From Candidatus Nezhaarchaeota archaeon (GTDB lineage Archaea; Thermoproteota; Methanomethylicia; Nezhaarchaeales; WYZ-LMO8): a stretch of 64,000 nucleotides of DNA. The notes below the pieces were generated by a model that was given only the letters and a program-made list of their open reading frames with translations, did no database searches and was not told the DNA's origin. Position 1 is the first letter of the stretch, and every line of letters begins with the position of its first letter. The DNA lies in the NCBI GenBank assembly GCA_030055465.1, contig JASFYF010000001.1, forward strand, positions 537,179-601,178, written 5' to 3'. The translations under genes and the position numbers were made by a program. This document shows positions 1-64,000 of this stretch, one piece after another.

Positions 1-185
1 CCACGAGACTTGTAATACAGCAGTTTAGGCCTGAAGCAGACCTGCTAGATGGAGGTCTTAAGAGCCTCAAGCCCCATTCAAGGGTGGAGCTCATCGCTAA
101 GGCCCGAGCCGCCCTCTCCGAGGGCGTTAAAAACGTCTACGTGAGAACTAGGGAGGGCGGGCTGGAGAAGGTGGGGAGAGGATAG
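1..185 (+). CDS. C-terminal fragment, probable radical SAM activating-type protein
   Basis: The window opens inside a reading frame with codons from base 3 and a TAG stop at 183-185. About 60 residues are visible and end in a YVRTREGG-type tail. That tail, together with an upstream IQQFRP segment, resembles the C-terminus of archaeal radical SAM proteins annotated as anaerobic ribonucleotide reductase activating proteins. The Fe-S cysteine motif lies outside the window, so the family call is only a resemblance. The next gene starts 2 bases after the stop, so the two are probably cotranscribed. Confidence 0.4.
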   Translation, partial: TRLVIQQFRPEADLLDGGLKSLKPHSRVELIAKARAALSEGVKNVYVRTREGGLEKVGRG

Positions 186-187
186 CC

Positions 188-742
188 TTGAAGAAGCTCA
201 TATGCCTAACCGGCATGCCTGGAGCTGGGAAAACCGTAGCAGCGGAAGTGGCGAGAAGCATGGGACTGAAGGTTTACTCGATGGGTGATATCGTGCGCGA
301 GGAGATATTGCGGGAGAAGGGACACATATCCTGGGATGAAATGAAAAAAGCTATGTTTGAGTTAAGGCAGAAGGAAGGCCCTGGGGCCATAGCTAAAAGG
401 GTTGCACGCCTCATTCCCAAGGATTCGTTGAACGTAGCGGTGATAGAAGGCGTCAGAAGCCTCGACGAGGTGGAGGAGTTCAAGGAGCTGGGTGAAGTGG
501 TTGTTTTAGCTATACACAGCTCACCCATCAACAGGTACTTGAGGTTAAAAAGGAGAGGTAGGAAAGGTGACCCTCAAGGCTTCGAGGAGCTGAAAGAGCG
601 GGACCTCAAGGAGCTTTCGCTCGGCTTAGGAAACGTTATAGCGCTCTCGGATTACATGATAGTGAACAACGGCACATTAGGTGAATTCGAGGGCGAAGTG
701 AGGTCGCTCCTATCAAAAATAGTTGGAGAGGGAGACAATTGA
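188..742 (+). CDS. UPF0200 family P-loop nucleotide kinase
   Basis: A 184-residue protein beginning at TTG with a GGAG-type ribosome site just upstream. The N-terminus carries a Walker A motif, GMPGAGKT, at about residues 9-16. An arginine-rich LID-like stretch (RLKRRGRKGD) lies near residue 120, as in small-molecule kinases. This is the archaeal UPF0200 family, often listed as dephospho-CoA kinase-like or adenylate kinase-like. The substrate is not proven for the family and cannot be told from sequence. Its end overlaps the start of the UPF0201 gene by 4 bases, so the two are translationally coupled. Confidence 0.8.
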   Translation: MKKLICLTGMPGAGKTVAAEVARSMGLKVYSMGDIVREEILREKGHISWDEMKKAMFELRQKEGPGAIAKRVARLIPKDSLNVAVIEGVRSLDEVEEFKELGEVVVLAIHSSPINRYLRLKRRGRKGDPQGFEELKERDLKELSLGLGNVIALSDYMIVNNGTLGEFEGEVRSLLSKIVGEGDN

Positions 743-1167
743 AGATACTGGCCGAGGTAGAGTTAAGGCCAACCGAAGATGAAGCTAAGGTGAAAAGCGC
801 CCTCCTCAACATAATGACGCCGTGTAGGCTAAGCATTAATGAGAGAGGAAGCTCAAAGGTGTTGGTGGCAGAAGCTGAAAGTCCAGGGGCACTGGAGAAG
901 CTGCACGTAAAGCTGCGGAGGCAACAGATCTTGGACGCAGCGAGGGCGATGATGCTCTCGTATTCTAACAAAGACAAGGTGCTCTTCTACCTGCATAAAC
1001 AGGCGGCATTTATGGATGTTGTCGCTTTCTGCCAACCAGAGGGAGAGTCCCCGCTGGGATCTATAAAGGTCGAGATAACAGGGGTCGACGCTAAAGCGGT
1101 TGTGGATTGGCTTGCCCCACCGACCTTAAAGGGGAAACCCCTCTTTGAGGGGGGACCTCCAAGGTGA
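739..1167 (+). CDS. UPF0201 family RNA-binding protein
   Basis: A 142-residue protein starting at TTG inside the stop of the upstream kinase gene. The diagnostic segments are the LHKQAAF motif near residue 86, the SPLGSI motif near 104, and VDWLAPPT near 122. These identify the archaeal UPF0201/DUF54 family, which is predicted to have an RNA-binding fold of ribosomal-protein type. No enzyme activity is suggested. It sits between a P-loop kinase and a TIM-barrel isomerase-like gene, all on the + strand with overlaps, so it belongs to one operon. The molecular role of the family is unknown. Confidence 0.8.
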   Translation: MKILAEVELRPTEDEAKVKSALLNIMTPCRLSINERGSSKVLVAEAESPGALEKLHVKLRRQQILDAARAMMLSYSNKDKVLFYLHKQAAFMDVVAFCQPEGESPLGSIKVEITGVDAKAVVDWLAPPTLKGKPLFEGGPPR

Positions 1168-1171
1168 GAAC

Positions 1172-1963
1172 TTGGATATCTACCTATCCTCTTTAGCTGG
1201 AATTCTGAGGCCCCTTACATCATTCATAGTTGAGGCTACAAAGAGGGGCTTCAAAAAAATAGAAGTAGTAGACGAATGGGGACATGCGCTCAACGTCAAG
1301 AGACTTAACGAGCTCATCTCTTTAAAGCTCTCCTACTCCTTGGACTACCTGGTGCATGCTCCCTTCGACGGACTAAACATAGCAACGCCCCAACGCTCGT
1401 TAAGGAAGGCATCGTTAAAGCTTGTGAAAAAATCCATGCACGCCGCGCATGAGCTTGAAGCCAAGCTCATAGTAGTTCACCCTGGATTCAGATCGCCCCT
1501 GGATTACGTTAAGCCCGAGACAACGTGGGGCGTGTTCTTGGAGGTCTTGAAGCTTCTAGACAAAGAGGCCAACGATTTAGACATTCATGTAGGAGTGGAA
1601 AACATGCCCTTAGACTCGCATGCACTGCTCCGCACGCATAAAGACGCCCTGCGGCTTCTGGGCTTTATAAGCTCCCTTAACAGGGTAAGACTCACATTGG
1701 ATTTGGGTCATTCTAACACTGTGAGCGCCGATGAGGTGAAGGAGTTTATTTCGGCTTTAGGCAACAACATAATCCACGTTCACGTACACGACAACAACGG
1801 TAAAATCGATGAACATCTGCCTGTGGGTTCGGGCACAGTAAACTGGGAGGGTTTTGCAGGGTTGCTCAGCGGGCTCCAACTTGTAGGAGGTTTAACCCTC
1901 GAAGTGATGAGCGTTGCGTCAGCTAGGGATAGCGCAGCAAGGTTGATTGAAGCTCTTAGATGA
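1172..1963 (+). CDS. Sugar phosphate isomerase/epimerase-like TIM-barrel protein
   Basis: About 263 residues. I place the start at the TTG at 1172, preceded by GGTGAG, rather than at an in-frame TTG at 1145 that would give a non-conserved tail. The sequence follows the AP-endonuclease-2/xylose-isomerase TIM-barrel pattern. It has VHAPF on an early strand, VVHPG further on, GVENMP with the metal-binding glutamate, LDLGHSN, and VHVHDN followed by LPVGSGTVNW near the end. These supply the usual Glu, Asp and His metal ligands. The true substrate cannot be read from sequence. It is the last gene of the opening + strand operon. Confidence 0.75.
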   Translation: MDIYLSSLAGILRPLTSFIVEATKRGFKKIEVVDEWGHALNVKRLNELISLKLSYSLDYLVHAPFDGLNIATPQRSLRKASLKLVKKSMHAAHELEAKLIVVHPGFRSPLDYVKPETTWGVFLEVLKLLDKEANDLDIHVGVENMPLDSHALLRTHKDALRLLGFISSLNRVRLTLDLGHSNTVSADEVKEFISALGNNIIHVHVHDNNGKIDEHLPVGSGTVNWEGFAGLLSGLQLVGGLTLEVMSVASARDSAARLIEALR

Positions 1964-1968
1964 GCCAT

Positions 1969-2871
1969 CTACCTCAGCTCAATGCTCATGAGGTCTTCAG
2001 CTACAACAACATCTTCAAAGACCTCCTTTGCTTGAGAGAGAAGTAAGCATGGATCCTCATATCTCGGACTTATATGCGTTAGCACAAGCTTCTTAGCTCC
2101 TGCCTCCAACGCGTTTTTCGCCGCCTGCCTAGCCGTAGAGTGAAGCTCATCGCTAGCTAAACCCTCTAAAGAGTCGTCGAACGTTGCTTCGTGTATCAAA
2201 AGATCCGCATCCCTCGAAACATCTATTACGGCCCTAGTAGGCGCAGTATCACCCGTGTACACAACCTTGAGACCGCTGCGCGGGGGGCCCAAGACGTCTT
2301 CGGGCTTTATGACTTGGCCGCATACCACAACAGGCTTGCCCTCCTGAAGCGCCTTCCATAACGGGCCTTTGGGGATTCCCAGCTCTTTAGCCTTCACAAC
2401 ATCGAATCTGCCTGGCTTAGGATCCTCTATAACGGCATATCCATAGGACTCAGCTATATGCTTAACCTCAAAGGCCTCAACCCTGAAGCCATCCCCACGG
2501 TACACCACACCGCTTGAGACCCTGTACACCAAGAGGTCGAATTGAGGCTCAAAGTTAAAGGTATCCTTCAGTTGTTCGATGAAGGTTTTGAGGGCTGAAG
2601 GGCCATACACTTCAAGTGGATGTTGGCGACCTGTCAGCGATAACGTCAGGAGTATTCCAGCTAGCCCTAAAACATGGTCGGCATGCATGTGGGAAACGAA
2701 TATCCTCAACCGCTTCCTCAAGCCCACACCAGCTCTAATCATTTGCCTCTGAGTGCCCTCGCCGCAATCGAATAATAGCTGCTCTCCTTCCCTTAAAATC
2801 ATAAGAGATGGCAGGCCCCGATTCTTTGTAGGAGTACTTGACGAGGTTCCTAGGAAAACTACTTTCATCAA
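1969..2871 (-). CDS. rnz: Ribonuclease Z (tRNase Z)
   Basis: A 300-residue metallo-beta-lactamase-fold endonuclease that cuts the 3' trailer from tRNA precursors. The signature HMHADH zinc motif is at residues 61-66. It is preceded by LGTSSSTPT and FDCGEGTQ, both typical of tRNase Z, and followed by the family's exosite-like insertion and distal TGDTAPT and LTHISPRY segments. Length matches the short form of the family. In this window tRNA-Pro and tRNA-Trp appear to encode CCA while tRNA-Cys does not, so cleavage context must differ between substrates. The Trm-G10 gene lies immediately upstream on the same strand, forming a tRNA-maturation pair. Confidence 0.95.
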   Translation of the reverse strand: MMKVVFLGTSSSTPTKNRGLPSLMILREGEQLLFDCGEGTQRQMIRAGVGLRKRLRIFVSHMHADHVLGLAGILLTLSLTGRQHPLEVYGPSALKTFIEQLKDTFNFEPQFDLLVYRVSSGVVYRGDGFRVEAFEVKHIAESYGYAVIEDPKPGRFDVVKAKELGIPKGPLWKALQEGKPVVVCGQVIKPEDVLGPPRSGLKVVYTGDTAPTRAVIDVSRDADLLIHEATFDDSLEGLASDELHSTARQAAKNALEAGAKKLVLTHISPRYEDPCLLLSQAKEVFEDVVVAEDLMSIELR

Positions 2872-2872
2872 C

Positions 2873-3904
2873 CTAAACCCTCCTCAAAACTATTATACTC
2901 CTCATGAGAGACCTATGAACGAACATTTCGTGTTTCTCAACAAGCTTCAGCTCTTTCGGGATGCTTAGCCCGTCAAGGGCACTTGAAGGACACGCAAAGC
3001 AGATATGGCCTCCCCTCTTCAAGAGGTTTTCGGCTTGAACGAGTAGGGCTTGCACCAGTTCCCTTAAGGCCGCCTTCTTTAACGATGATGCCCTACCGTA
3101 GGGGGGGTCTGTAGCCATGCTTTCAATAGATCCTCCTCTAAGGGGCAATTTCCTAGCATCACCCCTCAAGACCGCCGTAGCCTCGCACTTGAGGGCCTTT
3201 AAGTTCTTCAACGATCCATGACACGTTTTCTCATCTATATCGAGACCCATTGCTTGGCAGCCGATCATGCTTGCCTCAATTACAAGCCCCCCACTGCCGC
3301 TAAATGGATCAAGAAAAGGTAAGTTCCTCTTAGCTCTCGATAAATTGACTAAAACCCTGCAGATACGGGGTTCAAGACCTCCAGGGCGGAAAAAAGGCCT
3401 GTACCTTGGTCTCCGCAAGTCGTATGTTCCTCTTTTCACGCTGAAGGCTTTAACCCCAAAGTAGAAGGAATCGGGAAGGGCTACCCCCCTCAAGGTTATT
3501 TCGGGGTTATCAAGCTTAACTTTAGCGCCCCTCGTTTTCCGAAGAATTACAGCCCCTAGAAGCTTCTCCATCTCAATAGAGCTAACATTGCAGGGTCCCT
3601 TCCCGTCAACTCTCACAGCGAAGCTTTTACCCTCAATAAAGCTCATGTCCAACTCCCTAATGGATTTCTCTATCTCCTGCACATCCATTCTGCAGGTGAA
3701 CAATAAATGAGAGGCATCCATGGTCATGGCAAGTCTCTCCTCTAAAATTCCGCACACAGCCTCACTATCAACTTCAACAACTATGACCGGCGGGTTAGCT
3801 TCCACTACGTTGAAGTGAAGGCCCTCGGCTTCGAGAACTGCTTTGACTTCGGCTTCCGGCAGGGATGGGTGCTCGCTTGAAAGTAGCATAAAAAGCTTAT
3901 ACAC
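2873..3904 (-). CDS. tRNA (guanine-10-N2) methyltransferase, THUMP type (Trm-G10/Trm11 family)
   Basis: A THUMP domain followed by a Rossmann-fold methyltransferase. I place the start at the GTG at 3904, because the sequence then opens with the family-typical LSSEHPSLPEAE segment. An in-frame ATG at 3967 would add 21 unconserved residues. The SAM-binding DPFSGSGG is at about 199-206 and the N-methylation catalytic motif DPPYG at about 266-270. The family forms m2G or m2,2G at position 10 of tRNA. It ends 1 base before the tRNase Z gene, supporting a joint tRNA-processing operon. Confidence 0.88.
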   Translation of the reverse strand: MYKLFMLLSSEHPSLPEAEVKAVLEAEGLHFNVVEANPPVIVVEVDSEAVCGILEERLAMTMDASHLLFTCRMDVQEIEKSIRELDMSFIEGKSFAVRVDGKGPCNVSSIEMEKLLGAVILRKTRGAKVKLDNPEITLRGVALPDSFYFGVKAFSVKRGTYDLRRPRYRPFFRPGGLEPRICRVLVNLSRAKRNLPFLDPFSGSGGLVIEASMIGCQAMGLDIDEKTCHGSLKNLKALKCEATAVLRGDARKLPLRGGSIESMATDPPYGRASSLKKAALRELVQALLVQAENLLKRGGHICFACPSSALDGLSIPKELKLVEKHEMFVHRSLMRSIIVLRRV

Positions 3905-4014
3905 GAAAAACACTTGAGGGGCCGTGGAGTTATTAAGCTTATCACGATGTGAGGCATTGATGTGCATTTCAGAAGGCTTAAATTAAGCTGAAGAGCACCT
4001 CTAGCTGGAAAAGG

Positions 4015-4221
4015 GTGGTAAGTACGGGTAGGTGCCCTGAGTGCGGCGGTGATTTCAAATACGATAGGCAAACGCAGAACTACGTTTGTAGGAGCTGTGG
4101 TTTAACGCTAAATAGGGAAGACTATGGCCGCATTTACACGAGGAAATCGGAGGAGGACAAGAAAGGCGATGGGTCCAAGAAGGAGTACTTGAAGTGGTGG
4201 CTTGGGAGAAAAAACGAGTAG
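4015..4221 (+). CDS. Small TFIIB-type zinc-ribbon protein
   Basis: A 68-residue protein starting at GTG. Four cysteines at residues 7, 10, 25 and 28 form one CxxC-x14-CxxC zinc ribbon very like the N-terminal ribbon of TFB. It is followed by a highly charged, lysine-rich tail. There is no cyclin fold, so it is not a transcription factor B itself. It is 38 bases ahead of the GPN GTPase gene on the same strand. A role in nucleic-acid binding is likely, but nothing more specific can be supported. Confidence 0.7.
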   Translation: MVSTGRCPECGGDFKYDRQTQNYVCRSCGLTLNREDYGRIYTRKSEEDKKGDGSKKEYLKWWLGRKNE

Positions 4222-4259
4222 GGGCCCGGTTGGTTAGACGTTGAGGAAGTGTCTAAGCC

Positions 4260-5057
4260 ATGTTTTACGTTTACTTTGTAGGAACGGCCGGATCCGGAAA
4301 GTCGACGCTAACCCACATTTTCTCGGAGTGGTTAAAGGAGCGCAATCAAGACACCTTGATAGTTAATTTAGATCCTGGAGCCAAGTGGTTGCCTTATGGG
4401 CCGGACGTAGATGTAAGGGATTTTGTTAGCTTCGAAAAGGTTATGCAGGAGTTCATGTTGGGTCCCAACGGGGCCTTCATAGCATGCGCGGACCTAACCG
4501 CGAGCTTTGCAGATAAGCTTAAGGAAGAAGTCGAAGCGGAGAACCCCGATTACGTTTTAGTTGATACGCCGGGGCAAATGGAGCTCTTTGCATTCAGGGA
4601 GGCGGGCAGAGTCCTGATCTCAACACTATGCTCTGATAGAACTGCAGTTGTTTACCTTATTGACGCTACCCTAGCTAGGAGGCCCAGCAGCCTCGCGGCT
4701 TCGCTGCTGTTGTCGGCGTCTGTACAGCTCAGCTTGTTGAGGCCCCAGGTTAACGTGCTATCCAAGTCCGACCTCTTAACCGGAAAGGACCTAGAGATCG
4801 CAACGAAGTGGTTTGAGAATGTGGAGTACATTTACACGATGATGTTGAGGGAGGAGAGCGCGCTGCTTGGTTCGCTAAGCCAGAACATATTAAATGCACT
4901 GATGGAGTTTGAAGGCCTGACAAGCATCATACCGGTTTCATCGAAAACGGGAGGAGGGATAGATGACCTATTTGCATACCTCCAACGGGTTTTCGGTGGA
5001 GGAGGAGAAGAATTCGTAGATGTTGGTCCATTTAGAATTGATGAGCCTTGGCACTAG
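4260..5057 (+). CDS. GPN-loop GTPase (first paralogue)
   Basis: A 265-residue P-loop GTPase. The P-loop GTAGSGKST is at 8-16, the diagnostic Gly-Pro-Asn loop is at 68-70 (LGPNGAF), the G3 motif DTPGQ is near residue 100, and a KSD-type guanine-specificity motif follows. GPN proteins are homodimers in archaea. Their eukaryotic relatives assist RNA polymerase II assembly, and the archaeal function is poorly known. A second GPN gene in this window lies at 42411-43148. The neighbours (zinc ribbon, coiled-coil protein, Elf1-like protein) fit transcription or RNA-related work. Confidence 0.92.
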   Translation: MFYVYFVGTAGSGKSTLTHIFSEWLKERNQDTLIVNLDPGAKWLPYGPDVDVRDFVSFEKVMQEFMLGPNGAFIACADLTASFADKLKEEVEAENPDYVLVDTPGQMELFAFREAGRVLISTLCSDRTAVVYLIDATLARRPSSLAASLLLSASVQLSLLRPQVNVLSKSDLLTGKDLEIATKWFENVEYIYTMMLREESALLGSLSQNILNALMEFEGLTSIIPVSSKTGGGIDDLFAYLQRVFGGGGEEFVDVGPFRIDEPWH

Positions 5058-5074
5058 GTCAAAAGGGGAGAGAC

Positions 5075-5911
5075 ATGAATAGGGAGGGGTCCGAGGAGGA
5101 AGGGTCATTAAATAAAGAGGAGTCCAGGCTGAGATCTGAGCTGGAGAAGGTTAGGAGCGAGCTCAACGATCTCTACAAGGCTCTCAGAGATGAGAAGGAG
5201 AAGAGAAGAGACCTCAACAGCCAAATTGCCGCCCTAAAAGGAGAAATCGACAATATAAAAGAGGGGATATCGCAGCGAAGAGCTGTAAAGGAAGGGAAAG
5301 TAAGAGAAGTAGAGCGCTTGAGGGCAGAAATCGCGAAGTTGAAGCAGGAAATAAGGGAGTCCAAGGCTAAAATTGGCTGGAAGGACCCACTTGAGCTCAG
5401 AAAGGAGCTGGAAGACCTTGAATGGAAATATCAGACTTCCCCGATGGGTATTGAGAACGAGAAGAGACTTGTTGGATACATTGAAAAGCTGAGGGCTCTA
5501 CTCTGCATAGCCGAAGATATAACGAAGAAAGAGAGCCTACTAAAGGAGCTTAGAACGCTATACCAAAAGGAAGTTGAAGAACTCGAAAAAGTCAAAAGCG
5601 AGCTGAAAGTCTTGAGAGATAAGCGCGATGAAATAAAGGAGAAGTTAAAGGTCCTGTTTGAGAGGAGACGAGAGGCCACCAAACATATGGAGAGCCTATG
5701 GGAGAGCATTTCAAGATTGAAGACACGAAGAGAGGAAATCAAAAAGAACTTGAAGGAGATACTACAAGAAAAGAAAAGGCTCAACGAAACCTATCTGTCG
5801 GATAAAGTTAAGAAAGAAGCTGAGAGGTTCGTGGAGCGGAGCGAAGAGCTTGAAAAGGTTTATGAGAACTTGCTTAAAGAACTTAAGGAGGGGAAGAAAG
5901 TAAGGCTCTAA
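5075..5911 (+). CDS. Coiled-coil protein, COG1340-like
   Basis: About 278 residues, almost wholly Lys/Glu/Arg/Leu-rich heptads, so a long coiled coil over nearly the full length with no globular domain visible. I chose the ATG at 5075 because GGGGAGAG stands 5-11 bases upstream; an earlier in-frame ATG overlaps the GPN gene and lacks such a site. It resembles the archaeal COG1340 coiled-coil family, whose function is unknown. It is sandwiched between the GPN GTPase and the DUF373 membrane protein with tight spacing, consistent with an operon. Confidence 0.75.
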   Translation: MNREGSEEEGSLNKEESRLRSELEKVRSELNDLYKALRDEKEKRRDLNSQIAALKGEIDNIKEGISQRRAVKEGKVREVERLRAEIAKLKQEIRESKAKIGWKDPLELRKELEDLEWKYQTSPMGIENEKRLVGYIEKLRALLCIAEDITKKESLLKELRTLYQKEVEELEKVKSELKVLRDKRDEIKEKLKVLFERRREATKHMESLWESISRLKTRREEIKKNLKEILQEKKRLNETYLSDKVKKEAERFVERSEELEKVYENLLKELKEGKKVRL

Positions 5912-7045
5912 GTGTCAATCATGGTAGGTCTACCACTCAGAAAGAAGTTTCTCGTATTATATGTCGATAGAGACGGCGATGTAAACTATGTAACTGGGGT
6001 AGAGACTCCCATAATCGGGAGGGAGGGAAACTTCAAGGCTGCAGTGGAGTTCATCATGAAGGCGCCAGATGAAGCTGATGCCAACGCTCTCTTTGCTGCA
6101 ATAAAAACTTACGACGAACTCGTTAATGATGGGGTTCAATGCGAAATAGCTACGGTGGCGGGCACAAAGGAGGGAGGCATAAAGGCCGACATGAAAATAG
6201 CCAGCGAGCTCGACAAAATACTTGATAATCTCGACGTCGACGGGATAGTTTTTGTAAGCGACGGCGCATCAGATGAGAGGGTTATACCGATCTTGCAAGC
6301 CAGAGTTCCCATAGTCTCAGTAAACAGGATCTTGGTTAAGCAACTACGCGGAATAGAGGACACCTATTCGCTGTTCATTAGATATTGGAAAACCTTAGCC
6401 GAAAACCCTAGGTATTCGCTCTATTTCCTCGGTTTACCGGGAATGTTCCTAGTGGCGTTAGCCATACTTGTAAGCATAGGCTACGCTCACTTCGCCGGGA
6501 TAGCGCTCCTATTAATTATGGGGTCTACCCTTATGGTTAAGGGATTCAACCTCGATAAACGCCTTTCACAAAGCTGGTCTACTGCCCCCGTGCTTTTTTT
6601 TAGCTCTTTTGTGTCGATTATAACATTCATAGTCGCATTTTACCTAGGCTCATCCGCCGTCTCTTCAGCCTTAAATGTTAACCCCTCCCTCGCCAACGTG
6701 GAGAATGCAGGGAGCCTGCTGGGCATGTTCCTCTTAAATACTAAGACCCACGGCGCGCAGGTGGCGTTTGATATTACGACAATTGACTTGATGATAGTGG
6801 CAACCATAATAATGACCGCCGGAAAGGGCTTGCACAAGCACCTCTCAGGTAAAGAGAAGGTGTGGCACGAAGCGGTCTCAGCAGTTTTCTGCATTCTAAT
6901 AAGACAACCACTCGTCGAGATGGCTTTAATACTACTCGACCCGACCAGGTCACCTCTGGGCTTCGCCGTTTGGATGGGTGCAGCCGTTTCCATAACGGCG
7001 TCCCTTACTGCCTTTTTCATAGTTTACGAAAAGTTAAAACGATAA
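5912..7045 (+). CDS. DUF373 family membrane protein
   Basis: A 377-residue protein starting at GTG, directly after the stop of the coiled-coil gene. The first about 160 residues are soluble. They carry a Rossmann-like pattern with LYVDRDGDV near the N-terminus and VFVSDGASDE near residue 115. The second half has about five to six hydrophobic helices between residues 170 and 375. This layout is that of the archaeal DUF373 (COG2237) family, which is widespread in archaea and uncharacterised. The cytosolic half could bind a nucleotide or metal, which is inference only. Confidence 0.82.
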   Translation: MSIMVGLPLRKKFLVLYVDRDGDVNYVTGVETPIIGREGNFKAAVEFIMKAPDEADANALFAAIKTYDELVNDGVQCEIATVAGTKEGGIKADMKIASELDKILDNLDVDGIVFVSDGASDERVIPILQARVPIVSVNRILVKQLRGIEDTYSLFIRYWKTLAENPRYSLYFLGLPGMFLVALAILVSIGYAHFAGIALLLIMGSTLMVKGFNLDKRLSQSWSTAPVLFFSSFVSIITFIVAFYLGSSAVSSALNVNPSLANVENAGSLLGMFLLNTKTHGAQVAFDITTIDLMIVATIIMTAGKGLHKHLSGKEKVWHEAVSAVFCILIRQPLVEMALILLDPTRSPLGFAVWMGAAVSITASLTAFFIVYEKLKR

Positions 7046-7106
7046 ATCTCCACTAATGCTACTCAAAATATCCTTAACAACCAAAGAGGTATGAGGGTGT
7101 AGCCCT

Positions 7107-7355
7107 ATGGGGGGGAGGAGGAAAAGAAAGAAGGTCATGAAGAGGGTTGTGCATAAAGCGCCTAAGGTTTTTAGGTGCCCTAACTGCGATGCCATTAGCG
7201 TGACGGTAAGCGATGAAGACGAAGAAGTTCTGGTTTCATGTTCAAACTGCAACCTCTCATCAAGGTTGGAAAAGGTTAGAAATTATGAACCCGTCCATTA
7301 CTACAACTTGTTTGTTGATAAGTATCATTCCGGTGAAGTCCAAAATAAAGGGTGA
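7107..7355 (+). CDS. Elf1-like transcription elongation zinc-ribbon protein
   Basis: An 82-residue protein with a basic N-terminal tail (GGRRKRKKVMKR) and one zinc ribbon made by Cys24, Cys27, Cys45 and Cys48. This matches the archaeal Elf1-like family related to the eukaryotic elongation factor Elf1/Elof1. The basic tail fits DNA contact near transcribing RNA polymerase. Its stop overlaps the region just before the GGGP synthase start. It follows the GPN/coiled-coil/DUF373 genes after a 61-base gap, so it may have its own promoter. Confidence 0.85.
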   Translation: MGGRRKRKKVMKRVVHKAPKVFRCPNCDAISVTVSDEDEEVLVSCSNCNLSSRLEKVRNYEPVHYYNLFVDKYHSGEVQNKG

Positions 7356-7363
7356 GGCAACCT

Positions 7364-8128
7364 ATGAAGGTTGAGGATTACTTAAACAACGAGATTGAGA
7401 GGAAGGGCTCAATCCACATTTCCCTTCTTGACCCCGAAAAGCTGAATGGGGAGGAATCGGGGAGGCTGGCTAAAGCCATCGAAAGCGCCGGCAGCACCGC
7501 CATAATGATAGGCGGGAGCTTAAACATCAGCGAAAGCCTCATGGATGAGGTCATAAGAAACATTAAGGAGAACTGCAGCCTCCCAGTCATAATCTTCCCG
7601 AATAACGTGAACAGCATAAGCCGATATGCTGACGCGATATGGTTTATGTCGCTGCTCAACTCCACGGATCCCTACTTCATAATAGGAGCGCAAGTCCAAG
7701 GCGCCGCGATCATTAGAAGGTATTCGCTTGAAGCAATACCGATGGCTTACATCATATTAGGTGATGGAGGTACTGCCGGAATCATAGGTCAAGCAAGGCC
7801 CCTTCCTCCCAACAAAGCCGACGTGGTGGCGCTCTACGCTTTGGCTGCCCAGTATCTGGGGATGAGGTACATCTATCTCGAGGGCGGATCCGGTGTGCCC
7901 GAACCCATACCATACACCACGGTAGGGCATATAAGAAAGCTGGTAACCGCAAAGATCATAGTGGGCGGCGGAATCAGAGAAGGAAGACAAGCTGAGGCTT
8001 TGGCCAAGGCCGGCGCCGACGTAATAGTTACTGGAACAATACTGGAAGAAGAGTGGTTTGAAGGCAGGCTCAAGAATGTAGTCGAAGGCGTACACAGCGG
8101 CGGTCGCTGGAGGATTAAGAAGGGTTAG
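7364..8128 (+). CDS. Geranylgeranylglyceryl phosphate synthase
   Basis: About 254 residues. It makes the first ether bond of archaeal membrane lipids, joining geranylgeranyl diphosphate to sn-glycerol-1-phosphate. The TIM-barrel signatures are HISLLDPEK near residue 18, IMIGGS near 46, IIFPNN near 75, YLEGGSG near 165 and VGGGIR near 200; the last two bind phosphate. I chose the ATG at 7364 because GGTGAG lies 7 bases before it; a GTG 12 bases earlier lacks this. It converges tail to tail with atpB, overlapping its stop by 4 bases. Confidence 0.95.
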
Positions 8129-9534
8129 GGTTTCTTGCCCCGATACTTGGGGCAGTATCCCTTTATTACATCAGGGTCCAATCTTTTCCACTCTGACTCA
8201 GGTATGTACTCTATCAGCAAGTTCCACGCTATTTCAAGCGTGGTATCGAGGTCCCTGTTTTCATAGATCCCCTGGTTTATGAAGCGCCTTTCAAACGCCT
8301 CTCCGAAGGAGAGATACGCCCTATCCCTCTCCGTTAAAGCCTCCTCGCCCACCACTGCAACCAAGCTTCTTAGATCTTGGGCTTCACTATAGCAATAGTA
8401 CATCATATCGCTTAATTGCATGTGGTCTTTCCTGGTGTATCGCGTCGCTTCTTTCATTAACCTGCTCAGCGATGGTAGAGGGTTTAAGGGCGGGTATATT
8501 CCTTTACGGTGAAGCTCTCTCGTCAGTATGAGTTGTCCCTCAGTTATATAACCCGACAAATCCACAACAGGATGGGTTATGTCTCCCCCAGGCATCGTGA
8601 CTACTGGGATGAAGGTTATGGATCCCTTGTTGCTGTGAATTCTTCCACACCTTTCATATATTTGCGCCAGAGAAGTGTAAAGGTAGCCTGGGTAGCCTCT
8701 CCGCCCCGGCACCTCAGCCCTTGCTGCGCTTATTTCCCTAAGCGCTTCGCCATAGTTGAGCATGTCGGTCATTATGACGAGCACGTGCATGTCGTTCTCG
8801 TAGGCTAGAAACTCAGCCGTGGTTAAAGCCACGTGAGGCGTTACGACTCGCTCAATAGCTGGGTTCTCAGCCAAGTTTAAGAATGTAACCAGCCTTTCTA
8901 TAGCTCCAGTCCTCGTGAACTCGTTCTTAAAGAACATAGCTTCTTCAGCGGTGATGCCTATGGCCGCGAAAACTATGGCAAATTCTTCCTCTTTACCTGG
9001 GATTGTTGCCTGCCTAGCTATTTGGGCTGCAAGCAAGTTGTGGGGTAAACCCGCCTCCGTGAATATTGGAAGTTTTTGGCCTCTGCTTAAAGTATTCATG
9101 CCGTCTATTACGCTTATCCCCGTCTGTATGAATTCACGGGGGTATTCTCGAGCTGATGGGTTTATAGGCGCCCCGTAAACGTCGAGTTCCTCCTCGGGCA
9201 GGATGGCTGGGCCTCCATCGATTGGTTGGCCTTTACCATCAAATATTCTTCCGAGCATATCCCTTGAAACCGGGACCTTCAATGTCTCGCCCAAGAAGGT
9301 TACCCCCGTCGTGTCAACGTCGAGGCCGCTTGTGCCCTCGAATACCTGAACGACTGAATATCCCTCGGCGGATTCTAAGACAACACCCGTCCTAATCTCG
9401 CCGCTTCCAGTCTCAACCTTCACTAGCTCGTTGTAGGCTGCATCGTTAACGCTCTTAACTATGAGGAGTGGACCGGATATCTCACTTATGGTTCTATACT
9501 TCCTAGCTTTAAGGGCTGACATAGAAGCCGACAT
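8125..9534 (-). CDS. atpB: A-type ATP synthase subunit B
   Basis: The non-catalytic nucleotide-binding subunit of the archaeal A1 ATPase head. It opens with the [11 protein letters not shown] strand typical of AtpB, lacks a full Walker A lysine motif as expected, and keeps the conserved [11 protein letters not shown]-type and QIYERCGRI-type segments. I use the ATG at 9534 because AGGAGGTG stands 7 bases upstream; a GTG lies 9 bases earlier. It is the last gene of the pyrI-atpF-atpA-atpB run. No gene for the stalk subunits D, E, G, C, I or K is present in this window. Confidence 0.96.
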
Positions 9535-9546
9535 AGGTTGCACCTC

Positions 9547-11337
9547 CTATCGAGCTGGTACCGCTACTTCTCGCCCTTTAAGTAGGGATTCCAACTGTTC
9601 ATCTAGCTTTCTCTTTATTTCCTCCGCTGCTTCTCTTATCTTTTCGTAGGGCACCAACTTCATCCTAGCTATGTCTTCGCGCACAGGTAACCTCAGGATC
9701 TCGACCAGCGGAATCCCCTTCGCTATTGCCTCCTTCACTTTCTGGTTGAAGTACAGTATCGTCTTCAACATTAAGTACATTTTTTCCGTAGAGCAGTAAG
9801 AGTCCACAGGATGGTAGGCGTGCTGCATCAAGTAGTCCTCCCTTATCATTCTGGTAACTTCCAAGGTTGCTCTATCAGCTTCGGGTAGGGCGTCAGGGCC
9901 CACAAGCCTCACTATCTCGAGGAGCTCGGATTCCTTTTGCAGCAAGGCCATGGCTTCTCTCCTGAGCTCAGACCAGTCAGGCGCCACGTTCTTCTTAAAC
10001 CAGTCTTCCAAGGTCTCCAAGTACAGCGAGTAGCTTGTCAGCCAGTTTATGGCTGGAAAGTGCCTCCGGTAGGCCAACGCTGTGTCGAGGGCCCAGAAAA
10101 CCTTGACTATCCTAAGCGTCGATTGAACTACCGGCTCGGAGAAATCCCCGCCCGGCGGGGAAACGGCGCCTATAATCGAAACGGACCCAATCCTCTCCTC
10201 CGACCCTAAGGTTACCACCCTACCGGCTCTCTCGTAGAACTCAGCCAACCTGGCTCCCAGGTAGGGTGGGTAACCCTCTTCTCCGGGCATTTCCTCCAGT
10301 CTCCCCGATATCTCTCGTAGGGCTTCAGCCCACCTCGATGTCGAGTCGGCCATCAACGCCACGTCGTAACCCATGTCCCGGAAGTACTCCGCTATGGTTA
10401 CTCCGGTGTAAACGCTGGCCTCTCGCGCAGCTACGGGCATGTTGCTCGTGTTGGCTATCATTATTGTCCGCTCCATTAGCGGCCTCCCCGACTTGGGGTC
10501 CCTAAGCTCGGGGAAACGCTCCAGCATCTCCGTCATCTCGTTGCCCCTTTCGCCACAGCCTATGTAAACTATAACTTTGGCGTCGGCCCACTGCGCCAGC
10601 TGGTGTTGAGTTACGGTTTTCCCCGTGCCGAAACCTCCCGGTATGGCTGCTGTTCCTCCCTTGACTATGGGGAAAAACGTGTCTATAATTCTTTGGCCTG
10701 TTAGCAGCGGTTGAACTGGATCGAGCTTTGTTTTATAGGGCCTCGGCTTTCGCACGGGCCACCGCTGCATCATCTGGACCTCGTGTAGCGCACCGGTAGG
10801 GTCCCTGATCCTCGCTATTACCTCTTCAATGTTGTACTCGCCCTCCGCAGCTATGTAGTCAACCTCACCTTCCACTCCAGGAGGCACCATTACCTTGTGG
10901 GTTATGAGTGCTGTCTCGGAAACCTCGCCCAATATGTCTCCTCCTACAACCTTCCCGCCGACCTTCACTTTTGGCTTGAAATTCCACTTCTTCTCCCTTG
11001 GAAGGGCGGGCGCGGTTAGCCCCCTCGCTATGAATGCACCTGAAGAGCTCTTTATGACTTCGAGGGGCCTCTGAATGCCATCATATATCTGCGTCAATAT
11101 TCCCGGACCCAGCTCAACTGAAAGCAGCCGGCCTGTGCCCACCACGTTTTCGCCGGGTCTCAGCCCACTAGTCTCCTCGTAGACCTGTATCGTCGCTAAG
11201 TCTTCCTGGAGCCTTATTATTTCGCCTATCAGGTTTAGATCTCCCACGTTTACAAGTTCAAACATCTGGCTGCCTCTCATACCCTTAGCAACAACAACAG
11301 GGCCCGCAATTCTAGCTATTTTCCCCACGACCGGCAT
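9547..11337 (-). CDS. atpA: A-type ATP synthase subunit A (catalytic)
   Basis: About 596 residues. It has the [11 protein letters not shown] opening strand, the family-specific non-homologous insertion region around residues 110-190, the Walker A loop GGFGTGKT near residue 235, and the GCGERGNEM and [16 protein letters not shown] segments downstream. It hydrolyses or makes ATP in alternating A3B3 hexamers. I chose the ATG at 11337, with GGTGAT 5-10 bases upstream, over a non-ATG start at 11349. It follows atpF directly and precedes atpB by 12 bases, as in other archaeal ATPase operons. Confidence 0.97.
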
Positions 11338-11348
11338 GTTCATCACCA

Positions 11349-11663
11349 TTACTTAACAGTGACTTCAACCCCTATGGTCCTTTTAATGAGTTCACTCATG
11401 TAATCACGCACACCTTCCCCAGTTTTTCCGCTTGGAACTATTGCTACAGCTGGTCTTTTTAGCTTTAAGTATTTATCGTAGAAGTTTGGCATCTCCGCGG
11501 CGTAGCGCTCCTCAACCAACACCAACATGATGTCGGGCTTTTTCACTATGGCGGACAAAACGTTGTCCACATCCTGTGGACCCTGGGCTACGTATCCTTC
11601 GCTCACACCAACAAGTCGTAGGCCAGCCACAAAGTCCTGACAGCCTACAGCCACAATCTTCAT
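11349..11663 (-). CDS. atpF: A-type ATP synthase subunit F
   Basis: About 104 residues. This small Rossmann-like central-stalk subunit shows the usual opening [19 protein letters not shown], then a predicted strand ending in LVEERYA, and a C-terminal helix. The chosen ATG at 11663 overlaps the TGA of pyrI as ATGA, with AAAGGTG upstream, so translation is probably coupled to that of the pyrimidine gene. An in-frame codon 9 bases earlier is possible. In most archaea atpF is flanked by atpC or atpE upstream, so the pyrI junction is unusual. Confidence 0.9.
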
Positions 11664-12145
11664 TGAAGGCACCTTTCCCGGCTCAATCTCTCAGCCAACT
11701 CCTCCCGGTTCATAATAGTTTCGCAGTATCCACATTTAATCTTTAAGGGGTCGCGGCTCACAACTGCAAACTTGCTCTTAATTGCTGGTTCGTGGTTCGT
11801 AATGCATGTGGGGTTGCTGCACTTAACTATTCCCACTATTTCATCTGGTAGCCTTAGCCTTTCCTTACTTTCAACCCTGTAATCCTTAATCACGTTTAAG
11901 GTGGCTTTTGGAGCGAGCAGCGCTATCTTGCTCGTTTCAGAGGGGCTAAGGTACCTTCCCTCGATTTTTATTATATCTTTAAGGCCCAGCTTTTGGCTTG
12001 GAACATTCATCGCAACAGTTATCACGAAGCCCTCGGAGCCCGTTATCCCCAACATCTCCAATATCTTAAGCGCAGATCCAGCCTTCAAGTGATCTATGAC
12101 TACGCCGTCCTTTATTTTTTGAACGCGAAGCTCCCTAAACTCCAT
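11660..12145 (-). CDS. pyrI: Aspartate carbamoyltransferase regulatory subunit
   Basis: A 161-residue allosteric subunit that binds nucleotides and bridges catalytic trimers of PyrB. The allosteric N-domain includes VIDHLKAGSALKIL. The C-terminal zinc domain carries CSNPTC and CGYC, giving four cysteine ligands. The catalytic gene pyrB is divergent 58 bases away instead of adjacent on the same strand. The 3' end overlaps the ATG of atpF, so the regulatory subunit is cotranscribed with ATP synthase genes. UMP kinase and dihydroorotase genes of the same pathway lie elsewhere in the window. Confidence 0.95.
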   Translation of the reverse strand: MEFRELRVQKIKDGVVIDHLKAGSALKILEMLGITGSEGFVITVAMNVPSQKLGLKDIIKIEGRYLSPSETSKIALLAPKATLNVIKDYRVESKERLRLPDEIVGIVKCSNPTCITNHEPAIKSKFAVVSRDPLKIKCGYCETIMNREELAERLSRERCLQ

Positions 12146-12154
12146 ATTCAGCGC

Positions 12155-12200
12155 GCACCTTAAATACTTAAGGCTGGCCTACCTAAAATATTTCCGAGGG
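12155..12200. promoter_or_regulatory. Divergent pyrI/pyrB promoter region
   Basis: The 58 bases between the two start codons hold a near-palindromic CCTTAAATACTTAAGG block at 12163-12178, which can serve as the TATA element of pyrI, about 26 bases from its ATG. A second AT-rich block (AAAATATTT, 12185-12193) precedes pyrB. pyrB has a strong GGGAGG ribosome site right before its ATG, whereas pyrI would be nearly leaderless. A shared control site for both subunits would keep them balanced; that last point is inference. Confidence 0.5.
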
Positions 12201-12203
12201 AGG

Positions 12204-13130
12204 ATGGTTTCTAAGCCCCTTCATGGACGAGACGTAATATCGATCAGGGACCTGTCCAAGTATGAGGTGATATCGATCTTCGAGGAGGCTAATGGCTTAG
12301 AGCGCTACGCCAGATCTAAGACTGACCTTCTAAGGGGAAAGATGATGGCATTCATGTTCTTTGAGCCGAGCACGCGAACCAAGCTAAGCTTCGAAGCTGC
12401 CATGAAAAGACTTGGAGGCGACGTCATAGGGTTCGAGGAGCCTTCCACGACCTCCATGGCTAAGGGCGAGAGCTTGATAGATACCGCGAGGGTTATTGAA
12501 AACTACGCAGATATAATAGTCGTGAGACATCCCTACGAGGGGGCAGCTAAGGCCATAGCTGAAGCGGTCCATGTGCCCGTAATAAATGCAGGTTCAGGTG
12601 CGCTGTCGCATCCCACGCAGGCACTAATAGACATGTACTCAATCTGGAGGGAGAAAGGGCGAATAGACGGTCTGACCGTGCTCTTCTATGGGGATCTGAA
12701 GTATAGTCGAAGCGTGAGATCCCTTATAAACGGCTTGCTGAACTTCAAGGTGAACTTCGTCTTCGTGTCCCCAGAGCCCTTGAAGCTGAAGGAGGAAGTC
12801 AAAGAAGAGCTGGGACTGCTAGGTATCGAATACGCTGAGCATACGATGCTAACGGAGGAGGCTGTCAGGGCGGCTGACGTCATATACGTTACGAGGATAC
12901 AGAGGGAGAGGTTTGCTGATCCAATGGAGTACGAGAAAGTTAGAGGCTCCTATAGGCTAACGAGCAGGCACCTCCAAAATGCAAAGGAAAACCTGATAGT
13001 GCTTCACCCTCTCCCCAGGGTTGACGAGGTTGACGTGGAGCTCGACAAAACACCCTACGCTAAGTACTTTAAGCAAGTGTTCTACGGCCTCCTAGTAAGG
13101 ATGGCGTTGCTGAAGATGATATTAACGTAG
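12204..13130 (+). CDS. pyrB: Aspartate carbamoyltransferase catalytic subunit
   Basis: A 308-residue enzyme that condenses carbamoyl phosphate with aspartate, the committed step of pyrimidine synthesis. The carbamoyl-phosphate loop FEPSTRTKLSFE is near residue 53, HPYEGAA near 110, HPTQALIDMYSI near 136, and HPLPRVDEVD near 271. Length is normal. The start ATG follows GGGAGG by 1-2 bases, a tight but clear ribosome site. It is divergent from pyrI, and the pair would assemble the regulated holoenzyme. Confidence 0.97.
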   Translation: MVSKPLHGRDVISIRDLSKYEVISIFEEANGLERYARSKTDLLRGKMMAFMFFEPSTRTKLSFEAAMKRLGGDVIGFEEPSTTSMAKGESLIDTARVIENYADIIVVRHPYEGAAKAIAEAVHVPVINAGSGALSHPTQALIDMYSIWREKGRIDGLTVLFYGDLKYSRSVRSLINGLLNFKVNFVFVSPEPLKLKEEVKEELGLLGIEYAEHTMLTEEAVRAADVIYVTRIQRERFADPMEYEKVRGSYRLTSRHLQNAKENLIVLHPLPRVDEVDVELDKTPYAKYFKQVFYGLLVRMALLKMILT

Positions 13131-13144
13131 GAGAAGTCGAAAGC

Positions 13145-13495
13145 TTAAATATCCACCCTACGCCACTCCTCCTCGAGGATTCTGCCCTCCTCGTCGGACA
13201 AGTTGAATACCTCATATGAGCACGTCTTCTCAGCAAGGGCCTGAGCTATGATGTGATAGCAGACAACGCTCTTCCTTCTGGATATCACATTTATGTAGAA
13301 GTCGTTGCATGAACAGTACAGCCTCGGGATAACCCAGTAGTCCCTTTTCTTACCTACGACTATCCAAGTGGTTTTACCGCTAGGCCTAAACACGTATTTT
13401 TTCACCCTGCCCTGCCTTACAGCTTCTACGGCCTTTGCTAGGCGAGTTAAAGTCGCTTCATCCGAGGGGAGGCCCAGCTCGCACAGCACGTTCAT
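13145..13495 (-). CDS. Small SWIM zinc-finger protein
   Basis: A 116-residue protein. The C-terminal half holds a SWIM motif CxCx15CxH made of Cys61, Cys63, Cys79 and His81. The N-terminal half is a short helix-rich region followed by a basic strand pair (GRVKKYVFRPSGKTTWIVVG). SWIM domains bind DNA or protein. In archaea and eukaryotes, short SWIM proteins have been tied to recombination complexes together with RecA-family paralogues. A RecA-family paralogue does occur in this window at 53341, but far away, so no link is claimed. It is a single-gene unit between pyrB and the phosphoesterase gene. Confidence 0.72.
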   Translation of the reverse strand: MNVLCELGLPSDEATLTRLAKAVEAVRQGRVKKYVFRPSGKTTWIVVGKKRDYWVIPRLYCSCNDFYINVISRRKSVVCYHIIAQALAEKTCSYEVFNLSDEEGRILEEEWRRVDI

Positions 13496-13572
13496 AGAAC
13501 GAACCTACTTTATATTCGCCAACTCCGGCTAAATAAACGAGCCGGGCGGGTGGAGTTAATGGTGGGGAGACC

Positions 13573-14343
13573 ATGGCTAAACTCAGGTTCGTAACGGGTG
13601 TGCCGGCCTCTGTCGTGTTCACCTCCAAGGGTAAGAGGCTTCTGGTGGTCTCAGACCTGCACATAGGCTTAGAGCTTGAGCTTAAAGAGCTTGGATTTAG
13701 GTTGCCCTCCCAGACGGCCCGGATAACTAGGAAGTTGGTAGAGTTGTTATCGACAGTTAGGCCTCACGCCCTAGTGATCTTGGGAGACGTCAAACATGAT
13801 GTTAAAGGCCTTAGAAGCGCGATAAGGCGTGAGGTTGAAGCATTCTTGGCTGCCGTGTCAAATGCCTCTCAAGAGGTAATAATAGTGAGGGGCAACCACG
13901 ATGGTTCATTAAAGAGGCTTGAAGGCGGAAAGGTCAGGGTAGCCAGTTCCTCTGGGATCATGCTGGACGATGTATCGTTCTTTCACGGCAACGCATGGCC
14001 CCACCCATCGCTTTTCAGCGCATCCACTTTATTGATGGGGCATATTCACCCATCGCTGCCGCGCCACCTAGGCGGCTGCCGGGCCTGGGTGATGTATAGA
14101 ATAACCAAGAGGGTTAAGGATAAGGTTAAAAGTGTCTTCAACGTCACCTCTAGCTTTAAGAGGCTGATAGTCCAGCCAGCATACAACGAATTTCTGGGTT
14201 CAGGAAGGTTCAACGCAGAGTCGTTCAGAAAGCTAAGCCCGATATTCAGGAGAATAGTAAACCCATTGAGCGGCTACGTTTACAGCCTAGATGGCACCTT
14301 CATTGGTAGGTTCTCCTCGTTGGCCGAGCCCGACACGGCGTAG
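13573..14343 (+). CDS. Calcineurin-like metallophosphoesterase, COG1407 type
   Basis: A 256-residue protein with the dimetal phosphoesterase motifs in order: SDLHIG near residue 28, LGDVKHD near 73, RGNHDG near 107, and GHIHPSL near 155. The GDVKHD form and the HIHPS segment are typical of the COG1407 'ICC-like' family, whose substrate is unknown. GGTGGGGAGACC precedes the ATG and supplies a ribosome site. The C-terminal 21 codons overlap, in antisense, the 3' end of the FAD dehydrogenase gene. Confidence 0.85.
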   Translation: MAKLRFVTGVPASVVFTSKGKRLLVVSDLHIGLELELKELGFRLPSQTARITRKLVELLSTVRPHALVILGDVKHDVKGLRSAIRREVEAFLAAVSNASQEVIIVRGNHDGSLKRLEGGKVRVASSSGIMLDDVSFFHGNAWPHPSLFSASTLLMGHIHPSLPRHLGGCRAWVMYRITKRVKDKVKSVFNVTSSFKRLIVQPAYNEFLGSGRFNAESFRKLSPIFRRIVNPLSGYVYSLDGTFIGRFSSLAEPDTA

Positions 14344-15734
14344 CCTTCTTTCTGGAGAATGCTTCTAGCCACAACTATGCCTGATGCTGAGGCTTGAATT
14401 AAGCCCCTCGTGATTCCTGCGCCGTCACCTGCCGCATAGAGGTTTTCAACCTTGGTCTCCAAGTTTTTAGATAGCTCCAGCCTAGAAGAGTAGAACTTCA
14501 CTTCAACGCCGTAGAGCAACGTATATCTCGAGTAGACCCCAGGTGCGAGCTTATCCAACGCTTGAAGCATTTCAAGGATGTTTTGGAGGTACCTGTACGG
14601 TAAGACAAAGCTTAAATCGCCGGGGGTAGCCGACCTAAGAGTCGGCTCAACTATGTTCCTCTTGATTCTCTCAGGCGTTGAGCGCCTGCCCTCTTCAAGG
14701 TCGCCCAACCTTTGAACTATTATACCCCCGCTCAGCAGATTCGCTAATCGAGCGATGTATTTGCCATAGGCTATCGGCTCCTTGAATGGCTCGGTAAATG
14801 ATGTGCTGACAAGCACAGCGAAATTAGTGTTTCCAGTCTTTTTATTCAAAAAGCTGTGCCCGTTAACGGTTACAACCCCATCGTAGGACTCAGTTATGAC
14901 CTCGCCGTAGGGGTTGAAGCAAAAGGTTCTAACCTGGTCGTCAAAGCTCTTCGAATAGTAAAGCAGCTTGGGCTCGTAGAGATACTTCGTCAGCGGCTCC
15001 ATAACTGGGGCTGGCACCTCAACCCTGACCCCTATGTCCACTGGATTGTTGTAGGTTTTGAACTTAAGCTCCGAGGTAAGCTTCTTCAGCCACTCGGCCC
15101 CGCTCCTACCCGGAGCCAAGACGACGTACTTGGCATCAATTTTTGTGCCGTCAGCAAGCTTTACACCCCTCGCAGAGGATCCATCCACTAGAACGCTGGC
15201 GACGGCCCTCTCCGTCAAAATCTTAACTCGCCGAGAAAGAAAGTCCCTCATCGCCTTAATAACCTCAAAGCACCTTTCGGTGCCGACGTGCCTCACCTTT
15301 ACCGGTATAAGGTTTAAGCCCGCCATCTGCGCGCTCCTCTTCAAGCTCTCTATGACGTCGCTTTCGGTGCCGAAGAGCATTTGAGGGGCTCCAAACGCCA
15401 AGTACATCTTGTCCACGTAGTCTATAAGACTGATCAGCTGCTCTCTTCCAATGTACTCCTCAAGCCACCCGCCCACGTCAGCCGACAGCGTCAACTTCCC
15501 GTCGCTGAAGGCGCCTGCACCACCCCATCCACAGAGCATCGCGCACGGGTTGCAGTTGACGCACCCAGAGCCTCCTCTAGCAAGACAGTGCCGCTCCTCT
15601 ATGTCAGGCCCCCTGTCAACCATCACCAATTTCAGGTTGCTCCTCTCAGCCAGCTCAAGGGCTGTGAAGATGCCGGCGGGGCCGCATCCCACTATCACTA
15701 CGTCGGCTTCAAGCTTTTCCATCTGATTCGCCAA
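14280..15734 (-). CDS. FAD-dependent dehydrogenase, COG2509-like
   Basis: A 484-residue flavoprotein. The N-terminal FAD-binding loop GCGPAGIFTALELAE is at about 17-31. It is followed by a cysteine-rich segment (CLARGGSGCVNCNPCAMLCGWGGAGAF, about residues 51-77) with six cysteines, which may hold an Fe-S cluster or redox disulfides. The C-terminal FAD motif NLYAAGDGAGITRGL is near residue 437. This is the COG2509 'uncharacterised FAD-dependent dehydrogenase' layout. The start looks leaderless, with a TATA-like GGATAAATTT about 26 bases upstream. The 3' end overlaps the phosphoesterase gene by 64 bases, tail to tail. Confidence 0.85.
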   Translation of the reverse strand: MANQMEKLEADVVIVGCGPAGIFTALELAERSNLKLVMVDRGPDIEERHCLARGGSGCVNCNPCAMLCGWGGAGAFSDGKLTLSADVGGWLEEYIGREQLISLIDYVDKMYLAFGAPQMLFGTESDVIESLKRSAQMAGLNLIPVKVRHVGTERCFEVIKAMRDFLSRRVKILTERAVASVLVDGSSARGVKLADGTKIDAKYVVLAPGRSGAEWLKKLTSELKFKTYNNPVDIGVRVEVPAPVMEPLTKYLYEPKLLYYSKSFDDQVRTFCFNPYGEVITESYDGVVTVNGHSFLNKKTGNTNFAVLVSTSFTEPFKEPIAYGKYIARLANLLSGGIIVQRLGDLEEGRRSTPERIKRNIVEPTLRSATPGDLSFVLPYRYLQNILEMLQALDKLAPGVYSRYTLLYGVEVKFYSSRLELSKNLETKVENLYAAGDGAGITRGLIQASASGIVVARSILQKEGYAVSGSANEENLPMKVPSRL

Positions 15735-15770
15735 GCCCTATAAGGAGGGCTGGCGAAATTTATCCTTAAC
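15728..15770 (-). promoter_or_regulatory. Promoter and inverted repeat ahead of the FAD dehydrogenase
   Basis: A TATA-like GGATAAATTT (minus strand, about 15759-15768) lies about 26 bases before the ATG at 15734, so the transcript is probably leaderless. Between TATA and start, about 15728-15754, is an inverted repeat, CGCCA-a-GCCCT facing AGGGCTGGCG, 10 pairs with one bulged base. It sits where an archaeal repressor would block polymerase, so it is a candidate operator. Confidence 0.4.
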
Positions 15771-15810
15771 TCAGGTAATGAAATAGAAAATGGCAAAAAA
15801 AGTTCAGGTA

Positions 15811-16041
15811 TCAATCTAGTATTATCGAGGTCGTAGTATCCCTTATACCGTTTATCTTGTGAATTTTTGAGACTAAAAGCTCCGTTAACGCCTTCGTGTT
15901 TGCCACTTCTACCTTAACTATGAGGTCGTAAGGCCCAGTAACAGGGCGTGCCTCCCTCACCTCAGGCATGCTCCTAAGCTGTTTCAGCACGTCAAGGCCC
16001 TTGCCGGCCTCCACCCTAATGTGAATATATGCCTCAACCAT
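15811..16041 (-). CDS. Lrp/AsnC-type ligand-binding (RAM) domain protein, no DNA-binding domain
   Basis: A 76-residue stand-alone RAM domain. It shows the alternating beta-alpha-beta-beta-alpha-beta pattern, with VEAYIHIRVEAGKG at the start, a central VTGPYDLIVKVEV strand, and IRDTTTSIIL at the end. Full Lrp proteins carry an N-terminal helix-turn-helix, which is absent and cannot be recovered upstream. Such single-domain proteins are common in archaea and may sense amino acids or modulate full-length Lrp partners. A TATA-like ATTTTATTAG lies about 28 bases before the ATG, implying a leaderless mRNA. Confidence 0.85.
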   Translation of the reverse strand: MVEAYIHIRVEAGKGLDVLKQLRSMPEVREARPVTGPYDLIVKVEVANTKALTELLVSKIHKINGIRDTTTSIILD

Positions 16042-16164
16042 GATATTAATTTATACTCGAACAAGCTAATAAAATTATCATATAATTTGAGAAGTGCAGC
16101 CCCCATAACTCGTGGACCCACACAAAAGGAGCGTAGCATAACGACTTCCACAATCACCAAAAAT

Positions 16165-16240
16165 TGGTGGGGCCGCCAGGATTTGAACCTGGGTCGCGAG
16201 GGCCCGAGCCTCGCAGTCTACCAAGCTAGCCTACGGCCCC
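16165..16240 (-). tRNA. tRNA-Pro (CGG anticodon)
   Basis: Read on the minus strand, the acceptor arms GGGGCCG and CGGCCCC pair perfectly. The anticodon stem CGAGG/CCTCG holds the loop CTCGGGC with anticodon CGG, and the T arm is CCAGG-TTCAAAT-CCTGG. An A discriminator and an encoded CCA follow at 16165-16168. The D stem is weak, with one G-U and one C-A apposition. No intron is seen. Upstream on the minus strand, a GCTTTTAGTG element about 36 bases before the 5' end may be the TATA box. Confidence 0.92.
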
Positions 16241-16332
16241 CCAACATTTACCACTTCTCTGCTCAAGCACACACTAAAAGCTCTTTCCCCAAATTTATGG
16301 ATTTAACTAGCTAACCCTGTTTCGGTCGAAAT

Positions 16333-16340
16333 CTATAAGA
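16333..16340 (+). promoter_or_regulatory. TATA box of tRNA-Cys
   Basis: The element CTATAAGA, preceded by an A-rich GAAAT that can act as BRE, is centred about 31 bases before the mature 5' end of tRNA-Cys. That leaves a leader of about 5 bases for RNase P. Confidence 0.5.
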
Positions 16341-16366
16341 GGGGCTCCATTAACCTTTCTTATTCG

Positions 16367-16438
16367 GCCGGGGTAGCCGAGCGGTTAGGCGGCGGGCTGC
16401 AGACCCGCTTTACAGGGGTTCAAATCCCCTCCCCGGCT
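16367..16438 (+). tRNA. tRNA-Cys (GCA anticodon)
   Basis: The acceptor arms GCCGGGG and CCCCGGC pair fully. The D stem is GCC/GGC. The anticodon stem GCGGG/CCCGC holds the loop CTGCAGA with anticodon GCA, and the T arm is AGGGG-TTCAAAT-CCCCT. The discriminator is T, as expected for tRNA-Cys. No CCA is encoded, unlike the Pro and Trp genes beside it. The 239 bases from here to tRNA-Trp contain no convincing gene; an open frame on the minus strand runs back into this tRNA and is not credible. Confidence 0.95.
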
Positions 16439-16677
16439 TTGCAGGGTCTCGTTGTGCCTCTCCAATTCCCTGTCTTCAAGTTTTTCTATGCCCTGGCATT
16501 TCCTCCAACGCATAGTTCTTAATCGCCGGATCTCAAGGCCAGCGCTCATCTCTATAATTCGCCGAGCCCCATCAATTGGAGAAGGCTTCTCCAAGCTCAT
16601 GAGGGTTTACCAGTAATGTCTACAATGCATCCACGATGTGGATCAGAGCCGCTGCAAATTGTGAGGGATGCGTAAGG

Positions 16678-16837
16678 TGGTGGGGCCGGAGGGACTTGAA
16701 CCCTCGACCAACGGGTCTCTCTCGCTCCAGAAGTTCGTCATCCCTTCTGGTCCGCAGACCCTAAACCATGACTTCTGGAGCCCTTAACGTTGGGCTTAGA
16801 GGCCCAATGTCGTCCTACCTTGCTAGACCACGGCCCC
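16678..16837 (-). tRNA. tRNA-Trp (CCA anticodon) with two introns
   Basis: On the minus strand the acceptor arms GGGGCCG/CGGCCCC, D stem GTC/GAC and T arm GAGGG-TTCAAGT-CCCTC are clear, with A73 and an encoded CCA. The anticodon stem only forms if two segments are removed. Intron 1 (16784-16808, 25 nt) lies between positions 28 and 29 and holds a TTGGG/CCCAA hairpin. Intron 2 (16717-16774, 58 nt) lies at the canonical 37/38 site. Splicing gives the stem ACGGG/CCCGT with the loop CTCCAGA, anticodon CCA. Intron 2 contains a CTTCTGGAG block complementary to the anticodon side, as is common in archaeal introns. Confidence 0.88.
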
Positions 16838-16862
16838 TCGAGGAAGGGTGTATCCATGAGTT

Positions 16863-16873
16863 TCTTAAAAACT
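16863..16873 (-). promoter_or_regulatory. Probable TATA box of tRNA-Trp
   Basis: On the minus strand the sequence GTTTTTAAGAA is centred about 31 bases before the tRNA-Trp 5' end, between that gene and the 5S rRNA. It allows transcription independent of the 5S gene, though cotranscription from the 5S promoter cannot be excluded. Confidence 0.45.
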
Positions 16874-16880
16874 TTGTTTA

Positions 16881-17010
16881 GGGGTTGCCGCCAGCACGCC
16901 CCTTTCCCAGGCCCTCTCGGAGCCCAGTACTCAGGTGCGCGTTGAGCGGTTTAACTTCCGGGTTCTGATGAGACCGGGTGGGTCCCGCTCACTGTGGCCG
17001 GCGACAACCC
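16881..17010 (-). rRNA. 5S ribosomal RNA
   Basis: The minus strand carries about 130 nt with 5S hallmarks. The terminal helix is GGGTTGTCG against CGGCAACCC, with one G-U pair. The conserved loop C region reads CCCGGTCTCATC and AACCCGGAAGTTAA. A downstream GCTCCGAGAG...CTGGGA arm corresponds to helices IV-V. No 16S or 23S gene is nearby in this window, so the 5S gene is unlinked here, as in many TACK archaea. tRNA-Trp lies 43 bases downstream on the same strand. Confidence 0.95.
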
Positions 17011-17032
17011 TTCTCCTACTTTTCTAGGTCCT

Positions 17033-17042
17033 AGGTATAAAG
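17033..17042 (-). promoter_or_regulatory. TATA box of the 5S rRNA gene
   Basis: GCTTTATACC on the minus strand is centred about 27 bases before the first base of 5S rRNA, the exact archaeal spacing. It lies only 7 bases before the ATG of the divergent DUF1512-type gene, so that gene's promoter or start must be placed with care. Confidence 0.6.
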
Positions 17043-17049
17043 CTTTTCA

Positions 17050-18258
17050 ATGAAGCTGGCTCTCGGAAACTTTTTATTTTGGTTGAGTACTTGGTGTGGA
17101 AGTGTAAAGAGGTTGGTGATAGCTATTTTTAGCGGGATATGGCAGCTGTTGCCCCAACCAGGAGGAGACTACGCAACCTACTTGATAACCTATGTATTGA
17201 CCTTCGTGCTCTTCGTTTTGATATGGATGTTCCTAGGACAGAGATATCAACTCTACATGTGGCTTCGCGAAGCGGAGAAGGCCACTTTTAGACTTGAAGC
17301 CATGGCGAAGAAAAGCAGAGAAATCCTGGTAAGCACCATAAGGGAAGTGGGGAAGCCGAATTCTGACCCATTCGACGAGGTGAACAAGTTCATGGACTTC
17401 TTCGTGATAGAGCCTGTCGAAAGGGATCCGTTTGGAGTCCTAAAGCGATTAGAGCACCTCCTCGATGTTGAGAGGGAGAAGTTTAAAGACGTAGTAGCGA
17501 AGATAGCACCTAAAGCCAGCAACGAGGATAGAGCAAACTTAGAGGCGTTGTTCGCGGCTACCCACGCCGTGAACTACATATACAAGGTTGTTAGGCACTA
17601 CACGATTCTAGGCAAGAAGACCAAGAGCATGCTCGTGATAATGCAGATAGTCTACAACATACCGTTGATAATGAAGATGGCAGAAGCCTACTTCAATGCC
17701 CTTGATCCCTTCGCGAAGGGTAAACCGATAGGCGACAGCGTGGGACCCCTAGTAGCGGCCAAACTCATGAAGGGTTACCCGTGCAAGGGCGTGGGAGACG
17801 AAATGGTAGTTGCAGAGGTACCTTTTGAGGGCAGGCTCCTCGTAGTCGTAAAGGCGGATGGACCTGGTGGACGAGTCGGTAAGCCGGGAGAAGCTGTAGC
17901 TAAGCTCGCCCAACAATACAAAGAGAAGCTGAAGAGGATAATAACTGTGGATGCTGCCGTGAAGATGGAGGGGGAGAACTCAGGGCAGATCGCTGAGGGG
18001 GTAGGCGCCGCGATAGGCGACCCCGGGCCTGAGAAGTACAAGATAGAGCAGGTAGCGCTTGAGCTTGGTGTGGGACTTGACGCGATAATAGTGAAGCAGG
18101 GGTTTGACGAGGCTCTGAGCGTCATGAGGAAGGAGATAGCTGATGCCGCAGAAAAAGCAGTTGAAAGCGTAAAAAAGGTTGTAAGGGAAAAGGTTGTTGA
18201 GGGAGGAGTAGCAATAGTAGCTGGAATAGGCAATACGGTGGGTGTCGGCAATGGTTAA
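17050..18258 (+). CDS. Archaeal membrane-anchored protein, DUF1512-like
   Basis: A 402-residue protein. One or two hydrophobic segments lie near the N-terminus, the clearer at about 41-63 (ATYLITYVLTFVLFVLIWMF). A long soluble region follows, rich in helices up to residue 230. It is then alpha/beta, with repeated Gly-rich turns (GPGGRVGKPGEAVAKL, near 279) and an 'IVKQGFDEAL' segment near 345. I believe this is the archaeal DUF1512 family of unknown function. The 5S TATA box lies so close that the true start may be the GTG at 17116, which follows AAAGAGG. Its end overlaps the next gene by about 8 bases. Confidence 0.6.
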   Translation: MKLALGNFLFWLSTWCGSVKRLVIAIFSGIWQLLPQPGGDYATYLITYVLTFVLFVLIWMFLGQRYQLYMWLREAEKATFRLEAMAKKSREILVSTIREVGKPNSDPFDEVNKFMDFFVIEPVERDPFGVLKRLEHLLDVEREKFKDVVAKIAPKASNEDRANLEALFAATHAVNYIYKVVRHYTILGKKTKSMLVIMQIVYNIPLIMKMAEAYFNALDPFAKGKPIGDSVGPLVAAKLMKGYPCKGVGDEMVVAEVPFEGRLLVVVKADGPGGRVGKPGEAVAKLAQQYKEKLKRIITVDAAVKMEGENSGQIAEGVGAAIGDPGPEKYKIEQVALELGVGLDAIIVKQGFDEALSVMRKEIADAAEKAVESVKKVVREKVVEGGVAIVAGIGNTVGVGNG

Positions 18259-18583
18259 CTTCGTAGCTGTAATCCCGGTTAAAGGGTTGATCTGGTGTGC
18301 TCAGGGGGAAACCGGATTGGACATGCTAATGCAATACTTGCTTATAATGCTGCTTTTGCTCTTCGTAGTCAGCATGTTCCTTTCTTTGACTCGGCGTAGG
18401 GCGGAGGCCTTCGCAAAGGCCGTTAGAACTGTCACCGTTCTCCGATGCGAGAACTGCGATTACAAGGAGGAAAGGGAGTTCCAAGTAGGCGACTACGTCT
18501 TCAAGAGGATTGGAGAATGCATCAAGTGCAAGGGCGGCCTCTACATTTCAATGATCTATGGCGTTCCGGAGAAACCTTCTTAG
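18251..18583 (+). CDS. Small membrane protein with zinc-ribbon-like tail
   Basis: About 110 residues. A single strong transmembrane helix (MLMQYLLIMLLLLFVVSMFL) is followed by a basic stop-transfer RRR. A cytosolic domain then has cysteines in CENC and CIKC pairs about 25 residues apart, a likely zinc ribbon. I use the ATG at 18251, which overlaps the 3' end of the DUF1512-like gene and implies translational coupling and a shared complex. I do not recognise the family. It converges with the methionine aminopeptidase gene, overlapping its stop by 4 bases. Confidence 0.62.
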   Translation: MVNFVAVIPVKGLIWCAQGETGLDMLMQYLLIMLLLLFVVSMFLSLTRRRAEAFAKAVRTVTVLRCENCDYKEEREFQVGDYVFKRIGECIKCKGGLYISMIYGVPEKPS

Positions 18584-19473
18584 AAAAGCGTCGTCACCTC
18601 AACACCATCCTCATACACTATGACCGTGTGCTCGGCTTGAGCAACAAGTCCTCTACCCTTTTCAACCAAGACTGGGTAACCGTAAAGGGCACCTTTAGAT
18701 AGTAGGCTTAAAAGCTTGTCGCGGGGCTCTGCGGTTATCAGATCCTTGATCCACCTATCGCAGAAGGGGAGACCCCTGAACCGGCTCCAGAGAGCTCTAA
18801 GTAGGCTCTTCTCATCTTTGTCGGCTTTCTTTGGGTTCACGTAGCGGAAAATGTAGACTTCTTGGGAGTCGACTACAACTCCGACACCGTTCGTTGCGAA
18901 GGGCTCTACGGCGTAGACTTCGAATGGCTCCACGGACGTCTTGGACTCTACAGGCACGTTGGGTATGTTCTTCTCTCCGTGCAGCATGTACTGCTTGAGC
19001 ATGTGGCCTGACAGGTTTCTTATGGGTTTAAAGCCGAAGTTCCTGATCGTTGATTCTATCGTGGAGCCCAGGAAGGATATCTTGACTCCAGCCCTCATAT
19101 TACTTATCGCAGCTTCAAGGGCCTTCTCGGCGGCTTGAACCAGCGGCTCGCAATCGCTCGATAACGCTATGGTTATAGCTGCGTCGGCTATGAATCCGTT
19201 CACGTGGGCCCCAACATCTATCTTCACCAGACCTTTAGGGGGCAGCACTGACGCGTCGCCCAGACGCGAAGTGTAGTGCGCAGCAACGCTGTTAACAGAG
19301 ACGTTGCAGGGAAAAGCGGGTTCGCAGCCCATCATCCTGATGTTATCCTCGGCCATCTCGCATATCTCAACTAGGGGCATACCCTCATGAATCTTATATG
19401 CTATGAGCTTCAAAGTGCTCGAAACGGCTTTACCTGCACTCTTTAGGCACCTCACTTCTTCTTCGCTCAGCAA
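18580..19473 (-). CDS. map: Methionine aminopeptidase, type II
   Basis: About 297 residues. It removes the initiator methionine from nascent chains. The catalytic histidine is in SVNSVAAHYTS, metal ligands are in KIDVGAHVNGFIADAA, then NLSGHMLKQYMLH, the glutamate in AVEPFATNG, and the last glutamate in AQAEHTV. The type II insertion between the last two histidine regions is present. I place the start at the TTG at 19473, which gives the family-typical LLSEEEVRCLKSAGK opening and has a GTGGTG site upstream. A longer frame would overlap the divergent coaD gene. Confidence 0.93.
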   Translation of the reverse strand: MLSEEEVRCLKSAGKAVSSTLKLIAYKIHEGMPLVEICEMAEDNIRMMGCEPAFPCNVSVNSVAAHYTSRLGDASVLPPKGLVKIDVGAHVNGFIADAAITIALSSDCEPLVQAAEKALEAAISNMRAGVKISFLGSTIESTIRNFGFKPIRNLSGHMLKQYMLHGEKNIPNVPVESKTSVEPFEVYAVEPFATNGVGVVVDSQEVYIFRYVNPKKADKDEKSLLRALWSRFRGLPFCDRWIKDLITAEPRDKLLSLLSKGALYGYPVLVEKGRGLVAQAEHTVIVYEDGVEVTTLF

Positions 19474-19530
19474 CGCGTAAGCACCACAACATTTTGAGGG
19501 GAGAACAGTATTATTTCTTTGTTGATAGCC

Positions 19531-20013
19531 ATGAAGGTTAAACCATTTGACTTTGTAGCCGTGGGCGGAACCTTTGATAAGCTTCACAGGGGGCACAGGG
19601 AGCTCCTGAAGTTGGCTTTTAATGTTGGACGCAGAATCATCATAGGCGTGACAAGCGATGAGATGGTTGAAGAAAGGGGAAAGGAAGGAGGCGTGGAGGC
19701 TTTTGAGGAAAGGATGAGGAGGCTCAAGTCTTGGATAAAGGAAGAGCTAGATGATGGAACTGCAAGCTACGAATTCATAACAATAAACGATGTTTACGGT
19801 ACGACAACACATGACAAAAAGCTTGAAGCCCTCATCGTCAGCGAGGAGACGCTCTCAACGGCGCTTGAAATAAACAAGGTAAGGGTCGAGAGAGGGCTTA
19901 AGCCGCTTGTAATAATTGTTGTGCCTATGATCTTAGCTTATGATGGTAAGCCCATATCATCTACAAGGATAAGGCGAGGAGAGATAAACGAAGAGGGGAA
20001 TCCGGCGCGCTGA
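19531..20013 (+). CDS. coaD: Archaeal phosphopantetheine adenylyltransferase
   Basis: About 160 residues. It transfers AMP from ATP to 4'-phosphopantetheine in coenzyme A synthesis. The nucleotidyltransferase motifs GGTFDKLHRGH (residues about 10-20) and ISSTRIRRGEI near the C-terminus are both intact. A VTSDEMVEERGK segment lies between. This is the archaeal/eukaryotic class rather than the bacterial CoaD hexamer form. The ATG at 19531 is preferred to upstream in-frame TTG codons. It is divergent from map and followed 2 bases later by the convergent trpS gene. Confidence 0.9.
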   Translation: MKVKPFDFVAVGGTFDKLHRGHRELLKLAFNVGRRIIIGVTSDEMVEERGKEGGVEAFEERMRRLKSWIKEELDDGTASYEFITINDVYGTTTHDKKLEALIVSEETLSTALEINKVRVERGLKPLVIIVVPMILAYDGKPISSTRIRRGEINEEGNPAR

Positions 20014-20015
20014 GG

Positions 20016-21131
20016 CTACGACAAACCCAGGAGGTCCCTGGCCTTGTCTATGAAGAGTTTCCTCCTATGTTGATGCTCTTTTATAAACGAAGATGCTGCT
20101 TCTACAGCGAAGGCCTTGTCCTCGCCGCAGAGGATCTCTCCTTTCTTGCATCTCCAGTAAATATCCATGAGCTTAGCGTCGTCCTCTACGAAGAAGAACT
20201 TGTAGAGGTCGAATATAGGGCACTTCTCCGGTTCTCCCCCTAAAACCCTCTGTTCCTTAGCTGTAGGCCTACCGCCCGTGAAGGCGTTTTTAAGCTTATG
20301 TTCTACGCTTTCAACAGCTTCAGTCAAAGTGAAGTAGCTCATCGGGTTGCGCTTGCTCATTTTGGAGCTGCCGTCCAACCCTCTGATCAACACGTGATAC
20401 GTCGCCGAAGGGGGTATAAAGCCCATTTTCTCCTTGAACTTATTTGCGAGGTCCCTGCAGAGCCTTATATGGGGATCCTGATCCACCCCAACGGGAACCA
20501 CCGTGGGTTTAGGTCCGCCGAAACGCTTAAGCTGCGGAAGCAATATATCCCCGGCCTGGACGAGGGCTGACATGTACAAGCCTATGTGCCTCGCACCGTA
20601 TATTGCCTCCATGGTCGAGAGCGTAACAGACCTAGCAAAGATGAAGGCCAAGTCTTTGACGTCGTTCTCCTTAGACTGCCTATAAATGTAGGCCCTTGAA
20701 GGGTCTAAACCTAAGGTCAATGCGTCGACCAAGTTGTCGAGCGCCGTCTTCTCGCTTTCTTCCAGCGGTATCCCGTTATCCTCGTAGGCTTCTATGTCAG
20801 CTATGCAGTAGAATGCGGTGGCGCCCAGCTTCTGAAAGAGAATTATCTCCCTCAAAGTCAAAACGGCCCCTACGTGCAGGGGACCTGTAGGTTTAATTCC
20901 GCTCATAACCGCAAAGCTCTGCTTCTTGTTTATCGCTTCGACTATCTTGTCAAAATCTCGATGACCAAAGATTAAGCCTCGACGAATAAAGAAGGGGACG
21001 TTGGGCAGCTTCTCAACTAATCCACCTATGCTTTGTATGCCAAACTCTTCAAATAGCCTCTCGTAGCTTTCTACGGAGGTTGAACCCCAAGGATCTATGA
21101 TGCTGATCCCCGAGTTCTTCAATCCAACCAC
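20016..21131 (-). CDS. trpS: Tryptophanyl-tRNA synthetase
   Basis: A 371-residue class I synthetase of the archaeal/eukaryotic type. The ATP-site motif appears as PTGPLHVGAV near residue 82. GDILLPQLKRFGG and PVGVDQDPHIRLCRDLA lie in the core, and the second signature is SSKMSKRNP near residue 256. An N-terminal extension of about 70 residues precedes the Rossmann core, as usual for archaeal TrpRS. Its cognate tRNA gene, with two introns, is about 3 kb away. It is divergent from pheS with an 83-base gap. Confidence 0.95.
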   Translation of the reverse strand: MVGLKNSGISIIDPWGSTSVESYERLFEEFGIQSIGGLVEKLPNVPFFIRRGLIFGHRDFDKIVEAINKKQSFAVMSGIKPTGPLHVGAVLTLREIILFQKLGATAFYCIADIEAYEDNGIPLEESEKTALDNLVDALTLGLDPSRAYIYRQSKENDVKDLAFIFARSVTLSTMEAIYGARHIGLYMSALVQAGDILLPQLKRFGGPKPTVVPVGVDQDPHIRLCRDLANKFKEKMGFIPPSATYHVLIRGLDGSSKMSKRNPMSYFTLTEAVESVEHKLKNAFTGGRPTAKEQRVLGGEPEKCPIFDLYKFFFVEDDAKLMDIYWRCKKGEILCGEDKAFAVEAASSFIKEHQHRRKLFIDKARDLLGLS

Positions 21132-21214
21132 CGGTGCACTAGTCGTCCACTCTAGGGCAGAAAATAAAAGCCTCCTTATAGCACTTGTCTTCTTAAGTTT
21201 AAGCGGTGCTGATA

Positions 21215-22720
21215 ATGAATGAAGACATCGAATTGAAGGTTTCAGAAGGCGAATTGAAGGTTTTAAGGTACCTTAAAGAGGTCGGGGGGCCCATTGATGC
21301 TTTGGAGGTAGCTGAAAAGCTCGGATTAAGTCTAAGCTCCGTGATGTCATATGTGGAGGCTCTAAGCCAGAAGAGCCTTGTAAAGGTAGAGGTGAAAGAG
21401 GAAGAGTACGCTGAGCTGACGAGCGAGGGGGAGGAGTACGCGAGGAGCGGCTTGCCTGAGAGGAGGGTCATAAATAGGGTTATGGAGCTGGGCGGCACGG
21501 CGCCGCTGAAGACATTGATGGAATTAACGGGGTTAAAAGGCGAAGAAGTTAGTCTGGCCTTAGGCTGGATCAGCAGGAAGAAGCTTGGAGAAGTGGTGCT
21601 GGTAAACGGTGAAAGGAGGATAAGAGCCCACGAAATCACACACGAGGATCCCGTTGAGGTTGTTCTAAGAGATATAAAGCAACATCAAAGAAGAAGCGTA
21701 AAGAACATACCCGGAGAAGTGCTCGCGGAGCTGAAAAGTCGAAGGCTGATCACCCTGGTGAAGTACAAGAAAAAGGTAGTGTCGTTAACCGATAGGGGGT
21801 TGAAAGCTTTAGAGGACGCCTTGCAGGTAAAGGTTGTCGGCGCTTTGACCTCGGACTTAATTAAAAGTGGAGATTGGAAAAAGGTCCACTTGAAGCCTTA
21901 CGATGTCGCGGCGAAGCCTCCCACGATCTATCCAGCCAGGAAGCACTTCTACGCTGAATTTCTCGACAAGGTTAGAGGCATACTCGTGCAGATGGGCTTC
22001 ATAGAGGCTGATGGTCCCTACGTGGAGCTTGAGTTCTGGAACTTTGACGCTCTATTTCAGGCTCAAGATCATCCCGCCAGGGAAATCCACGATTGCTTTA
22101 TCCTCCTAGAACCATCAAGCGGCGTTTTACCAGAGAGGCGGCTTGTCGAGAGGGTGAAGAGCGTGCACGAAGAAAAGTGGGGATACTCTTGGAGTGAAAG
22201 CCAGGCTTCAAGGCTTGTTCTTCGAAGCCACACAACGGCTGTTTCAGCCCGGTTCCTCGCCGGTAAGCCGAAGCCGCCAGTCAAGATGTTTTGCATGTCA
22301 AAGGTCTTTAGGCCCGACGTCATTGACGCGACCCATTTCATAGAGTTCACCCAAGTTGATGGAATTTATGGAGGCGAACACGTGAATTTAAGGGTCCTGC
22401 TCGGAGTTCTACGGGAATTCGCGAAGAGACTTGGCTTCAAGGAGGTGCGTTTTAGGCCCAGCTACTTCCCCTTCACGGAGCCTAGCGTTGAAGGCTCAGT
22501 GTACCACCCTGAGCTTGGATGGATAGAGTGCTTGGGGGCTGGGATGCTTAGGCCTGAGGTGCTGGAACCCCTCGAAATAGGCTACCCCGTTGCGGCTTGG
22601 GGGATAGGCATAGATAGGTTAGCCATGGTTATGCTTGGGATATCGGATATAAGGAGCTTGTGCACCCGCGACTTGAAGTACCTTAGAAGCAAGATGGTGA
22701 TGCCACTATGCCCACCATAA
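21215..22720 (+). CDS. pheS: Phenylalanyl-tRNA synthetase alpha subunit
   Basis: About 501 residues. The N-terminal 160 residues hold winged-helix-like tRNA-contacting repeats typical of archaeal PheRS alpha. The class II core follows, with motif 2-like KMFCMSKVFRPD near residue 360, IEFTQVDGIYGG near 387, and motif 3 GIGIDRLAM near 465. The ATG at 21215, with GGTG upstream, is preferred to a GTG 9 bases earlier. The 3' end overlaps pheT by 13 bases, so the two subunits of the alpha2-beta2 enzyme are coupled. Confidence 0.95.
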   Translation: MNEDIELKVSEGELKVLRYLKEVGGPIDALEVAEKLGLSLSSVMSYVEALSQKSLVKVEVKEEEYAELTSEGEEYARSGLPERRVINRVMELGGTAPLKTLMELTGLKGEEVSLALGWISRKKLGEVVLVNGERRIRAHEITHEDPVEVVLRDIKQHQRRSVKNIPGEVLAELKSRRLITLVKYKKKVVSLTDRGLKALEDALQVKVVGALTSDLIKSGDWKKVHLKPYDVAAKPPTIYPARKHFYAEFLDKVRGILVQMGFIEADGPYVELEFWNFDALFQAQDHPAREIHDCFILLEPSSGVLPERRLVERVKSVHEEKWGYSWSESQASRLVLRSHTTAVSARFLAGKPKPPVKMFCMSKVFRPDVIDATHFIEFTQVDGIYGGEHVNLRVLLGVLREFAKRLGFKEVRFRPSYFPFTEPSVEGSVYHPELGWIECLGAGMLRPEVLEPLEIGYPVAAWGIGIDRLAMVMLGISDIRSLCTRDLKYLRSKMVMPLCPP

Positions 22721-24402
22721 TTGTTAACAAAAGGGATTTAATGAAGCTTATAGGGGTTCGCGACATCAATGATGATGAACTCGTCAACGCTCTAGAGCTA
22801 ATTAAAGCCGAAGTTAAAGCAGTTGAAGTCGAAAGCATTGTGCTTGAGGTTACATCCGATAGACCGGACATGTTTTCGGCAGAGGGCATTGCAAGGGCGC
22901 TTAAAGGGTTTCTGGAGGTGGAAGTAGGTTTACCGCATTATAATGTGGAGAAAGCTGAAGGAAACAACTCAGTCCACGTATACGAAGAAGTCCTCAATGT
23001 AAGGCCTTGTATAGCCTGCGCCGCCGTCAAAGGATGCAGCTTCGGGGATGAAGAGTTAAGGCAGCTCATTCAACTGCAGGAGGCACTGCATAGAACTTAC
23101 GGGAGGAACAGAAAGAAGCTTGCAATAGGGCTCCACAACCTAGACGTCGTGGAGCCGCCCATATCCTACACCGCTAAGCCGCTCGACTCATTCTTCTTCA
23201 TTCCACTCGATGAAAGCAAGGAGGTTACCGGAAGGGAGGTGCTCGAAAAACATCCAAAAGGTAAGGAGTACGGCTGGATCATAAGAGAAACCGGCAAGGC
23301 GCCTCTACTCTTTGACTCGAAAGGCGACATACTATCAATGCCTCCAATAATAAACTCCAATTTAACCAAGCTGACCTCCAACACAAGAAATATCCTGATC
23401 GACGTCACCGGAACCGATTTGAACGCCGTTAGAAGCGCGCTTACCATTCTAGCCGCTAACCTAGCGGAGAGGGGGGGAAAGATAGTCCAGTTTCTAGTAT
23501 TCGATCACCTTGGAAAGAGGCTGGAGCCCTCTATGAACGTAAAGGCGATGAAAGTCAGCTACGAGAAGCTCGTTAAAGTAACCGGAATCCAAGCGCCCAT
23601 CGAGGAGGTGGTCCACTGCCTAAGACGAGCTAGGCTGGATGCAAAGGCGATTGGAGGTTATTTTGAAGTGCTCATACCTCCCTATAGGGTTGACGTCCTC
23701 GACGAAGTTGATATAGCTGAGGAGTACGCGATAGGGTATGGATATCATAGAATAGCCCCCCTGACGCCCCCAGCGGACACGCAAGGCGAAGAGCTGAGGA
23801 TAACATCTTTTACTAGGCTGTGCAGAGAGCTGATGGTTGGGTACGGGTTTCAAGAAGTCTTAACTTACATGTTCGCCAATGACGATGAGCTACGGCTCGC
23901 CTCTTCAACCAATGGTTGGGTACGTGTTGCTAAACCGATCTCATCTGAGTACACTTGCCTTAGAACAAGCCTCATACCCTCTCTCTTGAGGTTTCTGGGT
24001 GAAAATACCCACATAGAATACCCTCAGAAGGTGTTCGAAGTGGGGGACGTGATTACACCCGACAAGGACTCCGACGTTAAAAGCTCTTCTCGGAGGATGC
24101 TGGCGGCACTTTACGCTGACCACAAAGTTGGTTACGAGGATGTGCAGGCCGTGCTTTACTCCCTCTTAAGGCTCTTAAACTTGGAGTTTGAGGTTAAAGG
24201 ATGCGATATAAAACCCATGATAAGGGGCCGGTGTGGTTCCCTATTCGTAGAAGGCGTCAACGTTGGATTCCTTGGCGAGGTTGAGCCGGAGGTTCTCCTA
24301 AGGTTTGGATTGCAAGTGCCAGTAGCAGCTTTTGAGGTCGATATATCGAGGATTTTCACTGTTCGGTCTACAAGTATTAATAGGAGGCCTAGCAGAGATT
24401 GA
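22708..24402 (+). CDS. pheT: Phenylalanyl-tRNA synthetase beta subunit
   Basis: A 564-residue archaeal-length beta subunit. LEVTSDRPDMFSAEGIARAL near the start is the B1-domain signature. The B3/B4 editing region includes PPIINSN and DVTGTDLNAV, and B5 carries PPYRVDVLDEVDIAEEYAIGYGY near 323. The catalytic-like core with SSEYTCLRTSLIPSLL follows. It lacks the extra bacterial EMAP and anticodon-binding domains, as expected in archaea. The stop at 24400-24402 is followed at once by a GC-rich structured segment, and a TATA-like element lies inside the last codons. Confidence 0.95.
   Translation: MPTIIVNKRDLMKLIGVRDINDDELVNALELIKAEVKAVEVESIVLEVTSDRPDMFSAEGIARALKGFLEVEVGLPHYNVEKAEGNNSVHVYEEVLNVRPCIACAAVKGCSFGDEELRQLIQLQEALHRTYGRNRKKLAIGLHNLDVVEPPISYTAKPLDSFFFIPLDESKEVTGREVLEKHPKGKEYGWIIRETGKAPLLFDSKGDILSMPPIINSNLTKLTSNTRNILIDVTGTDLNAVRSALTILAANLAERGGKIVQFLVFDHLGKRLEPSMNVKAMKVSYEKLVKVTGIQAPIEEVVHCLRRARLDAKAIGGYFEVLIPPYRVDVLDEVDIAEEYAIGYGYHRIAPLTPPADTQGEELRITSFTRLCRELMVGYGFQEVLTYMFANDDELRLASSTNGWVRVAKPISSEYTCLRTSLIPSLLRFLGENTHIEYPQKVFEVGDVITPDKDSDVKSSSRRMLAALYADHKVGYEDVQAVLYSLLRLLNLEFEVKGCDIKPMIRGRCGSLFVEGVNVGFLGEVEPEVLLRFGLQVPVAAFEVDISRIFTVRSTSINRRPSRD
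24375..24382 (+). promoter_or_regulatory. Candidate TATA box inside the 3' end of pheT
   Basis: TATTAATA lies about 26 bases before 24403-24404, where the first base-paired arm of the GC-rich RNA candidate begins. Position and spacing suit an archaeal promoter for an independent RNA. Confidence 0.4.
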
Positions 24403-24545
24403 GCGGGCCGCTGGGCTTTACCATAAAGCCGCAGCGACGGGGTGGAGGGACGATGAGGGGGTGGCCCAATGCATGATCTGCCACCTTACCCATCTGCGGC
24501 ACAGGCCCGGTGGCCAACGGAGCTGGAGCTCAAGCCCGCGCAGCG
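24403..24545 (+). ncRNA. Candidate structured RNA 1, downstream of pheT
   Basis: This GC-rich stretch has no credible coding frame but a dense set of nested helices. An outer stem GCGGGC (24403-24408) pairs with GCCCGC (24534-24539). A hairpin CGCTG-GGCTTTA/TAAAGCC-g-CAGCG spans 24409-24435. GGTGGC/GCCACC spans about 24460-24485, GGCC-cggt-GGCC about 24504-24514, and GAGC-tgga-GCTC about 24520-24531. A TATA-like element sits about 26 bases upstream of the first arm. It matches no RNA class I can name. It could also be a 3' UTR structure of pheT. Confidence 0.5.
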
Positions 24546-24620
24546 TAAAGCTAGTGCATCACTAAAGCCTTTTGCCCAAAGAGGTGAACGAGCTGAAATT
24601 GCAAGTTATGAGGAATTAAC

Positions 24621-24627
24621 CTTTATA
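24621..24627 (+). promoter_or_regulatory. TATA box upstream of structured RNA 2 and tyrS
   Basis: CTTTATA, within an AT-rich island, is centred about 26-27 bases before 24651, where the second GC-rich RNA candidate starts. This predicts a transcript beginning within 2 bases of its terminal stem and running into tyrS. Confidence 0.5.
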
Positions 24628-24650
24628 GGTTTATCCTTAGATTTACTTAA

Positions 24651-24760
24651 AAGCCGCGCCGCGTGGAAGTCCGCGCATAGAGAGTCCCCGTGGAGGGGGC
24701 ATCAGGCCCGAACTATGATGTCGGGTGGGTCAATGCGCGGTGACAACCGGCGCGGCCCAG
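24651..24760 (+). ncRNA. Candidate structured RNA 2, leader of tyrS or independent ncRNA
   Basis: About 110 nt fold into a rod with a branched tip. The terminal stem is GCCGCGCC (24653-24660) with GGCGCGGC (24749-24756), all eight pairs Watson-Crick. It is followed by a bulge, GG/CC, a symmetric AA/AA loop, GUC/GAC, and a second stem CGCGCAT (24672-24678) with ATGCGCG (24733-24739). Inside are a GTCCCC/GGGGGC hairpin and either CCCGA/TCGGG or the overlapping CATCA/TGATG, which exclude each other. The predicted TSS falls at its 5' edge. tyrS starts 20 bases after it. Confidence 0.6.
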
Positions 24761-24779
24761 CCTTTCGGCGGGAGAAGTT

Positions 24780-25847
24780 ATGGATCTAGAGGAGAAGGTT
24801 AAGCTTGCAACCAGGAACTCTGTTGAAGTAGTTACGGTATCGGAGATCGTGGAGATGCTTAAGAAAGAGGAGTGCAAGGGCTACATAGGCGTGGAGCCTT
24901 CAGGGCTCTTTCATGTTGGTTGGGTTATCTGGGCCAGAAAGATGAGGGATCTAATTAATGCAGGCGTTCGCATGACTGTTCTCGAGGCGACGTGGCATGC
25001 TTGGATCAACGATAAGCTTGGAGGAGACCTCGACGTGATTCGAAAATGCGCCAGCTACATCGAGCATGTGCTTAAAGCTCTTGGCGTCGATAAAGGCGAT
25101 GTAAGGTATGTCAAGGCCGAAGACTTGGTAGGCGACCCCGAGTACTGGAGACTAGTCCTCGCAGTGGCCAAAGATATGTCCCTAGCTAGAATCCGTAGGG
25201 CCATGACTATCATGGGTAGAAGGGAGAGCGAGAGCGTTCTAGATTTCTCTAAGCTGATTTATCCCTGCATGCAAGTGGCCGATATCTTCTACTTGGACTT
25301 GGACTTGTGCTTGGGGGGTACAGATCAACGTAAAGCCCACATGCTGGCTAGAGAGGTTGCCGAGAAGAAGAGGTGGAAGAAGCCAGCCGCAATACACACC
25401 CCTCTACTGATAAGCTTAAAGCCCCCAACCCATATTGAAGACGCAGATGAGTCTGAGCTCAAGATGAGTAAGTCGAGGCCTGAAACCTGCATATTCGTCC
25501 ACGATTCGCCGAGCGAGATAGCTGAGAAGATAAATGCGGCTTACTGCCCCAGCAGGCTCGTAGAGATGAACCCAATAATAGAAATATGCCGACACGTGCT
25601 CTTCGCCGAGCCGGACTTCAACTTATACATAAACCGCGAGGAAAAACACGGTGGAGACCTATACGTGGAAAGCTTCAGCGAGCTGGTTCAGCTATACTCA
25701 AGAGGTGAGGTGCATCCACAGGACCTCAAGAAGGCGGTGTCCGACGCGCTCTCCGAGATGCTTGAACCTGTGAGGAAGTACTTTGTTGATAACGGAGAGG
25801 CGAGGGAGCTCCTTGAAGTCATGAAGAAGGCTACGATAACTAGATAA
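24780..25847 (+). CDS. tyrS: Tyrosyl-tRNA synthetase
   Basis: A 355-residue archaeal-type class I synthetase. The HIGH-equivalent is SGLFHVGW near residue 42. Tyrosine-pocket residues lie around LDFSKLIYPCMQVAD near 158 and GGTDQRKAHMLARE near 182. The KMSKS signature ELKMSKSRP is near residue 232. There is a GGGAGAAG ribosome site just before the ATG. The gene follows a strongly structured leader candidate, so its expression may depend on that RNA. The aromatic synthetases for Trp, Phe and Tyr all lie within about 6 kb here. Confidence 0.95.
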   Translation: MDLEEKVKLATRNSVEVVTVSEIVEMLKKEECKGYIGVEPSGLFHVGWVIWARKMRDLINAGVRMTVLEATWHAWINDKLGGDLDVIRKCASYIEHVLKALGVDKGDVRYVKAEDLVGDPEYWRLVLAVAKDMSLARIRRAMTIMGRRESESVLDFSKLIYPCMQVADIFYLDLDLCLGGTDQRKAHMLAREVAEKKRWKKPAAIHTPLLISLKPPTHIEDADESELKMSKSRPETCIFVHDSPSEIAEKINAAYCPSRLVEMNPIIEICRHVLFAEPDFNLYINREEKHGGDLYVESFSELVQLYSRGEVHPQDLKKAVSDALSEMLEPVRKYFVDNGEARELLEVMKKATITR

Positions 25848-25927
25848 GAAGCCCTGCCATCTAGGGTTGTAGAGGTTAAAACTCGTTGAGGTTAATCTCA
25901 TCATCAAGAAGGGATGTGGTGATAGAT

Positions 25928-27106
25928 ATGGGAGGAGTTGCGATTACAGCTAAGTATCTCATATATGCGGTAATAGAGATAGACGGCATAATCGATAAAT
26001 CGGATGTCATAGGCGCGCTTTTCGGCCAAACAGAGGGACTTCTAGGGGATAAGCTCGATCTTCGGGAACTGCAAAAAGCAGGCAGGATAGGCAGAGTCCA
26101 AGTGATCCTTGAAGACAAGGGAGGCAAATCCCTCGGCCACATTGAAATACCATCAAATCTTGATAGGGTTGAAACTGCGCTCATCGCTGCAGCGATAGAA
26201 ACCGTCGACAAGGTTGGACCCTACGATGCGAAGGTAACCGTGACAAAGATAGAGGACGTAAGGGAAGAAAAGAGGAAGAAGATAATTGAGAGGGCCAAGG
26301 ATCTTTTGTCGAAATGGAAGGAGGCCATACCCGACACTCGCGAGATAACCGAAGAGATACTTAAGGCTGTTAGGGAGGCTGAACTCACATCTTACGGCCC
26401 GGAGAAGCTCCCAGCTGGACCCGATGTGGAGAAGAGCGACACCATAATAATTGTTGAGGGCAGGGCGGACGTGATCAACTTGCTCAGACACGACTATCGT
26501 AACGTTATAGCCATTGACGGCGCATCCGTACCTAAAACGATAATTAACCTATGCAAGGAGAAAACAGCAATAGCATTCATAGATGGTGACAGAGGCGGCG
26601 AACTCGTGCTGCGCCAGCTAATTCAAGTTGCTGATGTAGACTACGTTGCAAGGGCTCCTCCAGGGAAGGAAGTTGAAGAGCTATCCGGAAAAGAGATAGC
26701 CAAGTGTCTAAGAGATAAGATTCCGTTAAGCGAGTTTCTAGCGATCCCCGAAAAGGAGAAGCTTCAACACCCAACCCACCCCCCTCCTGCTGAAGCTGCC
26801 CTCAAGAGCAGGCTACCGCAACAGGTAGTGGAGGAAGCCGCGAACATCATAGGCAGCTTAGAGGCGCTGCTATACGATGAGGAGTGGAAGCCGCTGAACA
26901 AGATACCAGTCAAGGACTTAGCCAATTACCTGCAGGCGGCAAACGAAAACATAAGCTACGTGTTATTCGACGGCGTCGTAACTCAGAGGCTCGTGGACGT
27001 AGCGGAGTCAAAAGGGGTTAAGATGATTATAGGCGGAAGAATCGGAAACGTCGCGCATAGACCCGCCTCGCTTGAAGTGCACACCTTTAGTGATTTGGGG
27101 CTTTAA
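25928..27106 (+). CDS. dnaG: Archaeal DnaG-type primase
   Basis: About 392 residues. The central TOPRIM domain carries IVEGRADVINLL near residue 175, IDGA about 20 residues later, and the metal pair in FIDGDRGGEL near 218. The N- and C-terminal archaeal-specific regions are present, the latter ending in HRPASLEVHTF. Archaeal DnaG associates with the exosome and also shows primase activity in some species. I place the start at the ATG at 25928 with GGTGAT upstream. A TTG 42 bases earlier would add an unconserved tail. It is followed directly by a DHH phosphoesterase gene. Confidence 0.92.
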   Translation: MGGVAITAKYLIYAVIEIDGIIDKSDVIGALFGQTEGLLGDKLDLRELQKAGRIGRVQVILEDKGGKSLGHIEIPSNLDRVETALIAAAIETVDKVGPYDAKVTVTKIEDVREEKRKKIIERAKDLLSKWKEAIPDTREITEEILKAVREAELTSYGPEKLPAGPDVEKSDTIIIVEGRADVINLLRHDYRNVIAIDGASVPKTIINLCKEKTAIAFIDGDRGGELVLRQLIQVADVDYVARAPPGKEVEELSGKEIAKCLRDKIPLSEFLAIPEKEKLQHPTHPPPAEAALKSRLPQQVVEEAANIIGSLEALLYDEEWKPLNKIPVKDLANYLQAANENISYVLFDGVVTQRLVDVAESKGVKMIIGGRIGNVAHRPASLEVHTFSDLGL

Positions 27107-27107
27107 G

Positions 27108-28382
27108 ATGTCAAACGAGGTGGAAAGCAAGATACGGTTATTACTTAAGGAGAGCTATGAGGCTGCAAAGAGGCTGCTTGAGGGCCTAAGCGACCGCGTG
27201 CTGATAGTTTACCACGACGACGCGGACGGCGTGGCTGCTTGCGCCCTCCTCAGGCTAGCCTTAGAGGAGAAAATTATCGTAAACACCATCTGCATAGAAA
27301 AGGTTTACCCACAAGCTGTGAGAAGGCTTCAAGCCAAGGGCAAGGAGCCCATAATATACGTTGATTTAGGAGGGCCCCACTTGAAGCTGATAGCTACTTC
27401 GAACATTGATTGCAGAGAAATAGTAGTCATTGACCACCACGACATGGAGGCTTTCGCCGCTGAGCATTTAACAGTCCTCAACCCAGAATCCCTCGGGCTG
27501 GACGGCGAGATCTACGCGTGTGGTGCAAGCCTAGCGTATTTCTTTTCACGCTCGATAAAAAGCGAAGTGAAAAAATATGCTAGTTTAGCGGTCATCGGTT
27601 CAACCGAGATACCTGGAAAGCCCAAGGGCCTCAACTTAGCAGCCCTTCAAGATGCCGTGGAGTCCGGGGTCGCCGCCTACGATGAGGATAGCAGTAAAAG
27701 GAGCGTGCTATGGGACAACAGGTTTACGAGCGCTGAAAGCATATCAAGCAAGCTAACGGCCATGACTTCCGTCGGCTACTACAGCGGGGGGCCTGAGAAG
27801 GCCTTGGAGGCGTGTACAAGGTGTTCTTGGAAGGGAATGGAGGATCACTTAAGAAGTTTGGAAGAAAGGAGGAGAAACGCTTATTCCAAGGCCATTTCCG
27901 AGGTTCAACGCAGAGGTCTAAGCAAGCTTGGCAGGATTCAATGGTTCCACGTTAAAGACTCATTTTATGACTTGGGTACGAAGGTCATAGGAACGTTCTG
28001 CAGCTATCTGCTCTACCGGAAGCTTGTGGACGAAGATAAGGTGCTCGTGGGCTTCATGAACATGAAGAGGGAGATACCTGGCATTGGAGACCTAGATGGA
28101 GAGTACGTTAAAGTCTCAGCAAGGGCCCCTTCAAGGGTGCTCAGCATGATAGAGGCCAAACGACTGGAGCCCCTGTCAAGGGCTCTAGCCGATGCAGCTC
28201 AAAGAGTTGGAGGTTTTGGAGATGGACATGCTGCCGCTGCCAGCGGCATAATACCTAAGGGCAGCGAGGAGGAGTTCGTGAAGATTATGAATGAAGAGCT
28301 CTTGCCTGGAAGCGTGAAAGATAGTAAATGCGCCTCTACGACGCTCGAGACGTTTCTATTTCCCAAGAAAGTCGAAAAGTGA
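27108..28382 (+). CDS. DHH-family phosphoesterase, RecJ-like
   Basis: About 424 residues. Motif YHDDADGVAACALL near residue 36 and VIDHHDM near 109 are the metal-binding DHH signatures. The C-terminal DHHA1-like region has GGFGDGHAAAASG near residue 371. This is the single-stranded-DNA or oligonucleotide exonuclease superfamily. Archaeal RecJ-like proteins of this sort associate with GINS at the replication fork, which would fit the dnaG and polB neighbours. Which subgroup it belongs to is not certain. The ATG at 27108 follows the dnaG stop by 1 base. It overlaps polB tail to tail by 27 bases. Confidence 0.87.
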   Translation: MSNEVESKIRLLLKESYEAAKRLLEGLSDRVLIVYHDDADGVAACALLRLALEEKIIVNTICIEKVYPQAVRRLQAKGKEPIIYVDLGGPHLKLIATSNIDCREIVVIDHHDMEAFAAEHLTVLNPESLGLDGEIYACGASLAYFFSRSIKSEVKKYASLAVIGSTEIPGKPKGLNLAALQDAVESGVAAYDEDSSKRSVLWDNRFTSAESISSKLTAMTSVGYYSGGPEKALEACTRCSWKGMEDHLRSLEERRRNAYSKAISEVQRRGLSKLGRIQWFHVKDSFYDLGTKVIGTFCSYLLYRKLVDEDKVLVGFMNMKREIPGIGDLDGEYVKVSARAPSRVLSMIEAKRLEPLSRALADAAQRVGGFGDGHAAAASGIIPKGSEEEFVKIMNEELLPGSVKDSKCASTTLETFLFPKKVEK

Positions 28383-30734
28383 GGCTTGTTTGCGTTCTGA
28401 TGTTAGCTGCTCCTCGCTCACACCGAAGGGCTTCAATATTCTAAGCGCTAAAGCCGCTACCTGCTTTCTAGCGTAGTATTCTCTGTCGACCTCATCAATG
28501 CTCACAAAAATGTGAGGTTTAACCCTCTCAGAAATCTTAGCTGATGACCCCTTAACTACCACGAAGCCTACTTTGTCCCCTAGCTCCAGCCTGTGACCAG
28601 AAGCCATCAGCTGTTTGGCGGCCTGAACGTGAGCTGCTTCCACTTCGTATTCGTCGAGGGGTTTTGAGAGTGTCTTCCATATTACGAGCTCTTTAAGCTC
28701 CACCTTTCCCTCCCTTACCTTCCTAATTAGTTCCTTAACGTAGTTAACCGCAGCTTGAACATCTTTAGTTGTCAAGATTATTTCTAGAACCTTTGTTTGG
28801 ACTTCTTGGGCCAGCTGGCACCAGTCACCCCTAACGGCCTCGAACCCTACAACATCTATCTTCCCATCGAAGGTTAGCCCAGCGTACTTCTTCGCAGCCT
28901 CCGTGAAGAAACATGTCTTGTAGATCTTCTCCAGCTTTATCTCGAGACCCATTTCCTCCTCCACGCGTTCGATGAATTTTCTTACCTTATCCTCTTCGTA
29001 CTTGACGAAGATGCTGTCCGTATCGCCGTAAATCACTTGAAGACCCATGTTCCTCGCAATCCCTATGGTCCTAAGGATTGTTTGTCTCCCATAGGCTGCT
29101 GTCGCCTCGGCACATGGCTTCAGATAGAATCTCGCACCCGTCCAGCCCAAGTAACCATACATGGCGTTGGTCATGGTTTTGACAGCTTTTTGCTTGTTGT
29201 CAAGGAGCGTGTAGCGCAAGTCTCCTTTGTGAAGCTGCTTCATCTCCTCTCTTATCTGCTTCCTAAGCTCAATGAGTTGCTCGAGGGCCTTCCTGTACAG
29301 GCTTGGTGGACTCTTCCTAAACCGGTGACCAACCTCCGGAGCCACGTTGCACTCTTCTTCGCTGCACGCTTCTTCAGGTGGAATGTAGGTATCGAAGCCT
29401 ATGTTGTACTTAATCATTAAATGAGGGTACATTGCCGAGAAGTCCAAGACAGCCACGTTTTCGTGTAGGCCCTCCTTGGGTTTTAAGACGAGACCACCCT
29501 TGTAGGGTTCATACCTCCTCTCAACCCTGTTCGGTATGAGTTCTCCTTCGGAGTAGGCGATCTTCATTAGGTACCATTCAACCCTGAAGCCGACCGAGGC
29601 GGCTAAGACTTGATCCAACGGGAGAGAGGTAAGCCTTGAAAGCTGGACGGCAAATGGCAAAACCTCCATGCCTATGCCGTAGGTGGAGGCACTGTCCTCC
29701 TCAGCGTACTTCTCAAGTTGGGGCCTCCTAGCCGGGTCATCCCAGTAATCCGCTATCTCCAGGTAATCTACAAACGTCCTCTCCTGCTTCGCCATCACTC
29801 CCATGTGCTCCGCTACGTTTTCAAGGGTCTTGATCTTCACCTCGGCGAGGTCCTCGGCGTAATCGTAAAGGTCCAAGTTGGCTCTTCCAACTATAGATAT
29901 ATGACCGTAGACGCTTTGGTGGGGCTCCAAGCCCTCTCGGCTCACCTTTAATTTTATACCGTGGAGTTTGGCCCTAGACTGCAGGTAGGGCCAGTCGAAG
30001 TTGTTGCTGTTATAGCCTACGATTATGTCTGGATCATAAAGTTCCACGAAGTCGACAAACTCCTTAATGAGCTTGGAATCGTCGTGGCCCTCAGCCCTTA
30101 AAACCCTCTTCTCGAGGTTTGAGCACAACGAGATTATAATTATGGGATCCCGTTGAGGTACCGGGGAGCCGCCCTTATTGTAGCACTCTATGTCGAATGC
30201 GAGGACCCTGAGATCCGGCACTTCGTCTTTCGGGTGCGGTCTAGGCCTTGAGGTGGCCCTGTAGACTGCATCTACCTTTAAATGGCTTGAAATGCTCTCA
30301 GGCTCAACTTCAATCTCACACCAATCGCATGGGTTAATGTGGTTGTCTATCAGATACCTCATGTAGAACCTTATATCCGCTTCTAGGGTATCTTCAACCC
30401 ACGGTAGCCTGACAACCTTCTCCCTATATGAAGGGATGGATTGAGGGAGCAAACAACTTACTTTAAGGGCTTTAACCGATTTGCCGAAAAACTTCTTGTC
30501 AACCTCATCTATGGAGAGTATCGGCTCGGAGGGGGCTTCGAGGGCCTTTATCTCAGCTGCCCTGCGCGCATCAACACCGCTTTTAGGCAGCACATAGAAG
30601 TAGGGCTTAAACTCGTGGTCCTTAACCATCACGCGCATGCCGTCATTCGTTATGCCCCAAAGCTTGACGACAGGGCTTCCACCCTCAACTTCGTAGCTTA
30701 CATCCAATAACCATAGCAGGAGCCTTTTGGGCAT
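28356..30734 (-). CDS. polB: Family B DNA polymerase
   Basis: About 792 residues. Exonuclease motif I, FDIECY, is near residue 181, and Exo II is IIVGYNSNNFDWPYL near 238. The polymerase A motif is DFSAMYPHLM near 430, motif B includes KQKAVKTMTNAMYGYLG near 519, and motif C is YGDTDSIF near 572. The catalytic aspartates and glutamates are intact, so it should be a proofreading replicative or repair polymerase. No intein is present. The ATG at 30734 is chosen over a TTG 9 bases upstream. It may act with the convergent dnaG-DHH operon. Confidence 0.97.
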   Translation of the reverse strand: MPKRLLLWLLDVSYEVEGGSPVVKLWGITNDGMRVMVKDHEFKPYFYVLPKSGVDARRAAEIKALEAPSEPILSIDEVDKKFFGKSVKALKVSCLLPQSIPSYREKVVRLPWVEDTLEADIRFYMRYLIDNHINPCDWCEIEVEPESISSHLKVDAVYRATSRPRPHPKDEVPDLRVLAFDIECYNKGGSPVPQRDPIIIISLCSNLEKRVLRAEGHDDSKLIKEFVDFVELYDPDIIVGYNSNNFDWPYLQSRAKLHGIKLKVSREGLEPHQSVYGHISIVGRANLDLYDYAEDLAEVKIKTLENVAEHMGVMAKQERTFVDYLEIADYWDDPARRPQLEKYAEEDSASTYGIGMEVLPFAVQLSRLTSLPLDQVLAASVGFRVEWYLMKIAYSEGELIPNRVERRYEPYKGGLVLKPKEGLHENVAVLDFSAMYPHLMIKYNIGFDTYIPPEEACSEEECNVAPEVGHRFRKSPPSLYRKALEQLIELRKQIREEMKQLHKGDLRYTLLDNKQKAVKTMTNAMYGYLGWTGARFYLKPCAEATAAYGRQTILRTIGIARNMGLQVIYGDTDSIFVKYEEDKVRKFIERVEEEMGLEIKLEKIYKTCFFTEAAKKYAGLTFDGKIDVVGFEAVRGDWCQLAQEVQTKVLEIILTTKDVQAAVNYVKELIRKVREGKVELKELVIWKTLSKPLDEYEVEAAHVQAAKQLMASGHRLELGDKVGFVVVKGSSAKISERVKPHIFVSIDEVDREYYARKQVAALALRILKPFGVSEEQLTSERKQASLFDFLGK

Positions 30735-30830
30735 GGCCGGCAACGCCTAAAAGAATAGCATTGCTGCTTCAGGATAAGCTTATTCCCAGACTTGCAGGGC
30801 TTCTACGCTAAGTTAAGGGGCGGAGAAGGC

Positions 30831-31286
30831 TTAAAGCCTCTTGAACATCACGTAAGCATCTTCGCCCCATGGGTAATACCTTTTCTTTACCCCTAACTTC
30901 TTAAAGCCTAGAGATTCATAGAGGGCAATCGCCGCATAATTGCTGACGGCCACCTCCAACCTTGCTCCTTCCAGCAAGCTACTCTTGAACTCTTCCAAAA
31001 GCCTCTTCATCAGGGCGACGCCTATGCCCTTCCTTCTCCACTTAGGCTTAACGGCTATCGAGAGCACGTGACCGTACCTGCCTTCCCGAGCTCCCACCAC
31101 GTAGCCCAACACCTCGTGGTCGCCGGTAGCAACGTAGAACATGTCTCCGTGCAGGTACAGCATTGATAGGATCAAAGCTGGGGGATAGGGCCTCTCGAAG
31201 CTTGAGGACTCCACTTCGACTATTTGTTCGAGGTCCGACAGCCTTGCGATCCTTATGCTTATGGTGGCGGCGTCGGCATTCACCAT
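30831..31286 (-). CDS. GNAT acetyltransferase, RimI/N-terminal acetyltransferase-like
   Basis: A 151-residue GNAT fold. The acetyl-CoA loop RRKGIGVALMKRLLEEF is near residue 84, with VAVSNYAAIALYESLGF near 113 and YYPWGEDAYVM at the end, all typical of the RimI/Ard1 group. In archaea this group acetylates protein N-termini. It overlaps the radical SAM gene by 7 bases on the same strand, hence an operon. The exact substrate is not predictable. Confidence 0.88.
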   Translation of the reverse strand: MVNADAATISIRIARLSDLEQIVEVESSSFERPYPPALILSMLYLHGDMFYVATGDHEVLGYVVGAREGRYGHVLSIAVKPKWRRKGIGVALMKRLLEEFKSSLLEGARLEVAVSNYAAIALYESLGFKKLGVKKRYYPWGEDAYVMFKRL

Positions 31287-32302
31287 AAGGGCTCCGCCAC
31301 ATATATGCCATCCTTACAAGCTAATATCCTAGCCGGTAGTTTGGCTTCCAACTCAACGCGAGAGGCGTTCACCAATGTTATTATGGCAGGGTCGCCGCGC
31401 ACCGGCACAGCGATTTTCTCACCTTTAAGCCAGCCGTAGCCAACAACGCGAACCCTGACCTTCTCGCCCTTCTTGAATACCACCGGAATCCTCGAATCCT
31501 TAACTACTCCGAAGTCCTCAGGCCTTAGGGCAAGCCTCACATGGTACCTATGTTCAAGTTCCTGCAGCTTTCTGTAAAAGCTGAGCCAAGATGCTGGCTT
31601 GGCTCCTCTGGGCTTTCTTCCGCGTTTATGAGGACAGTACTTCTGAATGCCTAAGGGGGGCCATAGTTTGCCGGCTTTAATTGACAGCGCGTATTCGATG
31701 ATCTTGGGTATCTCAGCATCGTTGTAGCCCGGAACCCATACTGGGGTTATCATCAGGTCAACCTTGCTGTCGGCTATGGCTTCGGCCATGGCCGTTATGT
31801 GCTTCACTTCGTACTGATTGGTGCCTGAGAGCCTCTTAGCCAAATCGGGGTCAAGCGAATCTATGGATAGGTTTACGCGGGAAAGGCCCGCAGCCTCCAT
31901 ATCGTTTATAAGGCTATAGGAAAGGAGAAAGCCATGAGTTTGCATTGAGATTACCTTAACCTCTGGGATCTCCGATAGACGGTGAACTAAATCGATTATT
32001 CGAGGGTATGTAAGTGGGTCGCCGACGGTATCTATATGGGCTTCAATGCTCCTTGAGGACTTGAGCTTAACCAGTTGTTTAAACCACTTTAATAAATGGT
32101 CGAGATCCACTAAGTACTCTGCTTGCCTACTTCTAGACCGCGGACCTGCATCGGTTGAGCAAAATATGCATGATAGGGGGCACGTCGAGGAAGGCCTTAC
32201 CTGCAAAATGTTGGTTCCGCGGTCTATTATGCCGAAGGCTATGCAACCTACAAGCGGCCAGTCGGATGGGATCTCGATGAGCATTCTTGATGTAGGCGCC
32301 AT
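31280..32302 (-). CDS. Radical SAM protein, COG2100-like
   Basis: A 340-residue protein. The 4Fe-4S/SAM motif CxxxCxxC appears as CPLSCIFC at about residues 38-45, followed by GDPLTYP and an NLSIDSLD strand typical of the radical SAM barrel. The C-terminal 70 residues (KKGEKVRVRVVGYGWLKGE) form a small OB/TRAM-like beta domain suited to RNA binding. This resembles archaeal COG2100 Fe-S oxidoreductases of unknown reaction. A tRNA or rRNA modification role is plausible from the TRAM-like tail but is inference. Confidence 0.8.
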   Translation of the reverse strand: MAPTSRMLIEIPSDWPLVGCIAFGIIDRGTNILQVRPSSTCPLSCIFCSTDAGPRSRSRQAEYLVDLDHLLKWFKQLVKLKSSRSIEAHIDTVGDPLTYPRIIDLVHRLSEIPEVKVISMQTHGFLLSYSLINDMEAAGLSRVNLSIDSLDPDLAKRLSGTNQYEVKHITAMAEAIADSKVDLMITPVWVPGYNDAEIPKIIEYALSIKAGKLWPPLGIQKYCPHKRGRKPRGAKPASWLSFYRKLQELEHRYHVRLALRPEDFGVVKDSRIPVVFKKGEKVRVRVVGYGWLKGEKIAVPVRGDPAIITLVNASRVELEAKLPARILACKDGIYVAEPLW

Positions 32303-32363
32303 AGTCGGCAGTCAGTAAAGAAGGAGGTTACTTTATTATACCTTGCTTGCGTTGCAGAATCCT

Positions 32364-33086
32364 GTGAGCAGGAGAAAGAAGCCCGTAAAGGTTGGAGATA
32401 GGGTTGAGGTGCTCTACACCGAAGATAGATGGAGGCTGCTCTCCGAGCTCAGAGCAAGGGCGCTTAAAGTGATGACCATCCTAGATAAGGAGGGACTAAA
32501 GCCCATAGTCCACGGAAGCCTTGCGAGGGGCGACGTGAACTCCACCAGTGACGTGGATGTAGTGGTGCCGTACGCCGTACCTTCATATCGCGTTGAGCTG
32601 TTGCTCGACGAAGCCAATGCGAAGCCCATAAAACGCTTGTTGACTCAAGCAACGCCAGCTCACGCCGTTAAAGCCCACATCTACATTGACGAGGTGACAA
32701 CGGTGACGTTCCCGCTCACCGACTTCACGAGGCATGAAAGGGAATTCTACAGGTTCGGCGGCGAGCTGACCCTTAAAGAGTTGAGGGAAAACAAAAGGGT
32801 TTGCGGAGTAGATAAGAGGCTTAAGCTCATCGAGCCTTCCCCTAAAGGACACTATGAAGAGCCCATAATGGGAAGAGAACATTACGCCGCCGTTAAGGTG
32901 GGCGTAAGCCTCGACGTGGTCCAGGAAAGAGTTAAGGTGCTGATGCGAAGGGATCAAGTTGGCAGAACGGGAGTTTACCTTAAATACGAGGTTAAACCAG
33001 ACGAAAGCATTGAAGGTGCCCTCATAAGGTTGGCGTCGGGCGATCCGGCCTTAAGGAGGATCCTAGCCTCGAGGGGGGCTCTCTAG
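32364..33086 (+). CDS. Archaeal nucleotidyltransferase, COG1665-like
   Basis: About 240 residues. A DNA polymerase beta-type nucleotidyltransferase motif is seen as GSLARGDVNSTSDVDVVV near residue 49, with both catalytic aspartates. The family is archaeal and uncharacterised. I favour the GTG at 32364 because a strong TATA-like TTTATTATA is centred about 28 bases upstream, which makes it leaderless; TTG codons at 32343 and 32352 are too close to the box. The 3' end overlaps thiDN tail to tail by 24 bases. Confidence 0.72.
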   Translation: MSRRKKPVKVGDRVEVLYTEDRWRLLSELRARALKVMTILDKEGLKPIVHGSLARGDVNSTSDVDVVVPYAVPSYRVELLLDEANAKPIKRLLTQATPAHAVKAHIYIDEVTTVTFPLTDFTRHEREFYRFGGELTLKELRENKRVCGVDKRLKLIEPSPKGHYEEPIMGREHYAAVKVGVSLDVVQERVKVLMRRDQVGRTGVYLKYEVKPDESIEGALIRLASGDPALRRILASRGAL

Positions 33087-34448
33087 CTCCTTAAGCTTGG
33101 CGTTCACTGCGATCACCTTATCAACAACTTCTAGGGCATCCCTCCCGAGGATTCTTATCATCGGCTCTTTCCCGATGTCACCAACGTCGTATACGGCGTC
33201 GGGCGCCGAGGAAACAGAGTTTAAGGCTTCCCGCGCTCCCCACCTCATAGTTGAACCCTCTTTACCCTTTAACTCCTCGGGTTCCCTTCTTCTATCGAAA
33301 AAGGCGATCTTGAAGCCCAGCTGCTCCATAGCTTCGAGCACTTTAGCATCGTATTTTACATTGATAATTGCGTTGATGGATTGCCATCGTTTGTTGACCT
33401 CGAGGAGCATGTTCCCTAAATGTCTTGAGCGGCCAAAACCTATGATGCCGTGAGCCCTCAAGAATCCGCGCACAGGTCTAAGCCTCCCCTCAACGCCGCA
33501 AACGTCATCTAACGATGTGGGATTTCGCAGGCACATAGCCAAGTTCATGCCTACTTCAGGTGTTAGCTCCTCCAAGCCTTGGATTGACTCTATCTTCGCT
33601 ATAGCCTTGTACATCATGTCAAAAACCCTAACGACGTCTAGGGACTTGTAGTAAAGCTCAATTGGATTGGACACTCTAGCCTTACCCCTAAGCTTATACG
33701 AGGCTCTAATCGCCTGAGAGGCGAAAAGGGAAGAAGCCTTGAATGCATCGACTATGCTCCACCCGTGAGCTATAAAGCCGGCAAGTGAAGATGCGAAGGT
33801 GCAGCCCAGCCCATGAAAGTATTCTCCTTCCTCCCGATCCTTTTCGACCGCTATGATCTGGTCGTCGCAGTAAAGGACGTCGAAGACCCTGCTCGAGGAG
33901 ATGTGGCCTCCCTTTATTATGACGTACTTAGCCCCGTAATCCTTGATAACCTTGGCCGCCTCCTTAGCGGACTCAAAGTCCTTTACCTTCACGCCGCTTA
34001 TCGCGCTGGCCTCAAAAGCGTTTGGAGTCACAACCATCGATCTCGGTATTAAGCAGTCCTTTAAGGCTTTTAGGCCCTCAATGGTCGTCAGCTCGTAGCC
34101 GTCCCAACCTTTAATTATCGGGTCTAAGACTAATGGTACTCCCTGCGGCATCTCCTCCGCCAGCACGCCCACCACATCTTGATCGTGGATTAGGCCTATC
34201 TTTATCGCTTTAGGTTCACAATCCTCCAATGCCATTTTAATCTGAGCTCTCACGATCTCCGGCGGCAGGGGGTGGACGCCCCTTATCCCCTTCGTGTTCT
34301 CAAAAACCACGCTCGTAGCTACTATTAGCGGGACTGCCTTCACCATTGCCAGGGCCTTCAGATCGGCGTATACTCCTGCGCCGCCTATCGGGTCGAGTCC
34401 CCCCACTACTAGCACGTTTTTGGGCTCAACTTCACAGAGCTTCCTCAT
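33063..34448 (-). CDS. thiD: ThiD-ThiN fusion: HMP-P kinase and thiamine-phosphate synthase
   Basis: About 461 residues. The N-terminal ribokinase-fold ThiD domain (to about residue 260) has VVGGLDPIGGAGVYADLKA, VLDPI and the anion-hole HGLGCTFASSLAG. It phosphorylates HMP-P. The C-terminal ThiN domain (about 270-455), with GFGRSRHLGNMLLEV, couples HMP-PP to the thiazole phosphate and replaces bacterial ThiE. This fusion is an archaeal hallmark. The start at the ATG at 34448 fits a TATA-like CTTTTAAGTTT about 37 bases upstream. I found no TPP riboswitch in front. Confidence 0.92.
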   Translation of the reverse strand: MRKLCEVEPKNVLVVGGLDPIGGAGVYADLKALAMVKAVPLIVATSVVFENTKGIRGVHPLPPEIVRAQIKMALEDCEPKAIKIGLIHDQDVVGVLAEEMPQGVPLVLDPIIKGWDGYELTTIEGLKALKDCLIPRSMVVTPNAFEASAISGVKVKDFESAKEAAKVIKDYGAKYVIIKGGHISSSRVFDVLYCDDQIIAVEKDREEGEYFHGLGCTFASSLAGFIAHGWSIVDAFKASSLFASQAIRASYKLRGKARVSNPIELYYKSLDVVRVFDMMYKAIAKIESIQGLEELTPEVGMNLAMCLRNPTSLDDVCGVEGRLRPVRGFLRAHGIIGFGRSRHLGNMLLEVNKRWQSINAIINVKYDAKVLEAMEQLGFKIAFFDRRREPEELKGKEGSTMRWGAREALNSVSSAPDAVYDVGDIGKEPMIRILGRDALEVVDKVIAVNAKLKELESPPRG

Positions 34449-34519
34449 CAACTTCAGCAAACGGGACACCTGCAAGGAAACTTAAAAGGCTAGAAGTTTA
34501 AGTAGTTAATGCTGTAAGG

Positions 34520-34582
34520 CTTTGTGATGAAGCTCAAAAGGGCTGACCCATGGGATGAAGAGCCCACGCAGGTCTGAGTGCT
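34520..34582 (+). ncRNA. C/D box guide sRNA
   Basis: All four boxes occur in order with normal spacing. Box C GTGATGA is at 34524-34530, D' CTGA at 34543-34546, C' GGGATGA at 34552-34558, and D CTGA at 34574-34577. The guides are 12 nt (before D') and 15 nt (before D). By the +5 rule, the D guide would direct 2'-O-methylation at the G of a target resembling ACCTGCG, and the D' guide at a U within CCCTTTTGAGC. TATA-like elements at 34481-34505 precede it. The HAD gene starts 23 bases after box D. Confidence 0.78.
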
Positions 34583-34600
34583 GCTGTGAGGTATCAGCTC

Positions 34601-35293
34601 ATGGGGGTAGAGGCAGTCCTAGTCGACTTAGGCAACACCTTGATAACGGGGCCTCGCCTCCGAGAGGTATTTGAACGGGTTGTCCTTAACGTCTCAGCGA
34701 AGAGCGCAAAGGTCGACTGGTCAACGCTGGCACGAGTCTTCGAGAACGTCCAAAGCTCCTTGAGAGAGGTTAAAAAGAGGTTGCTGGTTGAAGTTGGGTT
34801 GCGGAGGATCCTGGAGCTGGTGATTAGAGATGCTGGGCTTGAGGGCTGCGGGTTCCTCGAGGAGCTGGAGGCTGAGCTGATACACAGGTACGCCGAGACT
34901 CGTAGAAGCTATGAGGATACGCGCCTCTTCCTAGAGCAGCTGAGAAGTAATGGTGTAAGAGTGGCGGTGGTGTCCAATATACCTGATCACCGCATGGCTG
35001 TGGAGCCGTTGAAGAGGCTAGGTTTAATGAGCTTGGTCGACGTCGTTGTAACATCAGCAAAGGTAGGGGTTCGGAAGCCTCACCCTCTCATCTACCTAAC
35101 AGCTATGAGGGCCACCTCGGCCTCCCATGTCGTCTTCGTAGGCGACAGCATAGAGAACGACGTTTTAGGGGCGTTAAACGTCGGGTTAAACGCGATACAC
35201 GTATTCAGACACGGCGTGAGAATCAAGGTTAGCGTGGACTCACTCTCGCAGGCGCTCGATATCATTTTATCTGGGGAGTTGAACTCTCTGTAG
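34601..35293 (+). CDS. HAD-superfamily hydrolase
   Basis: About 230 residues. Motif I is VDLGNTL, in which the usual second aspartate is glycine, as in the DREG-2-like subgroup. Motif II is VVSNIPD, motif III lysine is in VGVRKPHP, and motif IV is VFVGDSIENDVLGALN. A helical cap lies between motifs I and II. The missing acid suggests weak or non-phosphatase activity. The ATG at 34601 with GAGGT upstream is preferred to a GTG at 34586. The gene follows a C/D box sRNA and precedes the TIP49-like gene. Confidence 0.82.
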   Translation: MGVEAVLVDLGNTLITGPRLREVFERVVLNVSAKSAKVDWSTLARVFENVQSSLREVKKRLLVEVGLRRILELVIRDAGLEGCGFLEELEAELIHRYAETRRSYEDTRLFLEQLRSNGVRVAVVSNIPDHRMAVEPLKRLGLMSLVDVVVTSAKVGVRKPHPLIYLTAMRATSASHVVFVGDSIENDVLGALNVGLNAIHVFRHGVRIKVSVDSLSQALDIILSGELNSL

Positions 35294-35309
35294 AGGGGTG
35301 AGGTGCCCA

Positions 35310-36668
35310 GTGTCCTCTCGAATATTCCCCGTTGGAAAGTTCGAGAGGGTTGGAGCTCATAGCCACATAAAAGGGCTAGGCGTCAAGGATGGAAAGGCGA
35401 TCTCCATAGCTGAGGGTATGGTGGGCCAGACCGAGGCTAGAGAGGCTGCAGCAATAGTAGTTGAAATGGTTAAGAGGGGCAAGATGGCTGGAAGGGGTGT
35501 CCTGCTCATCGGGCCCCCCGGCTCCGGTAAGACGGCGTTGGCCTCGGCGATGGCTAGGGAACTTGGAGAAGACGTACCGTTTCTGGCGATATCAGCATCG
35601 GAGGTCTACTCTAGCGAGCTCAAGAAGTCCGAGTTCATAATGCAGGCGCTCAGAAAGGCCATTGGTGTGCGCATCAGAGAGGTGAGGAAGGTTTACGAGG
35701 GCATGGTTACGGAGCTCGACATCAAGATGGGTCGACATCCCTACAATCCCTATCAGCAGATACCCATAGGGGCTCGGATACGCCTGAAAACAAAAGTTGA
35801 AGAAAAAACCTTCAACGTTGACGAGGCTGTGGCCTTGGAACTTGCGTCGAGGGGCATCCAGGTGGGCGACGTCATATGGATCGATGCCGAAACGGGCAGG
35901 GTCACACGCGTGGGCAAGTGCGAGGAGGCGCCTGAAGAGCAAAAATACGACATCGGAGTCGCGCACAAAGTGCCGCTGCCCAACGGCCTTATATCCTGCG
36001 AGAAGGAGTTCGTCCACACCGTCACCCTCCACCAGCTCGACATCGCATACACGAGGAGCAGCAGCTCAAGCCTCTTCAGCCTCTTCTTTGGCGGCAAAGA
36101 AGAGAAAGAGATAGCCCCCGAAGAAAGGCAGAAAGTTGATAAAACTGTTAAAGAGTGGGTGGATGAAGGCAGGGCCGAAATAATACCCGGAGTGCTGTTC
36201 ATAGACGACGTGCACATGCTCGACTTGGAGGCTTTTGCCTACCTTGGAAGGGCTATGGAGAGCGAGCTCGCACCCATAATCGTGTTGGCCACTAACAGGG
36301 GCATAGCCAAGATTAGGGGCACTGACGTTGAGGCACCCCACGGAATGCCGCTGGACCTCCTCGACAGGCTACTCATCATAAAGATGAGACCCTACACTGA
36401 GGAGGAGGTCAAAGAGATAATCAAGGTGAGGGCTAAAGAGGAGGGCGTAGACCTCGAGGACGCCGCCCTAGATACGCTGACGAAGATAGGACTTGAGGCA
36501 TCGCTGCGCTACGCCGTACAGCTCCTCGCACCCTCACTTGAGGTGGCCAAGATCAATAAAAGGACGCGTGTAAGCGTAGAAGACGTTAAAAGTGCCCAAG
36601 AGATGTTCGTAGACGTTAAGCGATCGGTCAGTTACCTGAAGAGCTATGAGGATAGATTCCTGAAGTAA
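35310..36668 (+). CDS. TIP49/RuvB-like AAA+ ATPase
   Basis: About 452 residues. GMVGQTEAREAA precedes the Walker A loop GPPGSGKTA at about 68-76. Domain II, the large OB-fold insertion characteristic of TIP49/RVB1-RVB2 (KVEEKTFNVDEAVALELASRG and around), lies at roughly 140-250. The Walker B motif LFIDDVHMLD is near residue 294, and the sensor region LATNRGIAKIRGTD near 322. Eukaryotic homologues serve in chromatin remodelling, box C/D snoRNP assembly and TOR-kinase stability; archaea carry one sporadically. The start at the GTG at 35310 follows GGTG closely. Confidence 0.92.
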   Translation: MSSRIFPVGKFERVGAHSHIKGLGVKDGKAISIAEGMVGQTEAREAAAIVVEMVKRGKMAGRGVLLIGPPGSGKTALASAMARELGEDVPFLAISASEVYSSELKKSEFIMQALRKAIGVRIREVRKVYEGMVTELDIKMGRHPYNPYQQIPIGARIRLKTKVEEKTFNVDEAVALELASRGIQVGDVIWIDAETGRVTRVGKCEEAPEEQKYDIGVAHKVPLPNGLISCEKEFVHTVTLHQLDIAYTRSSSSSLFSLFFGGKEEKEIAPEERQKVDKTVKEWVDEGRAEIIPGVLFIDDVHMLDLEAFAYLGRAMESELAPIIVLATNRGIAKIRGTDVEAPHGMPLDLLDRLLIIKMRPYTEEEVKEIIKVRAKEEGVDLEDAALDTLTKIGLEASLRYAVQLLAPSLEVAKINKRTRVSVEDVKSAQEMFVDVKRSVSYLKSYEDRFLK

Positions 36669-37410
36669 ATGCTATCTTCATGAAGTCCAGGGCATCCGCT
36701 GCCATGCTAGTGTTATTGAATAAAACGTAAACATCTTTCTCCTCCTCAAAGGGTTTAACCCAGCACTCGTACAGTTTCATCAACTCATCCATGCTATAAT
36801 CGTAGACATATGGTTTTTTCCCCAACCCGTGAAGCCTATAGTATATTTTTCGACTTGTCGTCCTAGCAGGTTCCTGCTTGAATGGATCAACGATGTGTAG
36901 AAGATCGAGCTCTTCGCATAGCGAAGACACGGTTTTAAGGTCCCAGCTTTCATGTCTAAGCTCGATTCCCACATCCATGCTTTGAGGCCTCTCAACACCC
37001 TTCAGAAAGCTTTTGGCGTTGAATATGTTCTCCTCGTTCTTCACGAACGACGGCGACATCTGAAGTACTATAACCCTGCAGTTGAGGGCTTTTGCCACCT
37101 CAACAGTTTTCTCCCAGGCGCTGAAGTTTTCATCTGTGGGCTTCAGGGAACCATACCTTTCATGTTCTCTCCTTGAGACCTTAACGCCACTTCTCCGCCA
37201 AGTGGGACTCGTGGGGGGATGAGTTACGACCTGCCATGCCTTCATGGTAAATATGAAGTGATGTGGCGCTTCATGACGCCACTTCTCCGCCGTCGCGACC
37301 ATCGGTAGCCTGTAGAAAGTCGACTGGAGCTCTATTAACCCGAATAATTCAAAGTATCTTCTTCTACCACCTTTAACAGCCCATCCGCAACAACCAACTT
37401 TAACGGGCAT
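36628..37410 (-). CDS. DUF72 family TIM-barrel protein
   Basis: A 260-residue protein. It opens with VKVGCCGW, continues with IELQSTFYRLP, and has HFIFTMKAWQVVTHP near residue 51, VGIELRHESW near 148 and YYRLHG near 191. These are the conserved segments of DUF72 (COG1801). The metal- or substrate-binding function is not known. It converges with the TIP49-like gene, overlapping by 41 bases. The 200-base stretch from 37411 to 37606 shows no gene. Confidence 0.88.
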   Translation of the reverse strand: MPVKVGCCGWAVKGGRRRYFELFGLIELQSTFYRLPMVATAEKWRHEAPHHFIFTMKAWQVVTHPPTSPTWRRSGVKVSRREHERYGSLKPTDENFSAWEKTVEVAKALNCRVIVLQMSPSFVKNEENIFNAKSFLKGVERPQSMDVGIELRHESWDLKTVSSLCEELDLLHIVDPFKQEPARTTSRKIYYRLHGLGKKPYVYDYSMDELMKLYECWVKPFEEEKDVYVLFNNTSMAADALDFMKIAFTSGIYPHSSSGN

Positions 37411-37657
37411 CTAAACCACCGTTAAAAGGGCCGGAACCCAACCTGCCACAATGCAGATTCTCAGCGCAGCCCATATATACGCCCCTCGGCTTAGCCCTAC
37501 TTCTCTGGATGGTTAAACTCGCTTAGGGAAGCTTGTGGAGCCTAGCCTTCGAGAAGGGAACCTCGTAGGGACTTTAACATAAGTTCAACTCAACTTAAAC
37601 CTTTAAGTGAAGGCAGCTTTACGCTGTATTCTTAGCAGACATAGCAGTGAAGCAATT

Positions 37658-38914
37658 ATGAGAGCGTGCGTGTTGAACCTTAGCCTAGCATCGTTGCTCG
37701 TGCTTCTATCTTTCATAGCCCCGCACGTGCTTACGTTCCATTTAAATGGTTTAAGCCAGCTCGACGAGCCCAACTATAGAACATCTTATTATAGGTATTG
37801 GTGTAACGTGACACTCTACGTCCAAGGCGATATAAGCGACTTGAGCGATTTAAACGTCGTTATGCTTTTTCCAAACGTTACTGGCCAGACGGCGCTTCTC
37901 GAGAGGGCGTTGCTCGTAGTTGACGGCGAAGAATGTTCATCATATAAGCTGGTGAAAGACGAAGATGGCAACACCATCTTAACATTTGACAAACAATTGA
38001 CTGCGTTAGAGGAGGGCAGCATTGTATCGACGTACCTGGAGATGCTGATAATAAAAGAGGTTTCACCCCCAATAACTGTAAGCGTGGATTACGCCTCTGA
38101 GGTCTCATTGAATAACGTACCGGGAGAGGTCTTGGAGGCGTACGCGGGGAATAAGACTTCGTGGATTATACCAAGAGAGGTCTACGAAGCTGCAATGGCT
38201 CTAGCAGGAGGCGGGGGAAGCATCCTAGAAGTCCTAGATGCCATCTCAAGGTGGATTGAAGATATCGTAGCGTACCCGTTAGACAATAACATCAGAGGGG
38301 TCATCGGCCCCCAGTACCCCCTAGAAACGCTTGAGCTCGGGATTGGTGACTGCGACGACAGTAGCATCCTATTCATATCTATGTGTAGGGCAGTTGGCAT
38401 ACCATCATTTCTGCAGCTGGGTTGCATCTACAAGCCCGGCGACGCGTGGCAAGAGATCGTGATGCACCAAGGGAACTACGTGTATAGGTCTAAGGGCATT
38501 GGATGGCATGCTTGGAGCATGGTTTACATTCCAAGCGTCGAGTGGATCCCCGTAGATTTGACGTACTTTAACGATGCTCAATTAACATCTAAGACGGGGG
38601 AGCCACTCGTGTACATAAAGAGCCCGGGGGGAGTTAAGGCGAAAATTGAGGGTGCAGCCCTCTTAACTGTTAGACCACTGATATACGCTAATTATTCTTC
38701 TTTAAGGTACGTTGACGATGTAAGGGCCTGGGAGAAGGCCATAGCTGAGGGTAGGCTTAGGTACCTTCAAAGCGAGGAGTTGAAGCTAATGGCGTATGGG
38801 GGAATCAGCAGGCTACCGATACCTTTAAGTGTGCCCCTAGCCGCCTGCGCGGCTTTCACAGCCTTGCTTCTAGTTGTCTATCTAAGGTTGAAGATAAAGC
38901 GAAAAACTACGTGA
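37658..38914 (+). CDS. Membrane-anchored transglutaminase-like protein
   Basis: About 418 residues. A signal-like hydrophobic segment at the N-terminus (LNLSLASLLVLLSFIAPHVL) is followed by a long extracytoplasmic region. It holds a transglutaminase-like core with Cys in GIGDCDDSSILFI, His in GIGWHAWSMVYI, and Asp in WIPVDLTYF, an intact Cys-His-Asp triad. A C-terminal helix (LPLAACAAFTALLLVVYLRL) and basic tail anchor it. In archaea, such domains are usually proteases or peptide-linkage enzymes. The ATG at 37658 is preferred, since a CCTTTAAGTG TATA-like box at about 37599 fits a TSS near 37626. Confidence 0.78.
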   Translation: MRACVLNLSLASLLVLLSFIAPHVLTFHLNGLSQLDEPNYRTSYYRYWCNVTLYVQGDISDLSDLNVVMLFPNVTGQTALLERALLVVDGEECSSYKLVKDEDGNTILTFDKQLTALEEGSIVSTYLEMLIIKEVSPPITVSVDYASEVSLNNVPGEVLEAYAGNKTSWIIPREVYEAAMALAGGGGSILEVLDAISRWIEDIVAYPLDNNIRGVIGPQYPLETLELGIGDCDDSSILFISMCRAVGIPSFLQLGCIYKPGDAWQEIVMHQGNYVYRSKGIGWHAWSMVYIPSVEWIPVDLTYFNDAQLTSKTGEPLVYIKSPGGVKAKIEGAALLTVRPLIYANYSSLRYVDDVRAWEKAIAEGRLRYLQSEELKLMAYGGISRLPIPLSVPLAACAAFTALLLVVYLRLKIKRKTT

Positions 38915-39040
38915 AGAAGTAGCTTCAGATGGTTTTCAAACGTAAATTATGGGGCTCTGCTATTTCGCAGTTTGCTGGAGGCGGGTAATGCTTAAAAACC
39001 GAGATTTAACAACTCATACTAGCAATTATGGTGATGTCCT

Positions 39041-39577
39041 TTGGAAGTATTCGAGGCTATAAGGAAAAGAAGGTCCGTAAGGTCCTACATGGCTTCAGGC
39101 ATAGATAGGGCACAGCTCGAGAGGATAATCGAAGCAGCTACGTGGGCTCCGTCGGCTGGGAACCTTCAACCTTGGATCTTCATAGTCGTCGACGATAAGT
39201 ACTTAATGAGGCAGTTGGCTAAAGCCGCCCTAAACCAGATGTGGATCGTCGAAGCATCATGCATAATCGCTGTCTGCGCTGACGTGGAGAGGTCAGGAAG
39301 GGTATATGGGGAAAGGGGTAGGAGGCTGTACTGCATACAGGATTGCGCGGCCGCAATCCAAAACATGATGCTGGCAGCCCAAAGCATAGGCCTTGGAACC
39401 TGTTGGGTTGGAGCGTTCTACGACGATGAGGTTAAAAGCATTTTAAAGCTGCCGCCTAACATCAGGCCATTGGCCCTCGTAACGGTCGGGGTGCCAAGAG
39501 AGGAGCCTCCCGCCCCGGCAAGGAGGAGTCTCAAAGAAGTCGTATACCGCAACGCTTTTGGGAATCCGTGGCTGTAG
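39041..39577 (+). CDS. Nitroreductase-family FMN oxidoreductase
   Basis: A 178-residue protein. The opening RKRRSVRSY, then APSAGNLQPWIFIVV, and the distal GLGTCWVGAF and AVGVPREEPPAP-like segments fit the nitroreductase superfamily, which uses FMN and NAD(P)H. The substrate is unknown. The TTG start is preceded by GGTGAT, and a GCTTAAAAAC TATA-like box is found about 48 bases upstream. A small helical-protein gene follows at 39629. Confidence 0.85.
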   Translation: MEVFEAIRKRRSVRSYMASGIDRAQLERIIEAATWAPSAGNLQPWIFIVVDDKYLMRQLAKAALNQMWIVEASCIIAVCADVERSGRVYGERGRRLYCIQDCAAAIQNMMLAAQSIGLGTCWVGAFYDDEVKSILKLPPNIRPLALVTVGVPREEPPAPARRSLKEVVYRNAFGNPWL

Positions 39578-39628
39578 AATCAGTGGAAGGGTACTATAGG
39601 ATTAATCGTGAAGAGAAGTGGATGAAGC

Positions 39629-40219
39629 TTGGAGGAGCCCGCAAAACAGTTGGCGGAGTTAAAAAGGTACTTAGAGGACAGGCTCGCTAGCTTAACTGCC
39701 GAAGCCGATAACTTAAGGGCATTAATAAAGATCGTTAACGAGGCCCTGACAAGGGTGTCCTTCAAGCCGGCCTCCGCCCTCGAAGAGGTGCGGGAAGCAA
39801 CGCCGGTGAACACACAGCCGCAGCCCTCCACGCAACCTCCTAGAGGGCTGGAGACCGAGATGTTGATAACGGCCTCTTCGAGGATGGGCAATAGGCTTCT
39901 AGGCAAGATGTACATAGGTGAGGGCTACGTTAGGGTGGTGCCGGCTCAAGACCTCGAGTTCAACATCAACGTACCGCCTTTCAGGCAGTTCCTAGTAGAG
40001 AAAGTGTTGGAGGAGATGAGGAGGAGGGATAGGGAAGGCGTTGAGAGAGGAGAGATGAAGGAGGAGGACGCAATCGACTACGACATCAGGGCGAAGGGCG
40101 ACACTCTAACCGAGATCTTCATAAAGAACGTGAGCGACGATAGAAGGATCAGAGAACTAAAGAACGCAGTAAGATGGACCTTTGAGAGGATGCTAGAGAA
40201 GATTTCCTCTAAAGGCTAA
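39629..40219 (+). CDS. Uncharacterised protein with N-terminal coiled coil
   Basis: A 196-residue protein starting at a TTG preceded by GATGAAGC. Residues 1-45 form a likely coiled coil. A proline-rich linker (TQPQPSTQPPRG) lies near 61-72, and residues 75-195 form a compact mixed domain with a charged helix (VLEEMRRRDREGVERGEMKEE) and an ITEIFIKNV-like strand. I do not recognise the family. It ends 4 bases past the start of the convergent DNA ligase stop, so no operon link to the ligase is implied. A structural or regulatory role is all that the shape suggests. Confidence 0.6.
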   Translation: MEEPAKQLAELKRYLEDRLASLTAEADNLRALIKIVNEALTRVSFKPASALEEVREATPVNTQPQPSTQPPRGLETEMLITASSRMGNRLLGKMYIGEGYVRVVPAQDLEFNINVPPFRQFLVEKVLEEMRRRDREGVERGEMKEEDAIDYDIRAKGDTLTEIFIKNVSDDRRIRELKNAVRWTFERMLEKISSKG

Positions 40220-42006
40220 GCTTCAATCCTCTTCAATTGTGCCCTGTACATATCGATTAGCTCTCTAACTGTGGTGCTGTCCTCGGGGCTCTTATCGTGC
40301 CTCCAGCGGCCTGTAAACCGCGGGAACCTTATCGCTAGTCCAGCGTCAGGCCTCAGCGCCCCTAAGCCCGCTGTGTGCAGTGGGCTCAAGGTTATCTCGT
40401 CGCCTATAACCTCTATGACTATCCCAGGAACAAACCATACATCAGCTTTCATGCGTGATTCCACGCGCGCATGCTTGTGCTCTATGATATAGGGTTTCAG
40501 CTTCTCCGGCACTTTCTCCAAGTCCTCATCCGTGAAGCCACTGCCCACCTTACACACGGTCTTGAAGGTATCCGAGTCGGGGTCGTAAACCGCGCATAGA
40601 AGCGCACCATACTTGCCTGCCCGCTTACCTCTACCCCAGAAGGCTCCAACCACAGTCACGTCGATGGGCTCCGCGAGCTTCGACTGGTATGACCTCTTGA
40701 ACTTTATCCAAAGCCAGCCCCTAGCCCCCGCCTGGTATACAGACTCAGGCGCAATTGATTTGCATACAAGCCCTTCGCAGCCTTCGCTTACAGCTTCCTC
40801 GAAGAAGCGCTCCAGCTCATCAGCGTTCTCTATCACTTTCGATTCCGATACCATGACTCTTTCACCAGGTTCTACTATCTTTGCCAGAGCCTCCCTACGC
40901 TTGGTGTAGGGTTCGCACGTCAGGTCTAGGCCCTCAACGTATAGACAATCGAAGATGAATAGTGATACCGGGTAATCTTTCATCGCCTGCTCAACTCCAT
41001 GCTTCCTTCTTCTATGCATCAGTTCCTGGAAGGGCCTCATCTCCCCACTATCCGGATCTATTGCAACGCACTCCGCTTCTACTATCGCTTCTTCTGCCTT
41101 AACGTGGCTTGATATGAGTTCGCAGGCGTCTGGATAGTGATGAGTGATGTTTTCAAGCCTCCTAGAGAACAAGGTAACACCGGATCCAGACTTATGTGCT
41201 TGAACTCTCTCTCCATCATACTTGTACTCCGCCGCGCACCTTCCTCCAAGCTTCTCCAGGATCTCCTCGGCGCTTGTAAGTCGCTCAGCAAGCATCGGTC
41301 TTATGGGTCTCCCAACGGTTACCTTGAAATGGCTTAACCCCCCAACTCCTTTCTCGGCCACAACCTTAGCAACGTAGCCTAGATCACTTGACAGGTTGTA
41401 TGCCCTTTCGATTATTGGCCTAGCGTCTTTTCCTCCACAAAAAGCTATGGCTAAAGCATCCAATATTGTCATATCGGCTATGCCCAGCCTCAGCTTACCG
41501 GTTATGGTCCTCAAGAGGTACTTAGCCTCTTTGGAAGACGAATTCCTCAAGAGACCTGTTATGAGGGATATCTTGAGCTCCTGAGAGCCCTCTCCACTTG
41601 CCCTCGCGACCTTGTCCAAGGTCTCGTACACTCCGTCGACTGTAAGCTTCTTAGCTGCTTGCTGAGGCGGAGAGGAGAAGAAGTCAAGTATGCTTCTCAT
41701 CTTCCCTCTGCTGAGCACGCGCTCCGCTGTTAGCCCTATATCCCCTGACCTCTTGAACTCCGACTCCACCTCTTCTTGGGGGATGGCGCTCGCTATTGAA
41801 AGAGCTCGAAGAGCCAGCTTCTCGGCGACTCCCAGCTCTATACCCACGTAGTCTGGGTAGAGTTTACCCTGCGTTAAGTACACAACCTTATCTATCACTT
41901 CGGCGGGGGTCCCCTTAAACAGGGAGACCAGAATCTCCGTCATCTCAAGCCTCTTAGTTGTCGACTCAACTTTCTCATAGGCATCTACGAGTAGAGAATA
42001 GTCCAT
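40216..42006 (-). CDS. lig: ATP-dependent DNA ligase
   Basis: A 596-residue replicative ligase of the archaeal/eukaryotic LigI type. The N-terminal DNA-binding domain covers about 1-215. The nucleotidyl motif I AEYKYDGERVQ near residue 259 supplies the catalytic lysine. Motifs III-like FIFDCLYVEG, IV-like GCEGLVCKS and V-like WLWIKFKRSY follow. The C-terminal OB fold ends with IRFPRFTGRWRHDKS. Length and order are normal. Confidence 0.96.
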   Translation of the reverse strand: MDYSLLVDAYEKVESTTKRLEMTEILVSLFKGTPAEVIDKVVYLTQGKLYPDYVGIELGVAEKLALRALSIASAIPQEEVESEFKRSGDIGLTAERVLSRGKMRSILDFFSSPPQQAAKKLTVDGVYETLDKVARASGEGSQELKISLITGLLRNSSSKEAKYLLRTITGKLRLGIADMTILDALAIAFCGGKDARPIIERAYNLSSDLGYVAKVVAEKGVGGLSHFKVTVGRPIRPMLAERLTSAEEILEKLGGRCAAEYKYDGERVQAHKSGSGVTLFSRRLENITHHYPDACELISSHVKAEEAIVEAECVAIDPDSGEMRPFQELMHRRRKHGVEQAMKDYPVSLFIFDCLYVEGLDLTCEPYTKRREALAKIVEPGERVMVSESKVIENADELERFFEEAVSEGCEGLVCKSIAPESVYQAGARGWLWIKFKRSYQSKLAEPIDVTVVGAFWGRGKRAGKYGALLCAVYDPDSDTFKTVCKVGSGFTDEDLEKVPEKLKPYIIEHKHARVESRMKADVWFVPGIVIEVIGDEITLSPLHTAGLGALRPDAGLAIRFPRFTGRWRHDKSPEDSTTVRELIDMYRAQLKRIEA

Positions 42007-42410
42007 TTGGATCCTCCACCGCAGCTATACTTCAGCCTTCCCCCAAACCCCAAAAGTGCGGAGTTCATACAGTGGAGTTTGAGACCGCGTTTCCCGGAAA
42101 GCCTCAACCTCGCGCCTAGCCTTAGGCTTGTTACTGCCACTCCGCGTAGAACGGGGCTCGGGGATGTGAGCTTTAACGTGTATCATTGTATGTAGCCTCA
42201 CATGACGAGGTAGAGTTCATTATCAAATATACTAGAGAATATAAGCTTATAAATCTTTCATCCCAAGCTTGAAAATTGGAGTTTTTTTTAGTTATAGGTA
42301 CAAGTCGAAGTAATCCTTGGAGGAATACGAAAGAGAGTGCCCTTGAGGTTCTTCGGCGAGGCCGCGTTTTTAAAGCTCTGTGCAGATCTAGGCATTATGG
42401 GTGCTACAGC
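42007..42410. other. Intergenic region and long leader of the second GPN gene
   Basis: No convincing gene is seen in these 404 bases. TATA-like TTATAAATC at about 42248-42256 could start a transcript near 42278, giving a 130-base leader. A second box, TTTTTAAAG, at 42367-42375 would give a leader of about 15 bases. An open frame from 42276 in phase with the GPN gene adds 45 unconserved residues and is not counted as coding. A short open frame at 42007-42195 also lacks support. Confidence 0.5.
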
Positions 42411-43148
42411 GTGATAATACTGTTTGTAGGTACTGCAGGTTGCGGCAAGACTACTCTTGTAAAGTCGTTTGGCGAGTGGTTGGAAGGAAGGGGCTTTCAA
42501 GTGCTCTACGTGAACTTGGATCCAGGTGTTGAGGTGTTACCGTACAGGGCATCGTTTGACGTGAGGTACATGGTCACGACCCGCGAGCTCATGAAGGCGT
42601 TGGGGCTTGGACCCAACGGAGCTATGATACTCGCCGCTCAGGTAATAGAGAAGAGAATAGACGAGCTTGTCAGGTGGATAAACCGGAGCCGAGCCGACTA
42701 CGTATTAATTGATACTCCCGGACAGGTAGAGCTTTTCGTATTAAGGGGGCTAGGGCCTACTTTAACTTCAAGCGTTAAAAAGCTGGACAGAGCTGTGGCG
42801 GTTTACATTGCCGATGCGGAAACCCTAGTCAGTCCATCGGAGTACCTCATAATCGAGCTGCTCTCATTGATTGTCGAGTTGAGGCTTGATGTGCCCGTGG
42901 TTGCAGCGGTAAACAAAGAGGATTTAGTCAACAGCTCTAAGCTTTCATCGCTACCACTAAAGATTAAAGAGTCTCTACGAGAGAGGGAAGGGTTGCTCGT
43001 CGAGTTAGCTATGGACTTAGTCGACGTTATCTTCAAGTACGAGAAGCCGTCAAGGATTGTTTCGCTTTCGGCTTTGAAAAGAACAGGTTTGGATAGGCTT
43101 TACGACTTGATATTAGAGTCATCCTGTGTTTGTGGCGACTTAACCTAG
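42411..43148 (+). CDS. GPN-loop GTPase (second paralogue)
   Basis: About 245 residues when started at the GTG at 42411, which follows GGGTG and matches the start pattern of the first paralogue. The P-loop GTAGCGKTT is at 7-15, the GPN loop at 67-69 (LGPNGAM), the G3 motif DTPGQ near residue 98, and NKED as the guanine-specificity motif. An insertion near residue 180 differs from the copy at 4260-5057. It overlaps the AMMECR1 gene by 9 bases, tail to tail. Two distinct GPN proteins could form homo- or heterodimers, as in eukaryotes. Confidence 0.88.
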   Translation: MIILFVGTAGCGKTTLVKSFGEWLEGRGFQVLYVNLDPGVEVLPYRASFDVRYMVTTRELMKALGLGPNGAMILAAQVIEKRIDELVRWINRSRADYVLIDTPGQVELFVLRGLGPTLTSSVKKLDRAVAVYIADAETLVSPSEYLIIELLSLIVELRLDVPVVAAVNKEDLVNSSKLSSLPLKIKESLREREGLLVELAMDLVDVIFKYEKPSRIVSLSALKRTGLDRLYDLILESSCVCGDLT

Positions 43149-43751
43149 AGTCCTCCGCTTAACGGAGCCTTTAGGCCCTTCCTCTTCGAATACCTCAGCC
43201 TGGAACTTGTAGACCCTCGTGTCTCGGTCCAGCCAAGCATCAGGGTGCACCAGCGCTTTCATGCAGCACTGGCTGAGGAACTCCTCTTCGTTCCAGCCGT
43301 ACTCAACGGCTACCTGCGGCAGCAGCAACCCCCTGAAAGGGCCTTTCTCGATGATTAAGCCGTCCCTCCCCACCTTTATATGTAATGGGTACTCCTGAGG
43401 GTTAGAGGCCTTTATCAGTTGCGGCAGAGTCAAAACGCTCACCTCGAAGACTACATTCTCGAGCTCGGATCCACGTAGCGGCGGAAAACGGGGATCCTCG
43501 AAGGCTGAGCTTAAAGCTGCCTTTATCGTCGCGTCTACGAGCGGGAAGGCGGGTTCGGGAAAACCTATGCAGCCCCTTAGCTCGTTTGAAGGGTAGCCCC
43601 TGATAGTCACGAACACGCCTCGCTTTTCGTGAAGCTTCTGCGGGGCTTCGCTGGGGACTCCTATCACTTTTTTACTACGTGCGTACTCGGTTACTGCTCT
43701 TCTAGCTAGCTTAACGAGGAATTCACCTTCCTCATCGCTCAGGTAAGCCAC
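43140..43751 (-). CDS. AMMECR1-domain protein
   Basis: A 203-residue protein that is a complete AMMECR1 domain. LRGCIGFPEP near residue 58 is the invariant signature, with FEDPRFPPL near 83, EVSVL near 103, and GLLLPQVAVEYGW near 140. The function of the family is not known; its conservation and cysteine-containing LRGCIG suggest catalysis. It is followed on the same strand, at the 5' side, by a Mut7-C nuclease-like gene 6 bases away. Confidence 0.92.
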   Translation of the reverse strand: MAYLSDEEGEFLVKLARRAVTEYARSKKVIGVPSEAPQKLHEKRGVFVTIRGYPSNELRGCIGFPEPAFPLVDATIKAALSSAFEDPRFPPLRGSELENVVFEVSVLTLPQLIKASNPQEYPLHIKVGRDGLIIEKGPFRGLLLPQVAVEYGWNEEEFLSQCCMKALVHPDAWLDRDTRVYKFQAEVFEEEGPKGSVKRRTLG

Positions 43752-43757
43752 TTCTTT

Positions 43758-44243
43758 CTACCTCTCCCTTATATTTCTCCTCACTTCACTTAATATTTTC
43801 TCGATATTTCTCCAGTGGCTACCCATCCAATACGCTTTACCGCACTTGTCGCACAGCCAAAACTTTCCATAACGACGTGCAATTTCACGTGATGGCAAGA
43901 AGTTGAGGGCTTCGGCTGGACCCACTTCCAAGAGCGGACTATTGCAAAGAGGGCAACGGGTTTCCTCAGGCGGCAACGCTACGTCGGCTTCCAATCCTCG
44001 AAGCACCTGGCTCATGTTTTCCACGTGGTCTACGGAGGTTAACAGGATGGATTCGATGCCGTTTTTAACCGCCCTTTCATAGAGCTCTTCATCCCTTGTA
44101 ACCAGAACCCTGCCGGTTTCACTAGCCGTGGACAGCAGGACGTCATCATCGGCTTCCCTCAAGTAAAGGACGTCGAACCCCAGAAACCTAAGCCAACGAG
44201 CCAGCCTACCACACATGCTGTCGAGGATTAGCTTTCTCTTCAC
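43758..44243 (-). CDS. Mut7-C RNase-domain protein, COG1656-like
   Basis: A 161-residue protein. The N-terminal PIN-like nuclease part starts ILDSMCGRLARWLRFLGFD, then DDDVLL and RVLVTRDEELY, giving the acidic active-site set. A zinc ribbon is formed by CPLC near residue 107 and CDKC near 142. This is the Mut7-C/COG1656 layout of predicted RNases. It overlaps pyrC by 4 bases and is within 6 bases of the AMMECR1 gene, so the three genes form an operon. Confidence 0.87.
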   Translation of the reverse strand: MKRKLILDSMCGRLARWLRFLGFDVLYLREADDDVLLSTASETGRVLVTRDEELYERAVKNGIESILLTSVDHVENMSQVLRGLEADVALPPEETRCPLCNSPLLEVGPAEALNFLPSREIARRYGKFWLCDKCGKAYWMGSHWRNIEKILSEVRRNIRER

Positions 44244-45547
44244 GACCTATCACCGGGGAGTAGTATCATGCCTTCTCCACCTCGGCCAACAATGCTGTAG
44301 CCGTCGTTTACGCATATCCCGTTAACGTAGGTTCTTACAGGCAGGCCTGTCAACGTCACGCCTTCAAAAGGCGTGTACTTGGCTTTGGAGACCAGCATGT
44401 CGCTCTTGACCTTAAACTTCCTTTTCGTATCGACCTCTACCAGATCCGCGTAGTAGCCCCTTTCGAGTAGCCCACGCCTCTCCAGCTTGAAGATGGTGGC
44501 CGGCTTGGATGATGCCCTCTCCACGACTAGGCTTAGCGGAAGCCTACCCCTTTTAACTTGGGTTAGGAGTACAGGCATCATGAGTTGCAGGTTGGGGAAC
44601 CCAGGTTTGGGGTCCAATGATGTTTTCTCCTCTAACATGTGGGGTGCGTGGTCGCTCACCAGCGCATCTATGAGACCGCTGCGCAGCCTCTTCAAGAGAC
44701 CCCTAGCACTGGATTTGTTTTTGAGGGGGGGATCCACGTGAGCTAAGGGGCCAATTACATTGTAGAGGGACGAGTCCAAGAAAAGGTGGTGAATGGTAGC
44801 TTCAGTTGACACTTCCGCGCCCGACCTACCTCGACGTGCAACGTCGATGACGCTGGGGCAGGTGACGTGGCACAGGTGAAGCTTAACCTTATGTTTATCC
44901 GACAAGCTCAGCAGCCTCTCCGTTAAGTCCTTCTCGATTCTGCAAAGCTTAACCGATGCCCTCCCCCCCATGGCCCTTACGAGGGGGTAGGGCGACCTGG
45001 CATTGCTGTGAGCCATCAGCCTTCTATTGGTTCTCGATACAGCTTCAAGGATCCCCTCGAGGGTCAGCTCGTCCAACCCATCGTCGTCCATGTAATCATA
45101 AAGGAATATCTTGAAGGCTACTGCTCCGATATCCGCAAGCTTCCTATTAATTAAGGGATCAGTTGACGGCTTACATGCGAAACCCGTGTTGGCGAGTATC
45201 TTGTCTTTAGCAATGTTTATCCTATTTAGAAGCCGTGAAGGGCTGTCCGTTGGAGGGTCATTGTTGGGCATATCAACTACGGAGGTAACCCCACCCAGAA
45301 CCGCGCTTGAAGTCCCACTCTTGAAGTCCTCCTTGTATGAGAATCCCTCGTCTCTAAGGTGTACGTGTACATCCACTATTCCTGGCAGCACCAGTCTCCC
45401 TTCAGCGTTGTACTCTACGTCGTAAGACGTATTGAAGTGATCATTAATGCCGAAGTCGGTTACAAAAGCTTCATCCACCTGTATGAAGCAGTTTTCCACT
45501 ATCTTGCCAGCAACGTGAAGCCTGCAGTTTCTTATCAGGGTCCTCAT
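44240..45547 (-). CDS. pyrC: Dihydroorotase
   Basis: About 435 residues. It closes carbamoyl aspartate to dihydroorotate. The zinc ligand motif DVHVHLRDEG is near residue 57, VVDMPNNDPPT near 90, the AFKIFLYDY segment near 143 may hold the carboxylated lysine, and the catalytic VSDHAPHMLEEK is near 300. This is the class I dihydroorotase form related to allantoinase. The ATG at 45547 (MRTLIRNC) is preferred over an earlier in-frame ATG. Other pyrimidine genes in the window are pyrB, pyrI and pyrH, all unlinked. Confidence 0.9.
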   Translation of the reverse strand: MRTLIRNCRLHVAGKIVENCFIQVDEAFVTDFGINDHFNTSYDVEYNAEGRLVLPGIVDVHVHLRDEGFSYKEDFKSGTSSAVLGGVTSVVDMPNNDPPTDSPSRLLNRINIAKDKILANTGFACKPSTDPLINRKLADIGAVAFKIFLYDYMDDDGLDELTLEGILEAVSRTNRRLMAHSNARSPYPLVRAMGGRASVKLCRIEKDLTERLLSLSDKHKVKLHLCHVTCPSVIDVARRGRSGAEVSTEATIHHLFLDSSLYNVIGPLAHVDPPLKNKSSARGLLKRLRSGLIDALVSDHAPHMLEEKTSLDPKPGFPNLQLMMPVLLTQVKRGRLPLSLVVERASSKPATIFKLERRGLLERGYYADLVEVDTKRKFKVKSDMLVSKAKYTPFEGVTLTGLPVRTYVNGICVNDGYSIVGRGGEGMILLPGDRS

Positions 45548-45548
45548 C

Positions 45549-45875
45549 TCATCCACTTGAAGCCATAGTCAGAGAGGGAAACAGCAAAGTCGCTAGGAGA
45601 GACCATGTCAAAATCCACAACAAGATGTAGGTGAAGAGCCCTCCCCTATAGCTGTAGGAGGCTTCATTAAGCGATGAAATGGCTGCCCTTAAGCAGCGCT
45701 TCACGAAGTAGTAGGATGCCACGTACAGCGCCGTTGCTATTAGGATTGGGATAAAGGAGGACACAATCCCATGGCTTTGCATGGTAAGTAAAGAGGGGTT
45801 TACAAGCGCACTTGTGATCCCAGCTACAATGCCAAAGAGCACCCTAGCCACGTATATCTTCGTCCCTGGCCTCAT
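45549..45875 (-). CDS. Small archaeal membrane protein
   Basis: A 108-residue protein with three or four hydrophobic helices, at about residues 8-28, 39-57, 80-100 and possibly one at the end, separated by short basic loops (VKRCLRAA). No motif is recognisable. It abuts the dihydroorotase gene on the same strand and would be cotranscribed. The 174-base gap to the next gene contains two TATA-like boxes, one for each divergent gene. The function is unknown. Confidence 0.65.
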   Translation of the reverse strand: MRPGTKIYVARVLFGIVAGITSALVNPSLLTMQSHGIVSSFIPILIATALYVASYYFVKRCLRAAISSLNEASYSYRGGLFTYILLWILTWSLLATLLFPSLTMASSG

Positions 45876-46049
45876 CTGAATCTGGAAATCTAATTTGGCC
45901 TTCCCTAATAAAGCTTTTAAAAGGGCCTCACCTTCTCAGTTGTGAACTTCAAGCTTTGCCTCACCGCTTAGCGGAAGGGACTCAGTTAAAACTGAAAGTG
46001 AACCCGAATAGCTTGCTTTGGTATTGAGTTTGAAGAAAAGGCGGTTGAA

Positions 46050-48038
46050 ATGCTGGACAAGCTAAAGCCTAAAAGAAGCCTTTCAGCTCTAGATGTTAGG
46101 GCGTTGGTCAAGGAAATAGCCGATCGAGTAGTTAATGGAACCGTAATCAACGTCTACCTAATCAACGACATATTCATGTTAAGAGTTAGGTGCGCTGACG
46201 GCGTGGCAAGATTATTAACAGTTAAGCTACCTCGATGGCTCACGATATCGAAGTACGACATGGATAAGCCCGCCTTGCCGACGGCTTTCTGCAAACAGCT
46301 TAGAAAGCACCTAAATGGAGCGAGGCTCACCGCGGTGGAGCAAGTAGGCTTCGACAGAATACTTAGGTTGAGGGCTGAGAGAGAGGGGGTGCTCTATGAG
46401 CTTATAGTGGAGCTGGTAAGGGAGGGCAACATAGTTTTATGCGATGAGCACTCAACTATACTTGGAGCCTACAGGAAAGCCGAGTACAAGGATAGAGTTG
46501 TGGAGGGTGGTGCTAAGTATCAGCCCCCGCCCAACCTGGTGGCTGAGGCGGGCTGGAATCTCATCGCTGACTCGCTGTCGGGTTTGAAGAAACCGAACGC
46601 CTTTTACCTAGCCTTAGCGTTGGTCGGCTCGCCAGAGCTAGCCTATGAAGTGTTGACCAGAAGCGGGGTCAGCCCAGATCAGGACGCTGAAGCATCGCGC
46701 TGGAGGATTTTGGAAAAGGCTAAGGAGCTCCTAAGCTCCCTTGAAAGGACGAAGCCCCAAATAGTCTACTGGGAGGGTAAGCCGTTCTCCGTTCTTCCAG
46801 TCGAGTTCGAAGTCTACCGCAACTTAGAGAAAGGGTTCTACAGCTCCTTCCATGAGGCTGTAGCGGACTTCTTCCTGGACGACCTGAAGGAAGCCCTGTT
46901 AGGCGTGGAGGATATAAAACAAGAGGAGGAGAGGCTTAAGGCCTCAATAGAGGAGGCGAAGGGAAGGCTCCATGATCTGGCCCGTAGGGCTGAGGGCCTG
47001 GAGAAGGCCATAAAATTCATGGAGGCGAACGGCGAAGCCTTCGAAGAGCTATTAGGCGAGGTTGCCAGGAGGTGGCCGCAGGTGCTGCGGGGTGCCGATA
47101 AGCTAGAAGCACAAGGCGTGAGAGTGCTTAGAGTTAACGCGGAGGAAAGGATCATTAACGTTGATGTTAACGGCGTGGAGATATCTTTAAACCCATTCCA
47201 AGGATTAATGTCGAACATGTCGAGCTTATACGATGAATTGAAGGCTTTGAGGAGAAAGCTCAGCTCCGGGGTCAAAGCGCTTGAAGAGCTGAATAAAAAT
47301 TTGCTGGAGCTAGCTGAGAAGAAGAAAAGAGCCCAAGAGGAGGCGAAGAGGCGTATAAGAATTCGGAGAGAAGCCAAGCATTGGTACGAGAGGTTCCTGT
47401 GGTTTAGGTCAAGCGATGGTTTCATAGTGGTGGCGGGCAGGGACGCCTCTCAAAACGAGGTGCTAGTCAAGAGGTACCTAGAAGACGACGACGTTTTCCT
47501 CCACGCAGATATCACCGGTGCACCTGTTGTAGTAGTTAAATGCGGTGGAGGGGAGGCTTCGCAGACGGCAATCCAAGAGGCTGCACAGTTCGCAGCTTCG
47601 TACTCTAAGGCGTGGAAAGTCGGCCTAGGATCGGTGGACGTCTACTGGGTCTACGGAAGACAGGTATCCAAGACACCTCAATCAGGCGAGTACCTGCCGA
47701 AAGGCTCATTTATGGTTCGAGGGCTGAGAAGCTACCTCAGAGGCGTGGAATTGAAGGTGGCGGTGGGGCTCAAGGTGGAGGAGGGCCGCGAGTTCTACGT
47801 GGTCTCGGGGCCCCCTCAAGCCCTTAAAGGTTGGGCTGAGTTCTACGTCACGCTGGTCCCCGGCGACGGCGACAGGGGTAGGACGGCTGTTAGAATAGCA
47901 AAGATCTTCAACGAGAGGCTGCGCTCACTAGGTTTTGGGGACTCGTACATAAGGGCCGACGATGTGTTAAAGTTTCTACCCATCGGAGGCCTCAAAATAG
48001 CCGGCAGGTCCGATATTAGTCCACCGGGCGGACTTTAA
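46050..48038 (+). CDS. Rqc2/NEMF (RqcH) homologue, NFACT protein
   Basis: A 662-residue protein. NFACT-N spans about 1-200 (MLDKLKPKRSLSALDVRALVKEI at the start), followed by a helical region. A long coiled coil lies at about 285-345 and 390-440, and the NFACT-R domain starts at WYERFLWFRSSDGFIVVAGRD near residue 449, with DVFLHADITGAPVVVVK after it. The C-terminal part closes with the YWVYGRQVSK stretch. Homologues bind stalled large ribosomal subunits and add C-terminal tails to nascent chains. A role in archaeal ribosome quality control is expected from the family. Confidence 0.92.
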   Translation: MLDKLKPKRSLSALDVRALVKEIADRVVNGTVINVYLINDIFMLRVRCADGVARLLTVKLPRWLTISKYDMDKPALPTAFCKQLRKHLNGARLTAVEQVGFDRILRLRAEREGVLYELIVELVREGNIVLCDEHSTILGAYRKAEYKDRVVEGGAKYQPPPNLVAEAGWNLIADSLSGLKKPNAFYLALALVGSPELAYEVLTRSGVSPDQDAEASRWRILEKAKELLSSLERTKPQIVYWEGKPFSVLPVEFEVYRNLEKGFYSSFHEAVADFFLDDLKEALLGVEDIKQEEERLKASIEEAKGRLHDLARRAEGLEKAIKFMEANGEAFEELLGEVARRWPQVLRGADKLEAQGVRVLRVNAEERIINVDVNGVEISLNPFQGLMSNMSSLYDELKALRRKLSSGVKALEELNKNLLELAEKKKRAQEEAKRRIRIRREAKHWYERFLWFRSSDGFIVVAGRDASQNEVLVKRYLEDDDVFLHADITGAPVVVVKCGGGEASQTAIQEAAQFAASYSKAWKVGLGSVDVYWVYGRQVSKTPQSGEYLPKGSFMVRGLRSYLRGVELKVAVGLKVEEGREFYVVSGPPQALKGWAEFYVTLVPGDGDRGRTAVRIAKIFNERLRSLGFGDSYIRADDVLKFLPIGGLKIAGRSDISPPGGL

Positions 48039-48128
48039 AATCCTAAAGCATTTCATTCATATGTCTCTAGGACCTGAGGGGCTCTAAACATCGCCTCAGA
48101 ACTTTTGGAGGTTCAATCGTTGGTTTAT

Positions 48129-48716
48129 TTAAAGGGGTGTGAAGGTGGTTTCAAGCTCTTCTTCACCAGCCTTTTCAAGCTCATCCAACCTCTCATTCAC
48201 TATCAGGCATCCTCGCAGTGAGCTTATGTTCACCTTTAAGCTCAGGGTTCTAGCTGCCCCTTCGATAAGCCTGGAGTAGGCCTTCAATATATCCTCCGTG
48301 AGGTTTTGTCCTAACACCACTATTCTTCTCTCCCCCTCAAAGACTTGAATGGATACCTTGGCTACCCCATCAAATAGGGCGTACAGCAAAGCTTCAAGGG
48401 CCCTCCAACCCTTTAACCCCCTTATCGAGGTTAGCAACGCCATCCTCTCCCCCATGCTGTCCCATTCATCCACGTTGTTTGGGGAGACGTCGCTTACCGG
48501 TGCCAATATCATCCCAGCTGCCTTCGCGCTGGATTGTGCAACGTACTCCTCAACCATCTTCTCAACAGTTAAGCCAAGCGATTCAGCCTTAAGGGCTATG
48601 GAGATCAGCCTGTTTATGTACGAGTACATTGTTAAGCCTTTGTTCCGCACTATTCCCTCGAGCTTATCCACAAGATCCCTACTGGCTGCTAGAACCTTTC
48701 TCTTCAGTCTCCCCAC
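48129..48716 (-). CDS. RHH-type DNA-binding protein with uncharacterised C-domain (paralogue B)
   Basis: A 195-residue protein. Residues 1-45 look like a ribbon-helix-helix domain (ASRDLVDKLEGIVRNKGLTMYSYINRLISIAL). A linker with EEYVAQSSAKAAG follows, then an alpha/beta domain from about 78 to 190. Compared with the gene at 48679-49281, order and several motifs are shared (EYV-x-S-x3-K-x2-G, a W-x-x-x-G region), so the two are diverged duplicates. The start overlaps the end of the other copy by 38 bases. No function is known to me; a transcriptional regulator is likely. Confidence 0.65.
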   Translation of the reverse strand: MGRLKRKVLAASRDLVDKLEGIVRNKGLTMYSYINRLISIALKAESLGLTVEKMVEEYVAQSSAKAAGMILAPVSDVSPNNVDEWDSMGERMALLTSIRGLKGWRALEALLYALFDGVAKVSIQVFEGERRIVVLGQNLTEDILKAYSRLIEGAARTLSLKVNISSLRGCLIVNERLDELEKAGEEELETTFTPL

Positions 48717-49281
48717 CTCTCCTGAAGCTTGCTATAACCGCTCCTTCAACAACCTTCGAGCCTGCAGGCTCGTAGCCCTGCGCCTCCATGAATCCGCTTA
48801 GCATGGCCTTTAACGCCTCACATGCGTTCCTGCTTCTCCCAGGGCAGACGGCTACTACTTCCATCATTTCGCCTTTGCTGCTGAGAGCTATATCGGAGGC
48901 GTCCATAAGCATGACCCTAAGGAGGCTCCTCAACTCTTCAGGCCCCCTCCCCTTAACCTTAAAAATGTTGCCGTAGGTTGACCCGACCTCCCTCCAAGCC
49001 TCTAAGTCTATGGATTCATTGTTGTTGAGCAGCTTGTTAAGTATCTTCACCGGCATCACCGTGAAGCCAAACTTTTTAAGCTCGCTTAACATGACGTACT
49101 CCTTCATGGCTTCGTCTGGCTTAACATCGGTGTTTGAAACAACATTTAAGGCCTCGCTCAGCAGCTCGTTTATCATGGTTCTAATAGACTTCCCAGACCT
49201 TTCAGCTAGGATGCTCAGGCCCCTTATAATTTCTTCAGACACGGGGACAAGCCGAGCCGCACTTCTACTTGACAAGCTCAA
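48679..49281 (-). CDS. RHH-type DNA-binding protein with uncharacterised C-domain (paralogue A)
   Basis: A 200-residue protein. A clear ribbon-helix-helix block is at about 12-46: VSEEIIRGLSILAERSGKS, then RTMINELLSEAL. After EYVMLSELKKFG comes an alpha/beta domain of about 120 residues, which shows no catalytic motif. It is the upstream member of a tandem overlapping pair. The genes share strand with the large surface-protein gene, which lies 87 bases upstream. RHH proteins bind palindromic operators as dimers, so the palindrome in the surface-protein promoter is a possible target. That link is inference. Confidence 0.68.
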   Translation of the reverse strand: MSLSSRSAARLVPVSEEIIRGLSILAERSGKSIRTMINELLSEALNVVSNTDVKPDEAMKEYVMLSELKKFGFTVMPVKILNKLLNNNESIDLEAWREVGSTYGNIFKVKGRGPEELRSLLRVMLMDASDIALSSKGEMMEVVAVCPGRSRNACEALKAMLSGFMEAQGYEPAGSKVVEGAVIASFRRGGETEEKGSSSQ

Positions 49282-49325
49282 TACCCCATACAGTCTGTAA
49301 CCAAAGAACCAGAAAAAGCTTAGGC

Positions 49326-49345
49326 TTAAAATGAGAATAAAAAAT
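49326..49345 (-). terminator. T-rich terminator after the surface-protein gene
   Basis: On the minus strand, CTCATTTTTTATTCTCATTTTA lies about 25-45 bases past the surface-protein stop. Oligo-T runs of this kind terminate archaeal transcription without a hairpin. The same AT-rich stretch also supplies a TATA-like box for the downstream RHH gene. Confidence 0.45.
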
Positions 49346-49367
49346 GAGGGTTGGGTAATGTTAGCGC

Positions 49368-52292
49368 TTAGCTAGTAACCTTCTTGGAGACCTTGGAGAC
49401 CTGCAGCACAGCCACTATGGCTGCGACAGCGGCTATTAGCGATAGGACGATGGCCACCCATATCAACATCGGTAATCCAGCAACCGCAGATGCTGCGGAG
49501 TCAACATTGGAGCTCACGGTATTAAGCAAGCTTGCTAGGTTGCCCACGTTTGTCTTAATGGTGCCGGCGTCGGTCTTAATGGTGGCGACGTCACCCTTAA
49601 CCTCGGTCACAACGGCGTTCAAGCTGCTGAGCATTGTTGCTAGGTTGCCCACGTTTGTCTTAATGGTGCCGGCGTCGGTCTTAATGGTGGCGACGTCACC
49701 CTTAACCTCGGTCACAACGGCGTTCAAGCTGCTGAGCGCAGCCACCAAGTCGTCAACCCTAGCCTTCACGTATCCGGTATTAGCCTTTAATATCGCCAAG
49801 TCTCCTTCGATATTCACCAACGTTGTTGCAGCATTTCCCATGAGTGCCTTGAGCTCACCAACTCCGCTCACGATTCTGCCTATCTCCTTCAGGTCGTTGA
49901 CCACTATTACGGTGTCGTTAGCAGCCTTGCAACCTATGTACAGGCTTATGGTGTAGGTCTTTGGCTCCACCAACGGTAGAACGAAGGCGGGCTTAACCTT
50001 AACGGTGACTGAGTCGGAGAGGGCAACCGGGTAGGATACTATCGTTCCATTGGCGTTTGTCGTCCACGAACTGACGTAGTACGTCAGAGGCGTTAACGCA
50101 TCTGTTCCGTCAGCCAGCAGAAGCTGGGCTTCCTCGTTAGCTGGGTAGCCTGTACCTATGACGTTTATTATTCCGCTGCCCACTATCTCGCCTGGGGTAA
50201 GTATTAAGCCTGGTATAACTGTGAACTGCGCGGTTCTGCTTACTCCCTTAGCGTCCGTTGCCGTTATGGTATATGTGCCTGAAGGAGCTGTTGGGAACAC
50301 GAAGCTGCCCGTGAAGGTTCCCTCGGAGTCCGTTGGAACGTTAATTAACACTAAGACCGTCTTGCCCGTTAGGTATGGCAGGCCGCTAATCGTCACGTTA
50401 ACCTTGGAGTTCGGCGTGAACTGGGTGCCGGTGACGGTCACGGTTGTGCCCAAGGATTTGCCTGATACTGGTTCAGTGTATATTCCAGCTGTTACGAGGT
50501 AGACGTCCTGAGCCTTCGTGAGGTTGCTTGCAGTAACCATGCTCTCAGGCGGCACTGTCCCCTTGGCAGGCGTTAGGATGAAGCCGGCGAGGAAGAAGTA
50601 CGTCGTGTCGCTGCCCACGTTGTCTCCCAGATCGCGCGCGTTAACGGTTACGTCATACTTTCCAGAGGTCATGCCCGTTGTTGTTAACGAGCACCACCAC
50701 ATCCTAGTAGCTGGGTCGAACACCATGTCCACTGTGGTGGACCAGGTGGAGTTTGATATCTTAGCCTTGACGGTTCCAGCCGACATGATGACGCCTGAAG
50801 TAGCATAGGTCACCTTCGCACCTATGTACACGGTGCTTCCGGGCACGAAGGCCTTCTTGATGGCAGTAGGTGATTTCTCGCTGTAGGTCTCGGCGTTAAC
50901 TATCAGGCTGGTCACTCCCACCTTGAACTGGTCGGAGTACACATTGCTGGCCGGGCCAGTGTTGTCGCAGGCGTCTTCAAGATCGTTGGCCTTTATCAGG
51001 AACTTGTAGGCCCCCATGGGGGCGTCCGCCGGAACATACCACGTAACGTTGTAGATGCCCTTGGAGATCTTGCTTATCGAGGAGGCCGAGGCGAAGATGG
51101 CGCCGGTGGTCGCGTTGACCACGTAGACCTTGCACGCCGGGATGTCTAACTCCACAAGCGAGTCGTCACCCGCATAAGTGACCTTTATGCGCCACGTAAC
51201 CCATGACGCCCTCGGAACCACCGACTCCGGTTGGATCAGCTGTTCAACGACGAGCACGGCCTTTTCAACCGTTACATCCACTTGGTCTTCGCCTGAGTTG
51301 CCGTAGAAGTCCAGGGCATCAGCGTAGAAGTTCCACGTACCCGTAGCATTGCACGGATAGGTCTTATAGCCTCCCCTCCACGTTGCTGAGGTGGCGTAGA
51401 AGGTCAAGGGCACCTCCAAGGACTCTCCATCAGCTGCCGTTATGGTGACGTTTACCTGCCCAGCCGTCATTGGCGTGTAGTCCTTGTAGAGGACCTCCAC
51501 CTCTATCGGTATGGTCTCAGTTCTCTTCCACTTGCTTCCGTCCTCGGGACTTATAATGTTAACTATTAACTCCTTTGTGACCTTGAACTTCTCTTGGTCC
51601 TCAATGGGCTTACCCGGCTGATCCATTTGGATATAGCTTGTTATCTTAACTGTATATTCGCCCTCAGGTACAGTGGATGGTATCGGCTTCGAGACGTTCG
51701 AGAAGAGGCCGTTGGCGTCAGCCTTACACCTCACCGGCGATCCACCGAAGAGATCATTTGTGATGGTGTCAACTTCTATCTCAACAATGCTGTTGGGGCT
51801 TGCTCCCCCACCCCATATCTTCAGAACCCTTCCATAGTTTATTTCGGGCGCGCTGATCGCCCATATACCGAAGGTGCAGTTTTTGAGGAGGTTGCCCACA
51901 GCATCGTAGAGGTATGCCCTCCAAGTTCCAGTTATGGTTTCGGGTTTAGCATCCTTAGTTGGAGGCACTATGAATATCACATCGCCTGATGCTGCTCCAC
52001 TTATGGTGCCCAAGTAGGTGAGGGGTTCTGTTGCCGTCGGCGCGATCTTCCTTATCTCAACTCTATAGATCTTCGACGGGTCTAAGCCGCTGTAGCTCAC
52101 GATAACGGTAACGAAGCCCTGCGGGACGTAGCTGCCATCCTTTTCCATCCACTGCATCACGTAGAGAGCCTTGTCGGTCCATATCTGGAGTTCGGCCTTG
52201 GCTACAGGTGGATTTACCGTTCCCGCTATTATGGCGAGCACCAATAGTGCTGTTAGACATGTAGAGACGTAAAGCCTATACTTTCCACTCAT
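49368..52292 (-). CDS. Large S-layer-like surface protein with C-terminal coiled coil and membrane anchor
   Basis: A 974-residue secreted protein. A signal peptide with TALLVLAIIAGTV ends near AKA at residue 33. About 800 residues of Ig-like beta domains follow, rich in Thr, Ser, Val and Tyr, with repeated motifs such as VTVTGTQFTPNSKV. A coiled coil of heptads (about 840-940) contains two identical 35-residue blocks. A transmembrane helix (WVAIVLSLIAAVAAIVAVLQV) and a short basic tail end the protein. The design recalls crenarchaeal S-layer stalk proteins of SlaB type. No enzyme motif is seen. Confidence 0.82.
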   Translation of the reverse strand: MSGKYRLYVSTCLTALLVLAIIAGTVNPPVAKAELQIWTDKALYVMQWMEKDGSYVPQGFVTVIVSYSGLDPSKIYRVEIRKIAPTATEPLTYLGTISGAASGDVIFIVPPTKDAKPETITGTWRAYLYDAVGNLLKNCTFGIWAISAPEINYGRVLKIWGGGASPNSIVEIEVDTITNDLFGGSPVRCKADANGLFSNVSKPIPSTVPEGEYTVKITSYIQMDQPGKPIEDQEKFKVTKELIVNIISPEDGSKWKRTETIPIEVEVLYKDYTPMTAGQVNVTITAADGESLEVPLTFYATSATWRGGYKTYPCNATGTWNFYADALDFYGNSGEDQVDVTVEKAVLVVEQLIQPESVVPRASWVTWRIKVTYAGDDSLVELDIPACKVYVVNATTGAIFASASSISKISKGIYNVTWYVPADAPMGAYKFLIKANDLEDACDNTGPASNVYSDQFKVGVTSLIVNAETYSEKSPTAIKKAFVPGSTVYIGAKVTYATSGVIMSAGTVKAKISNSTWSTTVDMVFDPATRMWWCSLTTTGMTSGKYDVTVNARDLGDNVGSDTTYFFLAGFILTPAKGTVPPESMVTASNLTKAQDVYLVTAGIYTEPVSGKSLGTTVTVTGTQFTPNSKVNVTISGLPYLTGKTVLVLINVPTDSEGTFTGSFVFPTAPSGTYTITATDAKGVSRTAQFTVIPGLILTPGEIVGSGIINVIGTGYPANEEAQLLLADGTDALTPLTYYVSSWTTNANGTIVSYPVALSDSVTVKVKPAFVLPLVEPKTYTISLYIGCKAANDTVIVVNDLKEIGRIVSGVGELKALMGNAATTLVNIEGDLAILKANTGYVKARVDDLVAALSSLNAVVTEVKGDVATIKTDAGTIKTNVGNLATMLSSLNAVVTEVKGDVATIKTDAGTIKTNVGNLASLLNTVSSNVDSAASAVAGLPMLIWVAIVLSLIAAVAAIVAVLQVSKVSKKVTS
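49532..49737. repeat. Exact direct repeat, two copies of 101 bp, 105-bp period
   Basis: Bases 49532-49632 and 49637-49737 are identical by eye over 101 bp and are separated by 4 bp. The period is 105 bp, which is 35 codons or five heptads of the coiled coil. Identity at synonymous sites shows a very recent duplication or active homogenisation. The coding frame is kept. Confidence 0.85.
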
Positions 52293-52299
52293 ATAGTCT

Positions 52300-52315
52300 C
52301 ACCGCTTTTGCGGTG
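52300..52315 (-). promoter_or_regulatory. Leader hairpin covering the surface-protein ribosome site
   Basis: The 16 bases form a perfect 6-bp hairpin, CACCGC-AAAA-GCGGTG on the mRNA strand. The GGTG of the ribosome site (GGTGAG, 6-11 bases before the ATG) lies in its 3' arm. The hairpin can mask the site and so influence translation of the surface protein. Confidence 0.55.
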
Positions 52316-52352
52316 AATAAAGCGTGGTAAGCCATATTTAATCTTCATGTAC

Positions 52353-52370
52353 ATAAAAGTATACTTTTAT
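52353..52370. promoter_or_regulatory. Palindromic promoter element of the surface-protein gene
   Basis: ATAAAAGTATACTTTTAT is an 18-bp perfect palindrome. It overlaps the TATA-like boxes of the surface-protein gene (TTATATAAAAG and CTTTTATG on the minus strand) at a distance giving a leader of about 40-50 bases. It can serve as a TATA region in either direction or as an operator. Confidence 0.55.
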
Positions 52371-52579
52371 ATAACAAAATCGCATGTTGATACTTGCGGG
52401 CTTTGGATGAGCTAAGTTAAGCTCTCCTCCAACTCATAATATTCAATACAAGGCTTTCCGCAAAGGCGATGGCCCTGCGCAAAATGCAGGCGCATTTAAA
52501 CTGCCAAGGCTAATTTAAGTGGAAGTCGATAACTTTAAAGGAGGGGGTTTCTCCGTTAAAGAATGGAGGTAATGAAGAG

Positions 52580-53137
52580 GTGAGGGTTCCAGAGGTCAAG
52601 GTTTCAGACGTCATGTCGAGCAGCGTAGTTACCGTGAGGGATGAATATAAGGCTAGAGAAGCAGCTAAGCTGATGAATGAACACGATATAGGCTGCGTGG
52701 TCGTAGTGGATTCGCAAGGTAGACCTGTGGGAATCGTCACGGAGAGGGACCTAGTTTCTAGGGTTATGGCTAAGGGGATGAGCGGCGACGAGGTGACGTG
52801 CAGGGACGTGATGTCCTCGCCGCTCATAACGGTGGAGCCTCGAACCCCGCTTACCCACGCCATGAGCAAGATGGCTAAGCATGGCATTAGGAGGTTGGTA
52901 GTCCTCGAGAGGGATAAGCTGAAAGGTATAGTGACTGAAAGGGACATCTTAAGGGTTGCTCCTGCCCTCATAGAGATACTAGTCTTCAAAAGCGAGGCAG
53001 AAGAGGGGGAGAACTACCTTAAAGAGGTTCAGGCTGGTGAATGCGAGTTCTGCGGAGAGTGGTCGGAAGACCTCAGAGAAGTTAACGGTCACTTCCTATG
53101 CGAGGAGTGTAGAAGTGAGTACTCAGCTCGAGATTAA
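52580..53137 (+). CDS. CBS-pair protein with C-terminal zinc finger
   Basis: A 185-residue protein. Two CBS motifs (about 8-65 and 70-130) hold the usual GIVTERDLVSRV and GIVTERDILRV ends, together forming one Bateman module that binds adenosyl ligands. The C-terminal CEFCGEW and CEECRSEY form a treble-clef-like zinc finger. The GTG start follows AGAGG. It lies divergent from the surface-protein gene. The gap 53138-53340 downstream is between two convergent genes and holds only weak inverted repeats. Confidence 0.83.
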   Translation: MRVPEVKVSDVMSSSVVTVRDEYKAREAAKLMNEHDIGCVVVVDSQGRPVGIVTERDLVSRVMAKGMSGDEVTCRDVMSSPLITVEPRTPLTHAMSKMAKHGIRRLVVLERDKLKGIVTERDILRVAPALIEILVFKSEAEEGENYLKEVQAGECEFCGEWSEDLREVNGHFLCEECRSEYSARD

Positions 53138-53340
53138 CCTCAGATAACTCAGCGGTTGAAGTCGGCTCCTGGAGAAGGCGTGAGCTCTGAGTTTTAAGCA
53201 GAATCCGAAGGGCTTTACCGTTGCATGCCGTGTTGGGTTCGCCGCGTGACTCAGGCGGTTAAATGCAAGAAACCTCGCGGCTGCCCCGTAAAATCTTTAA
53301 TGAGCTTTTAAAGTGGCTTTGAAGCCTAAGGGCTCCCGCT

Positions 53341-54081
53341 TCAGTCTACTAAGCCTTCCTCCGTTAAGGAGAAGAGCACCTCACCTTCGGGGTGAATCGG
53401 GGAGGCCTCAATACGGCATATCCTCTTGTTCATGGGTCCCTTTATGAGCCTCAACCGCACCGCTGAGACCTCGAATGCCTGATGTGATACTGGCAGCAGC
53501 AGCTCCTTGCCGGTGGACTTCACTAAGTGGACGTTGTCCGTGACGAGCACGGCCACATTGCGCTTTAAGGCGTAGCGCTGGAGCTGCTTAACGTGAGCTG
53601 AAAGGGTCCTCTGCATCTCCACGACCGCTACACCGTATTCTCCCCTTGCGAGGGTTGAGATTGAGTCGATTATCAGTAAATCATGGGGTGAAGCCGCGTA
53701 GAGGTTGTCGAGGAGCTCTATCAATCGATACTGGTCCTCGAAGGCTGACGGCTTATAGTAGAGAAGCCTAGAGAGGAGGGCTTTCTGCTCTAAATTCTTG
53801 AACCTGCACGCCATGCTAATGAGCCTGGAAGGAGAGAAGGAGAGGTCCACATCGACGTAAACGGCGTACCTGTCCTCTTGAGTGGCCAGCTGGTGGGCCG
53901 CAACTTGATGGCATAGTTGCGTCTTTCCGGAGGATCTTTCACCGTAAACCAGCGTTACGTGCGATGATGGGAGGCCGCCGCCTAAGGCCACATCAAGGGG
54001 GGTGCAGCCCGTGGCGATGCAGCGTATTCCCCTCCAAAGCCGTCTCAGCCCACGCATATCCATTAGACGCCAGTCCAACAT
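53341..54081 (-). CDS. RecA-superfamily ATPase, RadB-like
   Basis: About 246 residues. ATGCTPLDVALGGGLPSSHVTLVYG leads into a Walker A loop with GERSSGKT, followed by YVDVDLSFSPSRL, then a Walker B-like LLIIDSISTL and VAVLVTDNVHLV. The size, with no N-terminal HhH domain, fits the RadB/RAD51-paralogue group that assists RadA. I place the start at the ATG at 54081, because a TATA-like GTTTAATAC about 50 bases upstream and the family start agree with it better than longer frames. Confidence 0.8.
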   Translation of the reverse strand: MLDWRLMDMRGLRRLWRGIRCIATGCTPLDVALGGGLPSSHVTLVYGERSSGKTQLCHQVAAHQLATQEDRYAVYVDVDLSFSPSRLISMACRFKNLEQKALLSRLLYYKPSAFEDQYRLIELLDNLYAASPHDLLIIDSISTLARGEYGVAVVEMQRTLSAHVKQLQRYALKRNVAVLVTDNVHLVKSTGKELLLPVSHQAFEVSAVRLRLIKGPMNKRICRIEASPIHPEGEVLFSLTEEGLVD

Positions 54082-54175
54082 TGTCGCGACCAGCCTACCG
54101 GCCTGAAGCCCCAGGGCCAACGGCCGAGTATTAAACCTCCTCCATTATAGTATGCACAACCTTCTAGAGGACGCT

Positions 54176-54601
54176 TCATTCTCCGAGAACTTCCACCATA
54201 ATCCTCCGCCTCCTCGGTCCATCCATCTCCAAGAAGAATATGGACTGCCACGTCCCCCTAAACACCCTCCCGTCCTTCACGGGGAAGATCCTGGAAGAAG
54301 ACGAGAACGCTGAGGCTAAGTGCGCAGATGCGTTGTCGTCAATCATATTGTGCTTCCACCCTCCATTGTGGGGGAACACCTCCTCGATCCACTTGACCAC
54401 GTCTGATCTCAACCCCTCTTCGTCCTCGTTTACGATTATCGCGGCGGTGGCATGAGGGGCGAAGACCAAGCATAACCCGTTCATGATATTGCTATCGCCC
54501 ACAACCTCTTCAACCATCTTGGTTATGTCTAGGAGCTCAACCCTCTTAGTCGTTGAGAGCTCGAGAAGCCGGAAGTGAGCCTTCACTTGAGGCCCCTCCA
54601 C
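54176..54601 (-). CDS. YjbQ family protein (UPF0047)
   Basis: A 141-residue protein. HATAAIIVNEDEEGLRSD near residue 50, then HNMIDDNASAHLASA near 82, and the RVFRGTWQSIFFLEMDGPR stretch near 110 are the YjbQ signature, with the conserved histidines intact. Some members act as promiscuous secondary thiamine-phosphate synthases. The biological role is not settled. The gene is alone; a TATA-like TTTAAGTGAG flanks its 5' side on the opposite strand. Confidence 0.88.
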   Translation of the reverse strand: MEGPQVKAHFRLLELSTTKRVELLDITKMVEEVVGDSNIMNGLCLVFAPHATAAIIVNEDEEGLRSDVVKWIEEVFPHNGGWKHNMIDDNASAHLASAFSSSSRIFPVKDGRVFRGTWQSIFFLEMDGPRRRRIMVEVLGE

Positions 54602-54801
54602 CTTTATTTTCGCGCTTCCGTCTTTAAGTGAGTTGTGCCCTCGCGGGGCTATTTAGATTTCACAAACTTTCATGGCGCTTGATGCCAAGTCATACCGTCA
54701 ACAGTTAAGCCTGAAGCCCCTTCGATGCGGTTTAAACTGCCTTAGCTTAAGGCTTCATCTCCAAGTTGCTGACTCCTTCCAGGAGCTAACGTTGCGAGAA
54801 G

Positions 54802-54808
54802 GCTTTAT
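54802..54808 (+). promoter_or_regulatory. TATA box of the leaderless four-CBS gene
   Basis: GCTTTATC is centred about 28 bases before the ATG at 54833. No ribosome site precedes that codon, so the mRNA is predicted to start at or within 2 bases of the ATG. Confidence 0.55.
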
Positions 54809-54832
54809 CTTGCCATTCACTACACTAATAGT

Positions 54833-55756
54833 ATGGGCTTTCGAGGTAAAGGAAGGAGGCTTGAGGCTAGGTTCCTGAGAAGCGACGGCACTCCGAGCTT
54901 CTCCTCCAAGATATACGAAAAGCCGGGCGAAGTAGGAGTTATAGCTAGGAAGCCCGTCGTCACGGCCACCTCAACAACCCCTGTGATAGAGGCATTAAAG
55001 GTTATGGCAAGTAGGGGCTTCAGGAGGTTGCCGGTCACGTCCCCTGGAGGCAAGCTCTTAGGGATTGTTACGGCGATGGACTTCATGAACTACTTCGGGG
55101 GAGGCGATAAGTTCGAACTCATAGCCAATAAGAGGAGCTACAAGCTATACGCGGCTTTAAACGAGCCGCTCAACTCCATAATGACTAGGGAGGTCGTCAA
55201 AGCCGGGGTTGACGAGACCTTCATAGACGTGCTCGCGAGGATGGTGAAGTACAACGTTGGGGCGATCCCCATAGTTACCAGGGAGGATAAGGTGTTCGGA
55301 ATAATAACCGAGAGGGACGTGGTGAACCACCTAGCCGAGAAGATAACGGGTAAAAGCGTCGGCGAAGTCATGAGCAGCGATGTTGTTACCGCGAAGAGTG
55401 ATAACACGCTTGAGGAAGCATTGAAGAGCATGGTCTCCAACGGCTTTAGGAGGCTACCCGTAACCGATGATGGGGAGCTCAAGGGGATCCTTGTAGCGAT
55501 GGACGTTATAAGGTTCCTAGGCTCCAGAAAACTATTCGATACCGCTGCGAGCGACGACATACGCGAAGTACTGAAGGTTAGGATAGACAAGCTCATGACG
55601 AGCAATGTAGTGACCATAAGCCCGGATAGGGATATAGGTGAGGCCGCAGATCTGATGCGGAGAACCGATAGGGGTTCGCTCCTAGTAGTCGAAAACGGTG
55701 AGCTCGTAGGAATAATAACTGAAAGGGATTTACTGTTGGCAATAGCTTTGGAGTAA
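54833..55756 (+). CDS. Four-CBS-domain protein
   Basis: A 307-residue protein made of four CBS motifs: about 38-95, 112-168, 174-230 and 248-305. The last residues of each read GIVTAMDF, GIITERDVV, GILVAMDVI and GIITERDLL. Two Bateman modules would form one adenine-nucleotide-sensing disc. A basic N-terminal 30 residues precede the first domain. It appears leaderless with a nearby TATA box. No catalytic partner domain is attached; archaeal stand-alone CBS proteins are probably energy sensors. Confidence 0.88.
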   Translation: MGFRGKGRRLEARFLRSDGTPSFSSKIYEKPGEVGVIARKPVVTATSTTPVIEALKVMASRGFRRLPVTSPGGKLLGIVTAMDFMNYFGGGDKFELIANKRSYKLYAALNEPLNSIMTREVVKAGVDETFIDVLARMVKYNVGAIPIVTREDKVFGIITERDVVNHLAEKITGKSVGEVMSSDVVTAKSDNTLEEALKSMVSNGFRRLPVTDDGELKGILVAMDVIRFLGSRKLFDTAASDDIREVLKVRIDKLMTSNVVTISPDRDIGEAADLMRRTDRGSLLVVENGELVGIITERDLLLAIALE

Positions 55757-55820
55757 CCCCTATCCAACCCTTTGCTTACACCTTAAAGCAGAGCGTTAAG
55801 CCTACGCCGTCCCCCTACCC

Positions 55821-57674
55821 TTACGATGTCGATATGGCACCTCTGGGACACACGGATTCGCATAGGCTGCAGCCTGTGCAAAGATCTTCCTCTATCAACA
55901 CCCTACCCTCCTTGAGGGCTAAGGCTGGACAGCCGGTGAGCCTTATGCACGCTGTACATCCGGAGCAGAGCTCACCGTTAACCCTCCTCTTGGCCAGCTT
56001 AACTTTTCCTTGCCTGTGTTCCCTGAGAAGCGTTAAAGCACACTTGCGCCTGGCAACTACGACCGCCGGCCCTAAACCCCTTTGAGCATGCTCTATCGCT
56101 TGAGCGATGCACTCCATGGTTGCTTCGAGGTCGTACGGGTCGGCAACCCTGCAGAACTCAACTCCGCAGGCTTTAGCTAAATCCTCCGGTAAAACTCGCT
56201 TAACCCTTTGCCCCATAGCGTTGACGCCCGTCACCGGGTCGGGTTGTCCACCGGTCATCGCTGTAAGGCCGTTATCCAGGATCACCAAGACGAAGCTTGA
56301 GGAGTTATGGACGGCGTTTATTAAGGCGGGTATGCAAGCGTGGAAGAACGTGGAGTCGCCAACCGTTGCAACAACAAGTTTCCCGCTGAACTTGGCCAGC
56401 CCGCAAGCCAACCCGACGCCCGCACCCATGCATATCGTTGTGTCGACAGCCTCAAGCGGTGGGTAGTATCCGAGGGTGTAGCACCCGATGTCGCTTGGGT
56501 AGACGGCTTCAACGTTCATCCTCTTCACGGCGGCCTTTATGGCGTAAAAGGTGCTCCTGTGGGGGCAGCCGGCGCAGAGCACAGGTGGCCTGGGAAGGGC
56601 AGCGCGGACTTTAGTTGTGGTTCCTAGGGGGGTTGCCGGGCTTAAGCCTAGGAAAGACGTGAGGCCGCGCAGCACCCTTTCAGGGGTCAGCTCGCCGGCT
56701 AAAGGTATGAGGTCCTTCCCGTGGATGCTGACTTCAAAGTTCATGTCGTGGCATAGAGCTTTCACCTGCACCTCCACGAAGGGCTCAAGCTCCTCGACCA
56801 CTAGGACCTTCTCCTTGTCCTCTAGGAAGCTTGAGATCGTCTTACGTGGAAGAGGGTAAACCGTTAGCAGTTTCAACACTGAAACCGACCCACGCAGGCC
56901 TAGCGCCTCTAAGGCTTCGTACACATAGGCGGAGGCGAGGCCGCAGGCTATTACGCCCACCCTCGATGAGCCCTCAACAGCGTTGAGGTTCGACGAGTTG
57001 AACGATTCTTCAACTGCCCTCAGCCTATTAACAGCTTCGAGCCTCATCCGCCTTGCGTTGTGCGGTAGGCAAACAAACTTCTCAGGGTTCCTATCGAAGG
57101 TTCCAATCCTCCTGGGCGCTTTTAGGGGGCCAAGCTTGACGGGACCCCTCGCGTGGCTGAGCCTAGTCGTGGTCCTTAGGATCACGGGTACACCGTGAAG
57201 CTCGGAGAGCTCCAACGCGTAGACCGCTATGTCCTTAGCCTCCTGCGGGGTGCTCGGCTCCACCACCGGTACGTAGGCGTGAAGTCCGTATACCCTGTTG
57301 TCTTGTTCGTTCTGCGAGCTGTGGCAGTCGGGGTCGTCCGCCGACACAATGAGAAAGCCCCCTCTCACGCCAGTGTAAGCCGACGAGAATAGCGCATCGG
57401 AGGCGACGTTGAGCCCAACGTGCTTCATGGCTGCCAAGGATCTAAGCCCACAGTAGGATGCTGCTAACGTCACCTCGAAGGCGACCTTCTCGTTAGTGCT
57501 CCACTCGACGTATAGCCCGTGCTCACCAGCCATAGAGGCCAAGGTTTCAACAATCTCGGTTGAAGGCGTTCCAGGGTATGCTGCAGCTACTTGAACTCCT
57601 CCTTCTATGGCTCCCCTGGCTATAGCCTCATTGCCGAGCATCAACAGGATAGCCGGCTTATCGTTGGAACTCAT
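55821..57674 (-). CDS. iorA: Indolepyruvate ferredoxin oxidoreductase, alpha subunit
   Basis: A 617-residue TPP enzyme. The pyrimidine-binding N-domain starts LLMLGNEAIARGAIEGGVQVAAAYPGTPSTEI. The TPP-binding core has the GDSTFFHACIPALINAVHN block near residue 430. A ferredoxin-like tail carries two CxxCxxC-type sets, CSGCTACI and CTGCSLCESVCP. It oxidatively decarboxylates aryl pyruvates, giving acyl-CoA and reduced ferredoxin. The gamma-domain partner IorB is not adjacent in this window. The neighbouring CCG Fe-S protein is 117 bases upstream on the same strand. Confidence 0.93.
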   Translation of the reverse strand: MSSNDKPAILLMLGNEAIARGAIEGGVQVAAAYPGTPSTEIVETLASMAGEHGLYVEWSTNEKVAFEVTLAASYCGLRSLAAMKHVGLNVASDALFSSAYTGVRGGFLIVSADDPDCHSSQNEQDNRVYGLHAYVPVVEPSTPQEAKDIAVYALELSELHGVPVILRTTTRLSHARGPVKLGPLKAPRRIGTFDRNPEKFVCLPHNARRMRLEAVNRLRAVEESFNSSNLNAVEGSSRVGVIACGLASAYVYEALEALGLRGSVSVLKLLTVYPLPRKTISSFLEDKEKVLVVEELEPFVEVQVKALCHDMNFEVSIHGKDLIPLAGELTPERVLRGLTSFLGLSPATPLGTTTKVRAALPRPPVLCAGCPHRSTFYAIKAAVKRMNVEAVYPSDIGCYTLGYYPPLEAVDTTICMGAGVGLACGLAKFSGKLVVATVGDSTFFHACIPALINAVHNSSSFVLVILDNGLTAMTGGQPDPVTGVNAMGQRVKRVLPEDLAKACGVEFCRVADPYDLEATMECIAQAIEHAQRGLGPAVVVARRKCALTLLREHRQGKVKLAKRRVNGELCSGCTACIRLTGCPALALKEGRVLIEEDLCTGCSLCESVCPRGAISTS

Positions 57675-57790
57675 GTCCGCATCCCTTATCCACCTAACGT
57701 TGAGGCTCCGAGAATTAAATGTACCTTTTCCAGGAACGCTTTAATTTTGGGGCCTCCTGCCTTTCACGGCTAGGGCCCGAGGATTATCAT

Positions 57791-58864
57791 TCAAGTCAAC
57801 GCTTCAACGACGTCGAGCACCTCTACGCGCAGGCCATAGCGCTTCGCGGCCTCTTTGAAGTTTAGCTCGCAGAAGGGACATGAAGTGACGAGCCTGTTGA
57901 CTCCGAGCAGCTGGAGTTCCCTTAACCTGTTAAAGGCTATTTGCTGGGCTAACCCTCTGAACGCCGACGTCAAGCCTCCTCCTCCACCACAGCAGGAGGC
58001 TTTCTCCCTGTTCTCCTTGAACTCCAAGAGCTCTAGCCCAGCGTGCTCTGCGAGCAGGATTCTAGGCTCATCGTATAGGTTGGAGTGCCTGCCCAAGTGA
58101 CATGGATCGTGGTATACAGCTTTTGCTTGTCGAAGAAGCTTGCGCCGGCCCTTTGAGGCTTCACATAGGAAGCTACTGATGTGCTTGACTTTGACCTTCC
58201 CGAGCTTGTAGTGCTTAGAAAGCGTGGAGTAGCAGCCCGCACACGTAACTACGAGTTCCTCGATTCTGGAGGAAGCGACGAGCTCCTCAAGCTTTTTCTT
58301 AGCGCTGTTGAAGAGCTCCGTTGCCCCTATCCTCTTGGCTATCCCGCCACAGCAGCCGTAGACTACGGCTAGGTCTCCGCCTAAGGCTTCTCTAAGATGC
58401 TCCACAGCTCTTTCAGCTACCCCTGGTAGCTTGAGCTGCGCCGTGCAGCCCGGAAAGTAGGCAACGCCGCAATCGCCTACGATGCTGCTGCCCAACACCA
58501 CATCATCGGAGTAGGGGTGGCCTTTAGCGGCTAAGTTTGCCAGGAGGTTTTCGTGCGCTGGATGGTAGCCCATAGCCGAGGCAATGTCCCTTCTAAGGGC
58601 TTCAACGAACTCCAAGGTTCTGACGCCAGGTGGGCATACAAGCTCGCAGAGGCCGCAGAGGGAGCACGAGAAGAGCGACTCGTGGAGGAGGGGGGTTCTA
58701 CCTATGATGCCTCTAAGCGCGCTGTAAGCCGTTATCAGCCTACCCCTCATGGAGTAGAGGGTTAAGTTCTTCACGGAGTAAACCGGGCACGCCGAGAGAC
58801 AAACGCCGCACCTACTTATAATGCATTTGGCTGCTTCACTTGCTATATGCTCCGTAGAGCTCAA
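57791..58864 (-). CDS. CCG-domain Fe-S protein, HdrD/GlpC-like
   Basis: A 357-residue protein. The N-terminal part has two 4Fe-4S sets, CIISRCGVCLSACPVY and CSLCGLCELVCPPG. Two CCG domains follow, with YGCCGG near residue 165 and a terminal KASCCGGGGG near 290, the cluster-binding motifs of heterodisulfide reductase D and glycolate/lactate oxidase Fe-S subunits. No flavoprotein dehydrogenase partner gene is seen nearby. It may pass electrons with the IorA protein encoded downstream, but that is inference. Confidence 0.85.
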   Translation of the reverse strand: MSSTEHIASEAAKCIISRCGVCLSACPVYSVKNLTLYSMRGRLITAYSALRGIIGRTPLLHESLFSCSLCGLCELVCPPGVRTLEFVEALRRDIASAMGYHPAHENLLANLAAKGHPYSDDVVLGSSIVGDCGVAYFPGCTAQLKLPGVAERAVEHLREALGGDLAVVYGCCGGIAKRIGATELFNSAKKKLEELVASSRIEELVVTCAGCYSTLSKHYKLGKVKVKHISSFLCEASKGRRKLLRQAKAVYHDPCHLGRHSNLYDEPRILLAEHAGLELLEFKENREKASCCGGGGGLTSAFRGLAQQIAFNRLRELQLLGVNRLVTSCPFCELNFKEAAKRYGLRVEVLDVVEALT

Positions 58865-58961
58865 ACCCCACCTTAGAAGTGGCCGAGGAACCGCGATATT
58901 AACCTAACTACTTGAGGCTTCCCGAGAAATTCGAAATAAAAAGAGAGGATTTATACGTCTA

Positions 58962-59102
58962 TCATTTAACGCCTGCCCTGAAGAAGTGGCCGTTGGGGCA
59001 CTTAAACAAGCCTATGGTTACGGGCTTCCTGCCCTTTGGAGCTAGGGTCCACGTCTTGGTGGGAGCAGCCACTTCAGCACCGCACTTTGGGCATTTAGCC
59101 AT
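58962..59102 (-). CDS. Small zinc-ribbon protein with a Cren7-like core
   Basis: A 46-residue protein. Two cysteines in CPKCG at 4-7 and a CPNGH pair at 35-39 can bind zinc. The middle, [19 protein letters not shown], strongly resembles the DNA-binding beta-sheet core of crenarchaeal Cren7, and the protein ends FFRAGVK. A GGTGA ribosome site is 9 bases before the ATG, and a TTTATAAAAA TATA box about 40 bases upstream. It probably binds chromosomal DNA as an abundant small protein. It may instead belong to a related zinc-ribbon family. Confidence 0.78.
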
Positions 59103-59505
59103 ATTTTTTCACCGTTCTTAAATGGAGAAGATGTTTTTATAAACGTTGCTCTATGATGTTTATGCTGGCATCTCTGAGCTTTGAAGTTTTTGATTTTTAA
59201 ATTTTCGTTTTTTATAAGATTTTTTTACAATTTTTCCATTCAAAAAATGCTTTTTTGAAATAAAAAACTTGTTAAAATGATTTTTTTATTTCAAAGTTCT
59301 TTAATTAATCCATTTTTCTTTAAAAGAGCGTTTTGAAGTGAAGTGCACGGCGTCCATTTCCTTCATTTCGTTAATAGCCTAGATAGCGCCCGTTTACTCG
59401 GGGATCGTGAGCTTCGTTGAAGGCGATTGAATGCGTTGATTAATGTGTATTTCGACAGTAGCCTAGCATGTTTTACATTGAATGGCCCGCAAATGGTCTT
59501 TATCT
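59103..59505. other. AT-rich 400-bp intergenic region
   Basis: No gene is visible. The stretch from about 59190 to 59330 is extremely rich in T and A runs, unlike anything else in this GC-balanced window. It contains a 14-bp perfect inverted repeat, TTTGAAATAAAAAA (59254-59267) against TTTTTTATTTCAAA (59282-59295), with a 14-base spacer. The part nearest the Cren7-like gene holds its promoter. The remaining 150 bases, next to UMP kinase, look unstructured. Possible uses include an origin, a centromere-like site or strong transcription termination; none is proven. Confidence 0.6.
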
Positions 59506-60222
59506 TCAGCGTTGAACGGTATTTTTTTCGGAACTGATGATGGTCCCTACGTCTGCGCCCTCCACGGCTCGCCTGACGTTTAACGGTTCAAGGCCGTTTA
59601 CAACGTGTACAACCAGCTTCGACCTCGAGACCACTTGAAGTGCGACGCCGTCTAGAAGCTTGTAGCTTCCCGGTTCGCCTTCAAGTTTAAGCAGATTAGC
59701 CACGTCGCCCACCGATATCCTCTTCAACAGCCTCGCGCTGGGATTCTTCTTGGGGTCATCCGTGTAGACGCCGTCGACGTCTGTTGCCACTATCAGCTTG
59801 CTTGCGTTTACTGCCTCAGCGAGCAGTGCAGCTACGGCCGTGGTGGACTGTCCTGGGCTTAGTCCCCCCAGCACGTAGAGTTCATCATCGAACCACTTAA
59901 CCGAGGACACGTCGCTAACGAAGGTTGCGTTAACCCCCTTGCTCTGCAACCCGTAGGCTAACAGCTTCGCGTTAACCCTCGCGGTTTCGATGCCTATGGC
60001 GTCCTGAATGACCTTTGAGGCTCCAAGTCCTTGGAGGAAGGTAATGTAAAACCTAGCAAGCGCGCCGCCGCCCACAACCACGTGGAGCTTGAAGCCCTTA
60101 CACCACAGTTCAGATATCAAGTCAACGTAGCTGGATAGTATGTTGCCGTTTAAACGCCCCAGCTCATCCATGATTACGTGGCCGCCAAGCTTCAACACGT
60201 AGACGCTCATTTTCTTCAACAT
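59506..60222 (-). CDS. pyrH: UMP kinase
   Basis: A 238-residue amino-acid-kinase fold. KLGGHV near residue 11, HVVVGGGALARFYI near 46, VATDVDGVYTDDPKKNP near 144, and a C-terminal GTIIS end are typical of archaeal UMP kinase, which phosphorylates UMP to UDP. The GGGALAR loop and DGVYT-DDPK nucleotide-binding region are intact. Possible start codons are the ATG at 60222 and an in-frame ATG 12 bases on. The pyrimidine genes pyrB, pyrI and pyrC lie elsewhere in this window. Confidence 0.92.
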   Translation of the reverse strand: MLKKMSVYVLKLGGHVIMDELGRLNGNILSSYVDLISELWCKGFKLHVVVGGGALARFYITFLQGLGASKVIQDAIGIETARVNAKLLAYGLQSKGVNATFVSDVSSVKWFDDELYVLGGLSPGQSTTAVAALLAEAVNASKLIVATDVDGVYTDDPKKNPSARLLKRISVGDVANLLKLEGEPGSYKLLDGVALQVVSRSKLVVHVVNGLEPLNVRRAVEGADVGTIISSEKNTVQR

Positions 60223-60308
60223 TTCTTCAGCGCTCTTTCCGTATTAAGTTTAGCTGCATCCCCCATCAAGCATCCATGGCTGCCACATTCAGCGGCTATA
60301 AATGAGTT

Positions 60309-61550
60309 TTAAGTAGGCTTGGAGGGCGCATACCTCAATATGGCCGCTATGCCCCCAAAGGACGTCAAGAAGCCTTTACCCTCTTCGGTGGCCGTGGAGA
60401 TTATCTCGATATTAGTCCCCACGTCCTTGGAGGCGTCAACGAAGTGCTCGACTGCATTCACTAGCTCCACGCTCACCTGATGACCACACATGGGACACTT
60501 AGAGTTTGCAGCCTGGAAGCTTTCAACCTCCTCGTTCTTGACTAGGTCCTCCCTAACCCACCCGCAGCTCCCGCACGACGCTTTCACGTAGCTTAAAGGC
60601 GCCTCTTCAGATACCAGAAGGGTGTCGACTGCCCCCTGCTTGAACATCTCGTAAACCTCCCTGTACCCATAGGATACAAGCTCTGCTTTCTTAGCCAAGT
60701 GTTCCAGGAACCTCTGGACAACCTGCTTCTCTTGGATGTACCTTATCCCTTCCAGCAGGTTCTGCGCCCTCTCCATGAGCTCGTATATCCCCTCTTCGCC
60801 CGTGTATCCTACATCCACAACGCCTATGACCATTTTCTTGAGCTCCGACGGCAGGTAGTTGCCGTTGTAGAAGTCATCTTTAGTTGGGCCGGGACCCCCT
60901 ATTATTATCCCCTTTAGATCCTTAACCTCCGAGAACAGCCTCTGCGAGTGCTCTCCAACCCTCTTGTAAAACTCGTGAGCCATTATCTCTATGACCCTCT
61001 CAAACCTCCTAGCAGATTGGCCGCCAGCGCTGTGCTTGCCCGGAACCCCGGAGGTTATCTCATCCAGCACCTTGAGTCTTTTGCCGCTCAGCAAGGCGAA
61101 CGTGGCGCTGCTCCTATCCATAACTAGGAGGCCGTAGCTTCCCTTCTCTTCAAGCATGTCCTCGAGGATCTCAGTGTGGAAGCGCGAGTCGCACCTGTAG
61201 AGGTAGACGTTTATCGGCTCGGGCGGCTCCATAACGTACACCTCCATCTTCTCGCTTCCGGGAGCGCCTCGAGGTATGTACCCTGCAAATATCACTAGGC
61301 CGTTCTTGGGGGTGGACTGAAACATCTTCAGCCTCTGGAGCGTAACCGTCAATGCGTCGAGGACGTGGTGCCTCGTGGTTCTATCCTTTATGTTCGAGGC
61401 AGTGGACAGCTCCTCCCTTAAAGCTGAGGAGACGTCTCCAATGGGCCTACCGGCGGGGATGTATAGTGAGATAAGCTCCGTTCCCCGTCCAGCCTTTGCC
61501 TTGAGCTCCTTCACAAGCCGTTCGAGCTTCACCTTGTCTGGGCTTGCCAT
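60309..61550 (-). CDS. prf1: Peptide chain release factor aRF1
   Basis: A 413-residue eRF1-type factor. The stop-codon recognition motif reads NIKD at residues 53-56, where most archaeal and eukaryotic factors have NIKS. YRCDSRF at 118-124 keeps the YxCxxxF motif, and GGQ at 176-178 is intact for peptide release. A zinc-binding pair CGSC and CPMC is in the C-domain. All three stop codons TAA, TAG and TGA end genes in this window, so the variant is not linked to stop reassignment. Confidence 0.95.
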   Translation of the reverse strand: MASPDKVKLERLVKELKAKAGRGTELISLYIPAGRPIGDVSSALREELSTASNIKDRTTRHHVLDALTVTLQRLKMFQSTPKNGLVIFAGYIPRGAPGSEKMEVYVMEPPEPINVYLYRCDSRFHTEILEDMLEEKGSYGLLVMDRSSATFALLSGKRLKVLDEITSGVPGKHSAGGQSARRFERVIEIMAHEFYKRVGEHSQRLFSEVKDLKGIIIGGPGPTKDDFYNGNYLPSELKKMVIGVVDVGYTGEEGIYELMERAQNLLEGIRYIQEKQVVQRFLEHLAKKAELVSYGYREVYEMFKQGAVDTLLVSEEAPLSYVKASCGSCGWVREDLVKNEEVESFQAANSKCPMCGHQVSVELVNAVEHFVDASKDVGTNIEIISTATEEGKGFLTSFGGIAAILRYAPSKPT

Positions 61551-61559
61551 CGATGTTCC

Positions 61560-64000
61560 CTACACTTCAAACATGAATAGTACGTCGGGGTAGTCCTCCA
61601 CTTGGAGGCCCCCGTCTAGGTTCTCGACAAATACTACCTCGCCAACCCTACACGTCGCCTTCACGTCTTCAATCCCCTGCTTTAGGGCCTCGCCGTGAGC
61701 GCCGGCGCTTACCCACAGCTTCTTAAGTGGGCTGGCGGGGGAGAGCCTCCTCTTTATTTTGCTTCTCCTGACAGCAGCTATCGTTGCCACCACCACGTCT
61801 CCCTTAGCTTCAGCGTCCGGGTTAAACTCGTACTCCCAGGGCTTAGGCCACTCGGTTAAATGTATGCTTTCAGCGCCCACGCTCTCCCTTAGCGAGGCTT
61901 GGTAGATCTCCTCAGTTATGAATGGACAGAAAGGCGCCAGGAGCTTGAGAATGGCGAAGAGCGCTTTGCGCAGAGTGTACTGAGCCGCCCTCTTGCTTTC
62001 AATGGTGCTTTGGCCGTACAGCCTGTACTTGACGGCTTCAAGATAGTGGTCGCAGAACACGTGCCAAGTGAAGTTCCTCACGGATTCAAGCGCATCGTTG
62101 AAGTGCATGGACTCCATGGACTCCGTAACGGCCTCCACGGTTTTCTTCAGCTTCGTTAGAAGCCACAGGTCCAACATGTTCAGCTCTCGTGGGCTGGCAC
62201 TATTGTAACCCGCTAGGCTTGACACGACGAATTTGGAGGCGTTCCACAGCTTTATGAGGAAGCGCCAGGCGTAGTCCACGTCCTCCCACCTGAACCTTAT
62301 GTCGTATCCAGTGGATCCGCTAGCCGCCCATTGTCTGAGGGCATCCGCGCAATACTTCTCAACAACCTCCCGGACCTCGATATAGTTGCCGTAAGACTTA
62401 TGCATCATCCTGCCGTCGGTTCCCCTAACCATGCCATTTATCATGGCTACCTTGTAGGGCACCTCGCCGAAAAGCGCTAGATGCCTAACGAGGAGGTAGT
62501 AGTCCCACGTCCTTATTATGTCGTAGCCGTTGGGCTGAAGATCGTTCGGGTAGAGCTTAGCGAATAGCTCCATGTCGTCGGGCCAGCCGGCTATGGCCGC
62601 GCATGTTATCGACGAGTCCATCCAAGTGTCAAGCACGTCGCTTTCACCAATAAGCTCCTTGGAGGAACACATGGGACACCCGTCTACTGGCGGCTGCTGA
62701 TCTCGAGGGTCAACTGGAAGCCACTCGGGCTTGGCGACTAGGGTATGGCCGCACCTCCTGCAGTACCAGACCGGTATGGGCGTTGCGAAAACCCTTTGCC
62801 TGGATATAACCCAGTCCCAATCCATCGACTTAACCCAGTCCAGCAACCGCTGCTTCGCATAGGGCGGCACCCACCTGATTTCACCAGCCTTTCTCTCCAC
62901 GAGCTCCTTTAAAGCCGTAGTTTTCATGAACCACTGGGTTCTGGGCAGTATCTCAACAGGCACGTGGCACCGCCAGCACGTGCCCACGCTTTGGATTAGG
63001 GGCTCCTTCCTCAGCAGCAGTCCTTTAGCTTCCAAGTCATGTATGATCCTTTTCCGGGCTTCCTCAACGCTCAGGCCGCTATATGGGCCGGCGTTCTCGT
63101 TCATCCTACCATCATCGGTTATCGACGTTATCACTGGCAGGCCGTAACGCTTCTGCCACCTCACATCAGTCTTATCACCGTAGGTGCAAACCATAACCGC
63201 ACCGGAGCCGAACCCCATGTCAACGGCTTCATCGGCCATTATCGGGACTTCCCTACCGAAAATTGGTAGCCGAGCCTTAAGGCCCACGTAATTCTTGTAC
63301 CTCTCATCAAGTGGATTCACGAACACCGCGACGCAAGATGATATCAGCTCCGGGCGCGTGGTGGCTACGGTAACCCCCTCGCGGCCTTCAACTTCGAAGA
63401 CCACGTAGTTTAGGGTTGTCGCCCTCTCCACGTACTCTATCTCGGCTTCAGCTATAGCCGTTTCACAGCGCGGACACCAGTTCACGGGATGCTCCCCCTT
63501 GTATATCAGCCCCTTCTCATGGAGTAGAACAAAGGAGAGCTGCGTCTTCCTCCAGTACCCTGGATCCATGGTCTTGTATTCCAAGGACCAATCAACGGAG
63601 AAGCCCAAACGCTTAATTGACTCTTTCATGGGCTTAATCCATTCCTCAGTCAGCTTAACGCATAAAGCCTTAAACTCCCTGGGATCCATATCCCTCCTCT
63701 TAACGCCAAGGGTTCTCTCAGCTCTAACCTCGGTCGGTAGCCCATGACAGTCCCACCCTTGAGGGAAGAACACATTGAAGCCCTGCATCCTCTTGTACCT
63801 TGCAACAAAGTCCATGTAACACCAGTTGAGGGAGTTGCCAACATGAAACTCCCCGCTAGGATAGGGAGGAGGCGTGTCGATTACGTACACCGGCTTGACG
63901 CCGATAAGTGACCTATCGAAGGAGTAAAGCTTCTTTTCATCCCAGCACTTAATCCACTTCAACTCATAGTCCTTCGGATTGAACTTCTCCAGCTTCCCCA
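61560..64000 (-). CDS. valS: Valyl-tRNA synthetase (5' end beyond the window)
   Basis: The frame is open to the right edge, so at least the first codons are missing; 813 codons are present. HIGH appears as GEFHVGN, and the archaeal GWDCHGLPTE follows. The editing domain includes VATTRPELISS, and the catalytic region has DVLDTWMDSS. The KMSKS loop is unusual, GRMMHKSYGN. The C-terminal anticodon-binding region ends at a stop 9 bases before the aRF1 start. The WAASGS-type and DIRFRWEDV segments support Val rather than Ile or Leu. Confidence 0.93.
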   Translation of the reverse strand, partial: GKLEKFNPKDYELKWIKCWDEKKLYSFDRSLIGVKPVYVIDTPPPYPSGEFHVGNSLNWCYMDFVARYKRMQGFNVFFPQGWDCHGLPTEVRAERTLGVKRRDMDPREFKALCVKLTEEWIKPMKESIKRLGFSVDWSLEYKTMDPGYWRKTQLSFVLLHEKGLIYKGEHPVNWCPRCETAIAEAEIEYVERATTLNYVVFEVEGREGVTVATTRPELISSCVAVFVNPLDERYKNYVGLKARLPIFGREVPIMADEAVDMGFGSGAVMVCTYGDKTDVRWQKRYGLPVITSITDDGRMNENAGPYSGLSVEEARKRIIHDLEAKGLLLRKEPLIQSVGTCWRCHVPVEILPRTQWFMKTTALKELVERKAGEIRWVPPYAKQRLLDWVKSMDWDWVISRQRVFATPIPVWYCRRCGHTLVAKPEWLPVDPRDQQPPVDGCPMCSSKELIGESDVLDTWMDSSITCAAIAGWPDDMELFAKLYPNDLQPNGYDIIRTWDYYLLVRHLALFGEVPYKVAMINGMVRGTDGRMMHKSYGNYIEVREVVEKYCADALRQWAASGSTGYDIRFRWEDVDYAWRFLIKLWNASKFVVSSLAGYNSASPRELNMLDLWLLTKLKKTVEAVTESMESMHFNDALESVRNFTWHVFCDHYLEAVKYRLYGQSTIESKRAAQYTLRKALFAILKLLAPFCPFITEEIYQASLRESVGAESIHLTEWPKPWEYEFNPDAEAKGDVVVATIAAVRRSKIKRRLSPASPLKKLWVSAGAHGEALKQGIEDVKATCRVGEVVFVENLDGGLQVEDYPDVLFMFEV

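Follow-up and report, generated by a model that had tools for sequence, protein, structure and literature searches.

The two structured blocks lying between pheT and tyrS in the window, the whole 64,000-nucleotide stretch of Candidatus Nezhaarchaeota DNA analysed here, are very probably archaeal box H/ACA pseudouridylation guide RNAs, which most likely direct Cbf5 to functional centres of 23S rRNA; this reading is the best explanation of their structure and of its conservation. Both are located in the intergenic gap between the end of pheT (24402) and the start of tyrS (24780). RNA 1 (24406-24515, 110 nt) is delimited by homologues and covariation and RNA 2 (24653-24756, 104 nt) by homologues in many lineages; each is a guide RNA inside an outer stem, and all features of the two are on the + strand. 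The GC content of both blocks is ∼0.64-0.65 as compared to ∼0.50 in the surroundings, and an AT-rich stretch separates them. When folded as a naked strand, block 1 has a z-score of −2.0 and block 2 one of −3.6, the whole region scoring −3.5. The nearest named relatives of the TyrS encoded next to them are those of Ca. Methanomethylicota SJ3.Bin21 (74%) and Ca. Nezhaarchaeota WYZ-LMO8 (72%).

The preliminary description recognized two GC-rich, self-complementary blocks with an AT-rich island between the two synthetase genes; this arrangement stands, while some of its boundaries and stems have to be redrawn. Block 1 had been extended to 24545, but comparison with five relatives reveals that the conserved unit stops at 24515, and its outer stem, given as 6 bp, comprises 12 bp. 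Comparison of homologues also replaces the four internal hairpins ascribed to block 1, and the two inner hairpins ascribed to block 2, with one composite hairpin in each block. In the five relatives, block 1 ends 4-8 nt before a conserved AACCTTTATAGG-type box. The ∼95 nt at 24516 to ∼24608, from RNA 1 to the putative promoter of RNA 2, is unique to the window genome, and its absence from the relatives identifies 24406-24515 and 24653-24756 as the true units.

The elements of each block follow the same order: an outer stem, a variable 5′ linker, the lower stem P1, the left side of a pocket, the upper stem P2 and a K-turn (an unbulged GA and a bulged NNN-GA), followed by the right side of the pocket, P1 again, the ACA box and, within 0-1 nt, the outer stem. 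The outer stem of RNA 1 pairs 24406-24417 with 24504-24515, the 3′ strand beginning directly after ACA; its 12 pairs in the window genome exceed the shuffled maximum of 10, and four of them show two-sided changes among six sequences. P1 pairs GCCGCAG (24428-24434) with CUGCGGC (24494-24500). The pocket carries a left guide, CGACGG (24435-24440), complementary to CCGUCG of 23S rRNA, and a right guide, UUACCCAU (24486-24493), which includes the ACCCA motif, whose first base stands 13 nt above ACA in almost all lineages read. The 5′ strand of the upper stem, GGUGGAGG, with the unbulged GA of the K-turn occupies 24441-24450 (GAC being invariant in the six family sequences), and the bulged GA with the 3′ strand, UCUGCCACC, occupies 24475-24485, where UGA is invariant. 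The K-turn GA and UGA are present in 10/10 members read, that is, six of the family and four more. The invariant ACA box (24501-24503) lies 15 nt below the top of the pocket and follows the 7-bp lower stem at once. Compensatory changes, which the preliminary description had proposed to look for in homologues, were found in the pairs of block 1 and in the upper stems: nine pairs of block 1 display two-sided changes among the six sequences, and its covariation was equalled in 0/500 shuffles.

RNA 2 is constructed similarly. Its outer stem, read directly in the window genome, pairs 24653-24661 with 24748-24756, and is present with differing sequences in most of the homologues. The lower stem P1 pairs CCGCGCAU (24671-24678) with AUGCGCGG (24733-24740), and the pocket consists of a left guide, AGAGAGU (24679-24685), and a right guide, GGGUCA (24727-24732). 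The upper stem comprises CCCCGUG with the unbulged GA (24686-24694), and the bulged GA, after UAU, with UGUCGGG (24717-24725). Both strands are supported by the own-partner pairing of P2 (116 pairs in 20 distinct members), as none of 5000 permutations was as good. Of the two K-turn GAs, one occurs in 22/23 members and the other in 21/23. The 8-bp lower stem is followed by 2 nt and then by ACA (24743-24745), which is invariant in the family and lies 16 nt below the first guide base; in most other members of RNA 2 the distance from ACA to the upper stem is 15 nt. Covariation of RNA 2 could not be demonstrated within the family alone, as the sequences are too conserved. The lowest naked-RNA energy belongs to a different apical fold (−58.4 kcal mol−1, as compared to −34.0 kcal mol−1 for the H/ACA fold, the latter value being that of a partial and protein-free structure). 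An alternative hairpin at 24679-24716, GUCCCC-GGGGGC, which forms in the minimum-energy fold, would occupy the upper-stem strand and is nearly invariant in the family; RNA 2 could conceivably switch between two conformers. On inspection, a two-hairpin minimum-energy fold of block 2 was not preferred, its second hairpin being absent from G006 and G008 and the H/ACA upper stem kept.

According to the published rules for archaeal H/ACA RNAs, ACA lies 14-16 nt from the upper stem, the lower stem has 7-9 bp and the G-A stem has 8-11 layers, usually 10 (PMC4652768). Application of these rules to 19 members of RNA 1 and 24 of RNA 2 returned regular guides with ACA at 15-16 nt and a G-A stem of 9-10 layers. 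The lower stem, with ACA directly below it, is kept across homologues, and the K-turn, the ACA distance and the upper stem are conserved jointly across lineages.

The outer stem departs from this pattern. In most members no nucleotide separates it from ACA, and at its longest it has 22 pairs; the mean number of pairs is 12.2 against 6.7 in shuffled sequences for RNA 2 (42 members), and 10.3 against 6.5 for RNA 1, a few members, including block 2 of the window, having been parsed by the script with a wrong P1. The outer stem of block 1 was not found in G006-G008. The 3′ strand of the stem follows ACA in the DNA, and no free tail is predicted directly after ACA.

The extent of conservation has been elucidated by searching the intergenic DNA against 101 genomes. 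All five other family genomes (G001-G005) gave strong matches to both blocks, always in the pheT-tyrS gap, so that both are present in all six Ca. Nezhaarchaeales genomes, the window's included. Covariance models built from the six family sequences extended the range. The model of block 1 matched G007, G008, G028 and Methanomethylicia, in the latter ∼160-260 nt upstream of tyrS; that of block 2 matched G006, G008, weakly G007, and Desulfurococcales upstream of tyrS, and homologues of block 2 also occur in G028 and Pyrodictiaceae. Reading of the intergenic regions gave the cores GAGAG ... GUGUUAG ... ACA for block 2 and ... ACCCA ... ACA for block 1. The core of block 2 is found near tyrS in Methanomethylicia, Bathyarchaeota-labelled MAGs, Desulfurococcales and Pyrodictiaceae, and in a further family (locus L129) both cores adjoin pheT. 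A phylum-wide pattern search returned true members, recognisable by their stems, mixed with many chance matches, for which reason no member number is taken from it.

Each block is preceded by a promoter-like box. The AT box ATTAATA (24376-24382), which may serve RNA 1 as its TATA element, lies partly within the final codons of pheT, and an ATTAATA/TAAATA box stands 28-32 nt ahead of the first paired base of block 1 in all six family genomes. The putative TATA element of RNA 2, CCTTTATAGG (24620-24629), keeps its spacing likewise: TTTATA begins 30-31 nt before block 2 in 6/6 family genomes. The earlier proposal of a TATA-like element at a set spacing before each block is thus borne out by the conservation of both boxes. 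In some genomes the box of RNA 1 extends into the 3′ end of pheT, and the fact that it is conserved therefore counts for less than in the case of RNA 2. The usual archaeal TATA spacing would place the transcription start on the first outer-stem base or directly beside it. The promoter and terminator scan was of bacterial type and hence uninformative for an archaeon. Each block is probably its own small RNA gene, transcribed from its own TATA promoter, as judged from the sequence.

The position of RNA 2 also allows another reading, in which block 2, or both blocks, would act in cis as the 5′ leader of the tyrS mRNA and control tyrosyl-tRNA synthetase, for example in the manner of a T-box or a riboswitch. 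In the window, block 2 has a promoter-like box of its own and stops 23 nt short of the tyrS start, too close for a separate tyrS promoter to fit in between; transcription of the tyrS mRNA there probably begins at that of RNA 2. The tyrS neighbourhood of RNA 2 is also widely kept. However, RNA 2 and tyrS are on opposite strands at eight loci of Pyrodictiaceae and related genomes (L027, L029, L032-L034, L038, L042 and L094), and the relative of RNA 2 in G006 and G008 is found downstream of the tyrS gene; in G008 it faces block 1. These placements indicate a free-standing RNA gene rather than a tyrS leader. The match of the pocket to 23S rRNA also argues against a leader, which is very unlikely; in the window's family, the tyrS mRNA may still carry RNA 2 at its 5′ end as a by-product of the arrangement. 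In G006 and G008 (L108/L118 and L109), pheT and tyrS are convergent, with RNA 1 on the opposite strand in G008; this layout is a rearrangement around the RNA pair. The original claim of two stable, presumably independently transcribed structured RNAs, whose family it did not recognise, is supported by the conservation, the compensatory changes, the promoter-like boxes and the tyrS-independent placement and orientation elsewhere.

Rfam covariance search gave the two blocks no match to a known family: no match in the region is above the gathering score, and only chance matches occur up to E = 10. The absence of tRNA, RNase P and SRP signatures noted in the preliminary description therefore holds. 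Matches in the whole window are confined to 5S rRNA and tRNAs; one of the latter, at 16681-16837 on the − strand, is a 157-nt tRNA with a long insert or several introns that was missed by ARAGORN. The H/ACA family itself is already known, and it is these members that are absent from Rfam. The lack of any Rfam match, together with an outer stem that falls outside the standard H/ACA definition, could also point to some other stable RNA (a divergent RNase P, SRP or 6S-like RNA, or a new ncRNA) whose ACA and K-turn likeness is accidental. SRP RNA, moreover, gave no match in the window genome, a single contig estimated to be 67% complete and, given this absence, probably missing sequence. It was found in 11 of the 12 relatives searched, including all five family members, which carry both blocks as well; the blocks were accordingly rejected as SRP RNA. 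Block 2 had also been considered as RNase P RNA, GGAAGTCCGC resembling an RNase P motif, and was rejected, the RNase P RNA being located elsewhere in the genome. Considering also the joint conservation of K-turn, ACA distance and upper stem across lineages, an accidental likeness is still less likely than a tyrS leader.

Potential targets of the two H/ACA guides were located by scoring every uridine of the genome's own 23S and 16S rRNAs against structure-defined guides, a gap of 2-4 nt being allowed; these guides recovered sites that hand-drawn guide windows had missed. E. coli numbers were mapped by conserved sequence rather than by structure-based alignment. For RNA 2, U2127 of the genome's own 23S rRNA ranks first both in Nezhaarchaeales and, when these are scored on their own, in the remaining lineages. 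Position-permuted guide sets were as good in 0/60 cases overall and in 1/60 in each group. By the conserved sequence GUAACUCUGACUCUCUUAAGG, U2127 corresponds to E. coli U1917 in helix 69. In the window, the left guide AGAGAGU pairs with 23S A1919-U1925 (ACUCUCU; E. coli numbering inferred), and the right guide GGGUCA with U1911-C1916, with one mismatch. Among the Nezhaarchaeal guides, AGAGAGU pairs with ACUCUCU and G(A/G)GU-A with U-ACUC; in other lineages GAGAG and GUGUUA pair with one mismatch, leaving three target bases unpaired. This complementarity suggests that the target of RNA 2 is most likely U1917 in helix 69, and RNA 2 is possibly also aimed at U1915.

For RNA 1, U2165 (E. coli U1955) ranks first and U2792 (U2586) second in all three groups. 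Full complementarity links the left guide CGACGG to CCGUCG beside U2586 and, in Methanomethylicia and G028, the right guide AACCCA to UGGGUU, but at U2586 the gap is 4 nt against the usual 2. CUUACCC of the Nezhaarchaeales RNA 1 is a perfect match to GGGUAAG before U1955, the gap there being 2 nt. The target signal of RNA 1 outside Nezhaarchaeales is not significant (18/60 permuted sets). The target of RNA 1 is most likely U2586 beside the peptidyl-transferase centre, or U1955, U2586 being favoured.

The same scoring bears on the least likely of the three alternatives, guidance of pseudouridine-35 in pre-tRNA-Tyr: tyrS is the neighbouring gene, such guides exist in Sulfolobales (PMC4652768, PMC7991803) and the genome has an intron-containing tRNA-Tyr, but U35 was picked by no guide in a scan of 30 genome tRNAs with their introns, the best tRNA match of RNA 1 (21.6, a uridine of the tRNA-Tyr intron and probably a chance match) is below its rRNA sites (25.4 and 22.6), and that of RNA 2 is 17.6 as compared to 22.6 for rRNA. 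The tRNA-Tyr gene (L147, G000:C1:923271-923396) contains a 54-nt intron.

As H/ACA guides, the RNAs would be transcripts of ∼105-115 nt beginning with the outer stem. The K-turn atop the upper stem would be the binding site of L7Ae, the ACA box and the lower stem that of Cbf5-Nop10-Gar1; the single-stranded pocket would then pair with both sides of a 23S uridine, which Cbf5 would convert to pseudouridine. The probable role of the outer stem behind ACA is to set the ends of the RNA and shield them. The genome contains a Nop10 gene and a Cbf5 gene, the latter in two pieces. The cbf5 gene (L171, G000:C1:478700-480100) is split into two frames between HGGTL and DPKVTG, and omission of ∼22 nt (GCCCGTTTAAAGGGCGGGGAGA) would rejoin them. 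The split looks like the archaeal cbf5 pre-mRNA intron described from Crenarchaeota (PMC2738675).

The closest known counterparts, as judged by target sites, are the haloarchaeal hairpins HP1 and HP2 (Hvo1/Hvo2; described as homologues of Pf7 II/III and Pab40; PMC2584109, PMC4652768), likewise a pair of hairpins. HP1 serves the equivalent of E. coli 2586 and HP2 those of 1915/1917, and the two are called homologues of Pf7 stems II and III (PMC2584109). Their sites fit RNA 2 clearly and RNA 1 possibly, U2586 being its second-best site; Hvo2 has also been modelled with a third unpaired target residue (PMC4652768), as RNA 2 outside Nezhaarchaeales requires. Unlike HP1 and HP2, each hairpin described here has its own outer stem and promoter-like box, and the pair lies between pheT and tyrS, being split onto opposite strands in some relatives. 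Homologues of Pf7-I and Pf7-II were not found in the crenarchaeote Ignicoccus hospitalis by an earlier study (PMC2584109). The lower stem, the pocket, the G-A stem of 9-10 layers, the K-turn and ACA at 15-16 nt are shared with the canonical archaeal H/ACA sRNAs of Pyrococcus and Archaeoglobus, whereas ACA here lies in an internal loop with an outer stem following it. The H/ACA-like sR201-sR210 of Pyrobaculum are also Thermoproteota guides with a K-turn and an ACA-type box, but mostly lack the lower stem, which is complete in the present RNAs and supplemented by the outer stem. The Sulfolobales guide for position 35 of pre-tRNA-Tyr (Sso1) is an H/ACA guide of the same phylum with a different target, and the pockets described here do not match U35 of tRNA-Tyr.

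In having an outer stem immediately behind ACA, these RNAs differ in structure from the archaeal H/ACA motif as described. This feature tentatively, and with considerable doubt, hints at a phylum-wide 'clamped' class of H/ACA RNAs in Thermoproteota, in which the outer stem stands right behind ACA and ACA lies in an internal loop. If such a class exists, Cbf5 would have to bind ACA without a free 3′ end; alternatively, the outer stem would be a signal for processing or circularisation. In haloarchaea, pseudouridines are present in helix 69 and in the peptidyl-transferase centre, and the present locus is a candidate guide pair for these sites in Thermoproteota. Its recognisable gene neighbourhood in many lineages makes the pair easy to annotate and test in many genomes.
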